From positions 1 through 57,434 of the forward strand of contig JARIEY010000003.1 of assembly GCA_031127085.1 (NCBI GenBank): DNA of 57,434 nucleotides, given 5' to 3'. The position numbers and the translations under genes were made by a program. Position 1 is the stretch's first letter. Each line of letters starts with the position of its first letter. A model generated the notes under the pieces. The model made no database searches and was not told the origin of the DNA. It saw nothing but the letters and a program-made list of their open reading frames with translations. Below are positions 1 to 57,434 of this stretch, piece by piece. The stretch comes from Gemmatimonadota bacterium (GTDB lineage Bacteria > Gemmatimonadota > Gemmatimonadetes > Gemmatimonadales > Gemmatimonadaceae).

Positions 1-84
1 CCTCCCCCACCAAACGCTGGGCTGGTTGCCCTTCGGCCTCCCGGTCCGGAAATTTGGGTCTTCCCCTCTCACAATCGGTGTCTC

Positions 85-2745
85 GTGCTGCAATTCCTGG
101 CCGCGTTGCTCGCCGCAGCACCCCTCGCGGGTTCTCCCGCCGACACGGGCCACATGGGCCGCGGCGTCTCGCGAGACCTCGCCGTGGAGCGCGCGCGGAC
201 GATCCGCGACGTCGCCTACGACCTCGCGCTCGATGTCACTGCGCGCGACAGTGCCATCGGCCGAGTGACCGTGGGCTTCCAGCGCCGCGGCTCGGGTGAT
301 GTCATTCTGGACTTTCGTGGACGTCGGCTGGGCGCACTGCGCGTCAACGGCACGCCCGTCGCCACTCCCGTCTTCAACGGGGCGCACCTGCGACTCCCGG
401 CAGCGATGCTCCGAACCGGCCTGAACAGCGCAACCATCGACTTTGTCGCCGACATCGCCCCGGCTGGTACGTCGATCATCCGGACGTCCGATCGCACCGA
501 TGGCAGTGACTACTTGTACACACTGCTCGTGCCGGCCGACGCCAATCAGCTCTTCCCCTGCTTCGATCAACCGGACCTCAAGGCGCGCGTCACCCTGACC
601 CTGCGCGCCAAGTCGGCCTGGACCGCCATCGGCAACGGCGCGCTCGTACGCAGTGACACCGTCTCCGGAGCGCTCGTCCACCATTTCGCCGAGACGCAAC
701 CGCTCAGCACCTACCTCATCGCCTTTGCTGCGGGGCCGTGGCATCGCGCCTCTTCCACCGTGGACGGCCGCACCATCAGCGTGCTGGTGCGTGCGTCACG
801 TGCCAGCGAAGCCGATCTCGATACGCTGCTCGCACTCAACCACCGCGCGCTGGGATGGATGGAACGCTACTTCGCGCGGCCCTACCCGTACCAGAAGTTC
901 GACTTCGTGCTCGCGCCGGCCTTTCCGTTCGGTGGGATGGAGCACCCGGGCGCGATCTTCTACAACGAGGACCGTTTCATCTTCCGCGAGCGCCCCACGG
1001 TGCCGCGCGTCCTCGGCCGTTACAACACCATTCTGCACGAAGTCGCCCATCAGTGGTTCGGCGACCTCGTGACGATGAAGTGGTTCGACGACCTCTGGCT
1101 CAAGGAAGGGTTCGCCACGTATATGGCGGCCAAGGCGCTCAACGAGCTCGATCCCGCCAGCCAGGCGTGGAAGACGTTCTATCTTGGCAACAAGCCCACG
1201 GCGTATGGCGTCGACCAGACCACCGGCACCACGCCGCTCTGGCAGCGCCTCGGCAATCTGGACCAGGCGAAGAGCAACTACGGCGCCATTGTCTACAACA
1301 AGGCGCCATCGGTGCTCAAACAGCTCAACTATCTCGTGGGCGACGCCGCCTTCCAGCGTGGCGTGCAGCAGTTTCTCGCCAAGCACGCCTACGCCAACGC
1401 CACGTGGCAGGACTTGCTGGCGGCGATTGGTGGCGCCGCCCAGCGCGACCTGTCGGCGTGGGGGCGGCAGTGGATGCTGCGCCCCGGTATGCCAGAAGTG
1501 GAGACGCGGCTCACGCTGCGCAACGGCCGCATCGAGCGCCTGCAACTTGTGCAACGTCCCGTGCAACCGACCGTGTCGGGGCAGGGAAGCTGGCCGCTCA
1601 AGACCCGCGTCATCGTGGCGCTCGATCCGCTTGCCTGTGACAGCACCTGTCGAGCGAGGCGCGACCGCCAGGGAATGGCCGCCATTCCATCACGCACGTT
1701 TGATGTTGAACTGCGCGGCGCCGTCACCGACGTCCCCGCCGCTCGCGGCCTTCGCGGTGTGCAGTTCGTGTACCCCAACGCCGGCGACTACGGCTATCAA
1801 CTCAGCGTGCTCGATTCACTCAGCCGCCGCCAGCTGCTCGGCGGAGCGCTCACCACGGTGGACGACCCGCTGCTGCGCGCCATGCTCTGGGGCACGCTGT
1901 GGGACGAAGTGCGCGCCGCACGCCTGCATCCCGCACGGTTCGTTGCACTCGTCGTACGTGAACTCTCGCACGAGACGGACGAGCAGATCGTCCCCAGTCA
2001 GCTCAACCGACTGAGCCGCGCGATGAATGCGTATCTGGTCGCCGATGCGCGCGACTCGCTGCAAACGGCCGTTGAGCGCTTCCTCTGGAGCGGCGCGGGA
2101 GACGCCACGCGATCCTACGGCATCCGCCGTGCGTACCTCGACGCGTTCATCAGCGTGTCCCGCTCGAGCGCTGCGCTCGCGCGGCTGCGCGAAGTGCTCG
2201 CCGCCGATTCCGTGGCCGGCGATGTGGTGCGCGACCCGCTGCGGTGGGAGATCGTCACGCATCTGATGACACTCGGCGTCGATGACGCCGCCGTGCGGCT
2301 CGCGGCTCAGGTGGCACGCGACAGCACCCCCGACGGACGACGCCGTGCGTTCACCGTCGGCGCGGCACGCGGGACCGCGGCCACGAAAGCCGAGTATTTC
2401 CGCCGCTACTTCGCCGACTCGACGCTCAATGAAGACTGGGCCAGCGGTTCACTCGGCGCCTTGAACGCAATCGAACATCAGACGCTGACGCGCGCCTACC
2501 TGCGCCCGGCGCTCGATTCATTGCCGTTCATTCAGGCAAACCGCCGCATCTTCTTCCTCGGAGCCTGGCTCGGGGCATTCCTTGGCGGGCAAACGGAAAG
2601 CGAGGCACTCGATGTGGTGCAGCGCTTCCTGCGGGAGCACCCTGCGCTGCCGCTCGACCTGCGACAGAAGGTGCTGCAGAATGCCGACGAGCTGTCACGC
2701 ACCGTGCGGATCAGAGCGCAGTTCGGACGCGTGCTCGAGGAGTGA
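85..2745 (+). CDS. M1 family zinc aminopeptidase
   Basis: Metallopeptidase that removes N-terminal residues from peptides, probably exported. The first 16 or so residues are hydrophobic and signal-like. The exopeptidase motif appears as GGMEH (283-287), a variant of the usual GAMEN. The zinc site HEVAH lies at 318-322, with the third ligand Glu341 in WLKEGFA, which matches HEXXH-X18-E. At 886 residues it has the family's usual length, including a long helical C-terminal part. The start is a GTG at 85 without a strong ribosome binding site, so an earlier start outside the window cannot be excluded. It converges on the zinc-ribbon gene 50 bp downstream. The family call is secure; the substrate is unknown. 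Confidence 0.93.
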   Translation: MLQFLAALLAAAPLAGSPADTGHMGRGVSRDLAVERARTIRDVAYDLALDVTARDSAIGRVTVGFQRRGSGDVILDFRGRRLGALRVNGTPVATPVFNGAHLRLPAAMLRTGLNSATIDFVADIAPAGTSIIRTSDRTDGSDYLYTLLVPADANQLFPCFDQPDLKARVTLTLRAKSAWTAIGNGALVRSDTVSGALVHHFAETQPLSTYLIAFAAGPWHRASSTVDGRTISVLVRASRASEADLDTLLALNHRALGWMERYFARPYPYQKFDFVLAPAFPFGGMEHPGAIFYNEDRFIFRERPTVPRVLGRYNTILHEVAHQWFGDLVTMKWFDDLWLKEGFATYMAAKALNELDPASQAWKTFYLGNKPTAYGVDQTTGTTPLWQRLGNLDQAKSNYGAIVYNKAPSVLKQLNYLVGDAAFQRGVQQFLAKHAYANATWQDLLAAIGGAAQRDLSAWGRQWMLRPGMPEVETRLTLRNGRIERLQLVQRPVQPTVSGQGSWPLKTRVIVALDPLACDSTCRARRDRQGMAAIPSRTFDVELRGAVTDVPAARGLRGVQFVYPNAGDYGYQLSVLDSLSRRQLLGGALTTVDDPLLRAMLWGTLWDEVRAARLHPARFVALVVRELSHETDEQIVPSQLNRLSRAMNAYLVADARDSLQTAVERFLWSGAGDATRSYGIRRAYLDAFISVSRSSAALARLREVLAADSVAGDVVRDPLRWEIVTHLMTLGVDDAAVRLAAQVARDSTPDGRRRAFTVGAARGTAATKAEYFRRYFADSTLNEDWASGSLGALNAIEHQTLTRAYLRPALDSLPFIQANRRIFFLGAWLGAFLGGQTESEALDVVQRFLREHPALPLDLRQKVLQNADELSRTVRIRAQFGRVLEE

Positions 2746-2795
2746 CGGCCACCGGTTCCGCGGGCAGCACACGTCGCTCGCGGAACACCTGGCGG

Positions 2796-3734
2796 TCAGC
2801 GCGGCGGCACCACGGTGAAGAGCCGTGGATCCACCCAGCCGCGATCAACACCGACCCGTATCGGACGCCATCCGTTCTGCGGCGGCCCCAGCCGTACGCG
2901 CTGCGCCGAGTCGACCATACGCAGCACCTCGCTCTCGCGCATCGGCGCTGAGCGTACGCGCACCCACGTTGTGGCCACCGCGTACTCCCACGGCCCCTCA
3001 TCCGACACCGGAACGCTTGGGGGCGGTGCGGGCTTGGGCGGCACCATGGCGGGATCGACCGGCACGCGCAACGGTGTCACTGTTGCCGTCGACGCGCCGA
3101 CGGGCACAGGCGTTCCCGCAGTCGTCACCGCCGGTTTCGCCGCAGCAGGTGGCGCGGCGGTCGGCGCCGTGGACCTCGCCACGGTCGGCGGCGCAGCAGT
3201 CGGTGTCAGTGGTACCGTCGCAGGGGGTGTCGCACGGAGCGTTGCAGACGGCGTCGCAGACGGCGTTGCAGACGGCGTTGCAGACGGCGTTGCAGACGGC
3301 GTTGCAGACGGCGTTGCAGAGATCGAGGGCGACGCGGAGGCGATAGCGCTGTCGGCGGCCGACGCGGACGCGCTGTCTTCCAACGCCGGCGCCTGGGTGT
3401 TCGCTGTCGAATCCGTGGCGATCGGCACCGGCACCGGCCGCGAACGTCCCACTCGCTGCGAAATGAGATACCCGACCGCAACCATCACCGCGATGACGAT
3501 GGCCACCCTGGTGAGCCCGCGCGCGAGACGCGCGCCCGCGGGAGCGGTTGACGTCAGGCAGTTGGGGCAGACCCCGATGGCGACCGGCCGCTGCACGCCG
3601 CAGTTGGGGCAGTTCACCGTTTCGACGCGTTCACCTTTCGGGTCGTACGACACAAAAGGCACCTGGCAACGCGGGCAGCGCGTTGCCCCCACGAGCGCCT
3701 TGGCGCCACACGCGCTGCAGTTGGTGTATGGCAT
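2796..3734 (-). CDS. Double zinc-ribbon, single-pass membrane protein with C-terminal SH3-like domain
   Basis: The N-terminus carries two zinc ribbons with cysteines at 6, 9, 20, 23 and 42, 45, 56, 59. A single transmembrane segment follows at about 77-92. Next is a long Ala/Pro/Thr/Ser linker that includes about seven tandem Ser-Ala-Thr-Pro units. The last 70 residues resemble a bacterial SH3 domain (WVRVRSAP, then GWVDPRLF), a fold that often contacts the cell wall. The inferred topology is ribbons in the cytoplasm and SH3 outside. It sits 5 bp after another small membrane protein gene on the same strand and is probably co-transcribed with it. I do not recognise a named family for the whole protein, and its function is unknown. 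Confidence 0.85.
   Translation of the reverse strand: MPYTNCSACGAKALVGATRCPRCQVPFVSYDPKGERVETVNCPNCGVQRPVAIGVCPNCLTSTAPAGARLARGLTRVAIVIAVMVAVGYLISQRVGRSRPVPVPIATDSTANTQAPALEDSASASAADSAIASASPSISATPSATPSATPSATPSATPSATPSATLRATPPATVPLTPTAAPPTVARSTAPTAAPPAAAKPAVTTAGTPVPVGASTATVTPLRVPVDPAMVPPKPAPPPSVPVSDEGPWEYAVATTWVRVRSAPMRESEVLRMVDSAQRVRLGPPQNGWRPIRVGVDRGWVDPRLFTVVPPR
3241..3320. repeat. 12-bp coding tandem repeat (SATP units)
   Basis: About seven near-identical copies of the 12-bp unit gttgcagacggc lie inside the linker of the zinc-ribbon/SH3 gene. On the coding strand each unit reads Ser-Ala-Thr-Pro. The unit length is a multiple of three, so gain or loss of copies would change linker length without a frameshift. 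One copy differs by a single base (gtc for gtt). Confidence 0.9.
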
Positions 3735-3739
3735 GCGGG

Positions 3740-4177
3740 TTACTTGGTTCCTCGCACACCGTCAACGAAGTACTGCGTTTCACCGAAACAGCTGGTGGGG
3801 ACGCCGCGGTGTTCCTTGTAGTACAGCGTCACCTGACTGCCGGCAGTCTTTTCGATTTCCGCGGCCACCGAGTCACTGCGCACGGAGAAGTTGAAAATTT
3901 GCGGCGCGGTGCCCGGCACCGTCGTCATGGCGAGTTCGCCTTCCCACGTCTTGCACAGCCATCCCTTGTTGGAAAGCTTCTGCACGAACCCGGTCCGCGT
4001 GCCCTCGGAATAGGTGTAGCCAAGGGTCACACCCAACCACAGCGACATGCCAGTCAGCGGCACCAGCACGATGGTGAGCAGCGTGAGCTTTCCCCAGTGG
4101 CGCCGCAGTAAACTGGGGCGGGGCGGGGGAGGCGGGGCGGCCGCCGGGGCGGCAACGCTGGGAGCTTCGTCGGTCAT
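3740..4177 (-). CDS. Small single-pass membrane protein, conserved type
   Basis: 145 residues: a proline-rich cytoplasmic-like start, one membrane segment at about 31-54, and a conserved-looking soluble part starting TYSEGTRTGFVQKLSNKGW. From memory, proteins of this type occur widely in Bacteroidota and are often mislabelled 6-phosphogluconate dehydrogenase; no dehydrogenase fold is present here. The ATG at 4177 is chosen because GAGGA lies about 10 bases upstream. The longer frame starting at 4240 would run across the start of ispG. It probably shares a promoter region with the divergent ispG. Function unknown. Confidence 0.75.
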   Translation of the reverse strand: MTDEAPSVAAPAAAPPPPPRPSLLRRHWGKLTLLTIVLVPLTGMSLWLGVTLGYTYSEGTRTGFVQKLSNKGWLCKTWEGELAMTTVPGTAPQIFNFSVRSDSVAAEIEKTAGSQVTLYYKEHRGVPTSCFGETQYFVDGVRGTK

Positions 4178-4206
4178 AGGACGTGGTTCCTCGACGGGAG
4201 GTCTGA

Positions 4207-5496
<1,290 letters not shown>

Positions 5497-5532
5497 CGGC
5501 AAACGCGGGAAACTCCGAGGGGCGACGTGAAA

Positions 5533-5564
5533 ACGGGGAGGCTGCCAATCGGCAGTCTCCCCGT
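5533..5564. terminator. Hairpin terminator between ispG and the HD gene
   Basis: A 14-bp stem (5533-5546 with 5551-5564, one G:T pair) closes on the tetraloop AATC. It lies 36 bp after the ispG stop and 41 bp after the convergent HD gene's stop, so it could end both transcripts. The short T-run is on the minus-strand side. Confidence 0.8.
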
Positions 5565-5605
5565 GTGGTCATTTGTCGTTGGCGGTGTGTGCGTTGCACA
5601 GGCGG

Positions 5606-6232
5606 TTACCCGCCCGACTGTCCCGCGCCGATGTCGGAATACTGCTCCAGCGCCTCGGCGACCGCTCGGAGTTCGGAGAGAATCTCCCCGGAGAATCCGA
5701 TCTCCTGCAGCCGATTGTGCACCCCACGGTACCAGCGGATCGTCCCTTCCTTGCCTATCGAAAAACGCCCCCACACGGACTCGGGATCCACGGTGCGGCG
5801 CAGGTCGGCGAGAATCGAACTGGCGTTGTGGATCTTGTCGGCAGCGCAAACCCAGCGGGCGGCCTCGTTGGCGTCGGCCAGCCGCTGCAGGTAGTCCGCA
5901 TTGCGCTCCTGCTTATCCATCTCGTTGCCGTCATCGTCGAGCTTGCGGTGCGTCACCATCAGCACCGTATCGAGCGTGTGCGGCCCGAATTTCTCGCCGA
6001 TCCGCTCCTCGAGCATCTCCTGCGTCCAGTTCTCCCGCACGCAGTCTTCCACCACGTCGTGCAGGATGCCGGCGACCACGGTTTCGTCATCTCGACCATA
6101 GCGCGTCAGGATGATCGCCACATTGGCCGGATGCGTGATGTACGGCAGCCGTGTCCCTTTGCGGACCTGACGGTCATGGTGCTTGGCCGCAAAGGCCAGC
6201 GCGTGATTGATGCGGTCGGAGTAGCCGTTCAT
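5606..6232 (-). CDS. HD-domain (p)ppGpp hydrolase-like protein (small alarmone hydrolase type)
   Basis: The 208-residue protein is made of the HD metal-dependent phosphohydrolase domain seen in the N-terminus of RelA/SpoT and in MESH1. YITHPANVA (His34) and GILHDVVEDC (His58-Asp59, Glu62-Asp63) match the metal site, and CAADKIHN matches the family motif near residue 130. No synthetase, TGS or ACT domain is present. The likely role is removal of pyrophosphate from (p)ppGpp, though MESH1-like enzymes can also act on NADPH. The ATG at 6232 is preferred over one 27 codons upstream because the HD fold begins directly after it. It stands alone on its strand. Confidence 0.8.
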   Translation of the reverse strand: MNGYSDRINHALAFAAKHHDRQVRKGTRLPYITHPANVAIILTRYGRDDETVVAGILHDVVEDCVRENWTQEMLEERIGEKFGPHTLDTVLMVTHRKLDDDGNEMDKQERNADYLQRLADANEAARWVCAADKIHNASSILADLRRTVDPESVWGRFSIGKEGTIRWYRGVHNRLQEIGFSGEILSELRAVAEALEQYSDIGAGQSGG

Positions 6233-6803
6233 GGCGTTGGGAGGCCTCGGCGGATGCGTCACCAAAGATACAGAGCGGACAGCCCCCCCGCACGGATCGG
6301 TCAGCGACTTCACCGTAGTACCCCCGCAACTGGCGGAAACGCACGGAGCGCGCCGCGAGCTTCATGAAGACTGTGAACCACGAGGAAATCTTCCCCGACC
6401 TTACCGCACAATGCCGGAGCTACCGACGCCACTCCCGATCTATGAGGCGGGGGTCGCTCCACTCCAACCTCGTGGGACATTTTCAGCCGTTATTGTCTGG
6501 CGCGGGCGCAACGAGATCGGAACCACTGCAGCCCGAGACAACCAGCAACGCGAGTGCGCGCTGAAGTGTGAAACGCATGCGGAGATCCCTCGTGGATCAA
6601 TCGGGAGCCCGTTCGCGCAGTCGCACGAGATGGCCTCTCTCCCGCAGTGATATCGGCACGATGGGGCGGCGGCGTCAGTCCGGAGTCAAGAATGCTGATG
6701 CCTGGCCCGACTTCCACCGAATCGTGCGATAGACGGCGTCATTGGTTTTGGTTGTTTTACGCGCCACAATAGAGCCATTATAGCGATATATACACGACAT
6801 AAA
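6233..6803. other. Intergenic stretch without a recognisable gene
   Basis: About 570 bases between two same-strand genes. Short open frames exist on both strands, but none has a ribosome site, a recognisable motif or clear coding character. The part beyond about 6720 is unusually AT-rich for this chromosome and extends to about 6835, across the stop codon of the next gene. The other end must hold the promoter of the HD gene. I see no tRNA, repeat or mobile element remnant. Confidence 0.6.
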
Positions 6804-8441
6804 TCACGAATTAGCGTCTATTAGCAATATCCCGTGAAACGCAACGCCAGAGGCAAGCAACGATGCCACCAGCCCCTGGAGCGCTGATAAACGCGTCCGT
6901 GCTACACGTACCACCAGGATCGTTGGGGGCTGGGCTGTGGCCGCCGCAATCACCGGCGCGGTCGACGTTGCCGCAGCCACGAGTACGGCAAAGTCGTATT
7001 CGGCGATGAAGGCAGTGAAATCCGCGCACGCCTGCGGATCGCGAATCGACGCATCGGTGTCCTGACGCGGAACGCCAGCGGGGACCACGTCGAGCGCCAT
7101 GCCTTCGCCCGCACCGATAGGACGAGCGACTTCGCGCCACAGTCGAATGCCCGCCAGTGCCTCGCTGAAGCCAGGCTCCTCCCTCCATCCGAAGTAGGAG
7201 GAGGCCGCTGGAGTGCCTGGCGCCGCATCCAGGATGAGTGTCGCATGCTCGTCGGCCGCAGCACTCACCGCGAGGCGCGCAGCGACAGCCGTGGTCACCG
7301 ACGCGTCATCGCCGGTCACGCACACCACGCGATGCCGTGTCCCACTCGCCGTCAGGGCGAGATACACCATTCGGAACGGATCGACGCCGGTCCCTGGCTG
7401 CAACCGGGCACGTCCTTCACGCGGAATCGTGAAACGCGTGGCCGTCGCCAGCACGGGCTGCCCGGTCAGACGCTCCACTTCGCGCGCGTGGGCAATGGTC
7501 GGCGCGCGCGCCTCCGCGACCACCGCCAGTGTGAAGCTGAGTACCATCACCACCACGAAAGCGCTGAATGCCGCCGCCACCGGCGATGAGCCGAGGATGC
7601 GCGCCGCCCGGGCGCGCGCCGCAGAGTCAGCGCGTTGCTGCACTTGGGCGTGCCACAGGCGGGCACTACGCAGCACGCTGTCGGCGCGCACCGCGGCCTC
7701 TCGTACGCTATCGCGGCGGGCACGGGCACGCAGGGTATCGATGGTCAGCGGCGGCGGCGGCGCGGCACCCGCCGAGGCCTCGACGAGTGTCACCTGGCGC
7801 ACGAGCGCGGTACGCCGCACCTGTCCGAGCGCCTGCAGCGCGCTGCCGACCGCGTTCACGCGCTGACTGATCTGCGCAAACTCGCGCTGCGGCGCCGCCA
7901 CGGGATCGAGGGCGCGGCGCGTGCGGTCCAGCAAGTCCAGCGTGTCCATCAGCACGGAAACGCCGGGCACCGCCCGCAAGGCGCGTGTGGCCGCCAACGC
8001 GCGGTACGAAGCGGCGAGCGGCGCCTTGGCCGCGCGATCGAGCGCGCCATCCAGCTGTGCCAGCACCGTCCGCAACGAATCGCGTTGGGCCTGCAAAACC
8101 GGCGTCAGTGTCAGAAGCGCGCCCACCGCCTCGGCCTGGTACTGAAGGACCCGAAGGACCGAGTCTTCGTGCGCCAGGGTCGAGCGGGCTCCCTGCAGCG
8201 CTGTCACCAGTGGCACGGTGTCCCGTGCCGCGGCAAGTATGCGCGCCGTCTCGCGGGGAGTGGCCGCCGCACGATGGGCCAGCGGACCACGCACCAGAGA
8301 GACCGCAGCGAAGACCAGCACAAAGGCGCCAACCGCGTACGGAACAAAGGGCCGCAATCGCCGACTGGCGAGCAGCGCGCGTGCGGCCATCCAGTCGGCA
8401 CGGGAGGCGGGGGGAGGACTCGAGCGAGGCATCCCCGGCAA
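6804..8441 (-). CDS. Wzz/BY-kinase-like polysaccharide co-polymerase with degenerate ATP site
   Basis: 545 residues with two membrane segments (about 32-49 and 288-308). They bracket a long, helix-rich, probably periplasmic region, which is the layout of chain-length determinant/tyrosine-kinase fusions. A DPFRMVYLAL segment (354-363) resembles the conserved link before the kinase domain. The Walker A region reads VTGDDASVTT (375-384): the expected Gly-Lys-Thr is missing. The A' motif survives weakly as LILDAAPG (402-409). No C-terminal tyrosine cluster is present. It probably acts structurally in polysaccharide export or chain-length control, without kinase activity. No polysaccharide genes are adjacent. 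Alternative: a CpsD-like pseudo-ATPase with another role. Confidence 0.7.
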   Translation of the reverse strand: MPGMPRSSPPPASRADWMAARALLASRRLRPFVPYAVGAFVLVFAAVSLVRGPLAHRAAATPRETARILAAARDTVPLVTALQGARSTLAHEDSVLRVLQYQAEAVGALLTLTPVLQAQRDSLRTVLAQLDGALDRAAKAPLAASYRALAATRALRAVPGVSVLMDTLDLLDRTRRALDPVAAPQREFAQISQRVNAVGSALQALGQVRRTALVRQVTLVEASAGAAPPPPLTIDTLRARARRDSVREAAVRADSVLRSARLWHAQVQQRADSAARARAARILGSSPVAAAFSAFVVVMVLSFTLAVVAEARAPTIAHAREVERLTGQPVLATATRFTIPREGRARLQPGTGVDPFRMVYLALTASGTRHRVVCVTGDDASVTTAVAARLAVSAAADEHATLILDAAPGTPAASSYFGWREEPGFSEALAGIRLWREVARPIGAGEGMALDVVPAGVPRQDTDASIRDPQACADFTAFIAEYDFAVLVAAATSTAPVIAAATAQPPTILVVRVARTRLSALQGLVASLLASGVAFHGILLIDANS

Positions 8442-8452
8442 GTTAAGGCGAA

Positions 8453-8483
8453 ACGGGCGCGTCCGGATACCGGACGCGCCCGT
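8453..8483 (-). terminator. Hairpin terminator after the cupredoxin gene
   Basis: A perfect 14-bp stem (8453-8466 with 8470-8483) closes on a 3-base loop between the cupredoxin stop and the co-polymerase start. On the minus strand it is followed by TTCGCCTTAACTT, a weak T-rich tail. It separates the two same-strand genes. Confidence 0.75.
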
Positions 8484-8525
8484 CGTGCTGGCCTTGTAAG
8501 GTCCCGCGGCGCAGGCCGCGGCGAA

Positions 8526-9002
8526 CTACTGGACCGTAACCGTGCCCTTCATGTTCATCGCCAGGTGCGGCGTGCAGTTGAACGGATAGGTGCCGGCCTT
8601 GATGTTGGCGAACGAGATCGTCACCGACTCGCCCGGGTTCATCATCATCTTGCTCGACAGCTCCATCATCTTCTCGGCGCCCATGTTCGCGTCGAGCTGC
8701 GGCTTCACGTCCGCCGGAATGTCGGCCGGGTTGAAGGCCACGTTGTGCGGGCCGCCCGACACGAAGGTGAACTTGATGCCGTCGCCGGCCTTGACCGTGA
8801 TATCCTTGGGCTCAAAGCGATAACCCTTCTCGTCGCCGAGCATCTTCACTTCGTGCGTCGTGCCCGTGATGGCCGCCGCCGTGCCAGCCACAGCCGGAGC
8901 CGCCGCCGGGGCCGCGCTGTCAGCCGCCGGAGCCTTCTCACCGCCGCCGCACGCGCCAAGCACAAAGGCACTCGCCACGAGCGCCGAACCGATGAACCGC
9001 AT
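8526..9002 (-). CDS. Plastocyanin/azurin-like copper lipoprotein
   Basis: A small periplasmic electron carrier or copper-binding protein. The lipobox LGAC (15-18) marks it as a lipoprotein, followed by an Ala/Pro-rich tether. The cupredoxin fold includes GGPHNVAF (first His ligand) and FNCTPHLAMNMKG near the C-terminus, which supplies Cys, His and Met, the full type-1 copper set. Between them is an insert rich in methionine and lysine. GGAGGA six bases upstream supports the ATG at 9002. It appears monocistronic, with a structured 5' leader and its own terminator. The redox partner is not evident nearby. Confidence 0.9.
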   Translation of the reverse strand: MRFIGSALVASAFVLGACGGGEKAPAADSAAPAAAPAVAGTAAAITGTTHEVKMLGDEKGYRFEPKDITVKAGDGIKFTFVSGGPHNVAFNPADIPADVKPQLDANMGAEKMMELSSKMMMNPGESVTISFANIKAGTYPFNCTPHLAMNMKGTVTVQ

Positions 9003-9033
9003 GTCGTTCCTCCGAGCCTTACTTGATGATTGG

Positions 9034-9090
9034 GAAAAAGCAGGGGGCTTCCCCTGAGCCTGAGAAATCTATTGGAGTCCCAGAGCCAAT
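9034..9090 (-). promoter_or_regulatory. Structured 5' leader of the cupredoxin gene
   Basis: Reading the minus strand, a weak ATTGG/CCAAT hairpin (9071-9090) is followed by a 6-bp CAGGGG/CCCCTG hairpin (9041-9056) and then CTTTTTCCC. This resembles a small intrinsic terminator about 40 bases ahead of the cupredoxin start. It may be an attenuator or simply an upstream terminator. The stem is short, so confidence is low. Confidence 0.35.
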
Positions 9091-9182
9091 TGAAGGGTCG
9101 CCTGTTGCAGTGAGCACTAAACGGCGTCTCTGCCGCAAGAGTTCCCGCACCCCCCGTCACCGATGGCGGCGCATCGGTCAAT

Positions 9183-9211
9183 TTGACTCCATCACCGCCA
9201 CCGACTACCCT
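9183..9211 (+). promoter_or_regulatory. Sigma-70-type promoter of the histidine operon
   Basis: TTGACT (9183-9188, five of six to consensus) is followed by a 17-bp spacer and TACCCT (9206-9211, matching the three most conserved -10 positions). The -10 box ends nine bases before the leader-peptide ATG at 9221, so transcription should begin at or just before that ATG. Confidence 0.65.
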
Positions 9212-9220
9212 TCGCGGTCT

Positions 9221-9295
9221 ATGACACTCCGCCGCCACCATCACGTGCATCGCCACGGTCCTACGGGCCGGGGGAGCACGCGCGCGTGCGGCTGA
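9221..9295 (+). CDS. hisL: Histidine operon leader peptide
   Basis: A 24-codon frame, ATG to TGA, beginning MTLRRHHHVHRHG. Residues 6-12 contain five histidines in seven codons. It lies between a good promoter and an intrinsic terminator ahead of hisG, as in classical attenuation, where ribosome stalling at His codons reports low His-tRNA. No Shine-Dalgarno is visible, and the promoter position implies a 5' leader of only a few bases or none. The gene is too short for normal annotation. I named it by position and composition; the sequence is not homologous beyond the His run to the enterobacterial peptide. Confidence 0.8.
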   Translation: MTLRRHHHVHRHGPTGRGSTRACG

Positions 9296-9338
9296 CACAC
9301 TGGATGGCGTAACCACGCCGCCCTGCAGCTGATCCCTC

Positions 9339-9373
9339 GAGCCCGTCGGAATACCGACGGGCTCTTTGTTTTT
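9339..9373 (+). terminator. Attenuator terminator before hisG
   Basis: A perfect 11-bp stem (9339-9349 with 9354-9364) and an AATA loop are followed by TTTGTTTTT. It lies 44 bases after the leader-peptide stop and 41 bases before hisG. Its 5' arm (9341-9349) can instead pair with 9260-9268 (eight pairs, one mismatch), just after the His codons. That gives the alternative antiterminator needed for attenuation. Confidence 0.85.
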
Positions 9374-9413
9374 CCAGCCTGCGCTCCACTCCGCTCCCGA
9401 ACCCCACTGCCCA

Positions 9414-10274
9414 ATGCTGCGCATCGCCATTCCCAACAAAGGCCGCCTCAACCTCGACGCCCGGTCACTGCTCGCCGATGCCGGACTCGAGATCCGCTCC
9501 TCGTCTGAGCGCGCGCTGGTCGCCTCGCTGGGAGGCGAGTTCGAGGCGATTTTCGTCCGCGCCCAGGACATCCCGGAGTTCGTGGCCGATGGCGCCGCGG
9601 ACGTGGGCATCACAGGCTGGGACCTGACCGTCGAATCCGGACGCGACCTGGAATCGCGGCTCGATCTGGCCTTCGGCCGGTGCCGCCTGGTGCTCGCGGT
9701 GCGGGATGAATCGCCGGTTCGGTCGGTCGCCGACATCCCGCGCGACGCACGCATCGCCTCGGTCTTTCCTCGACTGACGCGTGACTACCTCGCGCGCGCC
9801 GGCAAGACGGCAGAACTCGTCCCGGTCTCTGGCGCCGTGGAGATCGCCCCGCACCTCGGCATCGCCGATATCATCGTCGACCTCACGTCCACGGGCTCGA
9901 CGCTTCGCGTGAACGGATTGCGCGAGGTGGACACCGTACTCGAATCCACTGCACGTCTCATCGTGGCACGCGGCACCCGCGAGGACGCCCGCACCCAGAC
10001 GCTGGATGAGCTGACGGCGTCGTTGGCCTCGGTACTCGCCGCGCGCGAGCGCCGCTACGTCATGGCCAACGTCCCACGCGCGCGACTCGACGAGGTCAAA
10101 CGCATTCTGCCGGGAATCAGCGGCCCAACGGTCATCGACGTGATGAACGGCGGGTCAATGGTCGCCGTCCACGCGGTCGCGCCCGCGGCCAGCATCTACC
10201 GCACCATCAATCAACTCAAGGCCGTGGGCGGTGAAGGCATTCTGGTGACGCGCATCGAGAGGCTGATGGCATGA
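9414..10274 (+). CDS. hisG: ATP phosphoribosyltransferase, long form
   Basis: First and committed enzyme of histidine synthesis. It joins ATP and PRPP to give phosphoribosyl-ATP. The 286 residues start MLRIAIPNKGRL, the family N-terminus. The C-terminal part, from ERRYVMANVPRARL onward, is the ACT-like regulatory domain of the long form, so HisZ is not needed and feedback inhibition by histidine is expected. The ATG at 9414 is preferred over a TTG at 9366, which would lie in the terminator's T-run. It is the first structural gene after the attenuator. Its stop overlaps the hisD start (ATGA). Confidence 0.96.
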   Translation: MLRIAIPNKGRLNLDARSLLADAGLEIRSSSERALVASLGGEFEAIFVRAQDIPEFVADGAADVGITGWDLTVESGRDLESRLDLAFGRCRLVLAVRDESPVRSVADIPRDARIASVFPRLTRDYLARAGKTAELVPVSGAVEIAPHLGIADIIVDLTSTGSTLRVNGLREVDTVLESTARLIVARGTREDARTQTLDELTASLASVLAARERRYVMANVPRARLDEVKRILPGISGPTVIDVMNGGSMVAVHAVAPAASIYRTINQLKAVGGEGILVTRIERLMA

Positions 10275-11578
10275 CGGGATTCTCCATTGCCGTGCAAGGC
10301 GCCGTTGGCACGCTCGACGAACGGGCACGCCGTGTTCTGTTTGCGCGGACCAGCGCCAGCGACCCGGCCATTCGCGATCGCACCGCACGCATCATCGACA
10401 CCGTACGCGCCGATGGCGACGACGCACTGATCCGCTATGCGGCGGAGTTCGACGGCGTCGCCCTTGAGGCGCTTGAAGTCCCCCGCGCGGTATGGCGCAC
10501 CGCCCTCGACGCAACCGCACCGGAGTTGCAGCGTGTACTGGAACGGGCCGCCGCGAATATCCGCCAGGTGCACGAGGCGTTTCGTCCGTTGGCGCGCGAG
10601 GTCGTGACCGCTGACGGTGTCGTCATCGGACGGCGTCCTGATCCGCTGGGACGTGTTGGCGTCTACGCGCCTGGCGGACGCGCGGCGTACCCGAGCTCGC
10701 TCCTTATGGGCGTGATTCCTGCGCGGGTGGCCGGTGTCGACGAAGTCGTCGTCTGTTCTCCGCCCGGCCCCGATGGACTGCCAAGCGGCGTCCTGATGGC
10801 TGCCGCTGAGTTGGCAGGCGCCGACCGTCTCTTCGCCGTTGGCGGTGCAGGAGCCATCGCGGCGCTGGCGTACGGCACGGCCACGATTCCGCCCGTTGAC
10901 CGCATCGTTGGACCGGGCAACGCCTATGTGGCCGAGGCCAAGGCACAGGTCTCCAGCGTCACCGCCATTGATTCCCCCGCTGGGCCAAGCGAACTGCTCA
11001 TCATTGCCGACGGCTCGGCGTCGCCCGATGTGGTCACGCGCGAGCTTCTGGCGCAGGCCGAGCACGACCCGATGACCGCGGTGGTTCTTGTCTCCACGTC
11101 GTCCCCCTTGCTCGACGCCGTCGCACAGCGACTGGCCGAGTGGACACCGGGCGAGCCGCGCGCCGATGTGATCGCTGCCGCCTTTGCTGCACGCGGCGCG
11201 TTGCTGCTCGCCGATTCGCTGGACGAGGCCATCGCCTTCTCAAATCGCTGGGCGCCCGAGCACCTGCTGATCGCAACCGGCGCTCCAGACACGGTGCTTC
11301 CCCGGGTGCGGAACGCCGGCACGGTCTTCGTCGGCGAAACTGCGGCGGTTGCGTTTGGCGACTATATGAGCGGCGCCAACCACGTCCTCCCGACGGGCGG
11401 CTTGAGCCGAGCCTACTCCGGCCTCTCCACCATCGACTTCTACCGCTGGACCACGTGGCAACGCATCGGGCGCGTGGCGGCGGCAGCGCTGGCGAACGAC
11501 GTGGGCACCTTCGCCGACGCCGAAGGGTTGCCGGCGCACGCCGCCTCGGCACGCCAATGGCGCGCGGGAGCGCGTTGA
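10271..11578 (+). CDS. hisD: Histidinol dehydrogenase
   Basis: Zinc- and NAD-dependent enzyme for the last two steps, histidinol to histidine. The 435 residues include the signature VGPGNAYVAEAKAQV, the segment AGPSELLIIADGSA, the zinc-site region LLAQAEHDP and NHVLPTGGLSRAYSGLS near the C-terminus. The start overlaps the hisG stop by four bases, and the stop shares one base with the hisC ATG, so translational coupling is likely along the operon. Confidence 0.97.
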   Translation: MTGFSIAVQGAVGTLDERARRVLFARTSASDPAIRDRTARIIDTVRADGDDALIRYAAEFDGVALEALEVPRAVWRTALDATAPELQRVLERAAANIRQVHEAFRPLAREVVTADGVVIGRRPDPLGRVGVYAPGGRAAYPSSLLMGVIPARVAGVDEVVVCSPPGPDGLPSGVLMAAAELAGADRLFAVGGAGAIAALAYGTATIPPVDRIVGPGNAYVAEAKAQVSSVTAIDSPAGPSELLIIADGSASPDVVTRELLAQAEHDPMTAVVLVSTSSPLLDAVAQRLAEWTPGEPRADVIAAAFAARGALLLADSLDEAIAFSNRWAPEHLLIATGAPDTVLPRVRNAGTVFVGETAAVAFGDYMSGANHVLPTGGLSRAYSGLSTIDFYRWTTWQRIGRVAAAALANDVGTFADAEGLPAHAASARQWRAGAR

Positions 11579-12630
11579 TGCCACGTCCAATGCTGCGTCC
11601 GTCGTTGCGTGGCGCCCCCGTGTACGCGCCGGCCGCCACCGCGTGCGCTATCGACCTGCGCGACAACATCAACCTCTGGGGCGCACCACCGCACGCGATC
11701 GACGCGCTGCGTACCGTCGATTCGTCGGCGGTGTACGCCTACCCTGCGGTGGCTGCCGGCCAATTGACGGCCGCGTTGGCTCGCGTAACTGGCGTTCGCG
11801 AGGACGAGGTGGCGACCGGATGCGGCTCCGACGATCTCATCGATGCCGTCTTTCGCGCCGTGGCTGAGCCTGGCGAGGTGGTGGCGCATCCGGCTCCGTC
11901 GTTCTCGATGGTGCCCATTTTTGCACAGCTGAATGGCCTTGTTTCCACGCCCGTACCGCTCACGCGGGACGGGGCCGCCGACGCTGACGCCCTGCGCGCC
12001 ACTGGCGCTCGCATCATCTACGTCTGTTCGCCCAACAATCCCACGGGGACGGTCACGCCCACCGAAACGGTCCGACGTCTCCTTCGCGAGACCGATGCCG
12101 TGGTGGTACTCGATGGCGCCTATACGGAGTTCGCACCGGAACTTGATGACCTGCTGGCAGAGGCCCCCTCGCTTGAGCGGCTCCTGGTGCTCGGCACCTT
12201 TTCCAAGGCGTGGGGCCTGGCAGGGCTCCGCGTGGGGTATGCCGTGGGAAGCGCGACGCTGGTGCAGGCCGTGCGTGCCTCGGTTGGCCCGTACGCGGTG
12301 AATGCGCTGGCTGAGCGGGCCGCCGTCGCAGCGCTTGAGCAGGACGCAGACTGGATGCGCGCGTGCGCCGGTCAGGCCATTGAGTGCCGCGCGCGATTTA
12401 CCGACGCACTGCGCACCCTGGGGCTGTCGCCGCTGGACTCGCGTGGCAACTTCGCCTGCGTCCCCGTGTCAGATGCGCGCGCGCTTGCCGCGCGCCTCGC
12501 CGATCGCGGCATTGCCGTGCGGGCATTCACCGCGCTGCCGGTCTACGGTGATGTGGTGCGCATTGGGATGGCACCGTGGCCCGTGATGGAGCGCGTGCTG
12601 CACGCGCTGGGCGAGGTGCTGGCCACGTGA
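11578..12630 (+). CDS. hisC: Histidinol-phosphate aminotransferase
   Basis: PLP-dependent class I/II aminotransferase that converts imidazole acetol phosphate to histidinol phosphate. Lys210 in FSKAWGLAGLR is the PLP Schiff-base lysine. YVCSPNNPTGT is the conserved Asn-Pro-Thr-Gly segment. The 350-residue length is normal. The ATG at 11578 shares an A with the hisD stop (TGATG). A much longer in-frame extension upstream overlaps hisD and is not real. Confidence 0.96.
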   Translation: MPRPMLRPSLRGAPVYAPAATACAIDLRDNINLWGAPPHAIDALRTVDSSAVYAYPAVAAGQLTAALARVTGVREDEVATGCGSDDLIDAVFRAVAEPGEVVAHPAPSFSMVPIFAQLNGLVSTPVPLTRDGAADADALRATGARIIYVCSPNNPTGTVTPTETVRRLLRETDAVVVLDGAYTEFAPELDDLLAEAPSLERLLVLGTFSKAWGLAGLRVGYAVGSATLVQAVRASVGPYAVNALAERAAVAALEQDADWMRACAGQAIECRARFTDALRTLGLSPLDSRGNFACVPVSDARALAARLADRGIAVRAFTALPVYGDVVRIGMAPWPVMERVLHALGEVLAT

Positions 12631-13223
12631 TCACCGTGTTCGATTACGGCGCCGGCAATCTGCACTCGCTGGTAAAAGTGCTGACCGGTACCGGGCGGCG
12701 CGTGGCGCTCGAAACCGACCTGCGGCGCGCGGTGCACACCGAGTTGCTGGTGCTCCCCGGGGTGGGCGCATTCGCGCCGGCGGCGGCGCGTATGGCCGCT
12801 GGGCGCGCGACGGCACGCGATGCCCTCCGCGACGGATTGCCGTGCCTTGGCATCTGCCTCGGCCAACAGTTGCTCTTTGACGGAAGCGATGAGGGACCCG
12901 GCGAAGGCCTTGGCCTGCTCAGCGGGCGCGTCACGCGCCTTCAGGCCACCCGAGTGCCGCACATCGGCTGGAACTCCCTCGACGACGCCACTGACTCGCG
13001 CTTTGGCCCTGCGGCGCTGCACACCGCGTACTATGCGAACTCTTTCGTCTGCCGCCCCGCCGATCCGTCGGTCGTCGTAGCGTGGAGTACGCACGAGAGC
13101 GATCGTTTTGCAGCGGCCGTGCGCACCGCACGGACGTTGGGCGTACAGTTCCACCCGGAGAAGAGTTCGGCTCCGGGTGTCCAGTTCATTCGACAGTTTC
13201 TTGACGACGTGCTTCCGCGCTGA
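12627..13223 (+). CDS. hisH: Imidazole glycerol phosphate synthase, glutaminase subunit
   Basis: Class I glutamine amidotransferase that supplies ammonia to HisF. The triad is visible: Cys77 in GICLGQQ, and His176 and Glu178 in FHPEKS. VLPGVGAF supplies the oxyanion segment. 198 residues, standard. The GTG start overlaps the hisC stop as GTGA, and the N-terminus ITVFDYGAGNLHSL matches the family from that codon. hisF is three genes downstream. Confidence 0.96.
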   Translation: MITVFDYGAGNLHSLVKVLTGTGRRVALETDLRRAVHTELLVLPGVGAFAPAAARMAAGRATARDALRDGLPCLGICLGQQLLFDGSDEGPGEGLGLLSGRVTRLQATRVPHIGWNSLDDATDSRFGPAALHTAYYANSFVCRPADPSVVVAWSTHESDRFAAAVRTARTLGVQFHPEKSSAPGVQFIRQFLDDVLPR

Positions 13224-13230
13224 GACCTCT

Positions 13231-13944
13231 ATGCTCGCCATTCCTGCGATCGATCTTCGAGAAGGCCATGTCGTGCAACTGGTAGGCGGCGCCTACGACC
13301 GCGAGCAGGTGCGCCTGCACGATCCGGTGCGCATCGCCCGCCAGTGGGCGATGGCCGGGTTCTCGCGCCTCCATATCGTGGACCTCGATGCCGCCACAGG
13401 GCGGGGTTCCAATCGCGACCTGGTCACGCAAATCCTCTGGGAGGGCGCGGCTCCCTGTCAGGTGGGGGGCGGCGTGCGCACCGAAGAAGATGTGCGCACG
13501 CTGCTCGACGACGGCGCCGCCTGCGTCGTGCTTGGCACCCGGGCTCTTGAGGATCCCGACTGGCTGGAGCGGGTGGCGTTGGCCAATCCCGGCCGTTGCA
13601 TGCTGGCTGCCGACGTGCGCGAGCGGATGGTGACCACGCGCGGCTGGGCCAAGACCCTGGGGCGCGACGTCCTCTCGGTCGTGGAGGATGTCGCCGCACT
13701 TCCGCTCGCCGGCTTGCTCGTGACCGCGGTGCATCGCGAGGGACGAATGCAGGGCACCGACCTTCCGCTTATGGAAGACGTCGTGGATGCCTCGCCGTTC
13801 CCGGTCTTCGCGTCGGGCGGCATTGGATCGCTCGCCGACTTGCGCGCGCTCGAGGATCGCGGCGTCGCCGCCGCCGTCATCGGTATGGCCATCTACACGG
13901 GCGCCATTGACCCTCGCGTGCTTGCCGAGGAGTTCCCGCAATGA
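13231..13944 (+). CDS. hisA: ProFAR isomerase
   Basis: A (beta/alpha)8 barrel that isomerises phosphoribosylformimino-AICAR phosphate. The 237 residues begin [17 protein letters not shown] with catalytic Asp8; Asp128 in LAADVRE is the second acid. [12 protein letters not shown] is the phosphate-binding half-barrel signature shared with HisF. It starts 7 bp after hisH and its stop overlaps the hisB ATG (ATGA). Confidence 0.96.
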
Positions 13945-14477
13945 TCCGCGTCGACCGCACCACCAGCGAAACGACGATTCGCGTCGAGATGGCGATCGGC
14001 ACGGGACGCGCGGATATTCGCACCGGACTGCCGTTTCTCGACCATATGATGACGGTGCTCGCACGATACGCGGGACTGGACCTCACGGTGGTCGCAACGG
14101 GCGACCTGCGTCATCACCTGATCGAAGATGTGGGCCTCACGGTTGGCGAGGCCCTGCGCCGCGTGCTGCCTGCCACCTGCGCGCGATATGGCGAACGCAC
14201 GGTGCCGATGGACGAAGCACTGGTGCAGGCGGTGCTCGACGCCGGCGGACGCCCGTACTACCGGGGCCCGATTCCAAGCACGCTGTACGATCACTGGATG
14301 CGCTCCTTCTGCGACGCGGCCAAGGTGACGCTGCATGTGCGTGTGCTGCGCGGCCGCGACCGGCATCATATGGTGGAAGCGGCGTTCAAGGCGCTTGGCT
14401 TCGCTTTGCGACAGGCCCTCGTCGACACGGGCGCCGTCTTCAGCACGAAGGGCGCTGTGGCGCTGGAGGAAGGTTGA
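13941..14477 (+). CDS. hisB: Imidazoleglycerol-phosphate dehydratase (compact form)
   Basis: Manganese-dependent dehydratase forming imidazole acetol phosphate. At 178 residues it is somewhat shorter and more divergent than typical (about 195). The metal-binding elements remain: [18 protein letters not shown], a later VTLHVRV and [31 protein letters not shown] matches the family core. It has no fused histidinol-phosphatase domain; that activity is probably supplied by the hisN product two genes downstream. The stop shares a base with the hisF ATG. Confidence 0.92.
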
Positions 14478-15238
14478 TGCTGACCCGTCGTCTCATTGCC
14501 TGCCTTGACGTCCGCGCCGGGCGCGTGGTGAAGGGCGTGCAGTTCGTCGGTTTGCGTGACGTCGGTGATCCCGTGGAACTCGCAATGCGCTACGAGGCGG
14601 AGGGGGCCGATGAGATTGTCTATCTCGACATCTCTGCGAGCGCCGAGGAGCGTGCAACCCTGCTGGATTTGGCGCGCCGCACGGCCGAGCACCTGTTCAT
14701 TCCGCTGACCATTGGCGGCGGCATCCGCACGGTCGACGACGTGGCGGCCGCGTTGCGTGCCGGAGCGGACAAGGTGGGACTGAACTCCGCCGCCGTGCGC
14801 CGGCCCGAGGTGCTGAACGAGGGGGCAGACCGCTTCGGGGCGCAGTGCATCGTGGCCAGCATCGACGCCAAATGGGACGACGGCCGCTTTCGGGTCTACA
14901 CCCACGGCGGCCAGACACCGACCGAACTGGAAGCGGTGGCGTGGGCAGCCGAGTGCGCCCAGCGCGGCGCAGGAGAGATTCTGCTCACGAGCATCGACCG
15001 GGACGGCGCGCGCGACGGATATGACCTGGCGCTCACGCGCGCGGTAGCCGATGCCGTGCCCGTGCCGGTGATCGCCAGCGGCGGCGCGGGGTCGGCGGCA
15101 CACGTCTGCGCCGCGCTCACCACCGGCAAGGCGGACGCTGCGCTGGTCGCAGGCATTCTGCACGACAACGTGATGACGGTGGCCGCGCTTAAACAGGCCA
15201 TGCGCGCCGCCGGACTCGCGGTGCGGGAGGCCGCGTGA
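14477..15238 (+). CDS. hisF: Imidazole glycerol phosphate synthase, cyclase subunit
   Basis: Uses ammonia from HisH to close the imidazole ring, releasing IGP and AICAR, which returns to purine synthesis. 253 residues. The catalytic acids are Asp11 ([13 protein letters not shown]) and Asp130 (ASIDAKWD). [10 protein letters not shown] and [10 protein letters not shown] are the phosphate-binding loops. A strong GGAGGAAGG lies before the ATG. The stop overlaps the next gene's GTG. Confidence 0.97.
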
Positions 15239-16020
15239 AGATGACCCCCGCGTTGCTGATGGAAGCCGCGCTCGAGGTGGCACGGCTGACGTCATTAGTA
15301 GCACTTCGCTACTATAAACAGGACATCGCGGTCGAACTCAAGGGCGATGGATCGCCAGTGACCCTCGCCGACCGCGCCGCCGAACAGCTGGCACGCGAGT
15401 GGATCCACGCGCGCTTTCCCGCGGACGGCGTGCTGGGCGAGGAGTTCGGCGAGACGCCGGGGGCAAGCGGCCGGCGGTGGGTGCTGGACCCCATCGACGG
15501 CACCAAGAGTTTCGTGCGGGGCGTCCCGCTGTGGGGCACCTGTGTGGCGGTGTGCGAAGGGAATGAGGTGCTGGCCGGCGCCGCGGCCTACCCCGCCGTC
15601 GATGAGTTCATCACCGCCGCGCCGGGCGAAGGGGCGTGGCACAACGGGGCGCGCTGCCGCGTGAGCGACATCGACACGCTCGATGCCGCCACCGTGCTCG
15701 TGACCGATGCGCGCAACTTTCCTTCGCCAGTTCGTCGCGCCGGCTGGGAGGCGTTATCGGAACGCGCCGCCGTGAGCCGCGGCTGGGGAGACTGCTACGG
15801 TTACCTCCTCGTGGCCACGGGGCGGGCTGAGGTGATGGTGGACCCGATTCTCAACCCCTGGGACGCGCCGCCTTTCCTTCCAATTCTCGAGGAAGCAGGT
15901 GGCGTCTTCACGGGGTGGGATGGACGGCGCGATGCCTTTGCCGGCGATGCCATTGCCACCAACGGCGCGCTGGCCAAGGCCGCGCGCACACTGCTCTGGA
16001 GTGCTGATGTCTCTCGCTGA
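15235..16020 (+). CDS. hisN: Histidinol-phosphatase, inositol-monophosphatase family
   Basis: Magnesium-dependent phosphatase. GEEFGE, then [10 protein letters not shown] with Asp85 and Asp88, and [16 protein letters not shown] with Asp210 form the three-part metal site of the IMPase fold. Its place inside the his operon, together with a HisB lacking a phosphatase domain, points to histidinol phosphate as substrate, as for actinobacterial HisN. Start: GTG 15235 overlapping the hisF stop (GTGA), with an ATG two codons later as the alternative. Codons 21-23 are TTA-GTA-GCA, rare here, and form part of an AT-rich dyad. The stop overlaps hisIE by 14 bases. Confidence 0.9.
15296..15314. repeat. 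AT-rich dyad, copy 1 (perfect)
   Basis: TAGTAGC-ACTTC-GCTACTA, a perfect 7-bp inverted repeat with a 5-bp spacer inside hisN. It is the best of four copies of the same pattern in the window; the others are at 38417, 40468 and 53277. It shares the 9-mer TTAGTAGCA with two of them. Confidence 0.7.
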
Positions 16021-16612
16021 CCGGCTTGATTTTACGAAGTCTGGCGGACTGGTGACCGTCGTGGCGCAGGATGCGACGACGGGCGCCGTCCTGATGGTCG
16101 CGCACGCCGATCGCGAGGCGATCGAGCTAACGGAGTCCACGGGCGAGATGCATTATCGCTCGCGCACGCGCGGCTTGTGGCGCAAGGGAGCAACCAGCGG
16201 CCACGTGCAGCGGGTCGTCTCACTCGAGGCAGACTGTGACGCCGATGCCGTGCTCGCGCGCGTCACGCCGGCCGGCCCCGCCTGCCATCTGGGAACAGGT
16301 TCGTGCTTCGCCGACACGGCCCCAGCGGCCGATCTGCTGGCGGCCGTCGATGCCACCATCCGCGCGCGCGCGACGGCGATGGCGGACGGCGGTGAACGCA
16401 CCACCTATACGCAGCGATTGCTCGCGGACCGCAATCTGCGACTCAAGAAGATTGGCGAGGAGACGGCAGAACTGGTCACGGCGTGCGCGGACGGCGACGC
16501 CAGCCGCGCGACGGAAGAGGCCGCCGATGTCATCTATCACACACTGGTCGCCCTACGCGCGCTGGGCGTTGGGCTCGATGACGTACGCGCCGCGCTGGCC
16601 GCGCGACGCTAG
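16007..16612 (+). CDS. hisIE: Bifunctional phosphoribosyl-AMP cyclohydrolase / phosphoribosyl-ATP pyrophosphatase
   Basis: Catalyses steps two and three of the pathway. The N-terminal HisI domain shows SRTRGLWRKGATSGH, DCDADAVLARV and the zinc/cysteine part GPACHLGTGSCF. The C-terminal HisE domain begins near residue 125 and shows KKIGEETAELV and EEAADVIYHTLVALRALGV. Together they make 201 residues, normal for the fusion. ATG 16007 lies within the end of hisN. With this gene the operon encodes every step from PRPP to histidine. Its TAG stop shares the palindrome CTAG with the convergent peptidase gene's stop. Confidence 0.95.
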   Translation: MSLADRLDFTKSGGLVTVVAQDATTGAVLMVAHADREAIELTESTGEMHYRSRTRGLWRKGATSGHVQRVVSLEADCDADAVLARVTPAGPACHLGTGSCFADTAPAADLLAAVDATIRARATAMADGGERTTYTQRLLADRNLRLKKIGEETAELVTACADGDASRATEEAADVIYHTLVALRALGVGLDDVRAALAARR

Positions 16613-17964
16613 AACGACTCGGCGAGACGGCGCGAAATGCGCGACGGATCGCCGACGTAGACCCACTGGATGTTGCGCAGGTAGCGCCGCGTGACACGTC
16701 GCACGTCCTCGCCCGTAACGGCGCGCAGGTCGGCCATGAAACGATCCGCAGCCTGCCAATCGCCCGTGTACAACTGCGAGCGCGCCAGGAAGTCGGCCTG
16801 TGCCGTGCTCGTTTCGTTGTTCATGAAGTATTCGGTCAGGAACTGCTGAATGAGCGGCGCCAGCGCGAACGTGGGAATGGTGACGTCCTGCAGCAGGCGG
16901 ATCTGGTCGCGCATGATCTTGAGCGCGGAATCCGGCAGGGTAGTGGTGACGAAGAGCGAGCCGGAAATCAGCGCCTCATCGCGGAAGTTCGCGGCGGCCG
17001 TGTAGGTGAGGTTGTTCTTGGACCGAATCTCACTGAATAGCTGGCCCGAGAGCACGGCCGTCGCGACACGGAGCGCGGCGGCATCCTTCTCGTTGGCACG
17101 CGGCCCGCGGAAGGTACCGCTCACGTAGTTCGTCGGGAGCGTGCGCGGCACGACGGTCAGCGACGACGGACGCGAGGGCAATGTGTCCGGCATCGTCCAC
17201 GCATAGGCGCCCGCCGGCAAGGTGCCCAACGATGTAGCAACCATACGTTCGATCGTGGCGCGCGGGACATCACCGACCACGACCATCAGCAGTCGCGACT
17301 TCACGAGCGAGGCCTGCTTCCATTTCAGCAGCGACTCGCGCGTTATCGCGGTGATTGACGCTTCGGTCCCCGTGGAAGACAGGGCGTATGGATGGTCCCG
17401 GAAGGCCACGCTGTCGGCCACCCGCCCGAGCAGGGCGTCGGGGCTCTCGTTGAGTTGCCGCAGACCGCTTAGTACCTGATTGCGAACGAAGTCAATTTCC
17501 GGCGGGTCGAGCCGAGGGCGCAGCAGGCGGTCGGTGAAGATGTTCCAGACGGAGTCGAGCACGTCTGTTGTGGCGCGAATGCCGAACAGGGTCCAGTCTT
17601 CGCTCGCATCGAGCGCAATGGCGCTCCCCGTGCGCGCCATCGCGCGGCGCAGGACATCCTTCGGATAGCGTTCCGTCCCCTGTTCGCTCACCGCCAAGTA
17701 CATCGGCTCGAGCCCCGCCGTTTCCGGCGTCGCGTTCCGCACGCCGCCCAGCAGGTAGAGATTGATGACGACCAGATTGGCGGCCCCCGAACGGTGAATC
17801 ACACGAATACCGTCCACGGTGTAGCTGGTCGTGGACGTATCGTGACGCACCGAAGGTAGCGATCGCGGTGCAGACGGCAGCGACGGGTTGATGCGCTGCG
17901 CGTTGGCCGGAGCCCAGACGGGGGCAGCCAGCACGGCGGCAAGAATCAATGGGACGACGCGCAT
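16609..17964 (-). CDS. M16 family peptidase homologue, non-catalytic partner
   Basis: 451 residues with an N-terminal signal peptide (MRVVPLILAAVLAAPVWA) and the two-domain M16 clamshell fold, including a late conserved segment FSEIRSKNNLTYTAAANF. The zinc motif HXXEH is absent: the matching stretch reads LEPMYLAVSEQ. It directly follows an active M16 gene, overlapping it as ATGA. Paired active/inactive M16 proteins are well known, so a heterodimeric periplasmic protease is likely. Role probably peptide or protein turnover outside the cytoplasm. Confidence 0.88.
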   Translation of the reverse strand: MRVVPLILAAVLAAPVWAPANAQRINPSLPSAPRSLPSVRHDTSTTSYTVDGIRVIHRSGAANLVVINLYLLGGVRNATPETAGLEPMYLAVSEQGTERYPKDVLRRAMARTGSAIALDASEDWTLFGIRATTDVLDSVWNIFTDRLLRPRLDPPEIDFVRNQVLSGLRQLNESPDALLGRVADSVAFRDHPYALSSTGTEASITAITRESLLKWKQASLVKSRLLMVVVGDVPRATIERMVATSLGTLPAGAYAWTMPDTLPSRPSSLTVVPRTLPTNYVSGTFRGPRANEKDAAALRVATAVLSGQLFSEIRSKNNLTYTAAANFRDEALISGSLFVTTTLPDSALKIMRDQIRLLQDVTIPTFALAPLIQQFLTEYFMNNETSTAQADFLARSQLYTGDWQAADRFMADLRAVTGEDVRRVTRRYLRNIQWVYVGDPSRISRRLAESF

Positions 17965-19475
17965 CAGCGGACTCCTCCAATGCGGCGAGACCCCGGCGCC
18001 ACCGATGCGGTGCTTGGCGGGCGCTTGGCGGGACCGACCGGAGCAGGGCGGGGCGATGGCACACCCCATCGCGCCAATTCGTCGTCCGTGAGCCCAAGTT
18101 GACGGCGCGCCTCGGGTGCCAGCAGCACGCCCACGACGCGCGGACGGTCGATGATGTACTTGCGGGCATAATCCTGCAGCTGGGCCGGCGCGCGGCGTGC
18201 CATCTCGTCGACGTACTTCATGTAGTACTCAAGCCCCGACACGCTCCACCAGAAACCAATGGTGTGGGCAAACGCGCTCGCCTTCTCCCGTTCGAACGCA
18301 CTGGAGACCGCGCGCTGCGCCTTGGCGGCGTTCATCTCCTCCAAGTTGAAGTACCCAGTCTTCAGCACTTCACGGAGCTCAACGTCGAGCGCCTTGAGTG
18401 CCGCGCGCAGACGCTCGGGGCTGGTTTGACCGCTCACCGTGATGGGGCCGACGTTGTTGAGCGTGTAGTAATTCACAATCACGCCCTCCCACAGCCCGCT
18501 GTCGACCAGCTTCTTCTGAAACCGAGAACCGGGAGCGTTGAGGAGATCGCTAAAGACGTCGGCAACAAAAGTCGCGTCTTCATCCTTCCGGACACTGGGA
18601 CCGTGCCACTGGATCTGCACGGTGACGGCGTTCACCGCCTCCTCGTGGACGTACCCCACGTTCTTGGTGAGCGGCGGAATCGGCGGGACGGGAGCGGCAA
18701 CAAACGGATCGGCCCCACGCGGCCAGGCGCCAAAGATGCGTTCGGCAAGCGCGAAGACCGCCGTCGGATCGACGTCGCCGGCGATGATCAGCAACGAGTT
18801 GTTGGGGTGGTAGTACAGGTCTTTGATGGCCCGCATCTTCGCGGGCGTCGTCCCGCGGATCACTTCCCGGTCGCCAATGGTGTTCTTGCGGCTGAACTCC
18901 GCGCCCCACAAGCGCCGCCCCATCTCCTGGTCGAACCGGAAGAACGGACTCGACTCCTGCTGGTCGTACTCGCCAATCACGACCTCGCGCTCCCGCGCCA
19001 ACTCATCGGCCAGGAACTTGGGTGTCAGCAGGGCCGCGGCGAGAAAATCCATACCGGCCGCCACCGAATCGGAGGAGATGGTCAGGTAGTAGTTGACCAA
19101 TTCCTCGCGTGTCGAGGCGTTGAATACGGCGCCCAGCTGCGATGCCCTGTTGATGGTCTCGTCGGGATCCGGAAACTTGGCATTCGCCTTGAAGAACATA
19201 TGCTCGTAGAGGTGCGCGAGGCCGGCGAACTCTGGCGATTGCGTGAACGCGCCGTTGCGGACGACGAGCTCCAGTGTCACCAGCGGCACCCCGTGGTTTT
19301 CGACCGCCACGACTTCCAGTCCGTTGGGCAGGACGGTGCGCCGAATGACCTTTTCGAGATCGGCGCGCTGCGCCGCGGCGGGCACCGCCACGACAAGCGC
19401 CAGCACGATCGCCACGAGCGTTGATCGGATCCCGCTGGCGGCCCGCGCGGACCGGCATATGATTCGTGATCGCAT
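17964..19475 (-). CDS. M16 family zinc peptidase, catalytic partner
   Basis: 503 residues with a signal peptide of about 36 residues (STLVAIVLALVVAVPAAAQ). The inverted zinc motif HLYEH is at 88-92 and the third ligand Glu169 (IGEYD) lies exactly 76 residues on. TREELVNYYLTI and the R/Y region of the second domain are also present. It is translated just ahead of its inactive partner. The ATG at 19475 is chosen because the signal peptide follows directly; it overlaps the start of divergent murB by 17 bases, so one of the two starts may need adjusting. Confidence 0.9.
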   Translation of the reverse strand: MRSRIICRSARAASGIRSTLVAIVLALVVAVPAAAQRADLEKVIRRTVLPNGLEVVAVENHGVPLVTLELVVRNGAFTQSPEFAGLAHLYEHMFFKANAKFPDPDETINRASQLGAVFNASTREELVNYYLTISSDSVAAGMDFLAAALLTPKFLADELAREREVVIGEYDQQESSPFFRFDQEMGRRLWGAEFSRKNTIGDREVIRGTTPAKMRAIKDLYYHPNNSLLIIAGDVDPTAVFALAERIFGAWPRGADPFVAAPVPPIPPLTKNVGYVHEEAVNAVTVQIQWHGPSVRKDEDATFVADVFSDLLNAPGSRFQKKLVDSGLWEGVIVNYYTLNNVGPITVSGQTSPERLRAALKALDVELREVLKTGYFNLEEMNAAKAQRAVSSAFEREKASAFAHTIGFWWSVSGLEYYMKYVDEMARRAPAQLQDYARKYIIDRPRVVGVLLAPEARRQLGLTDDELARWGVPSPRPAPVGPAKRPPSTASVAPGSRRIGGVR

Positions 19476-20439
19476 CACTTTTCCCGAGATAAGCCTGCCT
19501 ACTCCCGCCATCCTCGCCGACCAGTTGGCCCCCGCCCTGGGGCGCGATCAACTGCGTCTGTCGGTTCCGCTTGCTCCGTACACCACATTCCGCATTGGCG
19601 GTCCCGCCGATGTGCTGTACGATGCCACGTCAGCCGACGCCCTCGCTACTGCCGTGACGGCCGCGCGTTCGCTGGGAATCCCGTGGTTCGTCCTGGGACT
19701 GGGTGCCAACATCCTCGTCGGCGACCGCGGCTTCCGCGGCCTCGTCATACGCAACGTGTCACGGCACGTAGAGTTCCAGCCCTCGGGGGTCGTGCAGGCC
19801 GAGTCGGGAACCGTCGTCGCCGAGTTGATCGCCGCGACGGTGCGTCGTGGGCTCTCGGGACTCGAGCACTTTGTAGGCATCCCGAGCACGGTCGGCGGTG
19901 CCGTCTGGCAGAATCTGCACTTTCTCTCGCCCGCCCCCGCCCGGGAACGGACGGTGTACATCGCCGAGGTGGTGCGCACGGTGGAGCTGCTCGATCCCGC
20001 CGGCGTGCGCCGCCGCGTCGATCACGACGAAATGCGCTTCGGCTACGACGAGAGTTTGCTGCATGAGCCTGGGTACGTGGCGCTGAGCGCTACGCTCCAA
20101 CTGCAGCCGGGCGATCAGGCGGCGATGCATCGCATCATGCAGGAAAACCTGGCCTGGCGCGGGGCGCGGCACCCCTGGCTGGAGTATCACCCGAGTGCCG
20201 GCAGCATCTTCAAGAAGATTGAAGGGGTTGGCGCGGGGCGTCTGATTGACGAGTGCGGGTTGAAGGGACACCGCATTGGCGATGCGCAAATCTCGCATAT
20301 GCACGCCAACATCATGGTCAACCTTGGCGGTGCGACCGCCGGGGACGTGCGCGCGCTGATCGCACACGCGCAGTTGGCCGTCCTCGAAAAGTTCGACCAA
20401 CATCTGGAACCCGAGATCGGCTTCATCGGGGAGTTCTAA
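19459..20439 (+). CDS. murB: UDP-N-acetylenolpyruvoylglucosamine reductase
   Basis: FAD/NADPH enzyme that makes UDP-MurNAc for peptidoglycan. YTTFRIGGPADV and GLGANILVGDRGFRGLVI bind FAD. GIPSTVGGAVWQN follows. Ser249 in SAGSIFKK is the proton donor, and the C-terminus is LEPEIGFIGEF. The length (326) fits the type II form. The ATG at 19459 overlaps the divergent M16 start, and a TATGAT sequence spans it, so a start further in is possible. The gene is separate from any mur cluster here. Confidence 0.93.
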   Translation: MIRDRITFPEISLPTPAILADQLAPALGRDQLRLSVPLAPYTTFRIGGPADVLYDATSADALATAVTAARSLGIPWFVLGLGANILVGDRGFRGLVIRNVSRHVEFQPSGVVQAESGTVVAELIAATVRRGLSGLEHFVGIPSTVGGAVWQNLHFLSPAPARERTVYIAEVVRTVELLDPAGVRRRVDHDEMRFGYDESLLHEPGYVALSATLQLQPGDQAAMHRIMQENLAWRGARHPWLEYHPSAGSIFKKIEGVGAGRLIDECGLKGHRIGDAQISHMHANIMVNLGGATAGDVRALIAHAQLAVLEKFDQHLEPEIGFIGEF

Positions 20440-20510
20440 CGCGAAGCGCCGGGCGTCCCGCACCGCGTCTTTCGCGGGGCTATGCGCCGTGTTTTGCGCG
20501 GCACGCGCGC

Positions 20511-22736
20511 CTACATTTGCCCGTCCAGTGTCACGACCAGGTGCCAGGCACCGCCGTGATCAATGGGGCGCGCCAGTTGGATCCCCACGCCGCCGCCGAA
20601 CAGGCGCACGCCGCCGCTTACCGTGGCCCGAATACCGCCACTGGCCTGCGAGACCGGCCGCCACAGCGCCAGGAGCGATGGGTCGATGACGCCGAGGTGG
20701 TCTACGGCCCGACCTGCCGCCGCATTGGTGATATCGGTCCATCCCGCCTGCACCCCAATGGCCAGCGCCGGTGACGGGCTGGGCAGCCAGAGCCGGCGCG
20801 TGATGGGCAGCGGCACATTGCCCACGTTCAAACGGTACATCGCCACGCCGCGCAGCAGCGCCGCGCGATCGCCCGCAAACTCCTTGAAGCCATACCCCGG
20901 CAGCGCCTCGGAACTGCCGAGTTCAAACACCTGCTGCGGCGGAATGACACGCCCGAACACCTGACCGAAGTCGGCGCGCCCCGCCACCGTCACGCGTCCG
21001 CTGTTCCAGCGCATCGCACCGCGCATCTCCACGCGCTCGTAGTGCACGTCGCCATCGCCGCGTTCGTAGTAGAAACGCCCACCGTATCCGATGCGCATCA
21101 ACTCCCCGTTTACATCGGGGCGCCAGTCGAACGTCAACGCAGTGCGCGCATAGCGTCCTTCGAGCACCGCGCGGTTGTTCCGGAACGTATGGCGTCCAAC
21201 GAGAGAGCGCTCCATATGCACCAGCGCGTTACGGTCATCGGCCACCCCGGCGTCGACGCGCACCGCGCTGCCAAACCGCCCCGGCAACCGACGTGCTACG
21301 GAGAACATCGCGCTGCGACGGTCCACGTAGTCGTAGTCGTCAATGCCGATGAGGGCGTTCGTCGCATTGCCGGAGTCGAAGGCCACACGAAAATCGTTGG
21401 TGATATCGAGAGAGCGCCCCACACGGACGCCGTATTTCATGCGCGCGCGATGGTACTCCACGATGCCGCGACCGCGCGCCGTGCCCTCGCTCCACGCGTA
21501 TCCGGCAATGGCGCGTATCGTCAGCCCGGGCTGCTGCTCGCGAAAACGGCGCGTCACGCCGAGCCCGGTCCACACCCCTTCGATCCGATTGACGTGCACC
21601 ACGTCGTGGACGCGCTCTGGACGTATTGACGTGACGGGAGGCCCGGCGGCGCGCCAGAGGTCGGGCGCCACGTCATCGAAGTCCGTTGCCGCCACCGACG
21701 AGGAGAGTGTCCCCATCTCCTCGCGCCACCCCGCAAATCGCTTGAGCGAATCGAGCGGCGCAAACGACAGCCGGTGTTCACGAATGCGCAGCGTGTCGGC
21801 CGGTCCGGTGATGTTCACCAGACTCGCTTCGCCGTCCGGCGCGGTGATCTCGTACTGGCGGAACCGCGAGACAATGCGAAACACGGCGCGTGCATCGCCA
21901 ATGAACGGCGCAGCCGCCTGCGCCTCGAATCGCTGGTAGGACGGCAGCCAGTAGAGTTGGTCGAGCTCGCTGTTCACCAGTTCGACGAACGCGATGCCCT
22001 GAAGTCGCGATTGGCTCAGCAGGTCGAACTTTGGCTTGGGACCACCGACACGCGCAAAGTACCCCCGCATCCGTACGAGGTGCTTGCGCGTCGCGTCGAG
22101 ATCAAGCTCGCCGGTGAAAATGACCGTCTCGTCCGGAACATCGGGACGCGGCTCCACCTCGACGCGCAGAATCGGAATCTCGCGCCCGTTCATCCGCAGA
22201 ACGACCACGGTGTCCCCGCCGCGGAACCGATACACCGACTCGCGATCCTCGGCGAGCGGATGCACGGCGAAGACGGTGGCCCGGTAGGTCCGCTGCCGGC
22301 CCACGGGGGGCGGACGGCTGGTGGAGTCGCGGCCAAAGAGCAGTGCCAGGCGGTTGCCATACAGCGACGGCACCGCCCACGCGTTGCGGAAGAAGCCGAT
22401 GGAGGCGAACTGCAGGCCCAGCGACTGCAAGCGGTACCCCTTCACGCGCTGCTCAAACGCGCCGGTGCGGTTCCACGTCAGTTCGCTCGCCACCTGCTCC
22501 ACCGAGAACGACAACTCCCCCTTGTCCGGACGCTGGCTGCCGATGGAAATCTCGCTCTCGACCTGCGCGCGATACGTCCCGAGGCCCGGTGGAACGCGCC
22601 GGTTGAACCGCGCGGCATCGGTGATAATGGTCTTGAGCCGCGCGGACTCATACGTCGCCGTATCGGTACGCGAGGCCGCGGCAGGGGTTTGCCCCTGCAA
22701 TGCCTGCGCCGCAAAGAGGACGAGCGCCGCAATCAT
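20511..22736 (-). CDS. Outer-membrane beta-barrel protein with large N-terminal domain
   Basis: 741 residues, beginning with a short signal peptide (MIAALVLFAAQALQGQ). The first 400 residues are a mixed beta domain without motifs I can name. The rest alternates short aromatic-rich strands and ends with a bacterial-surface-antigen style module: LGSSEALPGYGFKEFAGDRA resembles the LRGY segment of Omp85 barrels, and the last strand is WHLVVTLDGQM. It is probably an outer-membrane protein related to DUF5686/Omp85-like barrels. The ATG at 22736 lies 28 bp after the exonuclease stop, so the two may be co-transcribed. Confidence 0.7.
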   Translation of the reverse strand: MIAALVLFAAQALQGQTPAAASRTDTATYESARLKTIITDAARFNRRVPPGLGTYRAQVESEISIGSQRPDKGELSFSVEQVASELTWNRTGAFEQRVKGYRLQSLGLQFASIGFFRNAWAVPSLYGNRLALLFGRDSTSRPPPVGRQRTYRATVFAVHPLAEDRESVYRFRGGDTVVVLRMNGREIPILRVEVEPRPDVPDETVIFTGELDLDATRKHLVRMRGYFARVGGPKPKFDLLSQSRLQGIAFVELVNSELDQLYWLPSYQRFEAQAAAPFIGDARAVFRIVSRFRQYEITAPDGEASLVNITGPADTLRIREHRLSFAPLDSLKRFAGWREEMGTLSSSVAATDFDDVAPDLWRAAGPPVTSIRPERVHDVVHVNRIEGVWTGLGVTRRFREQQPGLTIRAIAGYAWSEGTARGRGIVEYHRARMKYGVRVGRSLDITNDFRVAFDSGNATNALIGIDDYDYVDRRSAMFSVARRLPGRFGSAVRVDAGVADDRNALVHMERSLVGRHTFRNNRAVLEGRYARTALTFDWRPDVNGELMRIGYGGRFYYERGDGDVHYERVEMRGAMRWNSGRVTVAGRADFGQVFGRVIPPQQVFELGSSEALPGYGFKEFAGDRAALLRGVAMYRLNVGNVPLPITRRLWLPSPSPALAIGVQAGWTDITNAAAGRAVDHLGVIDPSLLALWRPVSQASGGIRATVSGGVRLFGGGVGIQLARPIDHGGAWHLVVTLDGQM

Positions 22737-22764
22737 CGAGAGACGCGTCTCACGCGGGCGACGG

Positions 22765-23664
22765 TCAGCGGACCGCCGAGTAGCGCGCGCGGGCCGAAAG
22801 CTTCTTCGACTCGGGTGCGCCCTTGCCCTTGTAGATGGTCTCGCGCAGCCAGGCGAGTTCGCCGTCAACGAGCTCTTCGGCAATCTCCTTCTGCCACGCT
22901 TTGGCCCGGTCGTTCGCGCCGTTGTCCCACTGATAGTTGCGCGCCTTCAGCAACTCCTTGGTATCGAACGGCGCGTTGACCGCACGCATCAGCACCGTGG
23001 GGCGGCGACTGGTTTCGAGCAGATGGCGCATCGGGAGCGAGCCGTCGTCGGCGAACGGCGTTGCCAGCACGTGAATGGCGGCCAAACAGTCATCTTCCGC
23101 GCGGTGCGCGCGGAAGTAGAGGCCCGCGTGCTCCATCAGGAGCCACCCCAGTTTGACCGACCCCAGGCCGTGGGCCTCCCACGGGACGTCGTTGATGGAG
23201 CACGCCCAGTGCATATCGGCGAAGACGGGGAACCTGGCCTCGAGAAAGGGACGGTCGAACCGGGCGTTGTGCGCGAGCACCAGTTGCGCGCGCCCTACGA
23301 GGGTGCGCACGGCCGCGTCGTCGATGCGCTGACCGGCCACCATGTCATCGGTGATATGCGTGAGCCGCACGATCTCCTGCGGGATCGGAACTCCGGGGTC
23401 TTCGAGCGCGACGAACGGCGCGTCGACGTGCACAATGCGTCCGCTCCGCATGCCGAATGTGAACGGCACCCCGGCGAACTCGATGATGCGGTCTGTCGTC
23501 CAGTGCTTGCCGGTGGTCTCGACATCGACAAAGAGCCCGGTGCGCGTCTCTTCGCCGTCCTCGAGCGTGCCATAGGACGACTGCGGCTTGAACCGTCGCA
23601 GCACCTTGAACTCGCCGGTTTCGTCGAGTTGGTGGGCCAGCGCTTCATAATCGGGTCGGCTCAT
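22765..23664 (-). CDS. DEDDh 3'-5' exonuclease (DnaQ-like)
   Basis: 299 residues. Exo I is FVDVETTG (Asp and Glu ligands), Exo II is LAHNARFDRPFL and Exo III is HRAEDDCLA (His then Asp), the full DEDDh set in the order and spacing of the DnaQ family. The C-terminal 100 residues contain conserved tryptophans and charged stretches (YQWDNGANDRAKAW) typical of stand-alone proofreading-like exonucleases. No helicase, BRCT or polymerase domain. The likely role is 3' end trimming in DNA repair, though RNA substrates are possible. Confidence 0.88.
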   Translation of the reverse strand: MSRPDYEALAHQLDETGEFKVLRRFKPQSSYGTLEDGEETRTGLFVDVETTGKHWTTDRIIEFAGVPFTFGMRSGRIVHVDAPFVALEDPGVPIPQEIVRLTHITDDMVAGQRIDDAAVRTLVGRAQLVLAHNARFDRPFLEARFPVFADMHWACSINDVPWEAHGLGSVKLGWLLMEHAGLYFRAHRAEDDCLAAIHVLATPFADDGSLPMRHLLETSRRPTVLMRAVNAPFDTKELLKARNYQWDNGANDRAKAWQKEIAEELVDGELAWLRETIYKGKGAPESKKLSARARYSAVR

Positions 23665-23695
23665 CGTGGCATCGGCAGAAGGACAACGCGGCGCA

Positions 23696-24976
23696 CTAGA
23701 ACGGCCGCTCGAGGCTGGCGCTCTGTGGCGTGAACAGCTCGGCGCCGTCATCGAGAATATGGAGATCGTCCTCGAGGCGTACGCCAAACTCTCCCGGAAT
23801 GTAGATCCCGGGCTCGTCGCTGAAGGTCATATGCGGCTGCAGGGGAAGCAGGTTTCCCTTCACGAGATACGGCCACTCGTGCCCGTCCATGCCCATACCG
23901 TGCCCGACGCGATGACTGAAGTACTTGTACCCGGGCCCGTAACCGGCATCGACCACGACCTTTCGCGCCGCCGCGTCAACGTCGCCGCACGGCAGTCCGG
24001 GACGCGCGATCTTGAGCGCTGCCGTCTGCGCGCGATGCACGATCTCAAAGACATCCTTCATTTTCTGCGTGGGCTTTCCAAGCACGAACGTCCGGCTGAT
24101 GTCGGAGCTGTACCCTTCCACGCGACAGCCGCCGTCGATCAGCAAGATCGATCCCTCGCGCACGACCTGCGGCGTCGCCGACCCGTGGGGAAGCGCCGAG
24201 TACTGCCCCACCTGCACACCGGCACCGCCGTCAAAACCAAGCCGCGCGTGCGCCCGGCTGACCAGCGCGGCAAAGTCGCCTTGCGTCATCCCCTCCTTGA
24301 GGGACTTCCACGCCGCTTCGTACGCCGCCAGCGTCACGTGCGCCGCCAGCCGCATCAGTTGGATCTCGTGCGCATCCTTCACCATGCGGCACCCCGCCGA
24401 AACCGGCGTGGCGCTGGCCAGCGTCATCTGCGGCAGCGCGTGAGCCGCGCCGTCGCTGAACTGCCACCGCACGGTCTCCTCAACACCCAGGACGCCCGTG
24501 GCGATGCCGCGATCGCGGAGTCCGCGCGCCACCAGCGCATACGGCGATTCGTCTTCTTCCCACGCCAGCACTTCAGTGCCGGCGCCGAGTGGCCCCAGGC
24601 GTGCCTGTTCGAGAGCCCGCTCCTCTTCGAACTTCGGCGTGACGAGAAATGCATTGCCCTTCACGGGGATGATCACCGCCAGCAACCGCTCGCTGATGCC
24701 CCACCGCATCCCTGTGAAGTAGTCCATCGAGGTGCCGCCTGTGAGCATCATGGCGTCGAGCGCGTTCGCGCGCATCAGTGAGCGCGCACGCTCGAGCCGT
24801 CCCCGTCGCTCGGCCACCGTGATCGGCGAAGCCTCGTGCCGCCGCGATTTGAGCGCGGCGATGGCCGGCGGGTCGTCGGCTGGTGACGGCACCATCGCGC
24901 CACTTCGCGACGGCATCAGGGCAGTAGTCGCTGCGGCGGTGGCGGACAGCCCCAGAAAGTCGCGGCGGGAAGTCAA
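23696..24976 (-). CDS. Tat-exported M24 family (Xaa-Pro type) metallopeptidase
   Basis: 426 residues from a TTG start, which puts the twin-arginine signal SRRDFLGLSATAAATTA at the very N-terminus; GGAG lies six to seven bases upstream. The M24 metal ligands are visible: two Asp in LLIDGGCRVEGYSSDISR, His in VGHGMGMDGHE, Glu in FSDEPGIYI and Glu in VRLEDDLHI. The N-terminal creatinase-like domain is present. It probably cleaves Xaa-Pro dipeptides outside the cytoplasm. A frame extension upstream to 25177 lacks signal features and enters the promoter region, so I rejected it. Confidence 0.88.
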   Translation of the reverse strand: MTSRRDFLGLSATAAATTALMPSRSGAMVPSPADDPPAIAALKSRRHEASPITVAERRGRLERARSLMRANALDAMMLTGGTSMDYFTGMRWGISERLLAVIIPVKGNAFLVTPKFEEERALEQARLGPLGAGTEVLAWEEDESPYALVARGLRDRGIATGVLGVEETVRWQFSDGAAHALPQMTLASATPVSAGCRMVKDAHEIQLMRLAAHVTLAAYEAAWKSLKEGMTQGDFAALVSRAHARLGFDGGAGVQVGQYSALPHGSATPQVVREGSILLIDGGCRVEGYSSDISRTFVLGKPTQKMKDVFEIVHRAQTAALKIARPGLPCGDVDAAARKVVVDAGYGPGYKYFSHRVGHGMGMDGHEWPYLVKGNLLPLQPHMTFSDEPGIYIPGEFGVRLEDDLHILDDGAELFTPQSASLERPF

Positions 24977-25195
24977 AACGGGCTCCGGTGCGAAGGGATT
25001 CCGAAGAATCTCTCCTTTCGCGCCGCATCGCGGAAGACGCCAGCCAACCGTGCACAACCACGTATGCGCAACAGGGCAACGCTGCCGCGTTTTCGCACAC
25101 AGAATTGCCTCACATGCTGTAGGTTGGGCGCCTATTTCTTTTTTCTCTGGCGCATCCCATGGTGATGGTGCGCTCACTACGGGGAGGTGATTCCG

Positions 25196-25687
25196 ATGCC
25201 GTCAGTGCGCAGGAGACCAGGCAGAGCAACACGGTCTTCTACGACGCCCAGATCGACGACGCATCCGAGTTCCGATTCCGATCGACAACGACTCATCACG
25301 CGAGTGCTGACTGGCCTCGCACCCTATGTGCCGGAGGGCACACTCTCCGTCGAAGAATCGGGATTGATTGTGGTTGCTGTGGATGGCGTCCCCCTGGGCA
25401 TTCAGGTGGAGGAAGCACCGCCGGTTGTACGGGTTCTGGGTACTGTGGTCTCTGATGTGCCGTTCAGCGAGGATCTCTGCGCGTGGCTCAACGAAGTCAA
25501 CGCGAACCGTCTACGCATCGGTTATGCGTATTGGAGGGATAACGAGATCCGGTACGCCATCGAACAGATCGCTGCTCCGTTCCTTCTGGAGCACCTGCTC
25601 GATGCCCTCGCGGCAGCATCAGGCATGGTACCCGCGTTGACCCGAGAAGCTGCTCTCTGGTTTCCTGAGCCGGTCGTAGTTGGGTAA
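25196..25687 (+). CDS. YbjN/CesT-like chaperone-fold protein
   Basis: 163 residues. After a Ser/Thr/Arg-rich, probably disordered start of about 35 residues comes an alpha-beta domain (VEESGLIVVAVDGVPLGIQVE, then CAWLNEVNANRLRIGYAYW and YAIEQIAAPFLLEHLLDAL). It resembles the YbjN or type III chaperone-like fold found in many bacteria as a small regulator or peptide binder. The ATG is preceded by GGGGAGGTGA, an almost full anti-Shine-Dalgarno match, so strong translation is expected. Specific function unknown. Confidence 0.65.
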   Translation: MPSVRRRPGRATRSSTTPRSTTHPSSDSDRQRLITRVLTGLAPYVPEGTLSVEESGLIVVAVDGVPLGIQVEEAPPVVRVLGTVVSDVPFSEDLCAWLNEVNANRLRIGYAYWRDNEIRYAIEQIAAPFLLEHLLDALAAASGMVPALTREAALWFPEPVVVG

Positions 25688-25711
25688 GACAACGGACACG
25701 TAGTGATGCGT

Positions 25712-25744
25712 ACGGGGTGCCGGCTTGATCAACCGGCACCCCGT
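25712..25744. terminator. Bidirectional hairpin terminator
   Basis: A perfect 12-bp stem (25712-25723 with 25733-25744) encloses a 9-base loop that is itself partly self-complementary (TTGATCAA). It sits 25 bp after the YbjN-like gene and 57 bp from the convergent phosphodiesterase stop. Only two T residues follow on the plus strand. Confidence 0.75.
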
Positions 25745-25800
25745 TAGTCTATCCATCCCGCCCGTGTGCGCAGCGTGCAATGCCCATCAGGCACCGCGGA

Positions 25801-27054
25801 TCAGCGTGATGAACGCAGCAGCGCGCGCGTGGAGTCCGGGGACCCGTCGTTGGGAGCAGGGGTCACGCCAAGGATCCCGGCCAGCAGGCCGTACACGTGC
25901 ACGTTTTGGAACGGGGGAACCACCATGCCCTGACGAAACGCGGGGCCAGAAGCCACGAACAACGCCCCCATCGACGGCAGCAGATTGTCGAACCCGTGCG
26001 TGCCACCCGCGGGCAGCCCGGCGCGCGCCGCGGCGCGCGTCGTCATCGTCCATCCTTCGTCGGCGATGGTCACCAGCGGCGTGATGCGCGGGTTGTTGTT
26101 GAAGTGCAGGCGAGCCGGCACCTCGCCCTTGCGGTACACCTGCATATGCGGATGCGCGCCCTTGAGCTTGGCGTACGCCTCCGCCACATAGTCCGCCGTG
26201 GGTGCGAGCGCGCCAACCGGCGACAGATCCACGATCTGCACACGCGACAGATCGATATAGTCGTCATAGTAGATCACGCGATCCGCCGAGATGGGCGTCA
26301 TCCCGTGATCGGAGACGACGACCAGATTGACGTGGTCCGTCAGGCCGCGCGCCGCGAGACCGTCGATGAGCGCGCCAACCATCGCATCCACCTTCGCGAT
26401 GGCGCTGTCGATGGATGCTGCGGCCGGGCCGTACCGATGGCCGGCATCATCGACGTCACTGAAGTAGGTCGAGACAAAGTCAGGACCGGTCCCGGCCGGC
26501 ATGGCCAGCCAGTCGAGCACCGTCTCCACTCGCGTCGTATTTGGCACGCGCCCGTCATAGACGCGATACCACGTCGGCAGGTGTCCGCCAATCCTGATGT
26601 CGGAGCCCACCCAGAAGAACGACGCCGCCTTCTTCCCTTGTCGTTCCACCGTCGTCCAGAGCGGTTCGCCACCCCACCAACGCGGGTCGTGCGTCACCGC
26701 CGTATCGATCAGCGTGAACCGTCGGCCAATCGACGCATCGTACATCGCGTTCGCGATGATGCCGTGATGCTCGGGGTAGAGCCCCGTGACGATCGTGTAG
26801 TGATTGGGAAAGGTCTTCGACGGAAAGGCGGGCACCATACGTTCGGCGCGAACACCGCCGGCTGCGAGCGCACGCAGCCGACGTGCCACCGGCCGTTCGA
26901 TGTAGTCCGCCCGAAAGCCGTCGAGCGAGACAAGCAACACCTTGTGTGCCGGCGACGAGGGACTGGCACCGCGCGACGCGACTGGCGTCGATGCAAACGG
27001 CGCGCGCGTACAGGCCGCCATCAGGACAACTGCAACTATGGAAAGCAACCGCAT
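25801..27054 (-). CDS. Type I phosphodiesterase/nucleotide pyrophosphatase lipoprotein (alkaline phosphatase superfamily)
   Basis: 417 residues with lipobox LMAAC, so probably a periplasmic or surface lipoprotein. The superfamily metal sites are present: LLVSLDGFRADYI, nucleophile Thr in PSKTFPNHYTIVTGLYP, DVDDAGHRYGP and VVSDHGMTPI, followed by a late THGFDNLLPSM. These match the nucleotide pyrophosphatase/phosphodiesterase (NPP) family that splits nucleotide or lipid phosphodiesters. The ATG at 27054 starts directly at the lipoprotein signal. A single gene. Confidence 0.92.
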   Translation of the reverse strand: MRLLSIVAVVLMAACTRAPFASTPVASRGASPSSPAHKVLLVSLDGFRADYIERPVARRLRALAAGGVRAERMVPAFPSKTFPNHYTIVTGLYPEHHGIIANAMYDASIGRRFTLIDTAVTHDPRWWGGEPLWTTVERQGKKAASFFWVGSDIRIGGHLPTWYRVYDGRVPNTTRVETVLDWLAMPAGTGPDFVSTYFSDVDDAGHRYGPAAASIDSAIAKVDAMVGALIDGLAARGLTDHVNLVVVSDHGMTPISADRVIYYDDYIDLSRVQIVDLSPVGALAPTADYVAEAYAKLKGAHPHMQVYRKGEVPARLHFNNNPRITPLVTIADEGWTMTTRAAARAGLPAGGTHGFDNLLPSMGALFVASGPAFRQGMVVPPFQNVHVYGLLAGILGVTPAPNDGSPDSTRALLRSSR

Positions 27055-27191
27055 GATCGGGTGACAGCTCACGGTAAATGAATCGCCGGGGAGACGGGTC
27101 ACGAAAGCTATGCGGTCTCTGGGTCAGGTGATACCGTCGTGCGCCCTCGAGTTCTGCCGACGCCCTGTGGCCGCAACGCCCAGAGGAACGC

Positions 27192-27197
27192 TAGGTT
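27192..27197 (+). promoter_or_regulatory. Candidate -10 box of a leaderless tag transcript
   Basis: TAGGTT ends six bases before the tag ATG, and no Shine-Dalgarno is present. The same hexamer at the same distance precedes the kinase gene at 55995. The matching -35 region is weak, so this is tentative. Confidence 0.4.
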
Positions 27198-27203
27198 GTT
27201 CCC

Positions 27204-27836
27204 ATGCCAACACTGACCCCCGGACATTTTGCCAGCCCCGACGGCCTGACCCGCTGCTTCTGGTGCGCCGCCGACCCGCTCTACGTGCACTATCACGACA
27301 CCGAGTGGGGCTTTCCGGTGCGCGATGATCCGCGCCTCTTCGAAAAGATCACGCTCGAGGGCTTTCAAAGTGGGCTGAGTTGGCTCACGATCCTGCGCAA
27401 GCGGGAGAACTTCCGTGCGGCCTTCGACCAGTTCGACATTGAGAAAGTCGCCCGCTACACCCCGCGCACGGTGGAGCGGCTGCTGACGAACGCGGGCATC
27501 GTGCGGCACCGCGGCAAGATCGAGAGCACCATCAACAACGCGCGCCGCTGCGCCGACCTTGTGGACCGCGAAGGCTCACTCGCGCATTTCGTCTGGCGTT
27601 TCGAGCCCGAACCGGCATCGCGTCCGAAGCGGCTTACCTGGGATATCCTGCGCACGATGGCCACCACCCCGGAATCCACCGCGCTCTCCAAGGAACTGAA
27701 GCAGCGCGGATGGACCTTTGTGGGCCCCACCACGATGTACGCCTTCATGCAGGCGATGGGACTGGTGAACGACCACCTGCACGGGTGCGATGTCCGCGCG
27801 CACGCCGAGGCGGCGCGCGCAGGCCACAGCGACTAA
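27204..27836 (+). CDS. tag: DNA-3-methyladenine glycosylase I
   Basis: Base-excision repair enzyme that removes 3-methyladenine. RCFWCAADPLYVHYHDTEWG at 17-36 supplies the conserved Cys, His and Glu-Trp. FQSGLSWLTILRKRENF and GRAAF-like helices follow, and HLHGCDVRAH near the C-terminus supplies the second half of the zinc site. The length of 210 residues is slightly longer than in enterics. It converges tightly with the helicase gene (8 bp between stops). Confidence 0.95.
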   Translation: MPTLTPGHFASPDGLTRCFWCAADPLYVHYHDTEWGFPVRDDPRLFEKITLEGFQSGLSWLTILRKRENFRAAFDQFDIEKVARYTPRTVERLLTNAGIVRHRGKIESTINNARRCADLVDREGSLAHFVWRFEPEPASRPKRLTWDILRTMATTPESTALSKELKQRGWTFVGPTTMYAFMQAMGLVNDHLHGCDVRAHAEAARAGHSD

Positions 27837-27844
27837 GCGGTCGT

Positions 27845-29530
27845 CTACGCCTGGTCGCGCCGGACGCGCACCTTCTTCCCCTTGATGGTGCTCGCCGACA
27901 GCTTGGCGATGATATACCCGGCCTTGTCCTCCGGCACCTCGACGATCGAGTGCCGATCGCCAATCTGCACGGCGCCAATCTGCGCGATGGGAATGTTGGC
28001 CTCGCCGGCAATGGCGCCGACAATGTCGCCCGGGCGGATCTTCAGCTTGCGCCCAGCGCCGATATACAACCGGGCCACAGCGGCACCACCCACCTTGCCG
28101 GCGTGCTCCCGGCGTGACTGACGCGCCGGACGCGGGGTGTGCGCGTCCCGGTCCCCGCCGCGGGGCACGACGCTGGGAATCTCCACCGGCTCCTGATCGC
28201 TCTCGCTCTTGCGGGCCACCATCCGAATGGCCGCTGCCGCAATGTCCATCACGTCGTGCTCCTCCGCGAGCTGCTCAACGATGGGACGATACCGGTCAAC
28301 ATCCTCGTTGGTCAGGATCGCGACGACCTGATCGCGCAGTTGCTCCAACTTGCGGGTGCGCAGGTCGGCGACCGACGGCACCGTGCCAATCTCGATCTTC
28401 TGCCCCGTGGCCGCTTCGATGCTGCGCAAAATCCGGTGCTCACGCGGCTCGGCCAGCGTGATGGCCACCCCCTCGCGCCCCGCACGGCCGGTGCGGCCGA
28501 TGCGATGCGTGTAGCTCTCCGACTCCCACGGCACGTCAAAGTTCACCACGTGCGTCACGTGCTTCACGTCGAGGCCGCGCGCCGCCACGTCCGTGGCAAT
28601 CAGCAGATCGCTCCCCCGCGACCGAAAGCGCTTCATCACGCGGTCGCGCTGATCCTGGCTCAATCCGCCGTGCAGCGCCTCGGCGCGATACCCGTGTGCA
28701 ACCAGCGTTTCGGTGAGCTGATCCACCTCCGTGCGCGTCCGGCAGAAGACCATCGCGCTTTCCGGCGCTTCGACATCCAGCACGCGGGCGAGTGCTGCCA
28801 TCTTGTGCGCTCGCGGCACGAGGTACGCCACTTGGCGCACCTTGGCCGTCTCGCCGGGCGCCGTCGCCGGACGCTCGATGCGGATGACCACGGGATCCTT
28901 GAGATGCGCCTTGGCGATCGCCGTGATCCGCGCCGGAATCGTCGCGCTGAAGAGCGCCGTTTGCCGGGTCGCCGGCAGTTCGCTCAGAATCGCCTCGAGG
29001 TCCTCGGCGAACCCCATATCGAGCATCTCATCCGCCTCATCGAGCACGACCGTCTTCACGTGATCGAGATGCAGCGTCTTCCGGCGGATATGATCGAGCG
29101 CGCGCCCCGGTGTGGCGATCACCACATCGACCCCGCGCTTGAGCGAGCGAATCTGCTGCTCCATCGACGCGCCGCCGTACAGCGAGATCACCGCCGCCCC
29201 AAACGGACGACCGTAGCGATGGACGGCCTCGGCCACCTGCATCGCGAGTTCGCGCGTGGGAACCAGCACCAGCGCCGCCAGCCGCGCGCGCGGCGCGGCG
29301 GTGGGATCGATGCGATGCAGCAAGGGGAGGGCAAACGCGGCGGTCTTGCCGGTGCCGGTCGCCGCCATCGCCAACACGTCCTTGCCTTCCAGCAGGACGG
29401 GAATCGTGGCGCGCTGCACCGGGGTTGGTTCTTCATAGCCGAGCGCGGTCAGCGCATCGAGCAGTCGCGGGTCGAGGCCGAGCGCGGCAAAGCCCGCCTC
29501 CGGGGTACTGCTCGTCGTCTTCTTGGTCAT
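27845..29530 (-). CDS. deaD: DEAD-box ATP-dependent RNA helicase with DbpA-type RNA-binding domain
   Basis: 561 residues. The Q motif YEEPTPVQ, motif I AATGTGKT, PTRELAMQ, DEAD (in LDEADEMLDMG), SAT, ATDVAARGLD and HRIGRTGRAGREG are all intact. The last 75 residues (RLYIGAGRKLKIRPGDIVGA and following) form the DbpA RNA-binding domain used by CsdA/DbpA helicases. The role is RNA unwinding in ribosome assembly or mRNA decay, often at low temperature. Apparently monocistronic, with a hairpin just upstream. Confidence 0.94.
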   Translation of the reverse strand: MTKKTTSSTPEAGFAALGLDPRLLDALTALGYEEPTPVQRATIPVLLEGKDVLAMAATGTGKTAAFALPLLHRIDPTAAPRARLAALVLVPTRELAMQVAEAVHRYGRPFGAAVISLYGGASMEQQIRSLKRGVDVVIATPGRALDHIRRKTLHLDHVKTVVLDEADEMLDMGFAEDLEAILSELPATRQTALFSATIPARITAIAKAHLKDPVVIRIERPATAPGETAKVRQVAYLVPRAHKMAALARVLDVEAPESAMVFCRTRTEVDQLTETLVAHGYRAEALHGGLSQDQRDRVMKRFRSRGSDLLIATDVAARGLDVKHVTHVVNFDVPWESESYTHRIGRTGRAGREGVAITLAEPREHRILRSIEAATGQKIEIGTVPSVADLRTRKLEQLRDQVVAILTNEDVDRYRPIVEQLAEEHDVMDIAAAAIRMVARKSESDQEPVEIPSVVPRGGDRDAHTPRPARQSRREHAGKVGGAAVARLYIGAGRKLKIRPGDIVGAIAGEANIPIAQIGAVQIGDRHSIVEVPEDKAGYIIAKLSASTIKGKKVRVRRDQA

Positions 29531-29544
29531 AGTGAAAGCTAGTC

Positions 29545-29576
29545 ACCTCGGGGCACGGCTCCTAATGCCCCGAGGT
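29545..29576 (-). terminator. Hairpin terminator between OMP gene and deaD
   Basis: An 11-bp stem (29545-29555 with 29566-29576) with a 10-base loop lies after the outer-membrane protein stop (29634) and 15 bp before the deaD start on the same strand. It may end the OMP transcript or lie in the deaD leader. Confidence 0.6.
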
Positions 29577-29633
29577 ACCCGCCATCACGCCGACGTCCAC
29601 TGCATCCGGCGACACGCCGGACTCTGACGCCCC

Positions 29634-30200
29634 TTATTTGCCGCCGAGCAGGTAGTAACTCACGCCCACCGAGACACGCGACCCCGTCGCTTCAACCCGT
29701 GACGTGCTGTAACCGTGGGTGTCATTGAACTTGCCAAAGGTCCAGAGCACCCCGCCGTCGATCGCGAGCTTGGAGGTCAGCATGAACTGGCCAGTCAGGC
29801 CGGCCGTCGGGTTCATCCCGCTGAAGTCGAAGTCGCCTGAGGTGCCATTGTAGAACCGCGAGCTGGTGGTGCGCCCCGTGAGGCCGGCCGTCAGGTAGGT
29901 CTTCGCCGGGCCGAGGCCAATGAATGACATGCGCCCCAACAAGTCCCACTGCCCGAGTTCGGTATCACCCGCCGACGCGCCCAGTGTGTTCTTGTCGTAG
30001 TTCACCAGAATGCCCAGGGAACTCCCAAGCATCAGTCCGGCGTGCACGCCAAACCCGGAGCCAAAGTCCAGGTTGTCGGCGGCGTCCCGGTAGGTCAGCG
30101 ATGCACCGGTGGCCTGCGCACCGACGAAGAGCCCCGTTTGCGCGCGAGCGGGAAGGGCCGCGCACCATGTCAGTGCGACGAGGAGAAGTGTCTTTTTCAT
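29634..30200 (-). CDS. Small outer-membrane beta-barrel protein
   Basis: 188 residues with a classic signal peptide (MKKTLLLVALTWCAALPARAQ). About eight alternating amphipathic strands with glycine and aromatic residues follow, and the last strand is VSVGVSYYLLGG. This is the OmpA/OmpW-like 8-strand barrel architecture; no C-terminal peptidoglycan-binding domain is present. Transport or adhesion roles cannot be told apart from sequence. It lies 54 bp after the aldolase gene stop on the same strand, with its own terminator after it. Confidence 0.8.
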   Translation of the reverse strand: MKKTLLLVALTWCAALPARAQTGLFVGAQATGASLTYRDAADNLDFGSGFGVHAGLMLGSSLGILVNYDKNTLGASAGDTELGQWDLLGRMSFIGLGPAKTYLTAGLTGRTTSSRFYNGTSGDFDFSGMNPTAGLTGQFMLTSKLAIDGGVLWTFGKFNDTHGYSTSRVEATGSRVSVGVSYYLLGGK

Positions 30201-30254
30201 AGGTCCTCCGAATGGATTCCAGGGAAACCGTACGGCGTCCAGTTGTTGTAACCC

Positions 30255-30857
30255 TTACCCCGCCCGATCGATCCCGACCACGACCCACGTGTGCCCTGTG
30301 GCGATGTACGGCGCCACGCGCTCTGGGGTCATCCCGAAAATGCCGACCGGAACGGCGGCTGTCTCACAGGCGCGTTCGATGATCCGCACGGCGTCGTGAA
30401 AAGCCGGCGCCTCGAACTGCTCTGGAATCCCCAGACTCCTGGTCAGATCGTACGGACCAATCAGCACCCACTCGATACCCGGCACCGCGACAATCGCGGT
30501 GATGTGTTCCACCGCGGCGGCGCTTTCCGCCTGCACCACGACACGCGCTGCTGGCCACGCCGAGTCGCGCACCACGCGCACGCTCTCGGCTGCCTGCTCC
30601 GCCGTGTCGACATTGGGAACGATGATTCCCGCCGCACCGTGCGCGAGCGCGTGTGTGATGAGCGCTTCGTCCAACGCACGCACGCGGGCGTAGGCCGGCA
30701 GGCGGCCGCGTATCCCGCGCAGCATCGCCGCCATCTCGTCGAGCCCAACACTGGCATGCTCGCCGTCGAGCATCAGCCAGTCGAGCGGCGACGAACACAG
30801 GCGATCCAGGATCGCCTGGTCGGTGCTGCGCACGAGCGTCGCGGTCCGTACGGTCAT
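30255..30857 (-). CDS. HpcH/HpaI-type aldolase family protein
   Basis: 200 residues, shorter than the usual 250. WLMLDGEHASVGLDEM, AYARVRALDE, GAAGIIVPNVDTAEQA and LIGPYDLTRSLGIP match the 2-oxo acid aldolase/HpcH barrel, including the metal-site Asp in GPYDL. The usual Glu-Thr at the other metal ligand reads QAES. The probable reaction is cleavage or formation of 4-hydroxy-2-oxo acids; substrate unknown. It begins 13 bp after the terC stop and is likely co-transcribed with it. Confidence 0.8.
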   Translation of the reverse strand: MTVRTATLVRSTDQAILDRLCSSPLDWLMLDGEHASVGLDEMAAMLRGIRGRLPAYARVRALDEALITHALAHGAAGIIVPNVDTAEQAAESVRVVRDSAWPAARVVVQAESAAAVEHITAIVAVPGIEWVLIGPYDLTRSLGIPEQFEAPAFHDAVRIIERACETAAVPVGIFGMTPERVAPYIATGHTWVVVGIDRAG

Positions 30858-30870
30858 CAGGCGACGCGCT

Positions 30871-31863
30871 TCACGCGGCGGGTGTCGTGGAGCGACTGCC
30901 CCAGTTGCTCGCCACCGCACCGGCCAGCAGGATGCCTGCAACCAGCCCCAACATCCAGAAGTTCAGGCTCTCGCCAATCAGCGCGCGCAGCCATCCACCG
31001 GCCAGCATCTTCACGCCGACGAGGGCAAGGATCAGCGACAGCGACACCTTGAGGTACTTGAACCGTTCGATCAACCCCGCCAGTCCGAAGTACAGCGAAC
31101 GCAAGCACAGGATGGCGAAGACATTCGACGTGAAGACGAGGAACGGATCGGCGGTGATGGCAAAGATCGCCGGGATGCTGTCGACCGCGAAGATCAGATC
31201 GGTGGTCTCCACCAGCACCAACGCCACCGCCAACGGGGTCAGCCAACGACGCCCGTTGATCATCACGGTGAAATGGGATCCGTGAAACTCGTCGGTAATC
31301 GGGAAGTACTTGCGCAGCTGCCGCATTACCCACGTTTCGCCCGGCGCATCCTCTTCCGTCGTGGTGAAGAGCATCCGCACGCCAGTGTACACCAGGAACG
31401 CGCCGAAGACGTAGAGGACCCAGTGATAGCGCGCGACCAGCGCCGCGCCGACGCCAATCATCGCACCACGCATCACCAGCGCACCGAGAATGCCCCAGAA
31501 GAGCACGCGGTGCTGCAGGTGCACGGGAATCCGCAGGTGGGCAAAGATCAACGCGATCACGAACACGTTGTCCATGCTCAACGACAGTTCGATCACATAG
31601 CCGGTGAGAAATTTCACCGCGGCCAATCGGCCGTCGTTGACCTGCTTGTCCACCGCGTCGACGTGATTGCCCAACCCAAGCCAGTGGTTGTGGTAACTCA
31701 CCCACACCACCGCGGTGAAGACCAGCGCCAACGCCATCACGCCGCCCGTGAAGAGCAACGCCTCTTTCATCGAGGGCGCGTGCGCCTTCTTGTTGAACAC
31801 GCCGAGATCGAGCGCCAGCAGGATGACGACAAACGTGATGAACCCGCTCCACGCCCATATCAT
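30871..31863 (-). CDS. TerC/Alx family integral membrane protein
   Basis: 330 residues with about nine membrane segments. Family hallmarks are ELSLSMDNVFVIALIF and the matching second repeat LVETTDLIFAVDSIPAIFAI, which carry the acidic residues conserved across TerC. The family is linked to manganese export and metal loading of secreted proteins, and to tellurite or pH response in older work. No other ter genes are nearby, so metal homeostasis is the better guess. It lies between the ArsC-like gene and the aldolase gene on one strand. Confidence 0.93.
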   Translation of the reverse strand: MIWAWSGFITFVVILLALDLGVFNKKAHAPSMKEALLFTGGVMALALVFTAVVWVSYHNHWLGLGNHVDAVDKQVNDGRLAAVKFLTGYVIELSLSMDNVFVIALIFAHLRIPVHLQHRVLFWGILGALVMRGAMIGVGAALVARYHWVLYVFGAFLVYTGVRMLFTTTEEDAPGETWVMRQLRKYFPITDEFHGSHFTVMINGRRWLTPLAVALVLVETTDLIFAVDSIPAIFAITADPFLVFTSNVFAILCLRSLYFGLAGLIERFKYLKVSLSLILALVGVKMLAGGWLRALIGESLNFWMLGLVAGILLAGAVASNWGSRSTTPAA

Positions 31864-31900
31864 CAGAACGCACCTTGCATGCTACTGCTCCCTGCCAGCA

Positions 31901-32269
31901 TCAGGCCCCCGACACGGACTTCGCCGCGTCAATCCATTGTTTCCACTCGGCACTCGCGTCGCCGACCGTCACTTTCTGCTGCCATCGAACCAGCGGCATC
32001 ACGAGCAGCATAGGCTCCTCGGCCAGCTTTTCAATCCACCGCGCATCATCGAGACGGGCGACCCCCAAGCCGAGTTCGGCGTAGCGGCGGCTCGACTTAT
32101 CGATCAAACGCGTGACCCCGAACTTCTGCACCCACTTCTGCAACTCGCCCTTGCTGGCGGCCCGTTCCTTGAGTTCCACAAAGTGCACTCGAATGCGCCG
32201 CTCGGCGAAGAAGCGCTGTGCCGCTCGTGTCTCTTTGGACTTCGCAGTGCCGAAGATCTGGACTTCCAT
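31901..32269 (-). CDS. ArsC/Spx-like protein lacking cysteine
   Basis: 122 residues with the ArsC/Spx thioredoxin-like pattern: MEVQIFGTAKSKETRAAQRFF takes the place of the usual Cys-containing loop, and VMPLVRW is at the position of the family's P-L-V/I-R segment. There is no cysteine anywhere in the protein, so arsenate reduction through the usual thiol is not possible. It may be a binding or regulatory protein, as Spx is. TATAAT on the minus strand (complement of 32332-32337) could be its -10 box. terC follows 37 bp downstream. Confidence 0.8.
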   Translation of the reverse strand: MEVQIFGTAKSKETRAAQRFFAERRIRVHFVELKERAASKGELQKWVQKFGVTRLIDKSSRRYAELGLGVARLDDARWIEKLAEEPMLLVMPLVRWQQKVTVGDASAEWKQWIDAAKSVSGA

Positions 32270-32406
32270 GGCTCCCTGAGTACAGGAACTGACAGGGTCA
32301 GGTTCTTGGGGCCTGATCGTCGAATGTCTCTATTATAGTTGTAGACACTTCTCGCTCCTACAGCGAAGCACCTGCGGCTTGCACCACATCGGCGACTTCA
32401 CCCCTC

Positions 32407-33384
32407 ATGCCTGAGCTGACCTCTTCGTATCGCCCCGCGTGGTGGCTCCCCGGCGCACACCTTCCCACGATCTGGGGAAAGAAGGGGCGCAAGCAGGCTC
32501 CGGTTCACGACCGATTGGAACGCTGGATCACCCCCGACGGTGATCATCTGTCGATCGCTCGTGCCGGCAGCATCCAACCGGGGCGACCACACCTGCTTGT
32601 GCTTCACGGCCTTGAAGGGACCGTTGCGTCGAATTACGCCCAGGGTTTAATGGCGCAGGCCAGGTCGCGTGGATGGTCAGCCGACTTGATGCTCTTTCGC
32701 GGGTGCGACGGGGAGATCAACCAGGCACGCCGTCTATACCACTCCGGTGAGACCACAGACCTCGACTTCGTCGTACAGACGCTTGTCGCGTCGAACCCAA
32801 CGATTGACCTCCGACTCGTTGGGGTCTCGCTCGGCGGCAATGTTCTGATGAAGTGGCTGGGGGAGTCATCAGAATCGCTTGTTTCCAACGTTCGACGTGC
32901 CGCTGGAGTTTCCGTACCCTACGACCTGGCGGCCGGCAGCCGGTACCTCGAGTGTACGATGGGACAGAAGTACGTCGATCACTTCATGGCGTCCCTCAAA
33001 TCAAAGACCCGCGCTAAACGCGCTGCCTATCCTGACCTCTGTGACTGGAACACGATGGAGGCGGCCAAAACATTCTGGGATTTTGATGACTGCGTGACCG
33101 GTCCCGTGCACGGTTTTTCAGGCGCGGCTGACTATTACACCAGGTCGTCCTCAATCCGTTTCCTTGCATCCATTCGGCGCCCGGTGCTGCTCTTTAGCGC
33201 CTACGACGATCCCTTCCTGCCACCACATGTCCTTGATGATGTTCGTAAGTTGTCTTACGACAACGAGTTCTTGAACGTCGAGTTCTCCAAGCGCGGCGGA
33301 CACGTGGGCTGGGTAGAAGGCCTTCCGTGGGCACCGAGGTACCATATGGAAGAACGTGTGATAGAGTGGCTCAATAATGAGTAA
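32407..33384 (+). CDS. YheT-type alpha/beta hydrolase
   Basis: 325 residues. YRPAWWLPGAHLPTIW at the start and LFRGCDGEINQARRLYHSGE are diagnostic of the YheT/ABHD1-3 family. The nucleophile is Ser in VGVSLGGNVLMKW, the Asp is in SAYDDPFLP and the His is in KRGGHVGWVEG. Probable esterase or lipase acting on lipids. No Shine-Dalgarno is visible before the ATG. Base composition of the gene, and especially of its 3' flank (33385-33440), is more AT-rich than its neighbours, which may mean recent acquisition. Confidence 0.9.
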   Translation: MPELTSSYRPAWWLPGAHLPTIWGKKGRKQAPVHDRLERWITPDGDHLSIARAGSIQPGRPHLLVLHGLEGTVASNYAQGLMAQARSRGWSADLMLFRGCDGEINQARRLYHSGETTDLDFVVQTLVASNPTIDLRLVGVSLGGNVLMKWLGESSESLVSNVRRAAGVSVPYDLAAGSRYLECTMGQKYVDHFMASLKSKTRAKRAAYPDLCDWNTMEAAKTFWDFDDCVTGPVHGFSGAADYYTRSSSIRFLASIRRPVLLFSAYDDPFLPPHVLDDVRKLSYDNEFLNVEFSKRGGHVGWVEGLPWAPRYHMEERVIEWLNNE

Positions 33385-33442
33385 TATTAACTGCGGTTTT
33401 TAACATCTCAGCGTTGAGTTTAATTACCGTTTTCACGCTGAC

Positions 33443-34465
33443 TTATGGTTTCTTCCACGGCTCAGGACGGACGAGCAGTTCTGCTACTGTCACGAGCGTG
33501 GCTCCTGCCCAGGCGCTGGGAACGCTGCGGATAAACGTTACCATTCCATCCTTCGGTGCGCGCACGTCAGCGATCTTGCGACCCCAGTAGTCTGACGTGA
33601 AGCCGATTGCCTGGCCTGCCTTCACGCGCGCCCCGCGGTCCACAACGGCGCTCCAGAACACGTTACTGTCGGCGCGCACCCGAGCGTCATCGCCCAGCCA
33701 TGTCACCCGCAAAGGCGCCGGCTTGGCCCGCTGAAGCATACCAAGCTGCCCGAGGACCCCCAGGATCCCGTCCTCGAGCAAACGAATATCAGAAACATCT
33801 GTTCTGGCCCAACGCCCTGCCGCTGCAACAATGGCCACCTTCCCGAGCGACAGCGCGTAGCCGCTGGCGCTGCGCGTGCTGGCCGGGTTCTTCACGTCCA
33901 GATTTCGGACGATGATGTGATCAAGCCCCATGGCGCGGCACAGCTCGAGCGCCACGCTGTCCTGCGCAGCATTCCCGGTTCTGGTCCAGTACGAGTACGG
34001 ACGCAGGTTTTCGTCGATATCCCCGTTGTGCAGGTCAATCACGACATCCGCCTTGGCAATCACATCCCGAGCGATCACGTCGAGGACGCGCTCGGTTTGC
34101 GTCCCGGTCGCCTTGCCCGGGTAGTTGCCGTTCATCGACTTCTCGTCCACGGGATTCATATGAACGCGCATCCGTTCAAATGAGGCCCGGTTGATTAGCG
34201 GCACCACAATCACCGTCCCGCTGAGTTTGGCCGCATCGATTCGCGGAATCACCGCCTGCGCCGCGAGAATGCTCGCGTATTCTGTACCGTGCGCCCCGCT
34301 CAAAACCGCCACGGTGCGTCCGGACTTGGCGCCGTGGATGGTGGCCACCGGCACCCACGTCGCCGAATCGCTACCGGCCGCAATCTCGAGACGCGTGTAT
34401 GTCACGCCGGGTGATTGCGCAGGGAGCGCGACTGCCAGCAACAGGGCGAGGAGGAGCGCACGCAT
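33443..34465 (-). CDS. Exported succinylglutamate desuccinylase/aspartoacylase-type (M14-like) zinc enzyme
   Basis: 340 residues with a signal peptide (MRALLLALLLAVALPAQ). Zinc ligands are seen in LSGAHGTEYASI (His and Glu) and VIDLHNGDIDENL (His). A C-terminal beta-rich domain (GARVKAGQAIGFTSDYWG) is typical of AstE/AspA-like proteins. It is probably an amidohydrolase or carboxypeptidase acting outside the cytoplasm on small acylated or peptide substrates. It is divergent from the dienelactone hydrolase gene. Confidence 0.88.
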   Translation of the reverse strand: MRALLLALLLAVALPAQSPGVTYTRLEIAAGSDSATWVPVATIHGAKSGRTVAVLSGAHGTEYASILAAQAVIPRIDAAKLSGTVIVVPLINRASFERMRVHMNPVDEKSMNGNYPGKATGTQTERVLDVIARDVIAKADVVIDLHNGDIDENLRPYSYWTRTGNAAQDSVALELCRAMGLDHIIVRNLDVKNPASTRSASGYALSLGKVAIVAAAGRWARTDVSDIRLLEDGILGVLGQLGMLQRAKPAPLRVTWLGDDARVRADSNVFWSAVVDRGARVKAGQAIGFTSDYWGRKIADVRAPKDGMVTFIRSVPSAWAGATLVTVAELLVRPEPWKKP

Positions 34466-34624
34466 AGGAGTCTCTCTCAGAAGGAAGAAGGCGCGCCGTG
34501 TTGCCGCTCCAAGCGGCCGGTCCGCGCAGCACACCCTCAAGATTGGCGTCGCACGCGCACTCCGTGCAACATTCCCTGCTGAGTTTGCGTTGTCCGCCTA
34601 TACCGAAAACCGAGGAGCCCCCCC

Positions 34625-35545
34625 ATGCGTTCACGTGCGCTCATCGCGCTCGCCGCCTTTGCTGCGGCCTGCTCGCACGAACCGGCCAACCAGTCCGCCA
34701 GCACCGCCAACGTCGACCCGCATAGCGGGCACGTGATGGAAGTATCCGGCGCGGCGGTGGCTGACCCGATGTCCACCACACAGGGGACAGCTGGCATCCC
34801 GGCCGGCGCCGCAGATGCCGCGGCCCGCCTCGCCGCGTCGCCCCGCCACGGCGAGTGGGTGAAGGTGGCCTGGACTCCGGGCTCCGCCGACTCCCTGATG
34901 GCGTGGATCGTGTACCCGGAAAAGAAGATCAAGGCGCCGGTTGTCGTGGTGATCCACGAGATCTTCGGCCTGTCCACCTGGGTTCGCGGTGTCACCGACC
35001 AACTCGCCGCTGATGGCTTCATTGCCATCGCCCCCGATCTCCTCTCACGCGTGCGTGGCGGTCCGTCGGCCGACGAACTCCCCAGCGACAGCGCGCGCAA
35101 GCTGATTCAGGGGGTCAACGTGGCGGAGATGAACCGTGGCGTCGCCGCCGTCGCCAACTATGGCATGGCGCTTCCCGCCGCCAGCAAGAAGTACGGCGTG
35201 GTCGGCTATTGCTGGGGCGGCTCCGCCACGTTCAATCACGCGGTCTTCAACCAGAAGGGGCTCGGGGCAGCCGTTGTCTATTACGGCACCTCAGCCGCGC
35301 GCGACTCGATGCCCAAGATTCAGGCCCCAGTGCTCGGCTTGTACGGCGGCAACGATGCGCGCGTCAACGCAACCATCGGCTGGGCCGACAGCACGATGAA
35401 GACGCTCAACAAGAGCTACACCTTCAGCATCTTCGAGGGCGCGGGACACGGCTTCCTGCGTGCGCAGGATCAGCCGCTCAACCTGGAGGCCGCCAAGAAG
35501 GCGTGGCCCCAGACGCTGGCCTTCTTCCGAGATAACCTCAAATAG
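34625..35545 (+). CDS. Dienelactone hydrolase family lipoprotein
   Basis: 306 residues with lipobox FAAACS, so anchored outside the cytoplasm. VVVIHEIFGLSTWVRGVTDQ and FIAIAPDLLS are family signatures. The nucleophile is Cys in GYCWGGSATF; Asp is in GGNDARVNA and His in GAGHGFLRAQDQ, the Cys-Asp-His triad. Hydrolysis of lactones or esters is expected, with the true substrate unknown. GAGGAG lies seven bases before the ATG. A strong hairpin follows the stop. Confidence 0.92.
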   Translation: MRSRALIALAAFAAACSHEPANQSASTANVDPHSGHVMEVSGAAVADPMSTTQGTAGIPAGAADAAARLAASPRHGEWVKVAWTPGSADSLMAWIVYPEKKIKAPVVVVIHEIFGLSTWVRGVTDQLAADGFIAIAPDLLSRVRGGPSADELPSDSARKLIQGVNVAEMNRGVAAVANYGMALPAASKKYGVVGYCWGGSATFNHAVFNQKGLGAAVVYYGTSAARDSMPKIQAPVLGLYGGNDARVNATIGWADSTMKTLNKSYTFSIFEGAGHGFLRAQDQPLNLEAAKKAWPQTLAFFRDNLK

Positions 35546-35554
35546 CCGCGCCAT

Positions 35555-35594
35555 CCCCCGCGGAAATCACCAACACGCCGGATTTCCGCGGGGG
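35555..35594 (+). terminator. Hairpin terminator after the dienelactone hydrolase gene
   Basis: A perfect 14-bp stem (35555-35568 with 35581-35594) and a 12-base loop lie 9 bp after the stop codon. No T-run follows; the GC-rich 15-bp repeat array begins ten bases later. Confidence 0.75.
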
Positions 35595-35604
35595 CGGGTG
35601 CTTG

Positions 35605-35712
35605 CACGCCCGCAGCGCGCACGCCCGCAGCGCGCACGCCCGCAGCGCGCACGCCCGCAGCGCGCACGCCCGCAGCGCGCACGCCCGCAGCGCGCACGCC
35701 CGCAGCACACAG
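35605..35712. repeat. 15-bp GC-rich tandem repeat
   Basis: Six perfect and one degenerate head-to-tail copies of cacgcccgcagcgcg fill the space between two convergent genes. It ends within ten bases of the hypothetical gene's stop. Open frames through it (RARPQ or CALRA repeats) have no start signal and are not genes. Confidence 0.95.
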
Positions 35713-35719
35713 CGCGCGC

Positions 35720-36034
35720 TTAGGCGGCGGGACCTTCCGTGAACCGTTCCCGCTCGGCCATGGCGTAGATCTGCAGCCACTCCGGCCAGTTGCCGGACAG
35801 GTCAAAGAAGTCGTCGAAGTAGACCAGGCCGCGCCCCTCGAGTTCGGCGATCACCTGCGCGAGCCCCTGCGCATCGAACACCGGCCCGACGGCAATCAGG
35901 TCGCCCTCCACGCGGAACTCCTCATCGGTCAGGTGCAGAGCCGTGTCGAAATCGGCACGCGCCAGGGCATACTGCTCGAAAGCGCGCTTGCGAATGAGTA
36001 GCGTGGGCGCGGCGTGCGAAAGCTGAAGAGGCAT
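35720..36034 (-). CDS. Small conserved-looking hypothetical protein
   Basis: 104 residues, soluble and acidic, with no signal or membrane segment. Notable stretches are RADFDTALHLTDEEFRVEGDLIAVG and LVYFDDFFDLSGNWPEWLQIYAM. Codon use is typical of the genome, which supports a real gene. The ATG at 36034 is preferred; the longer frame to 36166 would cover an inverted-repeat promoter region. It is divergent from mnmG. I do not recognise a family. Confidence 0.65.
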   Translation of the reverse strand: MPLQLSHAAPTLLIRKRAFEQYALARADFDTALHLTDEEFRVEGDLIAVGPVFDAQGLAQVIAELEGRGLVYFDDFFDLSGNWPEWLQIYAMAERERFTEGPAA

Positions 36035-36150
36035 AACGGGATGCGCTGGAAGTGGAGACCAGGAGGCAAGGCGCCTTATCGCGCCTTCAGGCGCATCTTG
36101 GCGCCTTGCGGCACGAGTAGTTGATAGCGGGTTGTACCGGTGAGGGCAAC

Positions 36151-36178
36151 TTCGCCTCGCCCTCATCCGTGCTATACT
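36151..36178 (+). promoter_or_regulatory. Promoter of mnmG
   Basis: TTCGCC (36151-36156), a 16-bp spacer and TATACT (36173-36178). The -10 ends 13 bases before the mnmG ATG, which leaves a 5' leader of about six bases without a ribosome binding site. A 9-bp inverted repeat CAAGGCGCC/GGCGCCTTG (36067-36108) lies upstream and could be an operator. Confidence 0.5.
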
Positions 36179-36191
36179 GTCCTTTCATCCC

Positions 36192-38105
36192 ATGCACACC
36201 GAGTCCCAGTTCGACGTCATCGTGATCGGCGGCGGACACGCCGGCGCCGAGGCAGCTGTTGCCGCCTCGCGGCTGGGGTGCCGCGTGGCGCTGGTGACGA
36301 GCGCCCTCGAGACCATTGGGCAGATGTCGTGCAATCCCGCCATTGGCGGGGTGGCCAAGGGAACCGTCGTGCGGGAGGTCGACGCGTTGGGCGGCGTAAT
36401 GGGGCGCGCCACCGACCTCGCCACCATCCAGTTCCGCATGTTGAACCGAGGCAAGGGTCCCGCCGTCTGGGCGCCGCGCGCGCAGGCGGATCGCGGGCTC
36501 TACCGGCGCGCGGTGCGCACCGGCGTTGAAGCGCACGCGGGCGTGGTGCTGGTGCAGGGTACCGTGGCGCGACTTCTTATGGAACACGGCCGCGTGATCG
36601 GCGTGGAGACCCTCGACCGCCGCGCGCTGGGCGCCCGCGCGGTCGTGGTGACCACCGGCACATTCGGGCGCGGCAAGATCCACATCGGCACCACCACGCA
36701 ACTTGCCGGCGGCCGCGCAGGAGAGGCCGCCACGACGCACCTCGCAGAGCAACTCGCCGACGTGGGACTCGAGGTGCGACGCTTCAAGACCGGAACGCCA
36801 CCGCGCATCGACGGCCGCAGCGTCGACTATGCCCGATGCGAACCGCAGCGGAGTGAGCTCGCTGACTTCAGCTATCGCTGGTCACACTTTCTCGCGCCGG
36901 CCGCCAGCGAAACGCTTCCCCAGATGCCGTGCTTCATTACGTACGCCGGGACCGAGGTGAAGGCGCTCGTCAGCGACTCGATTGCGCTGTCGGCGATGTA
37001 CGGTGGATCCATCGACTCGCGCGGGCCGCGTTACTGCCCAAGCATCGAAGACAAGATCGTGCGCTTCCCTGATGCGGAGCGTCATCAGCTTTTTCTCGAG
37101 CCCGAAGGGCTCGACACGCACGAACTGTACGTCAACGGACTCTCCACGTCGCTTCCGGCTGAGGTACAGCTCGCGATGCTTCGTGCGGTGCCCGGGCTCG
37201 AGCGCGCGCATATGACGCGCGCCGGCTATGCCATCGAGTACGACTACTACCCGCCCACGCAACTCGAGCCAACGTTGGCGGTACGCCAGATCACCGGCCT
37301 GTATCTCGCGGGGCAGATCAACGGGACGACGGGCTACGAAGAGGCCGCAGGGCAGGGACTCCTGGCGGGACTCAATGCGGCGCTCGCCGCCACGGATCGC
37401 GCCCCCTGCATTCTGAGCCGCGACACGTCGTACATCGCCGTCCTCATCGACGACATCGTGGCGCGCGGCGTGGATGAGCCGTATCGGCTCTTCACTTCGC
37501 GGTCGGAGTTCCGGCTCACCGTGCGGCAGGACAACGCGCTCCGTCGTCTGGCGCCCACGGCCATCGCACTCGGTCTCTACACCGACGACGAGCGCCGCGT
37601 CGTCGAGGCGCGGCTCAACGCCGAGGATCGCGCGGCACAGCTGGCGGCCTCCACGAGCGTGCGTCCCGAGCAGGTTCGCGCCCTGCTGAACTCGGCTCAG
37701 TCCGCCGAGATTCCCCACGCCATGCGGATCGCGGAACTGACGCGGCGTCAGGAGCTTTCGCTGGCGGCACTCTTCGCCGCCGCGGACGTGGCCGACGCGC
37801 CCTCAGGCGAAGCCATCATCACCGCCGAACTGGAGATCAAGTACTCAGGGTACTTCGCCCGGGAACGCGAAGCGGCCGCGCGACTGCAGCGAATGGGCGA
37901 CTTTGCGTTGGACACGGAGCTCCCGTACGCGTCGATGAAGTCGCTGTCCACTGAGGCGCGGCAGAAACTGGCTCAGCGACGCCCCGCCACGCTGGCACTC
38001 GCCGCACGCATTCCAGGCGTCAGCCCCGCCGACCTCCAGAATCTGGTGCTCGAGGTCGAGCGCTGGCGTCGGGCTCGCGCGCGTCCCGCCTCTTCGGTGT
38101 CCTGA
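36192..38105 (+). CDS. mnmG: tRNA uridine-5-carboxymethylaminomethyl modification enzyme, FAD subunit
   Basis: Acts with MnmE to modify U34 of certain tRNAs. 637 residues: an FAD-binding start [14 protein letters not shown], the conserved [15 protein letters not shown] with a reactive Cys, [11 protein letters not shown], and [18 protein letters not shown]; the C-terminal helical domain includes [15 protein letters not shown]. Length and order are standard. mnmE and the rsmG gene are not adjacent here, although parA and parB lie 3 kb downstream, a loose form of the common gidAB-par neighbourhood near replication origins. Confidence 0.97.
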
Positions 38106-38112
38106 GCTGCCG

Positions 38113-40191
38113 ATGACGCCTGGGACGCCCGTCCGACGCGCTCCGCAGATGGCGCACCTGTGGCCGGCGCGAGTGGGGGCGTTTGTGCTCGTCATCCTGG
38201 GGTTCGTGCCGTGGGCTGCCTGGCTGCCCGTGGGTCTTGAGATGCCTGGGCTGGCCGCACAACTGCGCGACTGGACCTCCGGTGCACTGCTCACGGCCGG
38301 AATCGCCGGCTTGGCATGGCTCACCTCGCGACGCGGGCATTGGCCTACCACGCAGGCCGCTCTGACCGCGCACGCGACGGACCGTGTACCGGCACGCGAG
38401 GCCCGGGCTCGCTATTTAGTAGCATTTGGCTCCTTAATACTCTACGCCTGGGTCGCCACGGCGGTATTCTCCCGACGTCCGCTCTTGATCGATGAGTTGG
38501 CGCAACTGTGGCAGGCACAGCGCTTCGCTGAGGGGCGCCTGTGGCTGCCGATGCCGGCACACCGGGAGTTCTTCTCCTTCCTGCATCTCGTGGACGTGAG
38601 CGATCGCGTCTACGCCCAGTTCCCGCCCGGCGGCCCCTTCATGCTCTGGCTTGGCGTGGCCGTCGGCGCAGCCTGGCTCGTGGGGCCGGTCTGCGGGGCC
38701 GTCAGTGTCTGGCTCTTTGCGCGCCTGGCTCGCGCGGCGGAACCAACAGCCAGCAGCCGTTGGGTGCTGGGCGCCACGCTGCTTTTTGCGCTCACGCCGT
38801 TCGGTGTCTTCATGTTCGGCTCGTACATGAACCATGTGACGGCGCTGCTGTGGATCTTGGTCGCCGTCACCTCGCTCGCCGCACTGACGAGCGACGCGGA
38901 GCCGGCGTGCCTCCCGCGGAGGAATGCCCTGCGTGCGCTGGTGCTTGGTCTCGCACTGGTACTTGCCGCGACCATTCGGCCGCTCGATGCCTTTGCCTTC
39001 GCGCTTCCGGCAGCCATCTGGCTTGTGGCGCGCGCCGGACGTTCGCCGCAGCGTTGGATGGAGAATGTGATCGCTGGCATTGGGGTCGTTATTCCGTTTG
39101 CCGCGATGATGTACGTCAATCAGCAGACCACCGGCCACCCGCTGCGCTTTGGCTACGAAGTGCTGTGGGGCGCCTCGCACGGGCTGGGCTTTCACGCCGC
39201 CCCGTGGGGAGAACCCCACACGCCGCTGCGCGGATTCGCACTCGCCTCGCTCTACCAGTGGCGCTTGCAGAGCTATCTGTTTGAGACGCCGTTTCCGTCG
39301 CTGCTGCTTCCGCTCGCCGGCCTTGGGCTGGCGCAGCGCGTGAGCGCGCTGGATCGCTATCTGCTGGCCTCGAGCGGATTGGTCATCCTCTTCTATCTGC
39401 TCTACTGGCACGACGGCTTCTACCTCGGCCCGCGATTCGTTGTCGCCCTGCTCCCTGCGCTTGTGCTCTGGAGCGCGCGCGTTCCGCGGCTGGTTCGCGA
39501 TCGCGTGGCGTCTCCCCACGTACAGCGCGCGGTGCGCGCCGCACTGGCCTTCGGCATCGTCGGCGCCATCGTTTTCAATCTGCCGGTCCGCATCGCCACC
39601 TACCGAGCTGGCCTTACGTCGATGCGCGTGGACTATGCGCGTACCGCCGAGACGGCTGGTGTAACCAATGCGCTGGTCTTTGTGCGCGAGAGCTGGGGAG
39701 CGCAGCTGGTGGCCCGCCTGTGGGCGCTCGGTGTTCCCCGCTCGATGACGGAGCTGGTGTACCGTGGCACGGACACGTGTCATCTGGAGGAGGAGGTTAC
39801 GCGGCTCGAGCGCGCCGGATTGCGCGACGCAGCCGCGGTGGCACCACTCCATGCGTTGCTCGCACAGGATTCGGCGTTCGTCGTCAAGAGTACGATGACG
39901 CCTGATCCGACGGAGCGTGTGCGCCCTGGGGCGGAGTATTCGCGAACCTGCCTGCAGCGCATTACGGAAGACCGCGCCGGCTTCCTGCACTACGCGCCGC
40001 TGCGTCTGGTGACCACCGGGGGCAACATCTACGCGCGCGACCTGCACGCCCGCGACTCGCTGCTGCTCGCTGAGCATCCGGACCGCCCCGTGTATCTGCT
40101 TACGCGCGCCGGAACGCGCGTCGATGATCGGCTTGTTTTTCTTCCGCTGCGTCGCGACTCATTGGCCGCGGCCTGGCGCAGCGACCGCTAA
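38113..40191 (+). CDS. GT-C type membrane glycosyltransferase (ArnT/PMT-like)
   Basis: 692 residues with ten or more membrane segments in the first 450 and a soluble C-terminal part. RRPLLIDELAQLWQAQRFAEG carries the acidic pair in the first outer loop that marks lipid-linked sugar transferases of the GT39/GT-C fold. Probable transfer of a sugar from a polyprenyl phosphate donor to an unknown acceptor. It starts 7 bp after mnmG and is probably co-transcribed. Codons 102-110 include TTA-GTA-GCA and TTA-ATA, very rare here, and overlap a dyad motif. Confidence 0.8.
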   Translation: MTPGTPVRRAPQMAHLWPARVGAFVLVILGFVPWAAWLPVGLEMPGLAAQLRDWTSGALLTAGIAGLAWLTSRRGHWPTTQAALTAHATDRVPAREARARYLVAFGSLILYAWVATAVFSRRPLLIDELAQLWQAQRFAEGRLWLPMPAHREFFSFLHLVDVSDRVYAQFPPGGPFMLWLGVAVGAAWLVGPVCGAVSVWLFARLARAAEPTASSRWVLGATLLFALTPFGVFMFGSYMNHVTALLWILVAVTSLAALTSDAEPACLPRRNALRALVLGLALVLAATIRPLDAFAFALPAAIWLVARAGRSPQRWMENVIAGIGVVIPFAAMMYVNQQTTGHPLRFGYEVLWGASHGLGFHAAPWGEPHTPLRGFALASLYQWRLQSYLFETPFPSLLLPLAGLGLAQRVSALDRYLLASSGLVILFYLLYWHDGFYLGPRFVVALLPALVLWSARVPRLVRDRVASPHVQRAVRAALAFGIVGAIVFNLPVRIATYRAGLTSMRVDYARTAETAGVTNALVFVRESWGAQLVARLWALGVPRSMTELVYRGTDTCHLEEEVTRLERAGLRDAAAVAPLHALLAQDSAFVVKSTMTPDPTERVRPGAEYSRTCLQRITEDRAGFLHYAPLRLVTTGGNIYARDLHARDSLLLAEHPDRPVYLLTRAGTRVDDRLVFLPLRRDSLAAAWRSDR
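38417..38435. repeat. AT-rich dyad, copy 2
   Basis: TAGTAGC-ATTTG-GCTCCTT inside the glycosyltransferase gene. The left half is identical to copy 1 and the right half matches at five of seven positions, with the same 5-bp spacing. It is embedded in an AT-rich patch of about 30 bases. Confidence 0.55.
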
Positions 40192-40210
40192 TCCCTGTTG
40201 CCCACCGGTT

Positions 40211-40330
40211 GGCAGGGCGCGGCGGGGCGCGGCGGGGCGCGGCGGGGCGCGGCGGGGCGCGGCAGGGCGCGGCAGGGCGCGGCAGGGCGCGGCAGGGCGC
40301 GGCAGGGCGCGGCGGGGTGCGGCGGGGTGC
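40211..40330. repeat. 10-bp GC-rich tandem repeat
   Basis: Twelve head-to-tail copies of ggcRgggcgc (four with G at the variable position, then five with A, and two end copies reading ggcggggtgc) follow the glycosyltransferase stop. The unit is close to one DNA helical turn. Open frames through it on both strands are artefacts. Confidence 0.95.
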
Positions 40331-40516
40331 GGCGTAGGCGAGCGGGGGCGAGGGCCGGGAGGCGCCGCGCACCACACCGCGGAACTACTCACAGTCCCGC
40401 GTGTGCAAGATCTGGGGGTTCACGCGTCCTGTTATATGGATCCCCGAGCGCCGCGGAGGCGCTTAAATAGTACCTATATGCTACTAATTATTCCCGATAA
40501 ACGCGTCGGAGGACTC
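40331..40516 (+). promoter_or_regulatory. Upstream region of the SIMPL gene
   Basis: The 186 bases between the 10-bp repeat and the SIMPL start contain no gene. The last 60 are AT-rich and include dyad copy 3. A -10-like TATATG/TACTAAT region overlaps the dyad, so the dyad could act as an operator. CGGAGGA precedes the ATG. Confidence 0.5.
40468..40486. repeat. AT-rich dyad, copy 3 (intergenic)
   Basis: TAGTACC-TATAT-GCTACTA, 31 bp before the SIMPL start codon. Six of seven positions in one half and all seven in the other match copy 1. It is the only copy in a non-coding position. Confidence 0.65.
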
Positions 40517-41242
40517 ATGAAGGGGCTGCAAATTTCCCGTCTGCTGTACGCCGCCATTGCCCTGGCTGCTTGGCCCGGTGTGAGCCGAGCGCAGCAGACT
40601 TCTGGTGCAGTGCCGCAGGTGCTGACCGTGGGGCGTGGAGAGGTTGAGGTAAAGCCGGATCGTGCCAGACTGGAGGTTGGCGTCGAAACCCGCGCATCGT
40701 CCGCCGCCGCCGCCGCCGCCGAAAACAGTCGCCGCCAGCGTGGGGTGCTCGATACGCTGCAGCGTATGGGCATCCTTCCCGATCAGATTCAGACCGCCAA
40801 CCTCCAGGTGACCCCAGAGATGGTATACCCTGGCCAGGGACAGCCACCTAGGGTCTCAGGATATGTCGCGCGCAACTCGGTTCGCGTGGAGGTACTGAAA
40901 CTGGAGCAGACCGGAAGTCTCGTGGATGCTGCCCTCGCCAAGGGCGCCACGGGTGTGATGGGGGTGAACTTCTATTCTTCCAAGCACGCCGAAGCACGAC
41001 GCGAGGCGCTGGCCAGAGCCGTAGTGGCCGCTCGGCTCGACGCCGAAGCGATGGCAAAGGCGGCGGGATACCAGCTCGGGCTCCTGCTCGAAATCTCAAG
41101 CGGCGGCCCATCGGACGGTCCCATAATGCTCGCAATGGCGACGTCCCCTCGGATGGCTGCGATGGCGGACCAGACACCGGTGAATCCTGGCGAGATCAAG
41201 GTGAGCGAGAGCGTCACGGTGCGCTGGGCGATCAAGCAGTAG
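40517..41242 (+). CDS. SIMPL (DUF541) domain exported protein
   Basis: 241 residues with a signal peptide (SRLLYAAIALAAWPGVSRAQ). The SIMPL/DUF541 pattern follows: VLTVGRGEVEVKPDRARLEVGVET, a coiled region, YVARNSVRVEV and a final SESVTVRWAI. Family members are periplasmic or membrane-linked and form oligomers. Roles proposed for relatives include stress protection, and none is certain. CGGAGGA six bases upstream fixes the ATG at 40517; the frame further upstream only reads through the repeat array. parS begins 14 bp after its stop. Confidence 0.88.
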   Translation: MKGLQISRLLYAAIALAAWPGVSRAQQTSGAVPQVLTVGRGEVEVKPDRARLEVGVETRASSAAAAAAENSRRQRGVLDTLQRMGILPDQIQTANLQVTPEMVYPGQGQPPRVSGYVARNSVRVEVLKLEQTGSLVDAALAKGATGVMGVNFYSSKHAEARREALARAVVAARLDAEAMAKAAGYQLGLLLEISSGGPSDGPIMLAMATSPRMAAMADQTPVNPGEIKVSESVTVRWAIKQ

Positions 41243-41256
41243 GATTCCGTGTGGAT

Positions 41257-41272
41257 TGTTCCACGTGGAACA
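41257..41272. promoter_or_regulatory. parS: parS centromere site
   Basis: TGTTCCACGTGGAACA, a perfect 16-bp palindrome extended to 20 bp by flanking AT/AT, 80 bp before parA. It matches the widely conserved ParB-binding parS consensus (TGTTTCACGTGAAACA) except at one symmetric pair, a common variant. ParB should load here and spread. It is the only such site I found in the window. Confidence 0.95.
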
Positions 41273-41291
41273 ATTGTGCTAGCAATTGTCG

Positions 41292-41327
41292 GAACGGGAG
41301 GCCAATATTCGGCCTCCCGTTCTCTTT
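41292..41327 (+). terminator. Intrinsic terminator between parS and parA
   Basis: A perfect 12-bp stem (41292-41303 with 41311-41322), a 7-base loop AATATTC and TCTTT after it. It would end SIMPL transcription. It leaves only about 25 bases before the parA start, so parA's own promoter must overlap it, or parA depends on read-through. Confidence 0.85.
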
Positions 41328-41351
41328 GCACCCCATCGGAGTTGTCGGATT

Positions 41352-42134
41352 TTGGCTCGAATTATTGCCATTGCGAATCAGAAGGGCGGCGTTGGAAAGA
41401 CAACGACCGCTGTGAACTTGGCTGCGAGTCTGGCGGCCGCCGAGCAACGCGTCTTGCTGGTGGACGGCGATCCCCAGGGCAACTGCACGAGTGGGATCGG
41501 CATCACGCGTGACGATATCCGGTATTCGACGTACGACGTGCTCCTGGATCCTGCGATGATCGGGCAGGCTGTTCTCTCGGAGATCCAGTTCCGCTTTCTC
41601 TCGGTGTTGCCGGCGACGCAGGATCTTGCGGCCGCCGAGGTTGAGCTGGTGGAGAAGGAGGACCGTGAGCTTTCGATGCGCCGCGCACTGGAACGGGTGG
41701 CCAGTGATTTTGACTTTGTGTTGATCGATTGCCCGCCGTCGCTCGGCCTGATCACCATCAACATGCTGGCCGCGGCGGACGCTGTTCTGATTCCTCTGCA
41801 GTGCGAGTACTACGCGCTCGAGGGGCTGAGTCAGCTGCTCAACACGGTGAATCTGGTGCAACGCGGCGTGAACCCGTCGCTGGGCATCGATGGGGTGGTG
41901 CTGACGATGTACGATGCGCGCCTTAATCTCTCGCGACAGGTGGCTGCCGATGCGCGGGAATACTTTGGATCGAAGGTCTTCCAGAGCGTCGTTCCGCGGA
42001 ATGTTCGCTTGGCGGAAGCGCCGAGTTTTGGCAAGCCAATCATCCTGTATGACGTCGCTTCGGTTGGGGCACAGGCTTATATGGGCGTTGCCAAAGAGTT
42101 GATTGAGAAAACAACGGCTAATTCCGCTATATAG
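41352..42134 (+). CDS. parA: Chromosome-partitioning ATPase
   Basis: 260 residues from a TTG start giving the standard N-terminus MARIIAIANQKGGVGKTTT. The deviant Walker A has the signature Lys11 and the catalytic Lys16. VDGDPQGNCTSG and LIDCPPSLGL complete the ATP site. DNA-bound ParA-ATP forms the gradient that moves ParB-parS complexes. The 22-codon extension to an ATG at 41286 would begin inside the terminator region and lacks family similarity. GGAG is ten bases upstream of the TTG. Operon with parB. Confidence 0.95.
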   Translation: MARIIAIANQKGGVGKTTTAVNLAASLAAAEQRVLLVDGDPQGNCTSGIGITRDDIRYSTYDVLLDPAMIGQAVLSEIQFRFLSVLPATQDLAAAEVELVEKEDRELSMRRALERVASDFDFVLIDCPPSLGLITINMLAAADAVLIPLQCEYYALEGLSQLLNTVNLVQRGVNPSLGIDGVVLTMYDARLNLSRQVAADAREYFGSKVFQSVVPRNVRLAEAPSFGKPIILYDVASVGAQAYMGVAKELIEKTTANSAI

Positions 42135-42194
42135 CCGCCTTTTTCGATACATAACACAGACATAATAACGCCACACATAGATCATTAATGCAAA

Positions 42195-43112
42195 ATGGCT
42201 GATAAACCTCGCCTTGGACGTGGATTGGAAGCGCTTCTTTCCAGTCGCCCTGTTGCCAGATCCGACGCACCGCGCGCCGCAGGTGAGCGTGACGGTCTGC
42301 GCCGGCTGCCCATCGCACAGATTCGCCCAAACCCGATGCAGCCGCGCAAGGAATTTCGCGAGGAGGATCTGGCAGACCTCGAAGCGAGCCTGCGCGTCAA
42401 TGGGTTAATCCAGCCGGTCAGTGTGCGCCCGTCGCCCACGGGCACGGGCTATGAGTTGATTGCCGGTGAACGCCGGTTCCGTGCAGCCCAGCGTCTGAAC
42501 TGGAGCGAAATTCCCGCGATCGTTCGCGAGATTAACGACAAAGAACTGCTGACCCTGGCGCTTGTCGAAAATCTACAGCGCGCGGACCTCAACCCCATTG
42601 AAGAGGCCGAAGGGTATCAGCAGTTGATGTCGACGTATTCGCTGACGCAGCAGGAGACGGCGGAGATTGTCGGCAAGGATCGATCGACGATTGCCAATAT
42701 GCTGCGTCTCCTTGGTCTGCCGGCGTCGGTGCGCCGGCAGGTGCGCGACGGGGCGATTTCGCTGGGGCATGCCCGCGCATTGCTCGCCCTTGGCGATGAC
42801 ATTCGCATCGCGGACCTGGCGAAGATCGTGGTCGCCGAGGGACTGAGTGTGCGTGAGGTAGAACAGCGGGTGCGCGAAACGACTGGCGGGCGGGCGCGTC
42901 CGAAGAAGAGTGCCGCAACCAAGGCGGGAAACCATCGTCCCGCCGAAGCACGGCAGATTGAAGAGCAGCTGCGGCGGAGATTCCAGACCGATGTGAAGCT
43001 CACGCTCACCGGCACGGCGCAAGGACAGATCAGCCTGTCGTTCTACAACAATGAAGATCTCTCGCGCTTGCTCGAGCTGCTGCTCGAGGGCGCCGAGCAG
43101 GGGCTCACGTGA
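42195..43112 (+). CDS. parB: Chromosome-partitioning CTPase and parS-binding protein
   Basis: 305 residues. LGRGLEALL at 7-15 is the ParA-stimulating N-terminal tail. GERRFRA (91-97) and ENLQR (125-129) form the CTP-binding pocket. The helix-turn-helix lies around TQQETAEIVGKDRSTIANMLRLL. The C-terminal dimer domain ends the protein. It binds the parS site 0.9 kb upstream and spreads as a CTP clamp. The 60-bp gap after parA is AT-rich and has no Shine-Dalgarno, so a separate promoter is possible. Its stop overlaps the next gene (GTGA). Confidence 0.96.
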   Translation: MADKPRLGRGLEALLSSRPVARSDAPRAAGERDGLRRLPIAQIRPNPMQPRKEFREEDLADLEASLRVNGLIQPVSVRPSPTGTGYELIAGERRFRAAQRLNWSEIPAIVREINDKELLTLALVENLQRADLNPIEEAEGYQQLMSTYSLTQQETAEIVGKDRSTIANMLRLLGLPASVRRQVRDGAISLGHARALLALGDDIRIADLAKIVVAEGLSVREVEQRVRETTGGRARPKKSAATKAGNHRPAEARQIEEQLRRRFQTDVKLTLTGTAQGQISLSFYNNEDLSRLLELLLEGAEQGLT

Positions 43113-43609
43113 CCTCGCCGGACAAGGACCCGACCGGGCGTGAACACGGGAACGTGTTTGGGCGCGGCTGGGGAAACATGTTCATCCACGTGCAACGAGA
43201 GAGCGGCCTTGCGCACCGCACGCTCGTGCTGCGTCCCTGGCAGGTGCAGGCCCTTCGGCTCGTTGTCTCCCGGTGGTTTGCCGCCATCGTAACCATTGCC
43301 GTGTTGAGCTGGGGCTACTTCGCCGTGCAGACCTCGCGTATGCCGTTTCTCACGCGTCGTATTACACACCTTGAACAGGACGCCGCCAAGATCGACACCC
43401 TGCAGGCCACACTGGAACAGTTGCAGCGGCGTTATGATCAAGTGCAGCAGATGCTAAGTGCCGCCGCCAAGTCGACGTCGACCGCGGCCCCCGGACCGAG
43501 CGCTGGACCAGGTCGGACTGCCGACAAGCCGGCAGCGACCGCGCCGAGCGCACCCCCGGTGCAGGCGACTGGAAAATCACCGACCAAGACACCCTCCCCT
43601 TCGAACTGA
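43109..43609 (+). CDS. Single-pass membrane protein with coiled coil, between parB and bactofilin
   Basis: 166 residues. The N-terminal 50 (FIHVQRESGLAHRTLVLRPW) resemble, from memory, the start of M23 peptidases that accompany bactofilins. A membrane segment at about 57-73 follows, then a coiled coil at about 83-115 and a Ser/Ala/Pro/Thr-rich disordered tail. There is no peptidase domain. The GTG start overlaps the parB stop, so it should be translated with ParB. A link between the membrane, ParB and the bactofilin is my inference; the family is unknown. Confidence 0.75.
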   Translation: MTSPDKDPTGREHGNVFGRGWGNMFIHVQRESGLAHRTLVLRPWQVQALRLVVSRWFAAIVTIAVLSWGYFAVQTSRMPFLTRRITHLEQDAAKIDTLQATLEQLQRRYDQVQQMLSAAAKSTSTAAPGPSAGPGRTADKPAATAPSAPPVQATGKSPTKTPSPSN

Positions 43610-43628
43610 CGCACGACAGGAGACCCCC

Positions 43629-44066
43629 GTGGCACTGCTCAGAAAAGACGGCGACAAGGGAGACCCGCGCGGTGGCGCGACTGAAGCGGCCCTTTCGATT
43701 ATCGCGGCCGGGATGCGCATCACCGGTGATATCGAAACGACGGGCACACTGAAGATCGATGGTCGGGTGGACGGCTCGGTGATCGGCGCGCGCCAGATGA
43801 TGCTTGGGCGCAACGGCGCCATCAAAGGCAACGTGCACGCCGGCGAAGTGGTGATTGGCGGTCAGGTGGATGGTTCGATCGTCGCCGATGAGCGTCTTGA
43901 GTTGCAGGGGAGCGCCGTGGTCAACGGCGATATAGAAACCAAGTCGATCGTCGTGCTTGAAGGCGCGCGCATCAACGGCGCGGTTCGGATGCACGAGATT
44001 CGACTGGTCGGCGCTCAGGGCGTTGCCCAGGGTGGCGCTGATAGGCAGGCGAGCGGCGGTGCTTAG
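43629..44066 (+). CDS. Bactofilin
   Basis: 145 residues. The core (GMRITGDIETTGTLKIDGRVDGSV through ARINGAVRMHEI) is a right-handed beta helix of repeated short strands with G-D/I-x-G turns, flanked by short disordered tails. Bactofilins polymerise without nucleotide into membrane-associated filaments that position wall enzymes or, in Myxococcus, the ParABS machinery. GTG 43629 has AGGAG about six bases upstream. It lies 19 bp after the coiled-coil gene in the parAB operon. Confidence 0.92.
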   Translation: MALLRKDGDKGDPRGGATEAALSIIAAGMRITGDIETTGTLKIDGRVDGSVIGARQMMLGRNGAIKGNVHAGEVVIGGQVDGSIVADERLELQGSAVVNGDIETKSIVVLEGARINGAVRMHEIRLVGAQGVAQGGADRQASGGA

Positions 44067-44112
44067 TTCGCCTGACGTGGCGGGCCAACAACGAGGCCAC
44101 ATTCGAGTTATC

Positions 44113-44170
44113 AACAGGAAGAAACACTGACAATCATATGTTTTCTTGTTCCTGTTAATCCTTTGTCAGT
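44113..44170 (+). promoter_or_regulatory. Interleaved inverted repeats / pseudoknot leader of the nucleoside-transporter operon
   Basis: Arm A AACAGGAAGAAA (44113-44124) pairs with TTTCTT (44142-44147) and CCTGTT (44151-44156), with a 3-base bulge. The loop contains ACTGACAA (44126-44133), which pairs perfectly with TTGTCAGT (44163-44170) downstream. The order A-B-A'-B' is that of an H-type pseudoknot. The segment is AT-rich and ends 14 bp before the operon's first ATG. It could be an RNA switch, or two overlapping protein operators. Confidence 0.55.
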
Positions 44171-44183
44171 AAACACTTTATAA

Positions 44184-45197
44184 ATGCTATTTTTGCGAAG
44201 ACTGCTTGCTCCACTCCTTGTTTTCAACATCAGTGTTGGAATCTTCGGAGCGTGTGCCTCCCCCAAGGACGCTGGCAAGAGTGCGGCGGCGGCTTTCTCC
44301 GTTGCCCTGCTCACACCAGGCTCGATTTCCGATCAGTCCTGGAATGGCGGCGCGTACGATGGACTCCTGCGAATCCGCGATTCGCTGGGTGCCGACATCA
44401 GTCATATCCAAACCAAGACGCCGGCCGAGTTCGAGGAGAACTTCAGGCAGTACGGCGCCAAGGGGTACTCGTTGGTCTTCGGGCATGGCTTTGAGTTTCA
44501 GGACGCGGCCGCGCGCGTTGGGCCGTCTTTCCCAAACACCGTGTACGTCACGACCGGTGGCACACGCACCAGCGCGAATGTCTCGGCGATGTCTTTTGCC
44601 TTTGAGCAGCCGTCATTTCTGGCCGGCGTCGTGGCGGCAAGCGTGAGTCAATCAGGAATCATCGGTTGCATTGGGGGAACAGAGCTCCCGCCGGTCAAAG
44701 CAGGCTTCGCTTCCTTTGCGCAGGGCGTGCACTTCGTCAATCCGAACGCCAAGGTGGTCACCGCCTACATCGGCAACTGGGACGATGCCGGAGCGGGCAA
44801 GGAGCAGGCCCTCGCGCAGGTCGCGCGCGGCGTCGACGTGATCTATCAGAACGCGGATGCCGCGGGACTGGGAATCTTTCAGGCGGCGAAAGACTCCAAG
44901 CGCGTCTACGTGATTGGATCGAACTCCAACCAAAACGGCGTCGCGCCGAACGTGACACTGGGCTCGGTGGTCATCGATTTGCCGGCCGCATTCATGTCGA
45001 TGGCGCGCGAAGTGAAGAGCGGCCAGTTCACGCCGCGCGTCCACGTGCTCGACACGCGCAGCGGTGTGATGAAATGGATCGTGAATCCCGCGCTGCGATC
45101 CGCGATTCCCACGCGGGCCCTGCAGGTGGTTGACTCACTGGAGCAGCATATGCGCGCCGGCACATTCACTCCACCCGCCGCCACGGGCACTCGATGA
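44184..45197 (+). CDS. BMP-family ABC transporter substrate-binding lipoprotein
   Basis: 337 residues with a lipoprotein signal ending FGAC. FSVALLTPGSISDQSWNGGAYDGL is the standard start of the BMP/PnrA family; GTELPPVKAGFASFAQGV and GVDVIYQNADAAGLGIFQAAK follow. Relatives bind purine nucleosides. The permease and ATPase partners follow in the same operon. ATG 44184 lies within a TTATAAATG sequence that may itself be a -10 box. In that case the TTG at 44193, giving MRRLLAPLLVF, would be the start. Confidence 0.9.
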   Translation: MLFLRRLLAPLLVFNISVGIFGACASPKDAGKSAAAAFSVALLTPGSISDQSWNGGAYDGLLRIRDSLGADISHIQTKTPAEFEENFRQYGAKGYSLVFGHGFEFQDAAARVGPSFPNTVYVTTGGTRTSANVSAMSFAFEQPSFLAGVVAASVSQSGIIGCIGGTELPPVKAGFASFAQGVHFVNPNAKVVTAYIGNWDDAGAGKEQALAQVARGVDVIYQNADAAGLGIFQAAKDSKRVYVIGSNSNQNGVAPNVTLGSVVIDLPAAFMSMAREVKSGQFTPRVHVLDTRSGVMKWIVNPALRSAIPTRALQVVDSLEQHMRAGTFTPPAATGTR

Positions 45198-45967
45198 CCT
45201 CCGCGACCGACCTGGCCCTGGCAGCCAACGACCTGCTTCGCTGCCGCGAGACACCGGACTATTCGCTCGCGCTGAACGGACTGCAGGTCGACAACCGATC
45301 GCCCGTGACACGCATTGCGGCGGCCGTCGACTGTTCGCAGCGCACCATTCAGGGCGCCATTGACGCGAACGCCAACCTGCTGGTGGTGCATCACGGCCTC
45401 TTCTGGGGCGGTCTGCAACCCCTGACCGGCGCGCATCTCGCGCGGGTTCGCGCGCTGCTCGATCACGACATCGCACTGTACGCGGCACACCTCCCGCTGG
45501 ATACCCACGAGACACTGGGCAACTCGTACCTGCTCGCGCGCGCGCTGGACCTCGCGCCTGAAGGCGGTTTCGGGCGATACCAGTCCATTTTCTGCGGCGT
45601 GCAGGGCAGGGCAGACCTGCTCACCAGCGACCTCATCTCGGCCTGTCATCGCTTCGCCACGGCGCATGGCGGTCAGGCCATCGCATCGGCCGCTCCCCCC
45701 GAACGGCGAACGGCGCGTTGGGGCATCGTGACAGGCGCCGGCATCAACCCCGAGACGATGCGGGAAGCCGTGGAGCTCGGCATCGACACCATCATCACCG
45801 GCGAAGGCCCGCACTGGAGCGCGGTTGACGCCGAGGAGAAGGGATTGGTCATCGTCTATGCCGGGCACTACGCCACCGAGACGCTCGGCGTGCAGGCGTT
45901 GGCTGCCTGGATGGCGGCGCGGGTCGGCGTTCCGTGGAGCTTCGTGGCGGCCCCTACCGGGTTGTGA
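45194..45967 (+). CDS. Nif3-like dinuclear metal-centre protein
   Basis: 257 residues. VVHHGLFWGG and AAHLPLDTHETLGN supply one half of the two-metal site, and YAGHYATETLGV the other. These are the hallmarks of the NIF3/GTP cyclohydrolase 1 type 2 family, which forms toroidal hexamers. The biochemical role is unresolved in general; the fold suggests a metal-dependent hydrolase, perhaps on nucleotides. Its start overlaps the substrate-binding gene (ATGA) and its stop overlaps the ATPase gene (GTGA), so it is translated as part of the transporter operon. Confidence 0.92.
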   Translation: MTSATDLALAANDLLRCRETPDYSLALNGLQVDNRSPVTRIAAAVDCSQRTIQGAIDANANLLVVHHGLFWGGLQPLTGAHLARVRALLDHDIALYAAHLPLDTHETLGNSYLLARALDLAPEGGFGRYQSIFCGVQGRADLLTSDLISACHRFATAHGGQAIASAAPPERRTARWGIVTGAGINPETMREAVELGIDTIITGEGPHWSAVDAEEKGLVIVYAGHYATETLGVQALAAWMAARVGVPWSFVAAPTGL

Positions 45968-47403
45968 GCGACCACGCCCTCGTCCTGCGCGCGGTCAGCA
46001 AGCAGTTCGGCGCCGTCCGCGCGCTCGCTGGCGCTTCGCTCACCGTGCGACGCGGCACGCTGCACGCGGTGCTCGGAGAGAATGGGGCGGGGAAGACCAC
46101 GCTCATGCGCATTGCGTTCGGCATGATGGCGCCGGATGAAGGGGAAGTGGAAATCGACGGACGGCCGGTGACGCTGTCCTCGAGCGCCGCCGCCATCGCC
46201 CTGGGACTCGGGATGGTGCACCAGCACTTCACGCTGGTCCCCGCGATGAGCGCCGCCGAAAACATCGCTCTGGGAGGACGCGGCCGGCTCGATCTCGGTG
46301 CCGTGGCCGAACAGGTGCGCGTTCTCTCCGCGCGCACCGGACTCGCCGTGGACCCGGACACGCGCGTGGATGCCTTGGGAGTCGGGGCGCAGCAACGCAT
46401 CGAGATTTTGAAGGCGCTCCACGGCAACGCACGTACGCTCATCCTCGATGAACCGACAGCCGTGCTCACTCCGACCGAATCCGAAGAGCTCTTTGGGTGG
46501 CTGCGGCGCTTTGTGGCAGAGGGTGGAACTGCCGTGCTGGTCACGCACAAGTTGCAGGAAGCGCTGTCGGTGGCCGACGATGTGACGGTCTTGCGTCGCG
46601 GCGAACGTGTGCTGACCGCGCGCGCCGCGGAGATCGACATCGTCACGCTCGTGCGTGCACTCACCGGCGAAGACCGGGCGCCCGAGACACGCGTGCGGAC
46701 GCCGCGCTCCCAGACCGTGGGCGCCGTGGTGGCCCAGCTGACGGACGTGAGCGTGCGTGACGCGCGCGGTGTGCTGCGTGTGCACCAGGCGAACGTCACG
46801 TGCCACGCGGGTGAGATCATTGGTGTCGCCGGTGTTGAGGGATCGGGAGTCCACGAACTGCTGCGCGTGCTGGCGGGCCGCCTTACCCCAACAGCGGGCA
46901 CGGTATCGTTGCCAGACACCGTTGGATTCGTGCCGGAAGACCGGCTGCGCGACGCGGTGATCGAGGACTTCTCGCTCAGCGAGAACTTCGCGCTGCGTGG
47001 TGCAGCGGCGCGGCGCGGACGAATGCCCTGGCCCGAGCTCCGCGCGCACACCGCGCGCGCAATGGCAGCACATGATGTGCGCGCGCCATCCCCGGATGTG
47101 CGCGCCGGCACGTTGTCGGGAGGCAATCAACAGAAGTTCGTCGTGGGACGTGAGATGGAAAATCGTCCCGCGCTCGTGATCGCCGAAAATCCCGTCCGCG
47201 GACTCGACCTGCGCGCGACCGAGCATGTCCTGCGTGAACTCGCAGCGAGCGCGGCATCGGGAAGCGCCGTCGTGATCTTTTCCACCGACGTGGATGAGTT
47301 ACTGCCGCTGGCCGACCGCATGCTCGTGACCTTTGCCGGTCAGGTGCGCGAAGTGCCTGTGGTGCGCGACGCGATCGCCCGCGCGCTGGTCGGAGCGGCA
47401 TGA
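45964..47403 (+). CDS. Nucleoside-type ABC transporter ATPase (two domains)
   Basis: 479 residues, two fused ATP-binding domains as in sugar/nucleoside importers. Domain 1 has Walker A GENGAGKT (38-45), LILDEPTAVLTP and an altered signature LGVGAQQR. Domain 2 has a degenerate Walker A (GVEGSGVHELL, no Lys-Thr), the signature LSGGNQQK and AENPVRGLD. One composite site is therefore likely active, normal for this family. GTG start overlapping nif3. Confidence 0.93.
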   Translation: MSDHALVLRAVSKQFGAVRALAGASLTVRRGTLHAVLGENGAGKTTLMRIAFGMMAPDEGEVEIDGRPVTLSSSAAAIALGLGMVHQHFTLVPAMSAAENIALGGRGRLDLGAVAEQVRVLSARTGLAVDPDTRVDALGVGAQQRIEILKALHGNARTLILDEPTAVLTPTESEELFGWLRRFVAEGGTAVLVTHKLQEALSVADDVTVLRRGERVLTARAAEIDIVTLVRALTGEDRAPETRVRTPRSQTVGAVVAQLTDVSVRDARGVLRVHQANVTCHAGEIIGVAGVEGSGVHELLRVLAGRLTPTAGTVSLPDTVGFVPEDRLRDAVIEDFSLSENFALRGAAARRGRMPWPELRAHTARAMAAHDVRAPSPDVRAGTLSGGNQQKFVVGREMENRPALVIAENPVRGLDLRATEHVLRELAASAASGSAVVIFSTDVDELLPLADRMLVTFAGQVREVPVVRDAIARALVGAA

Positions 47404-48431
47404 GGGCGCGGCTCCACTCCCGTTGGCTGGTGATGGGCGCCACGATCGCCGGCATATTCGCCGCCGTCATTGTGATCCTGTTGATCGGCGGCTACGACAC
47501 GTCGCGTGCGCTCGCCGCGCTATGGGACGGCGCCTTTGGCAGTTCCTACGCCGTGCTCAGCGCCACGCTGGTGCGGGCCACGCCGCTGTTGTTTGTGGGG
47601 CTCGCCGTGGGCCTCGCGTTCCGCGCCGGTGTGCTCAACATCGGCGCCGAGGGGCAGTTGCTGGCGGGTGCCACGGCAGCCGTGGCGGTGGGACTGGCCG
47701 TGGGAGCGCTTCCACGCGTTCTCGCGCTGCCGCTCGCGCTGGGCGCAGGCGCGGCAGCGGGAGCCGCTTGGTCGGGCATCGCCGGCTGGTTGAAGCTCCG
47801 GTTCGGTGTGCTCGAAGTCATCAGCACGCTCATGCTGAACTTCATTGCGACGTATCTGGTGTCGTGGCTGGTGCGCGGTCCATTGCAGGAACCGACGCGC
47901 GTGTATCCCCAAACCATTGAGCTCTCGCCGGCCGTGCAGATGCCCTTGCTCCTCACCGGGCATCGTGTGCACCTGGGGTTGGTGCTGGCCATCGGGCTGG
48001 CCGGTTTCACGTGGTGGGTGCTGACCCAGACGGCGATTGGTTTCCGCGTGCGCGCGGTTGGCGCGGGTGCTGCAGCGGCGCGCAGCGCGGGCGGCATAGA
48101 CCCGGCGCGTACGACGGCGTTGGTCTTTCTCGCGAGCGGAGCGCTGGCCGGACTCGGCGGGGCCAGCGAGGCCACGGGAGTCACGTTCGCACTCTACGAG
48201 GGGATTTCGCCGGGGTACGGTTACAGCGCCATTGCGGTAGCGCTCCTCGCGCGCCTGCATCCCCTGATGATCATTGTCTCGGCGCTGCTCTTTGGCGCAC
48301 TCGAGGCGGGCGCCGCCGCCATGCAACGCGACGCTAACGTTCCGTCCGTGCTGGCCGCGGTCGTGGAAGCGATGATCGTACTCGGCGTACTGGCCTTCAA
48401 TCACGCGCGTACGCGCGGGCGGCAGGCGTGA
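47400..48431 (+). CDS. Nucleoside-type ABC transporter permease 1
   Basis: 343 residues with about ten membrane segments. RATPLLFVGLAVGLAFRAGVLNIGAEGQLLAG is characteristic of the BPD_transp_2 permeases that pair with BMP-type binding proteins. FGVLEVISTLMLNFIATYL and a late GYSAIAVALLARLHP are also conserved. ATG overlaps the ATPase stop (ATGA). It forms the channel with the next gene's product. Confidence 0.92.
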   Translation: MRARLHSRWLVMGATIAGIFAAVIVILLIGGYDTSRALAALWDGAFGSSYAVLSATLVRATPLLFVGLAVGLAFRAGVLNIGAEGQLLAGATAAVAVGLAVGALPRVLALPLALGAGAAAGAAWSGIAGWLKLRFGVLEVISTLMLNFIATYLVSWLVRGPLQEPTRVYPQTIELSPAVQMPLLLTGHRVHLGLVLAIGLAGFTWWVLTQTAIGFRVRAVGAGAAAARSAGGIDPARTTALVFLASGALAGLGGASEATGVTFALYEGISPGYGYSAIAVALLARLHPLMIIVSALLFGALEAGAAAMQRDANVPSVLAAVVEAMIVLGVLAFNHARTRGRQA

Positions 48432-49348
48432 GCATCGACGCCGCGGAATTCATGCAGGCATCGGTGCGAACGGCGACCCCGTTGGCGCTGGCCGCCTATG
48501 GCGAACTGGTGGTGGAGCGCGCCGGCGTCATCAACCTTGGCCTCGAGGGCGCGATGATTGCGGGCGCCTTTGGCGCGCTGGTTGGCGCGAGTGCCGGTGG
48601 CATCGGGGCGGGGTTTGCGATGGCCGTCGTGGCGGGCTGCGCCGCCACGCTGCTGATGGCGTGGGTCGTCCTTTGGCTGCGCGCCGATGCGGTGATTGCC
48701 GGCACAGCGGTCACCCTGCTCGCCCTCGGCCTGACCGGCACGCTGTACCGTGCGCTCTACGGTGCGCAGGGCGCAGCGTTGTCGGTTCCCACGTTGGCGC
48801 CAGTGGCGGTGCCGGGGCTACACCAGTTGCCGTGGATCGGACCGGCGTTCTTTGAGCAACCGCTCGCCACGTACGCGTTGTACGCTATGGCGTGTGGCCT
48901 CTGGTGGTGGCTGCCGCGCACCCACGCCGGCTTGGCACTGCGCGCCACAGGTGAACGGCCGGATGCCGCGCTGGCCGCTGGCATTTCTCCGGTGACGGTG
49001 CGCGCGTGGGCGCTGCTCTTTGGCGGGGCGATGGGCGGTCTTGCCGGTGGCGTACTGGTTCTCGCACAGGTCGGCACGTTCGCCGAGGGAATGTCGGCGG
49101 GCCGCGGGTTCATCGCGATTGCCATCGTGGTGCTGGGACGATGGTCGCCCGTGGGTGTGGCACTCGCTGCCTTGCTCTTCGGCAGCGCCAGTCAGCTGCA
49201 GTATGTCTTTCAGTCGCTGGGCTGGCCGGTGCCGTATCAGCTGTTCCTGGCCCTTCCGTACGTCCTCACACTCCTCGTGCTTGCCGGCACGCAGCGCCGC
49301 GCCGCCGCACCTGCGTCGCTGGGAGCACCGCTCGACACGGCACCATAA
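48428..49348 (+). CDS. Nucleoside-type ABC transporter permease 2
   Basis: 306 residues with about nine membrane segments. ATPLALAAYGELVVERAGVINLGLEGAMIAGAF is the family N-terminus. GRGFIAIAIVVLGRWSPVGVALAALLFGSA matches the second conserved loop that contacts the ATPase. The GTG start overlaps permease 1. Last gene of the operon; a hairpin terminator follows. Confidence 0.92.
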   Translation: MSIDAAEFMQASVRTATPLALAAYGELVVERAGVINLGLEGAMIAGAFGALVGASAGGIGAGFAMAVVAGCAATLLMAWVVLWLRADAVIAGTAVTLLALGLTGTLYRALYGAQGAALSVPTLAPVAVPGLHQLPWIGPAFFEQPLATYALYAMACGLWWWLPRTHAGLALRATGERPDAALAAGISPVTVRAWALLFGGAMGGLAGGVLVLAQVGTFAEGMSAGRGFIAIAIVVLGRWSPVGVALAALLFGSASQLQYVFQSLGWPVPYQLFLALPYVLTLLVLAGTQRRAAAPASLGAPLDTAP

Positions 49349-49365
49349 CACGATTGGCTTGAGAG

Positions 49366-49391
49366 ACGGGGGCACGTCGTCCGTGCCCCGT
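49366..49391. terminator. Hairpin terminator of the transporter operon
   Basis: ACGGGG(G)CACG pairs with CGTGCCCCGT (49366-49376 with 49382-49391) over 10 bp with one bulged G. It lies between the last permease stop and the convergent lipoprotein stop, so it may serve both strands. Confidence 0.7.
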
Positions 49392-49396
49392 GAGGA

Positions 49397-50269
49397 TCAT
49401 CGTGTGACGCACGCCAGTCCGTCGCTGCGCCAGATGGAGCGCCACGTGCCCTGCTCTCGCGCCACGAGTTCGAGTTGCAGGGTGCGCGTGCCTTCGCGCG
49501 CCACGGCGAGCACGGGTCCACGGTCAGTGAGCAGCGCCGCCAGCAGGTCCCACGACTCCACGACCTCTTCGTCACCTGCCACGCGCGCCATGTAGCGCGG
49601 CTGGTCGTTCTCGAGCACGATGAAGCGCAGTTCCTCATGCGCGGTGGCTTCGAGATTCCGCAGCCGCGCCACGCGGGCAACGGTCACCGGGCCGGTGGGC
49701 AGGCGCACGACCCACGCATCGCGAACGACGACGGGCAGCCCCCGATACTCCATGGCCGCTGCGGAGTCGGGAAGTGTGTTGGCCGCGCGCTGAATGCGCG
49801 CGACCGTGCGCTGCGAATCGGCATGGGCCAAGTCTTCGAGTGCGTCGATCAGCACTGGACGCGCGTGGAGCGAATCGAGCGCGAGACTCCATCCGCCGGG
49901 GGCGCCAGTGACGCGCAGCAGCGCACGGGTCGCGCACGGCAACGCACGCACATCGCGCAACGCGACCGGAACGCCGACGGAATCGTAGCCGACAACGCCG
50001 ATGCGCAACGGAAGTGCCGTGGTATCGGCCCGAAAGAGCAGCGCGTCGCCGCGCCGGGCGTTTTCGATGGCGAGGAACGAGCCAATGGCGCTTGGCCACG
50101 GGAGCTGCGGCAACCCGTTGACCATCGGCGGCGCCGAGTCTGCTGCAGCGCCGCTCGCGGCCGGTGTGCCGTCGCGCGCCGGGGCACCACAGGCGACCAG
50201 GCTCGCGAGCAAGACACCGAGTAGTCGTTGGCGCCACGCGCGCCACGGACCGTGTGCGGCGCGATGCAT
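49397..50269 (-). CDS. Putative lipoprotein of unknown function
   Basis: 290 residues. A basic N-terminus precedes a lipoprotein signal with the box SLVACG, followed by an Ala-rich tether. The rest is soluble, with beta-strand-like stretches (LLFRADTTALPLRIGVVGYD, RALLRVTGAPGGWSLALD) and no motif I recognise. ATG 50269 overlaps the stop of the preceding gene (ATGA), so the two are likely translated together. Confidence 0.7.
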   Translation of the reverse strand: MHRAAHGPWRAWRQRLLGVLLASLVACGAPARDGTPAASGAAADSAPPMVNGLPQLPWPSAIGSFLAIENARRGDALLFRADTTALPLRIGVVGYDSVGVPVALRDVRALPCATRALLRVTGAPGGWSLALDSLHARPVLIDALEDLAHADSQRTVARIQRAANTLPDSAAAMEYRGLPVVVRDAWVVRLPTGPVTVARVARLRNLEATAHEELRFIVLENDQPRYMARVAGDEEVVESWDLLAALLTDRGPVLAVAREGTRTLQLELVAREQGTWRSIWRSDGLACVTR

Positions 50270-50499
50270 CAGACGCGCGGCGGCAGGAACGGACCGCCCA
50301 AGTCGAAGTGCCAAGCGTCGCGTCGTTCCCCGGTGCGGGGATCTTTCAGCGGCTTGAACTGCAGACGCTCCACGGGAAAACGGATATCCCGTGCCACGGC
50401 AATCAGGCGTTCGCGGTCCACCGAGACGAGGTGCGCCATGGCGCGTCCCTTCCACACGTGGCGATGCAACCAGAGGCCGCCTGACATTGCGTGCATCAT
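50269..50499 (-). CDS. Small DUF4031-like protein
   Basis: About 76 residues from the ATG at 50499; another ATG follows directly and a third lies three codons on. The pattern HLVS-D...L..VAR.I.FP.....AWHFDLGGPFLP resembles DUF4031, a short domain of unknown function, but with an insertion. GAAGGA lies too close to the first ATG to be convincing, so the start is uncertain and could be further upstream, after the pilin stop. Translationally coupled to the lipoprotein gene. Confidence 0.5.
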   Translation of the reverse strand: MMHAMSGGLWLHRHVWKGRAMAHLVSVDRERLIAVARDIRFPVERLQFKPLKDPRTGERRDAWHFDLGGPFLPPRV

Positions 50500-50564
50500 T
50501 CCTTCGCGGCGGAGCACAAACTCACGCCAAGGTGGCTCAGCCGGCCAGCGTGGTTCGGGAAATC

Positions 50565-50948
50565 CTACTGACAGCCGATCAGCCCTTCGACGGTGGCCGG
50601 CGTCTGCGCCGAAACATTGCCCTGGTACAGCGCGCAGGTGAGCGGCGCCGAGGCCGGATGCGTGGCGATCGCGGCCCATCCGGAAGCGGTCGCTGATGTG
50701 ATAGTCAGCACAACACCAGGGGACCTGCTGTATGACAGGTCCGCGGGATCGGGCGCGTATGTAGAGAAGTCGTAGAAGTACGCTTCCTGCGCGGTTGCGA
50801 GGTTGCGGAGATCCGACTTGAGCGCCGCCGCGTTGGCCTTGCCCTTGGTGTTCTGGAACTTCGGAATCGCGATCGCGGCAAGGATGCCGATGATGACGAC
50901 CACGATAAGCAGTTCGATCAGCGTAAATCCGCGACGGTGGGGTGTCAT
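50565..50948 (-). CDS. Type IV pilin-like protein (prepilin)
   Basis: 127 residues. The class III signal HRRGFTLIELLIVVVIIGIL shows the prepilin peptidase site after Gly, Phe+1 and Glu+5, then the hydrophobic helix used for fibre assembly. The C-terminal part is short with a pair of cysteines (LTCALYQGN and GLIGCQ) that could form the D-loop disulfide. Minor pilin, major pilin and type II pseudopilin cannot be told apart. No other pilus genes are in the window. It has its own promoter downstream of polA. Confidence 0.9.
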   Translation of the reverse strand: MTPHRRGFTLIELLIVVVIIGILAAIAIPKFQNTKGKANAAALKSDLRNLATAQEAYFYDFSTYAPDPADLSYSRSPGVVLTITSATASGWAAIATHPASAPLTCALYQGNVSAQTPATVEGLIGCQ

Positions 50949-51078
50949 GACCGATGGGCTGCGCGAGTTCGAATTGTGTTCTAGATCACAGGAAAACTCA
51001 GTCCCCAAGCTCTTCAGCAAGGACTGCCATCTCCAAGAGAACGCAACCGCTGGGCCACGTCGCTTTGCGGATTCTAAA

Positions 51079-51107
51079 CGTATAAGCGCCAATGACTTGC
51101 CACGCAA
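51079..51107 (-). promoter_or_regulatory. Candidate promoter of the pilin gene
   Basis: On the minus strand TTGCGT (51107-51102), a 17-bp spacer and TATACG (51084-51079), leaving a leader of about 120 bases to the pilin ATG. No sigma-54 site with correct spacing was found in the same region. Confidence 0.4.
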
Positions 51108-51153
51108 GGGAGAAAGAGAGCCTGTTCGGGATGGTCACTCGTTTCGCCAAGAC

Positions 51154-51170
51154 CCTCGCAAGCTGCGAGG
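51154..51170 (-). terminator. Weak hairpin after polA
   Basis: A 7-bp stem CCTCGCA/TGCGAGG with a 3-base loop lies nine bases after the polA stop on the minus strand. There is no T-run, so termination may be partial. Confidence 0.45.
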
Positions 51171-51178
51171 ATAAACCA

Positions 51179-54058
51179 TCAGCTCTTGCAGTCGAGCCAG
51201 TTGTCGCCCACGCCAATATCAACGACCAGCGGCACATCCAGCGTGACGGCGGTCGTCATCTCCCGGTCGACGAGCGCGCGCAGCGCGTCGATCTCCGCGG
51301 GAGGCGCCTCGAAGACCAGTTCGTCATGCACCTGTAGAAGCATCGTCGCCTGCAGGCCGGAGGCCGCAAGCGCATGGTGAATGTGAATCATCGCCACTTT
51401 GATCAAATCGGCCGCTGAGCCCTGAATGGGAGAGTTCTGGGCTGTCCGTTCGCCAAAGGCGCGGATGTTGAAGTTGCGATCCTGCAATTCGGGGATGTAT
51501 CGCCGGCGACGGAAAATGGTCTCCACGTAGCCACGCTGCTTGGCCTGCGCCACGGTGCTGTCGAGGAAGGCTCGCACGCCGGCAAAGCGCTCGAAGTAGG
51601 TGTCGATGAAGGCCCGCGCTTCGGCATGCTCGATCTTCAGCTGCCGCGAGAGGGAATGCGCGCCCTGTCCGTAGATCGTGGCGAAGTTGATGGTCTTGGC
51701 GCGCGCACGCATCTCGGAGGTCACGGCATCGAGCGGCACGCCAAAGATCACCGCGGCGGTCTGCCGGTGAATGTCACCGCCTGCCTGGAAGGCCGAGACG
51801 AAGGCCGGATCGTGCGAGAGGTGCGCAAGGAGGCGCAGTTCGATCTGCGAATAGTCAGCGGCCAGCAGCTTCCATCCCTCGCGCGGCACGAAGCCGCGGC
51901 GAATCGCTTTTCCGAGCTCTCGGCGAATTGGGATGTTCTGCAGGTTGGGATCGGACGACGAGAGACGGCCGGTGCTCGCCACCGTCTGGTTGAACGAGGT
52001 GTGCAGACGTCCGGTCCGCGGATTCACCAGCGCGGGAAGCGTGTCGAGATACGTGTTCTCGAGCTTGGCCAGCTCGCGATACTCCATCAGGAGCGTTGGC
52101 AGGGTGTGCCCTTCGTCGGTCAGTTCCTGCAACACCGACGCGTCGGTTGACGGCCCGGTGGCGATCTTCTTCTTGATGGGAAGCCCGAGCTTGCCAAAGA
52201 GGATTTCGCGCAGCTTGGGGTTGGAGTTGATGTTGAACTCCTCGCCGGCCTCCTGATAGATCTGCTGCTCGACCGCGCCGCGTTCCCGGGCGAAGCGTTC
52301 CTTCAACGACGCAAACCACCGGACGTCGATCGTGATGCCGGCCCACTCCATATCGGCCAGCACGCCCACGAGGGGCAGTTCCACCTCCGCCAACAGTCCC
52401 GTCAGGGCGTGCTCCTCGAGCCGCGGCGTGAAGAGCGCGCGGAGGTGCAACGCGACATCGCTGTCGGCACACGAGTAGTCGCGCGCCGTTTCAACCGGCA
52501 CTTCATCGAACCCGATGGCGTTCTTGCCCTTGCCGCAGAGCTCGTCGTACCCGGTCATCGACCGGCCAAGAAACTCCAGCGCCAGCGCATCGATGGCGTG
52601 CGAACGGCGCCCCGGATCGAGCACGTAGCTCGCCAGCATCGAGTCGAAGTCGAGCCCGCGCAGTGTCACGCCGGCTCTGCGGAGCACGAGCAAATCGTAC
52701 TTGGCGTTGTGCGCCGTCTTCGTGACCGCCGGATCCTCGAGCATCGCCCGCAGCGGGGCGACGGCGTCGCTCAGCAACGGCGGGAGGTTGCGAATGGCGG
52801 CGTGCTCTGGCACCGGCGCGAGATCGCCGAGGTCGAGATCACCCTGTCCCGCCCGTGTGCCGCGATGCGCAAACGGGAGGTAATAGGCCTCGCCCGGCAC
52901 CACGCCGATGGACAGCGACACGAGGTTCGCACGCATCGGCGTGACCAGCGGCGGGGCGCCGGCATCCAGGATGGTCTCGGTATCGACCGCAATGCGCCCC
53001 ACTGCACGACAGCGTGCGACGAGTTGCTGCAGTGCCTCCACCGTATCGACGGTAACGTACCGGGTGTCGGTGACCGGCAGCGGCACGGTGGACACCGTGG
53101 TGGACGCCGTGGTGGACACCGCGGGGGTCACCGGCGTCACGTCCCCGGCGGCGGCAGCCTGCACGCCCGCCTTGCGCGCCGCCGTGGTGAACTCCAGGTG
53201 CACAAACAGGTCGCGCAACCGCGCCCAATCAGGCGTCTCGAGGGTCAGCGCCGGCAAGTCGAGGGTCAGCGGCAAATCGTCGCGAATTGTTACTAATTCT
53301 TTTGACAGGGTGCCGTTGGCGCCGAACTCACGCAGCGCGTTGCGTGCCCGCGTCGGTTCGATGGCGTCGACATGCGCGAGCATGTTCTCCAGCGGTCCCC
53401 ATTTGGTGATGAGCTCGACGGCGCCCTTGTCGCCGATTCCCTTGACGCCAGGCACGTTGTCGGACGCATCACCCTTGAGCGCCAGAAAATCGATGACGCG
53501 GTCAGCCGGCACCCCGAGCCGCTCCGCCACGTTGCCGGTGTCATACCACTTCTCCGTGGTCGCGCCCGGACGGCCGTGCCACGGGTTCAGGATCCAGACG
53601 CCGGGACGCACGAGCTGCGCGAAGTCCTTGTCGCCCGACACGATCACGACATTCACGCCGGCTTCCACCGACTGCCGGGCCAGCGTGCCAATGACGTCGT
53701 CGGCCTCGTACCCCTCGAGCGAGAGCACGGGAATCTTGTAGCCGGCAAGCAGTTCCTCGACGCGCGTCACACCTTCGTCGAAGTCCACCTGTTGCTCGGC
53801 CTCAAGCCGCTCCCGCGTGGCCTTGTAGGCCGGATACAGCTCGTGGCGAAACGACAGCCCTTTGTCGTGCACCCACCCCAGATATTCGGGTTTGTGCTTC
53901 TCGATGAGGCGCGCGATGAAATCGTTGGTGCCGCGCGCGATGGAGGTATTCTCGCCGCGACTACTGCGAAGGGGCTGCTGGCCGAGGGCGAAGAAGGCGC
54001 GGTAGATCAGCGCATAGCCGTCGACGAGGAAGAGGCGGGGCGCCTGAGGTTGCGACAT
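51179..54058 (-). CDS. polA: DNA polymerase I
   Basis: 959 residues with all three activities. The 5' nuclease domain (1-290) shows LFLVDGYALIYRAF and GDKDFAQLV. The 3'-5' exonuclease domain retains Asp and Glu in IAVDTETI, AHNAKYDLLVL and YSCADSD, so proofreading looks intact. The polymerase domain has DYSQIELRLLAHLSHDP, RAKTINFATIYGQG and LQVHDELVFE. Repair and Okazaki-fragment processing. Between the first two domains is a Thr/Val-rich linker. Codons 255-257 are TTA-GTA-ACA, rare here, and sit in dyad copy 4. Confidence 0.98.
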   Translation of the reverse strand: MSQPQAPRLFLVDGYALIYRAFFALGQQPLRSSRGENTSIARGTNDFIARLIEKHKPEYLGWVHDKGLSFRHELYPAYKATRERLEAEQQVDFDEGVTRVEELLAGYKIPVLSLEGYEADDVIGTLARQSVEAGVNVVIVSGDKDFAQLVRPGVWILNPWHGRPGATTEKWYDTGNVAERLGVPADRVIDFLALKGDASDNVPGVKGIGDKGAVELITKWGPLENMLAHVDAIEPTRARNALREFGANGTLSKELVTIRDDLPLTLDLPALTLETPDWARLRDLFVHLEFTTAARKAGVQAAAAGDVTPVTPAVSTTASTTVSTVPLPVTDTRYVTVDTVEALQQLVARCRAVGRIAVDTETILDAGAPPLVTPMRANLVSLSIGVVPGEAYYLPFAHRGTRAGQGDLDLGDLAPVPEHAAIRNLPPLLSDAVAPLRAMLEDPAVTKTAHNAKYDLLVLRRAGVTLRGLDFDSMLASYVLDPGRRSHAIDALALEFLGRSMTGYDELCGKGKNAIGFDEVPVETARDYSCADSDVALHLRALFTPRLEEHALTGLLAEVELPLVGVLADMEWAGITIDVRWFASLKERFARERGAVEQQIYQEAGEEFNINSNPKLREILFGKLGLPIKKKIATGPSTDASVLQELTDEGHTLPTLLMEYRELAKLENTYLDTLPALVNPRTGRLHTSFNQTVASTGRLSSSDPNLQNIPIRRELGKAIRRGFVPREGWKLLAADYSQIELRLLAHLSHDPAFVSAFQAGGDIHRQTAAVIFGVPLDAVTSEMRARAKTINFATIYGQGAHSLSRQLKIEHAEARAFIDTYFERFAGVRAFLDSTVAQAKQRGYVETIFRRRRYIPELQDRNFNIRAFGERTAQNSPIQGSAADLIKVAMIHIHHALAASGLQATMLLQVHDELVFEAPPAEIDALRALVDREMTTAVTLDVPLVVDIGVGDNWLDCKS
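53277..53295. repeat. AT-rich dyad, copy 4 (weakest)
   Basis: TCGTCGC-GAATT-GTTACTA within polA. One half matches copy 1 at six of seven positions and the other at five of seven, with the same spacing and the same AATT continuation as copy 3. It sits in an AT-rich patch inside an otherwise GC-rich gene. Confidence 0.4.
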
Positions 54059-54172
54059 ACGCTCAAACTTGGACGGCGGGTCGGGGGAATACCAGCCAAA
54101 ACGGTCGCGGCCGCCCATCCCGGAGGGAGAGGCGGCCGTGGCGCAGTATGTGGTTCGCTCGGCTGGTCGCCG

Positions 54173-54373
54173 TCAGACAGAGATCACGGCCGAGGCGGCG
54201 AGACCCTTGTCTCCCGTCTTGACCTCGAACTCCACGGTCTGGCCCTCGGCGAGGGTCTTGAACCCGTCCATCTGGATGGCCGAGAAGTGCACGAAGACAT
54301 CGTCGCCGCCATCCTGCTCGATAAACCCGTAGCCCTTGGCATCATTGAACCACTTCACCTTCCCCTTCTGCAT
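54173..54373 (-). CDS. Cold-shock domain protein
   Basis: 66 residues, a single cold-shock domain: [20 protein letters not shown] includes RNP1, and [10 protein letters not shown] is RNP2. An RNA/single-stranded DNA chaperone of the CspA type. GGAGGGGG lies before the ATG. Which cold-shock paralogue this is, and whether it is cold-induced, cannot be read from sequence. It lies between polA and the GWxTD gene on the same strand, with about 115 bp on either side. Confidence 0.96.
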
Positions 54374-54503
54374 TGCCCCCTCCTGCGCCCGGTGAACCGT
54401 CGCGCGTCTCAGCCGGCAGGGCAGCCGGCCCGCGCAATTGTTCTACGACCGCCAGGCGCGGGTGTCAAGCACGCGCGCGCCTCCCCTCTGACCGGCGCGG
54501 ACG

Positions 54504-55913
54504 CTACCGAGTGGTCTTCCGCTGCCACTGCGACATGAACTCCATTTCGCTCGCGTTCGTCAGGCGCCAGCGGCCAAACCCCGTCTGATCATAGAAGACG
54601 AGCTGCACGTTCTGCGCGCGGTACTCCCACACCTGGGAGCGACCGCGGTCGCCAAAGCCGCTCAGCCCCTGATCGTAGACCTGGTCGGGCTCGCCAAGTC
54701 CGAGAAAGACCTTGCCTCGATCGGTCATCCAGCCTGGCGTTCCTTCCTCGCGGAATCGCGACGTGACGAGGAGCAGTCGGCCGAAATACTCGAGGAGATC
54801 CTCGTTGACGGGGGTTAACGGACTGGTGTCCGTGGCCTTCACGAAGGCAATCCATGCGTCCGGCCGCGCTTCAGGCGTCGTGTCGCGCAGCACCTTCAGG
54901 CGGTAGGGCGAGGCATACCAGCGCAGGTAGACGAGCATGTCCTCGAACTTTGCCACCGGCAGCCCTTCGCCAAACGCCACGAACACCGGCGCATGCGCCG
55001 TGTCGGTGGACGCCGTCGACCACAGTGAAATCACGCTGACACCGATACCGACCTTGGTCACCGGCACGGAGACGACACCGCTGAACAGGTCGCCGTGGCG
55101 CGGCAGCACGGTCGTGCTCGTCCAGAGTACGCGCCCTGCGTCGTTGCGCACCGAGAGCGAGAGGGGCAACTGCGCGCCCTCACCGTAGCCTTCGACATAA
55201 AGTGCGATGGTGCTGTCGCGGCCAAAGATCGCCGTGGCGCGCGGATTGGCGACGAGTTCGGCCACGGCCGCACGCGAGCGGCGCGGCGCGGCGCGCAGAA
55301 ACGGCACGGGCGTGGACAGCGACCCGCCAGCACCCAGACGCGGAACGGTCAGCAGCATCTCCTGCGTGCTGGTTCGGCCACTCCCGTCATCCCGCACCGA
55401 CACGGCGAGCGCATACTGCCCGGGCGCCAGCAGCATCCCCTGCTGGAAGACGACGCTCTCGTCCATCCGGCTGGTTTCCTTGAACGCCCCCACCCGCACC
55501 ACCTCGTGGGCGTCGATGTCCTTCACCACCACGCCGCCCTGACGCAGCGTGATGGAGGCCGTGTAACCGGCAACGAACCGGTCGTTGTCCCTCGCAAATG
55601 ACAGCGCGGCGTTGACGAGGGAGAGCCCAACCGTCACATCGGTTGAGTCGCCGGACGCCGAGGCGAGATACGACACCGCACCGACGAACGGCATCGGCGC
55701 GCCAGCGGCAAGAAATCCCATCTGCGTGTAGAGCCGCGTGGCGTCAAACTCCGGCCCTGCACTGAACGGCCGGACGGCCTGAGCCCCTGCGGTGCGCAGT
55801 GCCGGGGTGCCGGAGGAGGGCGCGGACCGGCCGCCACAGGCCGCCAGCAGACCGAACGCCGCGGCCAGCAGAACGCCGCGAGTGGGCGCAATTCGAGAAG
55901 ACTGGTGGGCCAT
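54504..55913 (-). CDS. GWxTD domain lipoprotein
   Basis: 469 residues. A lipoprotein signal (LLAAAFGLLAACGG) precedes a large beta-rich region. The C-terminal third contains the defining GWMTDRGKVFLGLGEPDQV followed by WEYRAQNVQLVFYDQTGFGRWRL, typical of the GWxTD domain found in Bacteroidota, Acidobacteriota and Gemmatimonadota. Function unknown. It is divergent from the Ser/Thr kinase gene across an 81-bp region. Confidence 0.92.
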   Translation of the reverse strand: MAHQSSRIAPTRGVLLAAAFGLLAACGGRSAPSSGTPALRTAGAQAVRPFSAGPEFDATRLYTQMGFLAAGAPMPFVGAVSYLASASGDSTDVTVGLSLVNAALSFARDNDRFVAGYTASITLRQGGVVVKDIDAHEVVRVGAFKETSRMDESVVFQQGMLLAPGQYALAVSVRDDGSGRTSTQEMLLTVPRLGAGGSLSTPVPFLRAAPRRSRAAVAELVANPRATAIFGRDSTIALYVEGYGEGAQLPLSLSVRNDAGRVLWTSTTVLPRHGDLFSGVVSVPVTKVGIGVSVISLWSTASTDTAHAPVFVAFGEGLPVAKFEDMLVYLRWYASPYRLKVLRDTTPEARPDAWIAFVKATDTSPLTPVNEDLLEYFGRLLLVTSRFREEGTPGWMTDRGKVFLGLGEPDQVYDQGLSGFGDRGRSQVWEYRAQNVQLVFYDQTGFGRWRLTNASEMEFMSQWQRKTTR

Positions 55914-55959
55914 TGTGTATCCAGTACCCCGGAAATTGACGTAAGGTCACGCGCATTGC

Positions 55960-55988
55960 TTGCCAGCACCGTGCCCTACCGTTAGGTT
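55960..55988 (+). promoter_or_regulatory. Promoter of the Ser/Thr kinase gene (leaderless type)
   Basis: TTGCCA (55960-55965, five of six to consensus), a 17-bp spacer and TAGGTT (55983-55988). The -10 ends six bases before the GTG start, so the mRNA should begin at or one to two bases from the start codon. No Shine-Dalgarno is present. Confidence 0.6.
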
Positions 55989-55994
55989 CGCCGC

Positions 55995-56912
55995 GTGGCT
56001 CGCGACCCCCTCGTCGGCACGACCGTTGCCGGTTATCTCTTGCTCGACCGCGTTGGAGAAGGTGGCACTGCCACCGTCTACAAAGCCGAGCATCCAGAAC
56101 ACGGTTCCGTTGCGGTAAAGGTACTGCGTGAACGTCTGCGCCAGGACCGGACCGCGGTTGCGCGGTTCGTCCGCGAGGCCACCTTTGGCACGCGCGTGAT
56201 CCACCCCAAGGTGGTGCGCACCATCGAAACGGGCCAGTCGCCCGAAGGGCTGCATTACCTGGCCATCGAGTGGGCCCCGGGTGAGATCCTCGAGGGATAC
56301 GCCAAGCGCAACGCGCCCCTGGCCCCGGATGAGGTGTCCACCGTCATTCAGCAGATCGCCGAAGCGGTGAACGCCGCGCATGCGGCGGGGATCGTGCACC
56401 GCGATCTGAAGCCGGAAAACCTGATGTACGACCCGGCGTCGCGCGGCGTGAAGCTGCTCGATTTCGGCATTGCCACGGCCACTGACGTTTCTCCCGACGA
56501 GCGACTCACCCGCGCCGGGTTCTTTGTGGGCACGCTGATGTATGTGGCCCCCGAGGCGCTTTCCGGCGAGGTGGTCACCCCGGCCGCCGATCAGTACAGC
56601 CTGGCCACCATTGCCTACCTGTTGCTCAGCGGTGCGCTGCCCTACACGGCACGGACGCCGCGCGAGATGTTCACCCAGTTGCTGTCGCAGCCGCCAATGG
56701 CCCTGAACAAGGCCAAGCCCGGACTGGTTTACTCGGTAGCGGTCGAGCAGGTGGTGATGAAGGGGCTCGAGCGCGCTCCCAAAAGCCGCTACGCCGATGT
56801 CCTCTCGTTCTCTACCGCGTTGGCAGAGACGCTTGCCGCCCCTGACGCCGTGGGTGGGCCCGATGGTGGCGGGTTCTTTGGCAAGATGAAGGGCCTCTTC
56901 CGCCGCGACTGA
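55995..56912 (+). CDS. Eukaryotic-like Ser/Thr protein kinase
   Basis: 305 residues. A complete kinase domain: glycine loop VGEGGTATVYK (20-30), Lys42 in VAVKV, HRDLKPEN (135-142), DFG (156-158) and PEALSG (APE-like). It ends in a Gly-rich segment and a basic tail, FGKMKGLFRRD. Unlike PknB-type kinases it has no membrane segment or PASTA repeats, so it is soluble. GTG start, apparently leaderless. A hairpin overlaps the stop codon. Confidence 0.93.
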   Translation: MARDPLVGTTVAGYLLLDRVGEGGTATVYKAEHPEHGSVAVKVLRERLRQDRTAVARFVREATFGTRVIHPKVVRTIETGQSPEGLHYLAIEWAPGEILEGYAKRNAPLAPDEVSTVIQQIAEAVNAAHAAGIVHRDLKPENLMYDPASRGVKLLDFGIATATDVSPDERLTRAGFFVGTLMYVAPEALSGEVVTPAADQYSLATIAYLLLSGALPYTARTPREMFTQLLSQPPMALNKAKPGLVYSVAVEQVVMKGLERAPKSRYADVLSFSTALAETLAAPDAVGGPDGGGFFGKMKGLFRRD

Positions 56913-56929
56913 GTCGCGGCGGTTGTGTT
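56901..56929 (+). terminator. Terminator overlapping the kinase stop codon
   Basis: An 8-9 bp stem CGCCGCGA/TCGCGGCG (56901-56908 with 56914-56921) has the stop codon TGA in its loop. It is followed by GTTGTGTTTT. The end of the coding region doubles as the terminator stem. The convergent histidine kinase ends just beyond. Confidence 0.7.
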
Positions 56930-56930
56930 T

Positions 56931-57434
56931 TCAGCGTGGCGCCGACGGATGCGGCTCGACGATGTCGAGCGGCAGCCAGACGGTAAACGTCGCGCCCGCC
57001 CCGAGTTCGCTGGCCACGGTAATGTCTCCGCCCAGCAGACGCGCCAGCCGCCGCGAGATGGAGAGACCGAGTCCCGTACCGCGGCGCATCGAGTCCCCGC
57101 GCGCCGCCGCGTTCACCTGCTCGAACTCCTCAAAGATCCGGTCGTGGTCCTTCTCCGCGATGCCGGTGCCCGTGTCGCTGACCTGCAGCGCAATGAACGA
57201 ACCTCCTTCGGCGAGCAACGGCCGACGGCGGGACTTCCCGACGACCTGCGCCACGGAACCATCGGGCACCTGCACCGCGCGCACCGTGATTATGCCGGAT
57301 GGCGTAAACTTGATGGCATTCCCCAGCAGGTTCACCAGAATCTGGCGGAGATGCGTTGGGTCGGTGTCGACCTTCGGAAGTGAGGCCGGTACGGCGATGC
57401 TGAAGGTGAGTCCTTTTTCGTTGAGGAGCGACTC
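56931..57434 (-). CDS. Histidine kinase, C-terminal ATPase domain (partial)
   Basis: The gene enters from beyond the right edge; 167 codons are visible, ending at 56931. The HATPase domain shows the N box RQILVNLLGNAIKF, the G1 box VSDTGTGI, the F box IFEEFEQV and the G2 box GTGLGLSISRRLARLLGG. There is no receiver domain after it. Sensor and dimerisation parts are outside the window, so the signal and partner are unknown. The nearest in-frame start codon visible (57335) is internal to the domain and is not the true start. Confidence 0.95.
   Translation of the reverse strand, partial: ESLLNEKGLTFSIAVPASLPKVDTDPTHLRQILVNLLGNAIKFTPSGIITVRAVQVPDGSVAQVVGKSRRRPLLAEGGSFIALQVSDTGTGIAEKDHDRIFEEFEQVNAAARGDSMRRGTGLGLSISRRLARLLGGDITVASELGAGATFTVWLPLDIVEPHPSAPR

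Follow-up and report, generated by a model that had tools for sequence, protein, structure and literature searches.

The leader region of the his operon in this Gemmatimonadota bacterium is, with a probability of about 0.93, a ribosome-mediated transcription attenuator. In the window, i.e. the whole stretch of DNA analysed (57,434 nt), an open reading frame rich in histidine codons, whose translation is predicted, is followed by an intrinsic terminator ahead of hisG and contains an RNA strand that can form an antiterminator exclusive with this terminator. Covariation, arm swaps and a codon-by-codon scan indicated that this strand is left free by a ribosome on the histidine codons; a coarser test on the window was neutral. 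Re-reading of the window reproduced exactly the promoter, the 24-codon frame with five His in seven codons and the 11-bp terminator described in an earlier note on this DNA, and its alternative pairing of 9260-9268 with 9341-9349 (eight pairs and one mismatch) was present. The features, all on the plus strand, are as follows.

9183-9211, promoter TTGACT-N17-TACCCT (window reading and conservation across leaders)
9221-9295, leader peptide frame of 24 codons, MTLRRHHHVHRHGPTGRGSTRACG, and stop codon (list of open reading frames and direct reading)
9236-9256, regulatory codon run HHHVHRH, five His in seven codons (codons 6-12; direct reading and leader comparison)
9242-9248, 5' strand CACGTGC of helix P1, a weaker helix, over the His codons, with partner GCGCGTG at 9282-9288 (best complement in the window)
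9257-9269, small local hairpin P2, GGTCC-TAC-GGGCC, which can hide the antiterminator strand (predicted fold)
9260-9268, antiterminator strand, which mimics the 3' arm of the terminator (pairing and covariation)
9339-9373, intrinsic terminator of 11 bp with loop AATA and T-run (terminator scan, covariation and direct reading)
9341-9349, portion of the terminator 5' arm contested by the antiterminator (pairing with 9260-9268)
9414-10274, hisG, the first controlled gene (TIGR00070, E 4.3e-63)
10271-16612, the remaining operon, hisD-hisC-hisH-hisA-hisB-hisF-hisN-like-hisIE (NCBIfam matches)

The -35 element TTGACT (9183-9188) is separated by a 17-nt spacer from TACCCT (9206-9211), and the leader ATG at 9221 follows after another 9 nt. 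The terminator stem reads GAGCCCGTCGG-AATA-CCGACGGGCTC at 9339-9364 and continues with TTTGTTTTT. A terminator scan of 9000-9500 gave two sites on both strands together, compared with 0.4 expected, and the fold of 9200-9420 was more stable than that of shuffled sequences (z -2.63). The operon has the order hisGDCHABF, then a hisN-type phosphatase, then hisIE; hisC, hisA, hisB and hisN were named by their best NCBIfam match with scores below the curated cut-offs. A gene for a copper protein of the plastocyanin/azurin family (8526-9002, minus strand) diverges from the his leader, and a terminator-like site (9056-9041, minus strand) lies just before its start.

According to the proposed mechanism, transcription would start at or beside the leader ATG. 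When charged tRNA-His is scarce, a ribosome would stall within the His run (9236-9256) and leave the strand at 9260-9268 free to capture the emerging 5' arm of the terminator at 9341-9349, and polymerase would continue into hisG. When histidine is plentiful, the ribosome would pass the run and cover the strand, which local hairpins may hide afterwards; with the strand covered or hidden the terminator would fold. In this scheme a translated leader, termination and read-through within the cell, and a response to histidine are predictions.

In the comparison of hisG upstream regions that the earlier note had called for, the His run was conserved, and both competing stems were conserved with compensatory changes. 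Relatives of the HisG of the window (E<=1e-30) were present in 106 of 148 sampled genomes of the family and in 102 of 198 sampled genomes of the class. Related hisG records were mostly named Gemmatimonas or Gemmatimonadetes. A scan of genome contigs gave 219 contigs encoding HisG relatives; the best 80 of the 219 were kept, and these were mostly from Gemmatimonadota, with Myxococcaceae/Archangiaceae and 'Candidatus Eisenbacteria' also represented. From 209 hisG loci including the window, 7 with less than 250 nt upstream and 39 duplicates were dropped, which left 163 distinct regions. A His run (at least 4 His in 8 codons) was found in 155 of these, a terminator (ending within the last 160 nt upstream) in 145, and both in 143. 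One or both elements were missing by these rules in 20 regions, 8 of which had no His run. Four hisG loci of one genus, g66 (L199, L200, L202 and L203), had neither element, an apparent loss of the attenuator. In the genus of the window, 6 of 11 genomes, its own included in the count, had no HisG of the window type at E<=1e-30 (G062, G081, G104, G112, G124 and G130); four of these genomes are more than 90% complete, and loss, a divergent HisG or histidine auxotrophy may explain them.

The frequency of the His run by chance was estimated with 160 regions, as three of the 163 were too short or contained N. Runs of at least 5 His in 8 codons occurred in 142 of the 160 regions, in none of the 160 on the reverse strand and in 5 of 3,200 dinucleotide shuffles (0.16%). 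With the looser threshold of at least 4 His the corresponding values were 152 of 160, 12 of 160 and 2.4%. A strong terminator ahead of a gene can simply insulate it, in which case the His-rich frame would be accidental. We consider such an insulator very unlikely in view of these frequencies; moreover, the conserved promoter reads into hisG with nothing but the leader frame between them, and in the sister leaders described below the codon type tracks the pathway. As a negative control, the same kind of scan was applied upstream of 30 trpE and 30 ilvB-family loci sampled from the same bacterial family, and a codon run followed by a terminator was found at none of them. In this control the open frame served as an approximate gene start, upstream sequence was missing at two loci, and some of the ilvB-family loci were weak family matches. 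One trpE locus (L306) had a weak codon run 3' of a terminator-like stem.

The position of the promoter was also conserved. As leader start we took whichever ATG or GTG lay closest to the codon run, up to 45 nt away. TTGAC began 34-41 nt before this start in 114 of 142 leaders. The fuller motif TTGAC-N16-19-TANNNT immediately preceded the start in 99 of 142 distinct leaders (the spacer being 17 nt in 81 of the 99) and occurred in 0.014% of mononucleotide shuffles. A generic scan for sigma-70 promoters gave no match in the leader region of the window, so that the promoter call there rests on conservation. As the promoter abuts the leader start, the leader mRNA probably begins at or beside the start codon. 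In the window, transcription would accordingly begin within a few bases of the ATG and give a leaderless mRNA. A Shine-Dalgarno-like word preceded the leader in only 9 of 142 cases; by the same rule it preceded hisG in 30 of 142, so its rarity before the leader is weak support for a leaderless start.

The two competing stems were examined in an alignment of 66 of 99 non-redundant leaders. The 33 omitted leaders were mostly more divergent, and the percentages from this alignment therefore lean upwards. The terminator helix was paired in 94.8% of cells with 6 double-changed pairs, and its covariation score was matched by none of 500 shuffles. The antiterminator helix was paired in 89.8% of cells with 3 double-changed pairs, and its score was matched by 1 of 500 shuffles. 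When the antiterminator was slid by -2, double-changed cells rose from 6 to 12, yet only 30% of cells paired. Helix P1, in which the His codons pair with a stretch past the antiterminator strand, was paired in 75% of cells with 7 double-changed pairs, but sliding by -2 scored nearly as well. A per-sequence search for P1 gave a modest enrichment (24 and 28 of 143 leaders at p<=0.05 in two controls). Hairpin P2 was paired in 90% of cells of the 66 leaders, yet showed no significant covariation.

Thus the terminator had the strongest covariation relative to shuffles of the four helices counted (antiterminator, terminator, P1 and P2). This bears on the idea that attenuation works chiefly by controlling hisG translation or via Rho rather than through an intrinsic terminator. 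Some attenuators do sequester a ribosome binding site, according to the excerpted text of PMC9413887, and 18 of the 163 upstream regions had no terminator by the rule. The terminator in the other 145, its covariation and its position, at a median distance of 43 nt from its end to hisG, make control through translation or Rho very unlikely. The conserved His run and the two covarying competing stems support the proposal of the earlier note that this leader would follow the logic known from enteric bacteria.

Pairing of the antiterminator could be retained where sequences diverged. The strand matched divergent terminator arms, as in GACAGGTC with GGCCTGTC (L196) and GGCGGGCC with GGCCCGCC (L035), and the core co-varied with its partner across codon types (GACGGGYC with GGCCCGTC, CACGGGCC with GGCCCGTG, CCGGGAGCC with GGCTCCCGG, and GGGGACCG with CGGTCCCC). 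The energy of the duplex compared with mononucleotide shuffles was not a sharp criterion (46 of 143 leaders ranked within the top 2 of 50), because everything is G-rich, and arm swaps were used instead. Pairing with the leader's own arm exceeded that with swapped arms in 200 of 200 trials for 143 His leaders and in 500 of 500 for 23 aromatic or short-HisG leaders; the latter were 23 of 27 tried, four being without a terminator by the rule. The ACGGG core was read in leader frame 0 in 75 of 143 leaders, in frame 1 in 23 and in frame 2 in 3, with the exact word absent in 42. A core that is kept although it is read in three frames points to conservation of the RNA and not of the peptide. The leader peptide might otherwise act in trans, as peTrpL of S. 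meliloti does according to the excerpted text of PMC7298713, or stall ribosomes through its own sequence, and GPTGRG indeed recurs after the His run. Since it is the RNA of this stretch that is kept, a role of the peptide itself appears exceedingly improbable.

The dependence of the switch on ribosome position was modelled by blocking an assumed ribosome footprint (-12 to +14 from the P site) and recording how frequently the antiterminator captures the 5' arm of the terminator while the 3' arm is still to be transcribed. Over 141 leaders the mean was 0.75-0.79 when the P site was still 12-24 nt short of the run's end, fell to 0.03-0.10 at 6-18 nt past it, and climbed back to about 0.5 at +36/+42. 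For E. coli hisL (L211) the same model gave 0.71-0.80, then 0.07-0.08 at +6/+12 and 0.57-0.63 at +18/+24; its terminator was set by hand because the stem finder missed it, and pairing with anything upstream was counted. In the codon scan of the window, values lay at 0.78-0.88 while the P site was at 9221-9245, did not exceed 0.44 at 9248-9284, and were back at 0.85-0.87 at 9287-9290. The coarser test gave no difference in the window (0.82 with a stall at the first His, 0.81 without a ribosome, and 0.81 with the ribosome at the stop codon). Among 142 leaders in this test, the first-His stall was above the stop position by more than 0.1 in 78 and below it in 2. The mean without a ribosome was 0.42, far above the 0.07 of E. 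coli. The ribosome made almost no difference to how free the antiterminator strand is ahead of the arm's emergence (0.345 compared with 0.339). The complete terminator won at equilibrium in every ribosome state (means of 0.87-0.95), so the switch must be kinetic. In the simplest reading of the model, a stalled ribosome would leave the mimic strand exposed, so that it could bind the arm first; a moving one would cover the strand.

An Rfam search of 9000-9500 gave 8 matches up to E=10, none of them relevant, and RF00514 (His_leader), T-boxes and riboswitches were not among them. The sequence is unrelated to known leaders, as the earlier note had stated, in the sense that up to this threshold it matches none of the Rfam leader families. 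T-boxes are used by his operons elsewhere, as reported in the excerpted text of PMC9413887, so a His T-box or a leader bound by a protein or metabolite might take the place of a translated leader. Given the Rfam result, and as the conserved feature is the codon type of a reading frame, this seems extremely unlikely.

Sister leaders with other codons were found with the covariance model of the His leaders, R1. Thirteen matching stretches, comprising second matches and first matches in further genomes, were chosen for reading, and these were six His and seven Tyr leaders. Of the His leaders, L222 precedes a hisC-like gene, L224 and L225 have a different core and precede a short HisG, and the others are L229, L230 and L233. 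L222 (G209 contig 210, 21800-21942) adds a second His attenuator to a contig that carries the hisG one about 9.5 kb away; its downstream aminotransferase was named hisC-like from sequence. The window's own genome carries a Tyr leader (L220; G000 contig 13, 23366-23521, minus strand; MHSARAYSYYYVRC...) before a DAHP synthase gene (PF00793), which R1 detected with 35.8 bits (E 7.6e-5, a rough value from a short calibration). L221 and L228 likewise are Tyr leaders before DAHP synthase, and L223, L226, L227 and L231 are Tyr leaders before genes for biopterin-dependent aromatic amino acid hydroxylases (L223 by PF00351, the others by similarity). Further Tyr-rich leaders preceded biopterin-dependent phenylalanine hydroxylase genes at L264, L267 and L423. 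Tyr codons thus apparently control tyrosine supply at such loci; most of the 24 hydroxylase loci sampled by protein had no such leader, a Tyr run with a terminator occurring in 2 of the 24 (2 of 6 among loci with more than 55% identity). In the corresponding sample for DAHP synthase, the automatic scan gave a run with a terminator at 17 of 30 loci, at least two of them in the wrong frame, and no run at 9.

A second model, R2, was built from 21 aromatic leaders, chosen because their run and terminator were readable. In this set the antiterminator was paired in 95.1% of cells, with 8 double-changed cells compared with 1.5 expected, and was matched by none of 500 shuffles. At E<=0.001, R2 had matches in 112 of the 249 genomes sampled, of which some weak ones covered the terminator only, and it found the His leader of the window with 38.7 bits (E 1.3e-7, also rough owing to a short calibration). 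The His and aromatic models thus recovered each other's members. Of 40 picked R2 places, 35 preceded genes of aromatic amino acid synthesis, namely 16 for DAHP synthase, 9 for phenylalanine hydroxylase, 6 for prephenate dehydratase, 3 for prephenate dehydrogenase (one of which carries chorismate mutase too) and 1 for chorismate mutase (L407). The other five were L392 and L396, which were too short, L398, tested in one frame, L410, probably a false match, and L419 before an unrelated gene. As R2 was trained on aromatic leaders, the aromatic richness of its matches is in part a product of that training, unlike their division by target.

The codon type followed the product of the controlled gene. 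Automatic frame choice erred or missed terminators at some loci (5 of 7 in the prephenate dehydratase group), and those were read by eye; in ten aromatic leaders the terminators were folded, most of which the perfect-stem finder had missed. Six leaders with terminators before prephenate dehydratase (L388, L389, L390, L395, L397 and L413) were Phe-rich when read by eye, e.g. RFFSQAFFF, AFFAFTFFAF and AFTFAFFFFGF, and the three before prephenate dehydrogenase were Tyr-rich (GYYGYRYY, HYATFRYPY and TYAYAY). By automatic reading, Tyr exceeded Phe in 14 of 16 hydroxylase leaders (17 loci, one uncalled), and the two exceptions look like wrong frames. DAHP synthase leaders were mixed, with Tyr in excess in 24, Phe in 5 and a tie in 1 of the 30 read automatically (7 of 37 loci were missed). 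We tentatively suggest, at somewhat less than even odds, that one modular chassis has spread within genomes of Gemmatimonadota and has been re-aimed by codon change. His codons (CAY) would serve hisG and a hisC-like gene; Tyr codons (TAY), a single transition from CAY, would serve phenylalanine hydroxylase and prephenate dehydrogenase; Phe codons would serve prephenate dehydratase, and mixed aromatic codons DAHP synthase. Its parts would be the TTGAC promoter, a leaderless leader frame, the codon run, an ACGGGYC-type strand mimicking the 3' arm of the terminator, and the terminator.

R1 had matches at E<=0.01, weak ones included, in 148 of 298 genomes sampled from the phylum, and at E<=1e-5 in 69 of 193 genomes sampled, without group labels, from the phylum of a Myxococcus xanthus genome. 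A His run with a terminator was present in 19 of 22 hisG upstream regions labelled myxobacterial (one from a record named Comamonas) and in 3 of 3 from Eisenbacteria. In a HisG tree of 81 rows, midpoint-rooted and with low basal support, 21 of the 22 rows labelled myxobacterial formed one cluster beside the rest (support 82/85), with L127 elsewhere. The myxobacterial his leaders may reflect shared descent or transfer of the gene plus its leader. The hisG of Comamonas sp. KCTC 72670 (L097) grouped inside the myxobacteria and that of a Candidatus Kuenenia record (L110) inside Gemmatimonadota; both records are probably mislabelled or contaminated.

The leader resembles hisL of E. coli and Salmonella (RF00514) in having a leader frame with a His run, an antiterminator competing with a terminator before hisG, and a similar modelled response to ribosome position. 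It differs in its interrupted run, where hisL has seven consecutive His, in its apparent leaderless start, and in that RF00514 is unmatched by the window. The E. coli his attenuator also has more alternating helices than are apparent here.

Outside Proteobacteria, the excerpted texts of PMC9413887 and PMC2965389 describe his attenuators in Firmicutes, i.e. in the B. cereus group, Peptostreptococcaceae/Lutispora and Erysipelotrichales, and hisS/hisZ leaders in bacilli. These share His-rich leaders before his genes, in another phylum, the likeness being drawn from their description. Leaderless leader frames resembling the apparent start here are described for Streptomyces trpL, ilvL and leuL in excerpts of PMC8079986. 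In S. meliloti trpL the 5' end of the RNA starts with the leader ATG, as inferred here, according to excerpts of PMC7298713; it has Trp codons and belongs to Alphaproteobacteria. The excerpted text of PMC1262725 reports GC-rich, triple-complementary strands in actinobacterial trp attenuators and no attenuators ahead of actinobacterial operons for His, Phe or Tyr. In C. glutamicum, aroR encodes a Phe-Tyr-Phe leader before the DAHP synthase gene aroF (excerpts of PMC11802643 and PMC4046766), with Phe, not Tyr, as the signal for aroF transcription (excerpts of PMC11802643). Unlike these actinobacterial attenuators (Streptomyces; Corynebacterium trp and aroR-aroF), as far as the excerpts describe them, the leaders described here use one chassis with His, Tyr, Phe or mixed codons.

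Among the literature matches listed there were no his attenuators of Gemmatimonadota or myxobacteria, which Vitreschak 2004 and Lopatovskaya 2010 might mention, and no tyrosine-responsive attenuators, comparative studies in closed journals being outside this scope. Matches mentioning 'Tyr codons' were unrelated to tyrosine attenuation in their excerpted text. The mechanism is already known, and the lineage, the sequence and the codon-swapped family are without a match in the literature listed.

The results suggest that control of amino acid synthesis by ribosome-mediated attenuation is widespread in Gemmatimonadota and in some myxobacteria, groups for which the literature matches listed contained no account of it. 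The leaders form a natural series of a similar RNA switch with different codons, which makes the evolution of attenuator specificity testable. As the leader codons name the amino acid served by the downstream gene, they can sharpen annotation. If the modular chassis is real, it would include tyrosine-specific ribosome attenuators.
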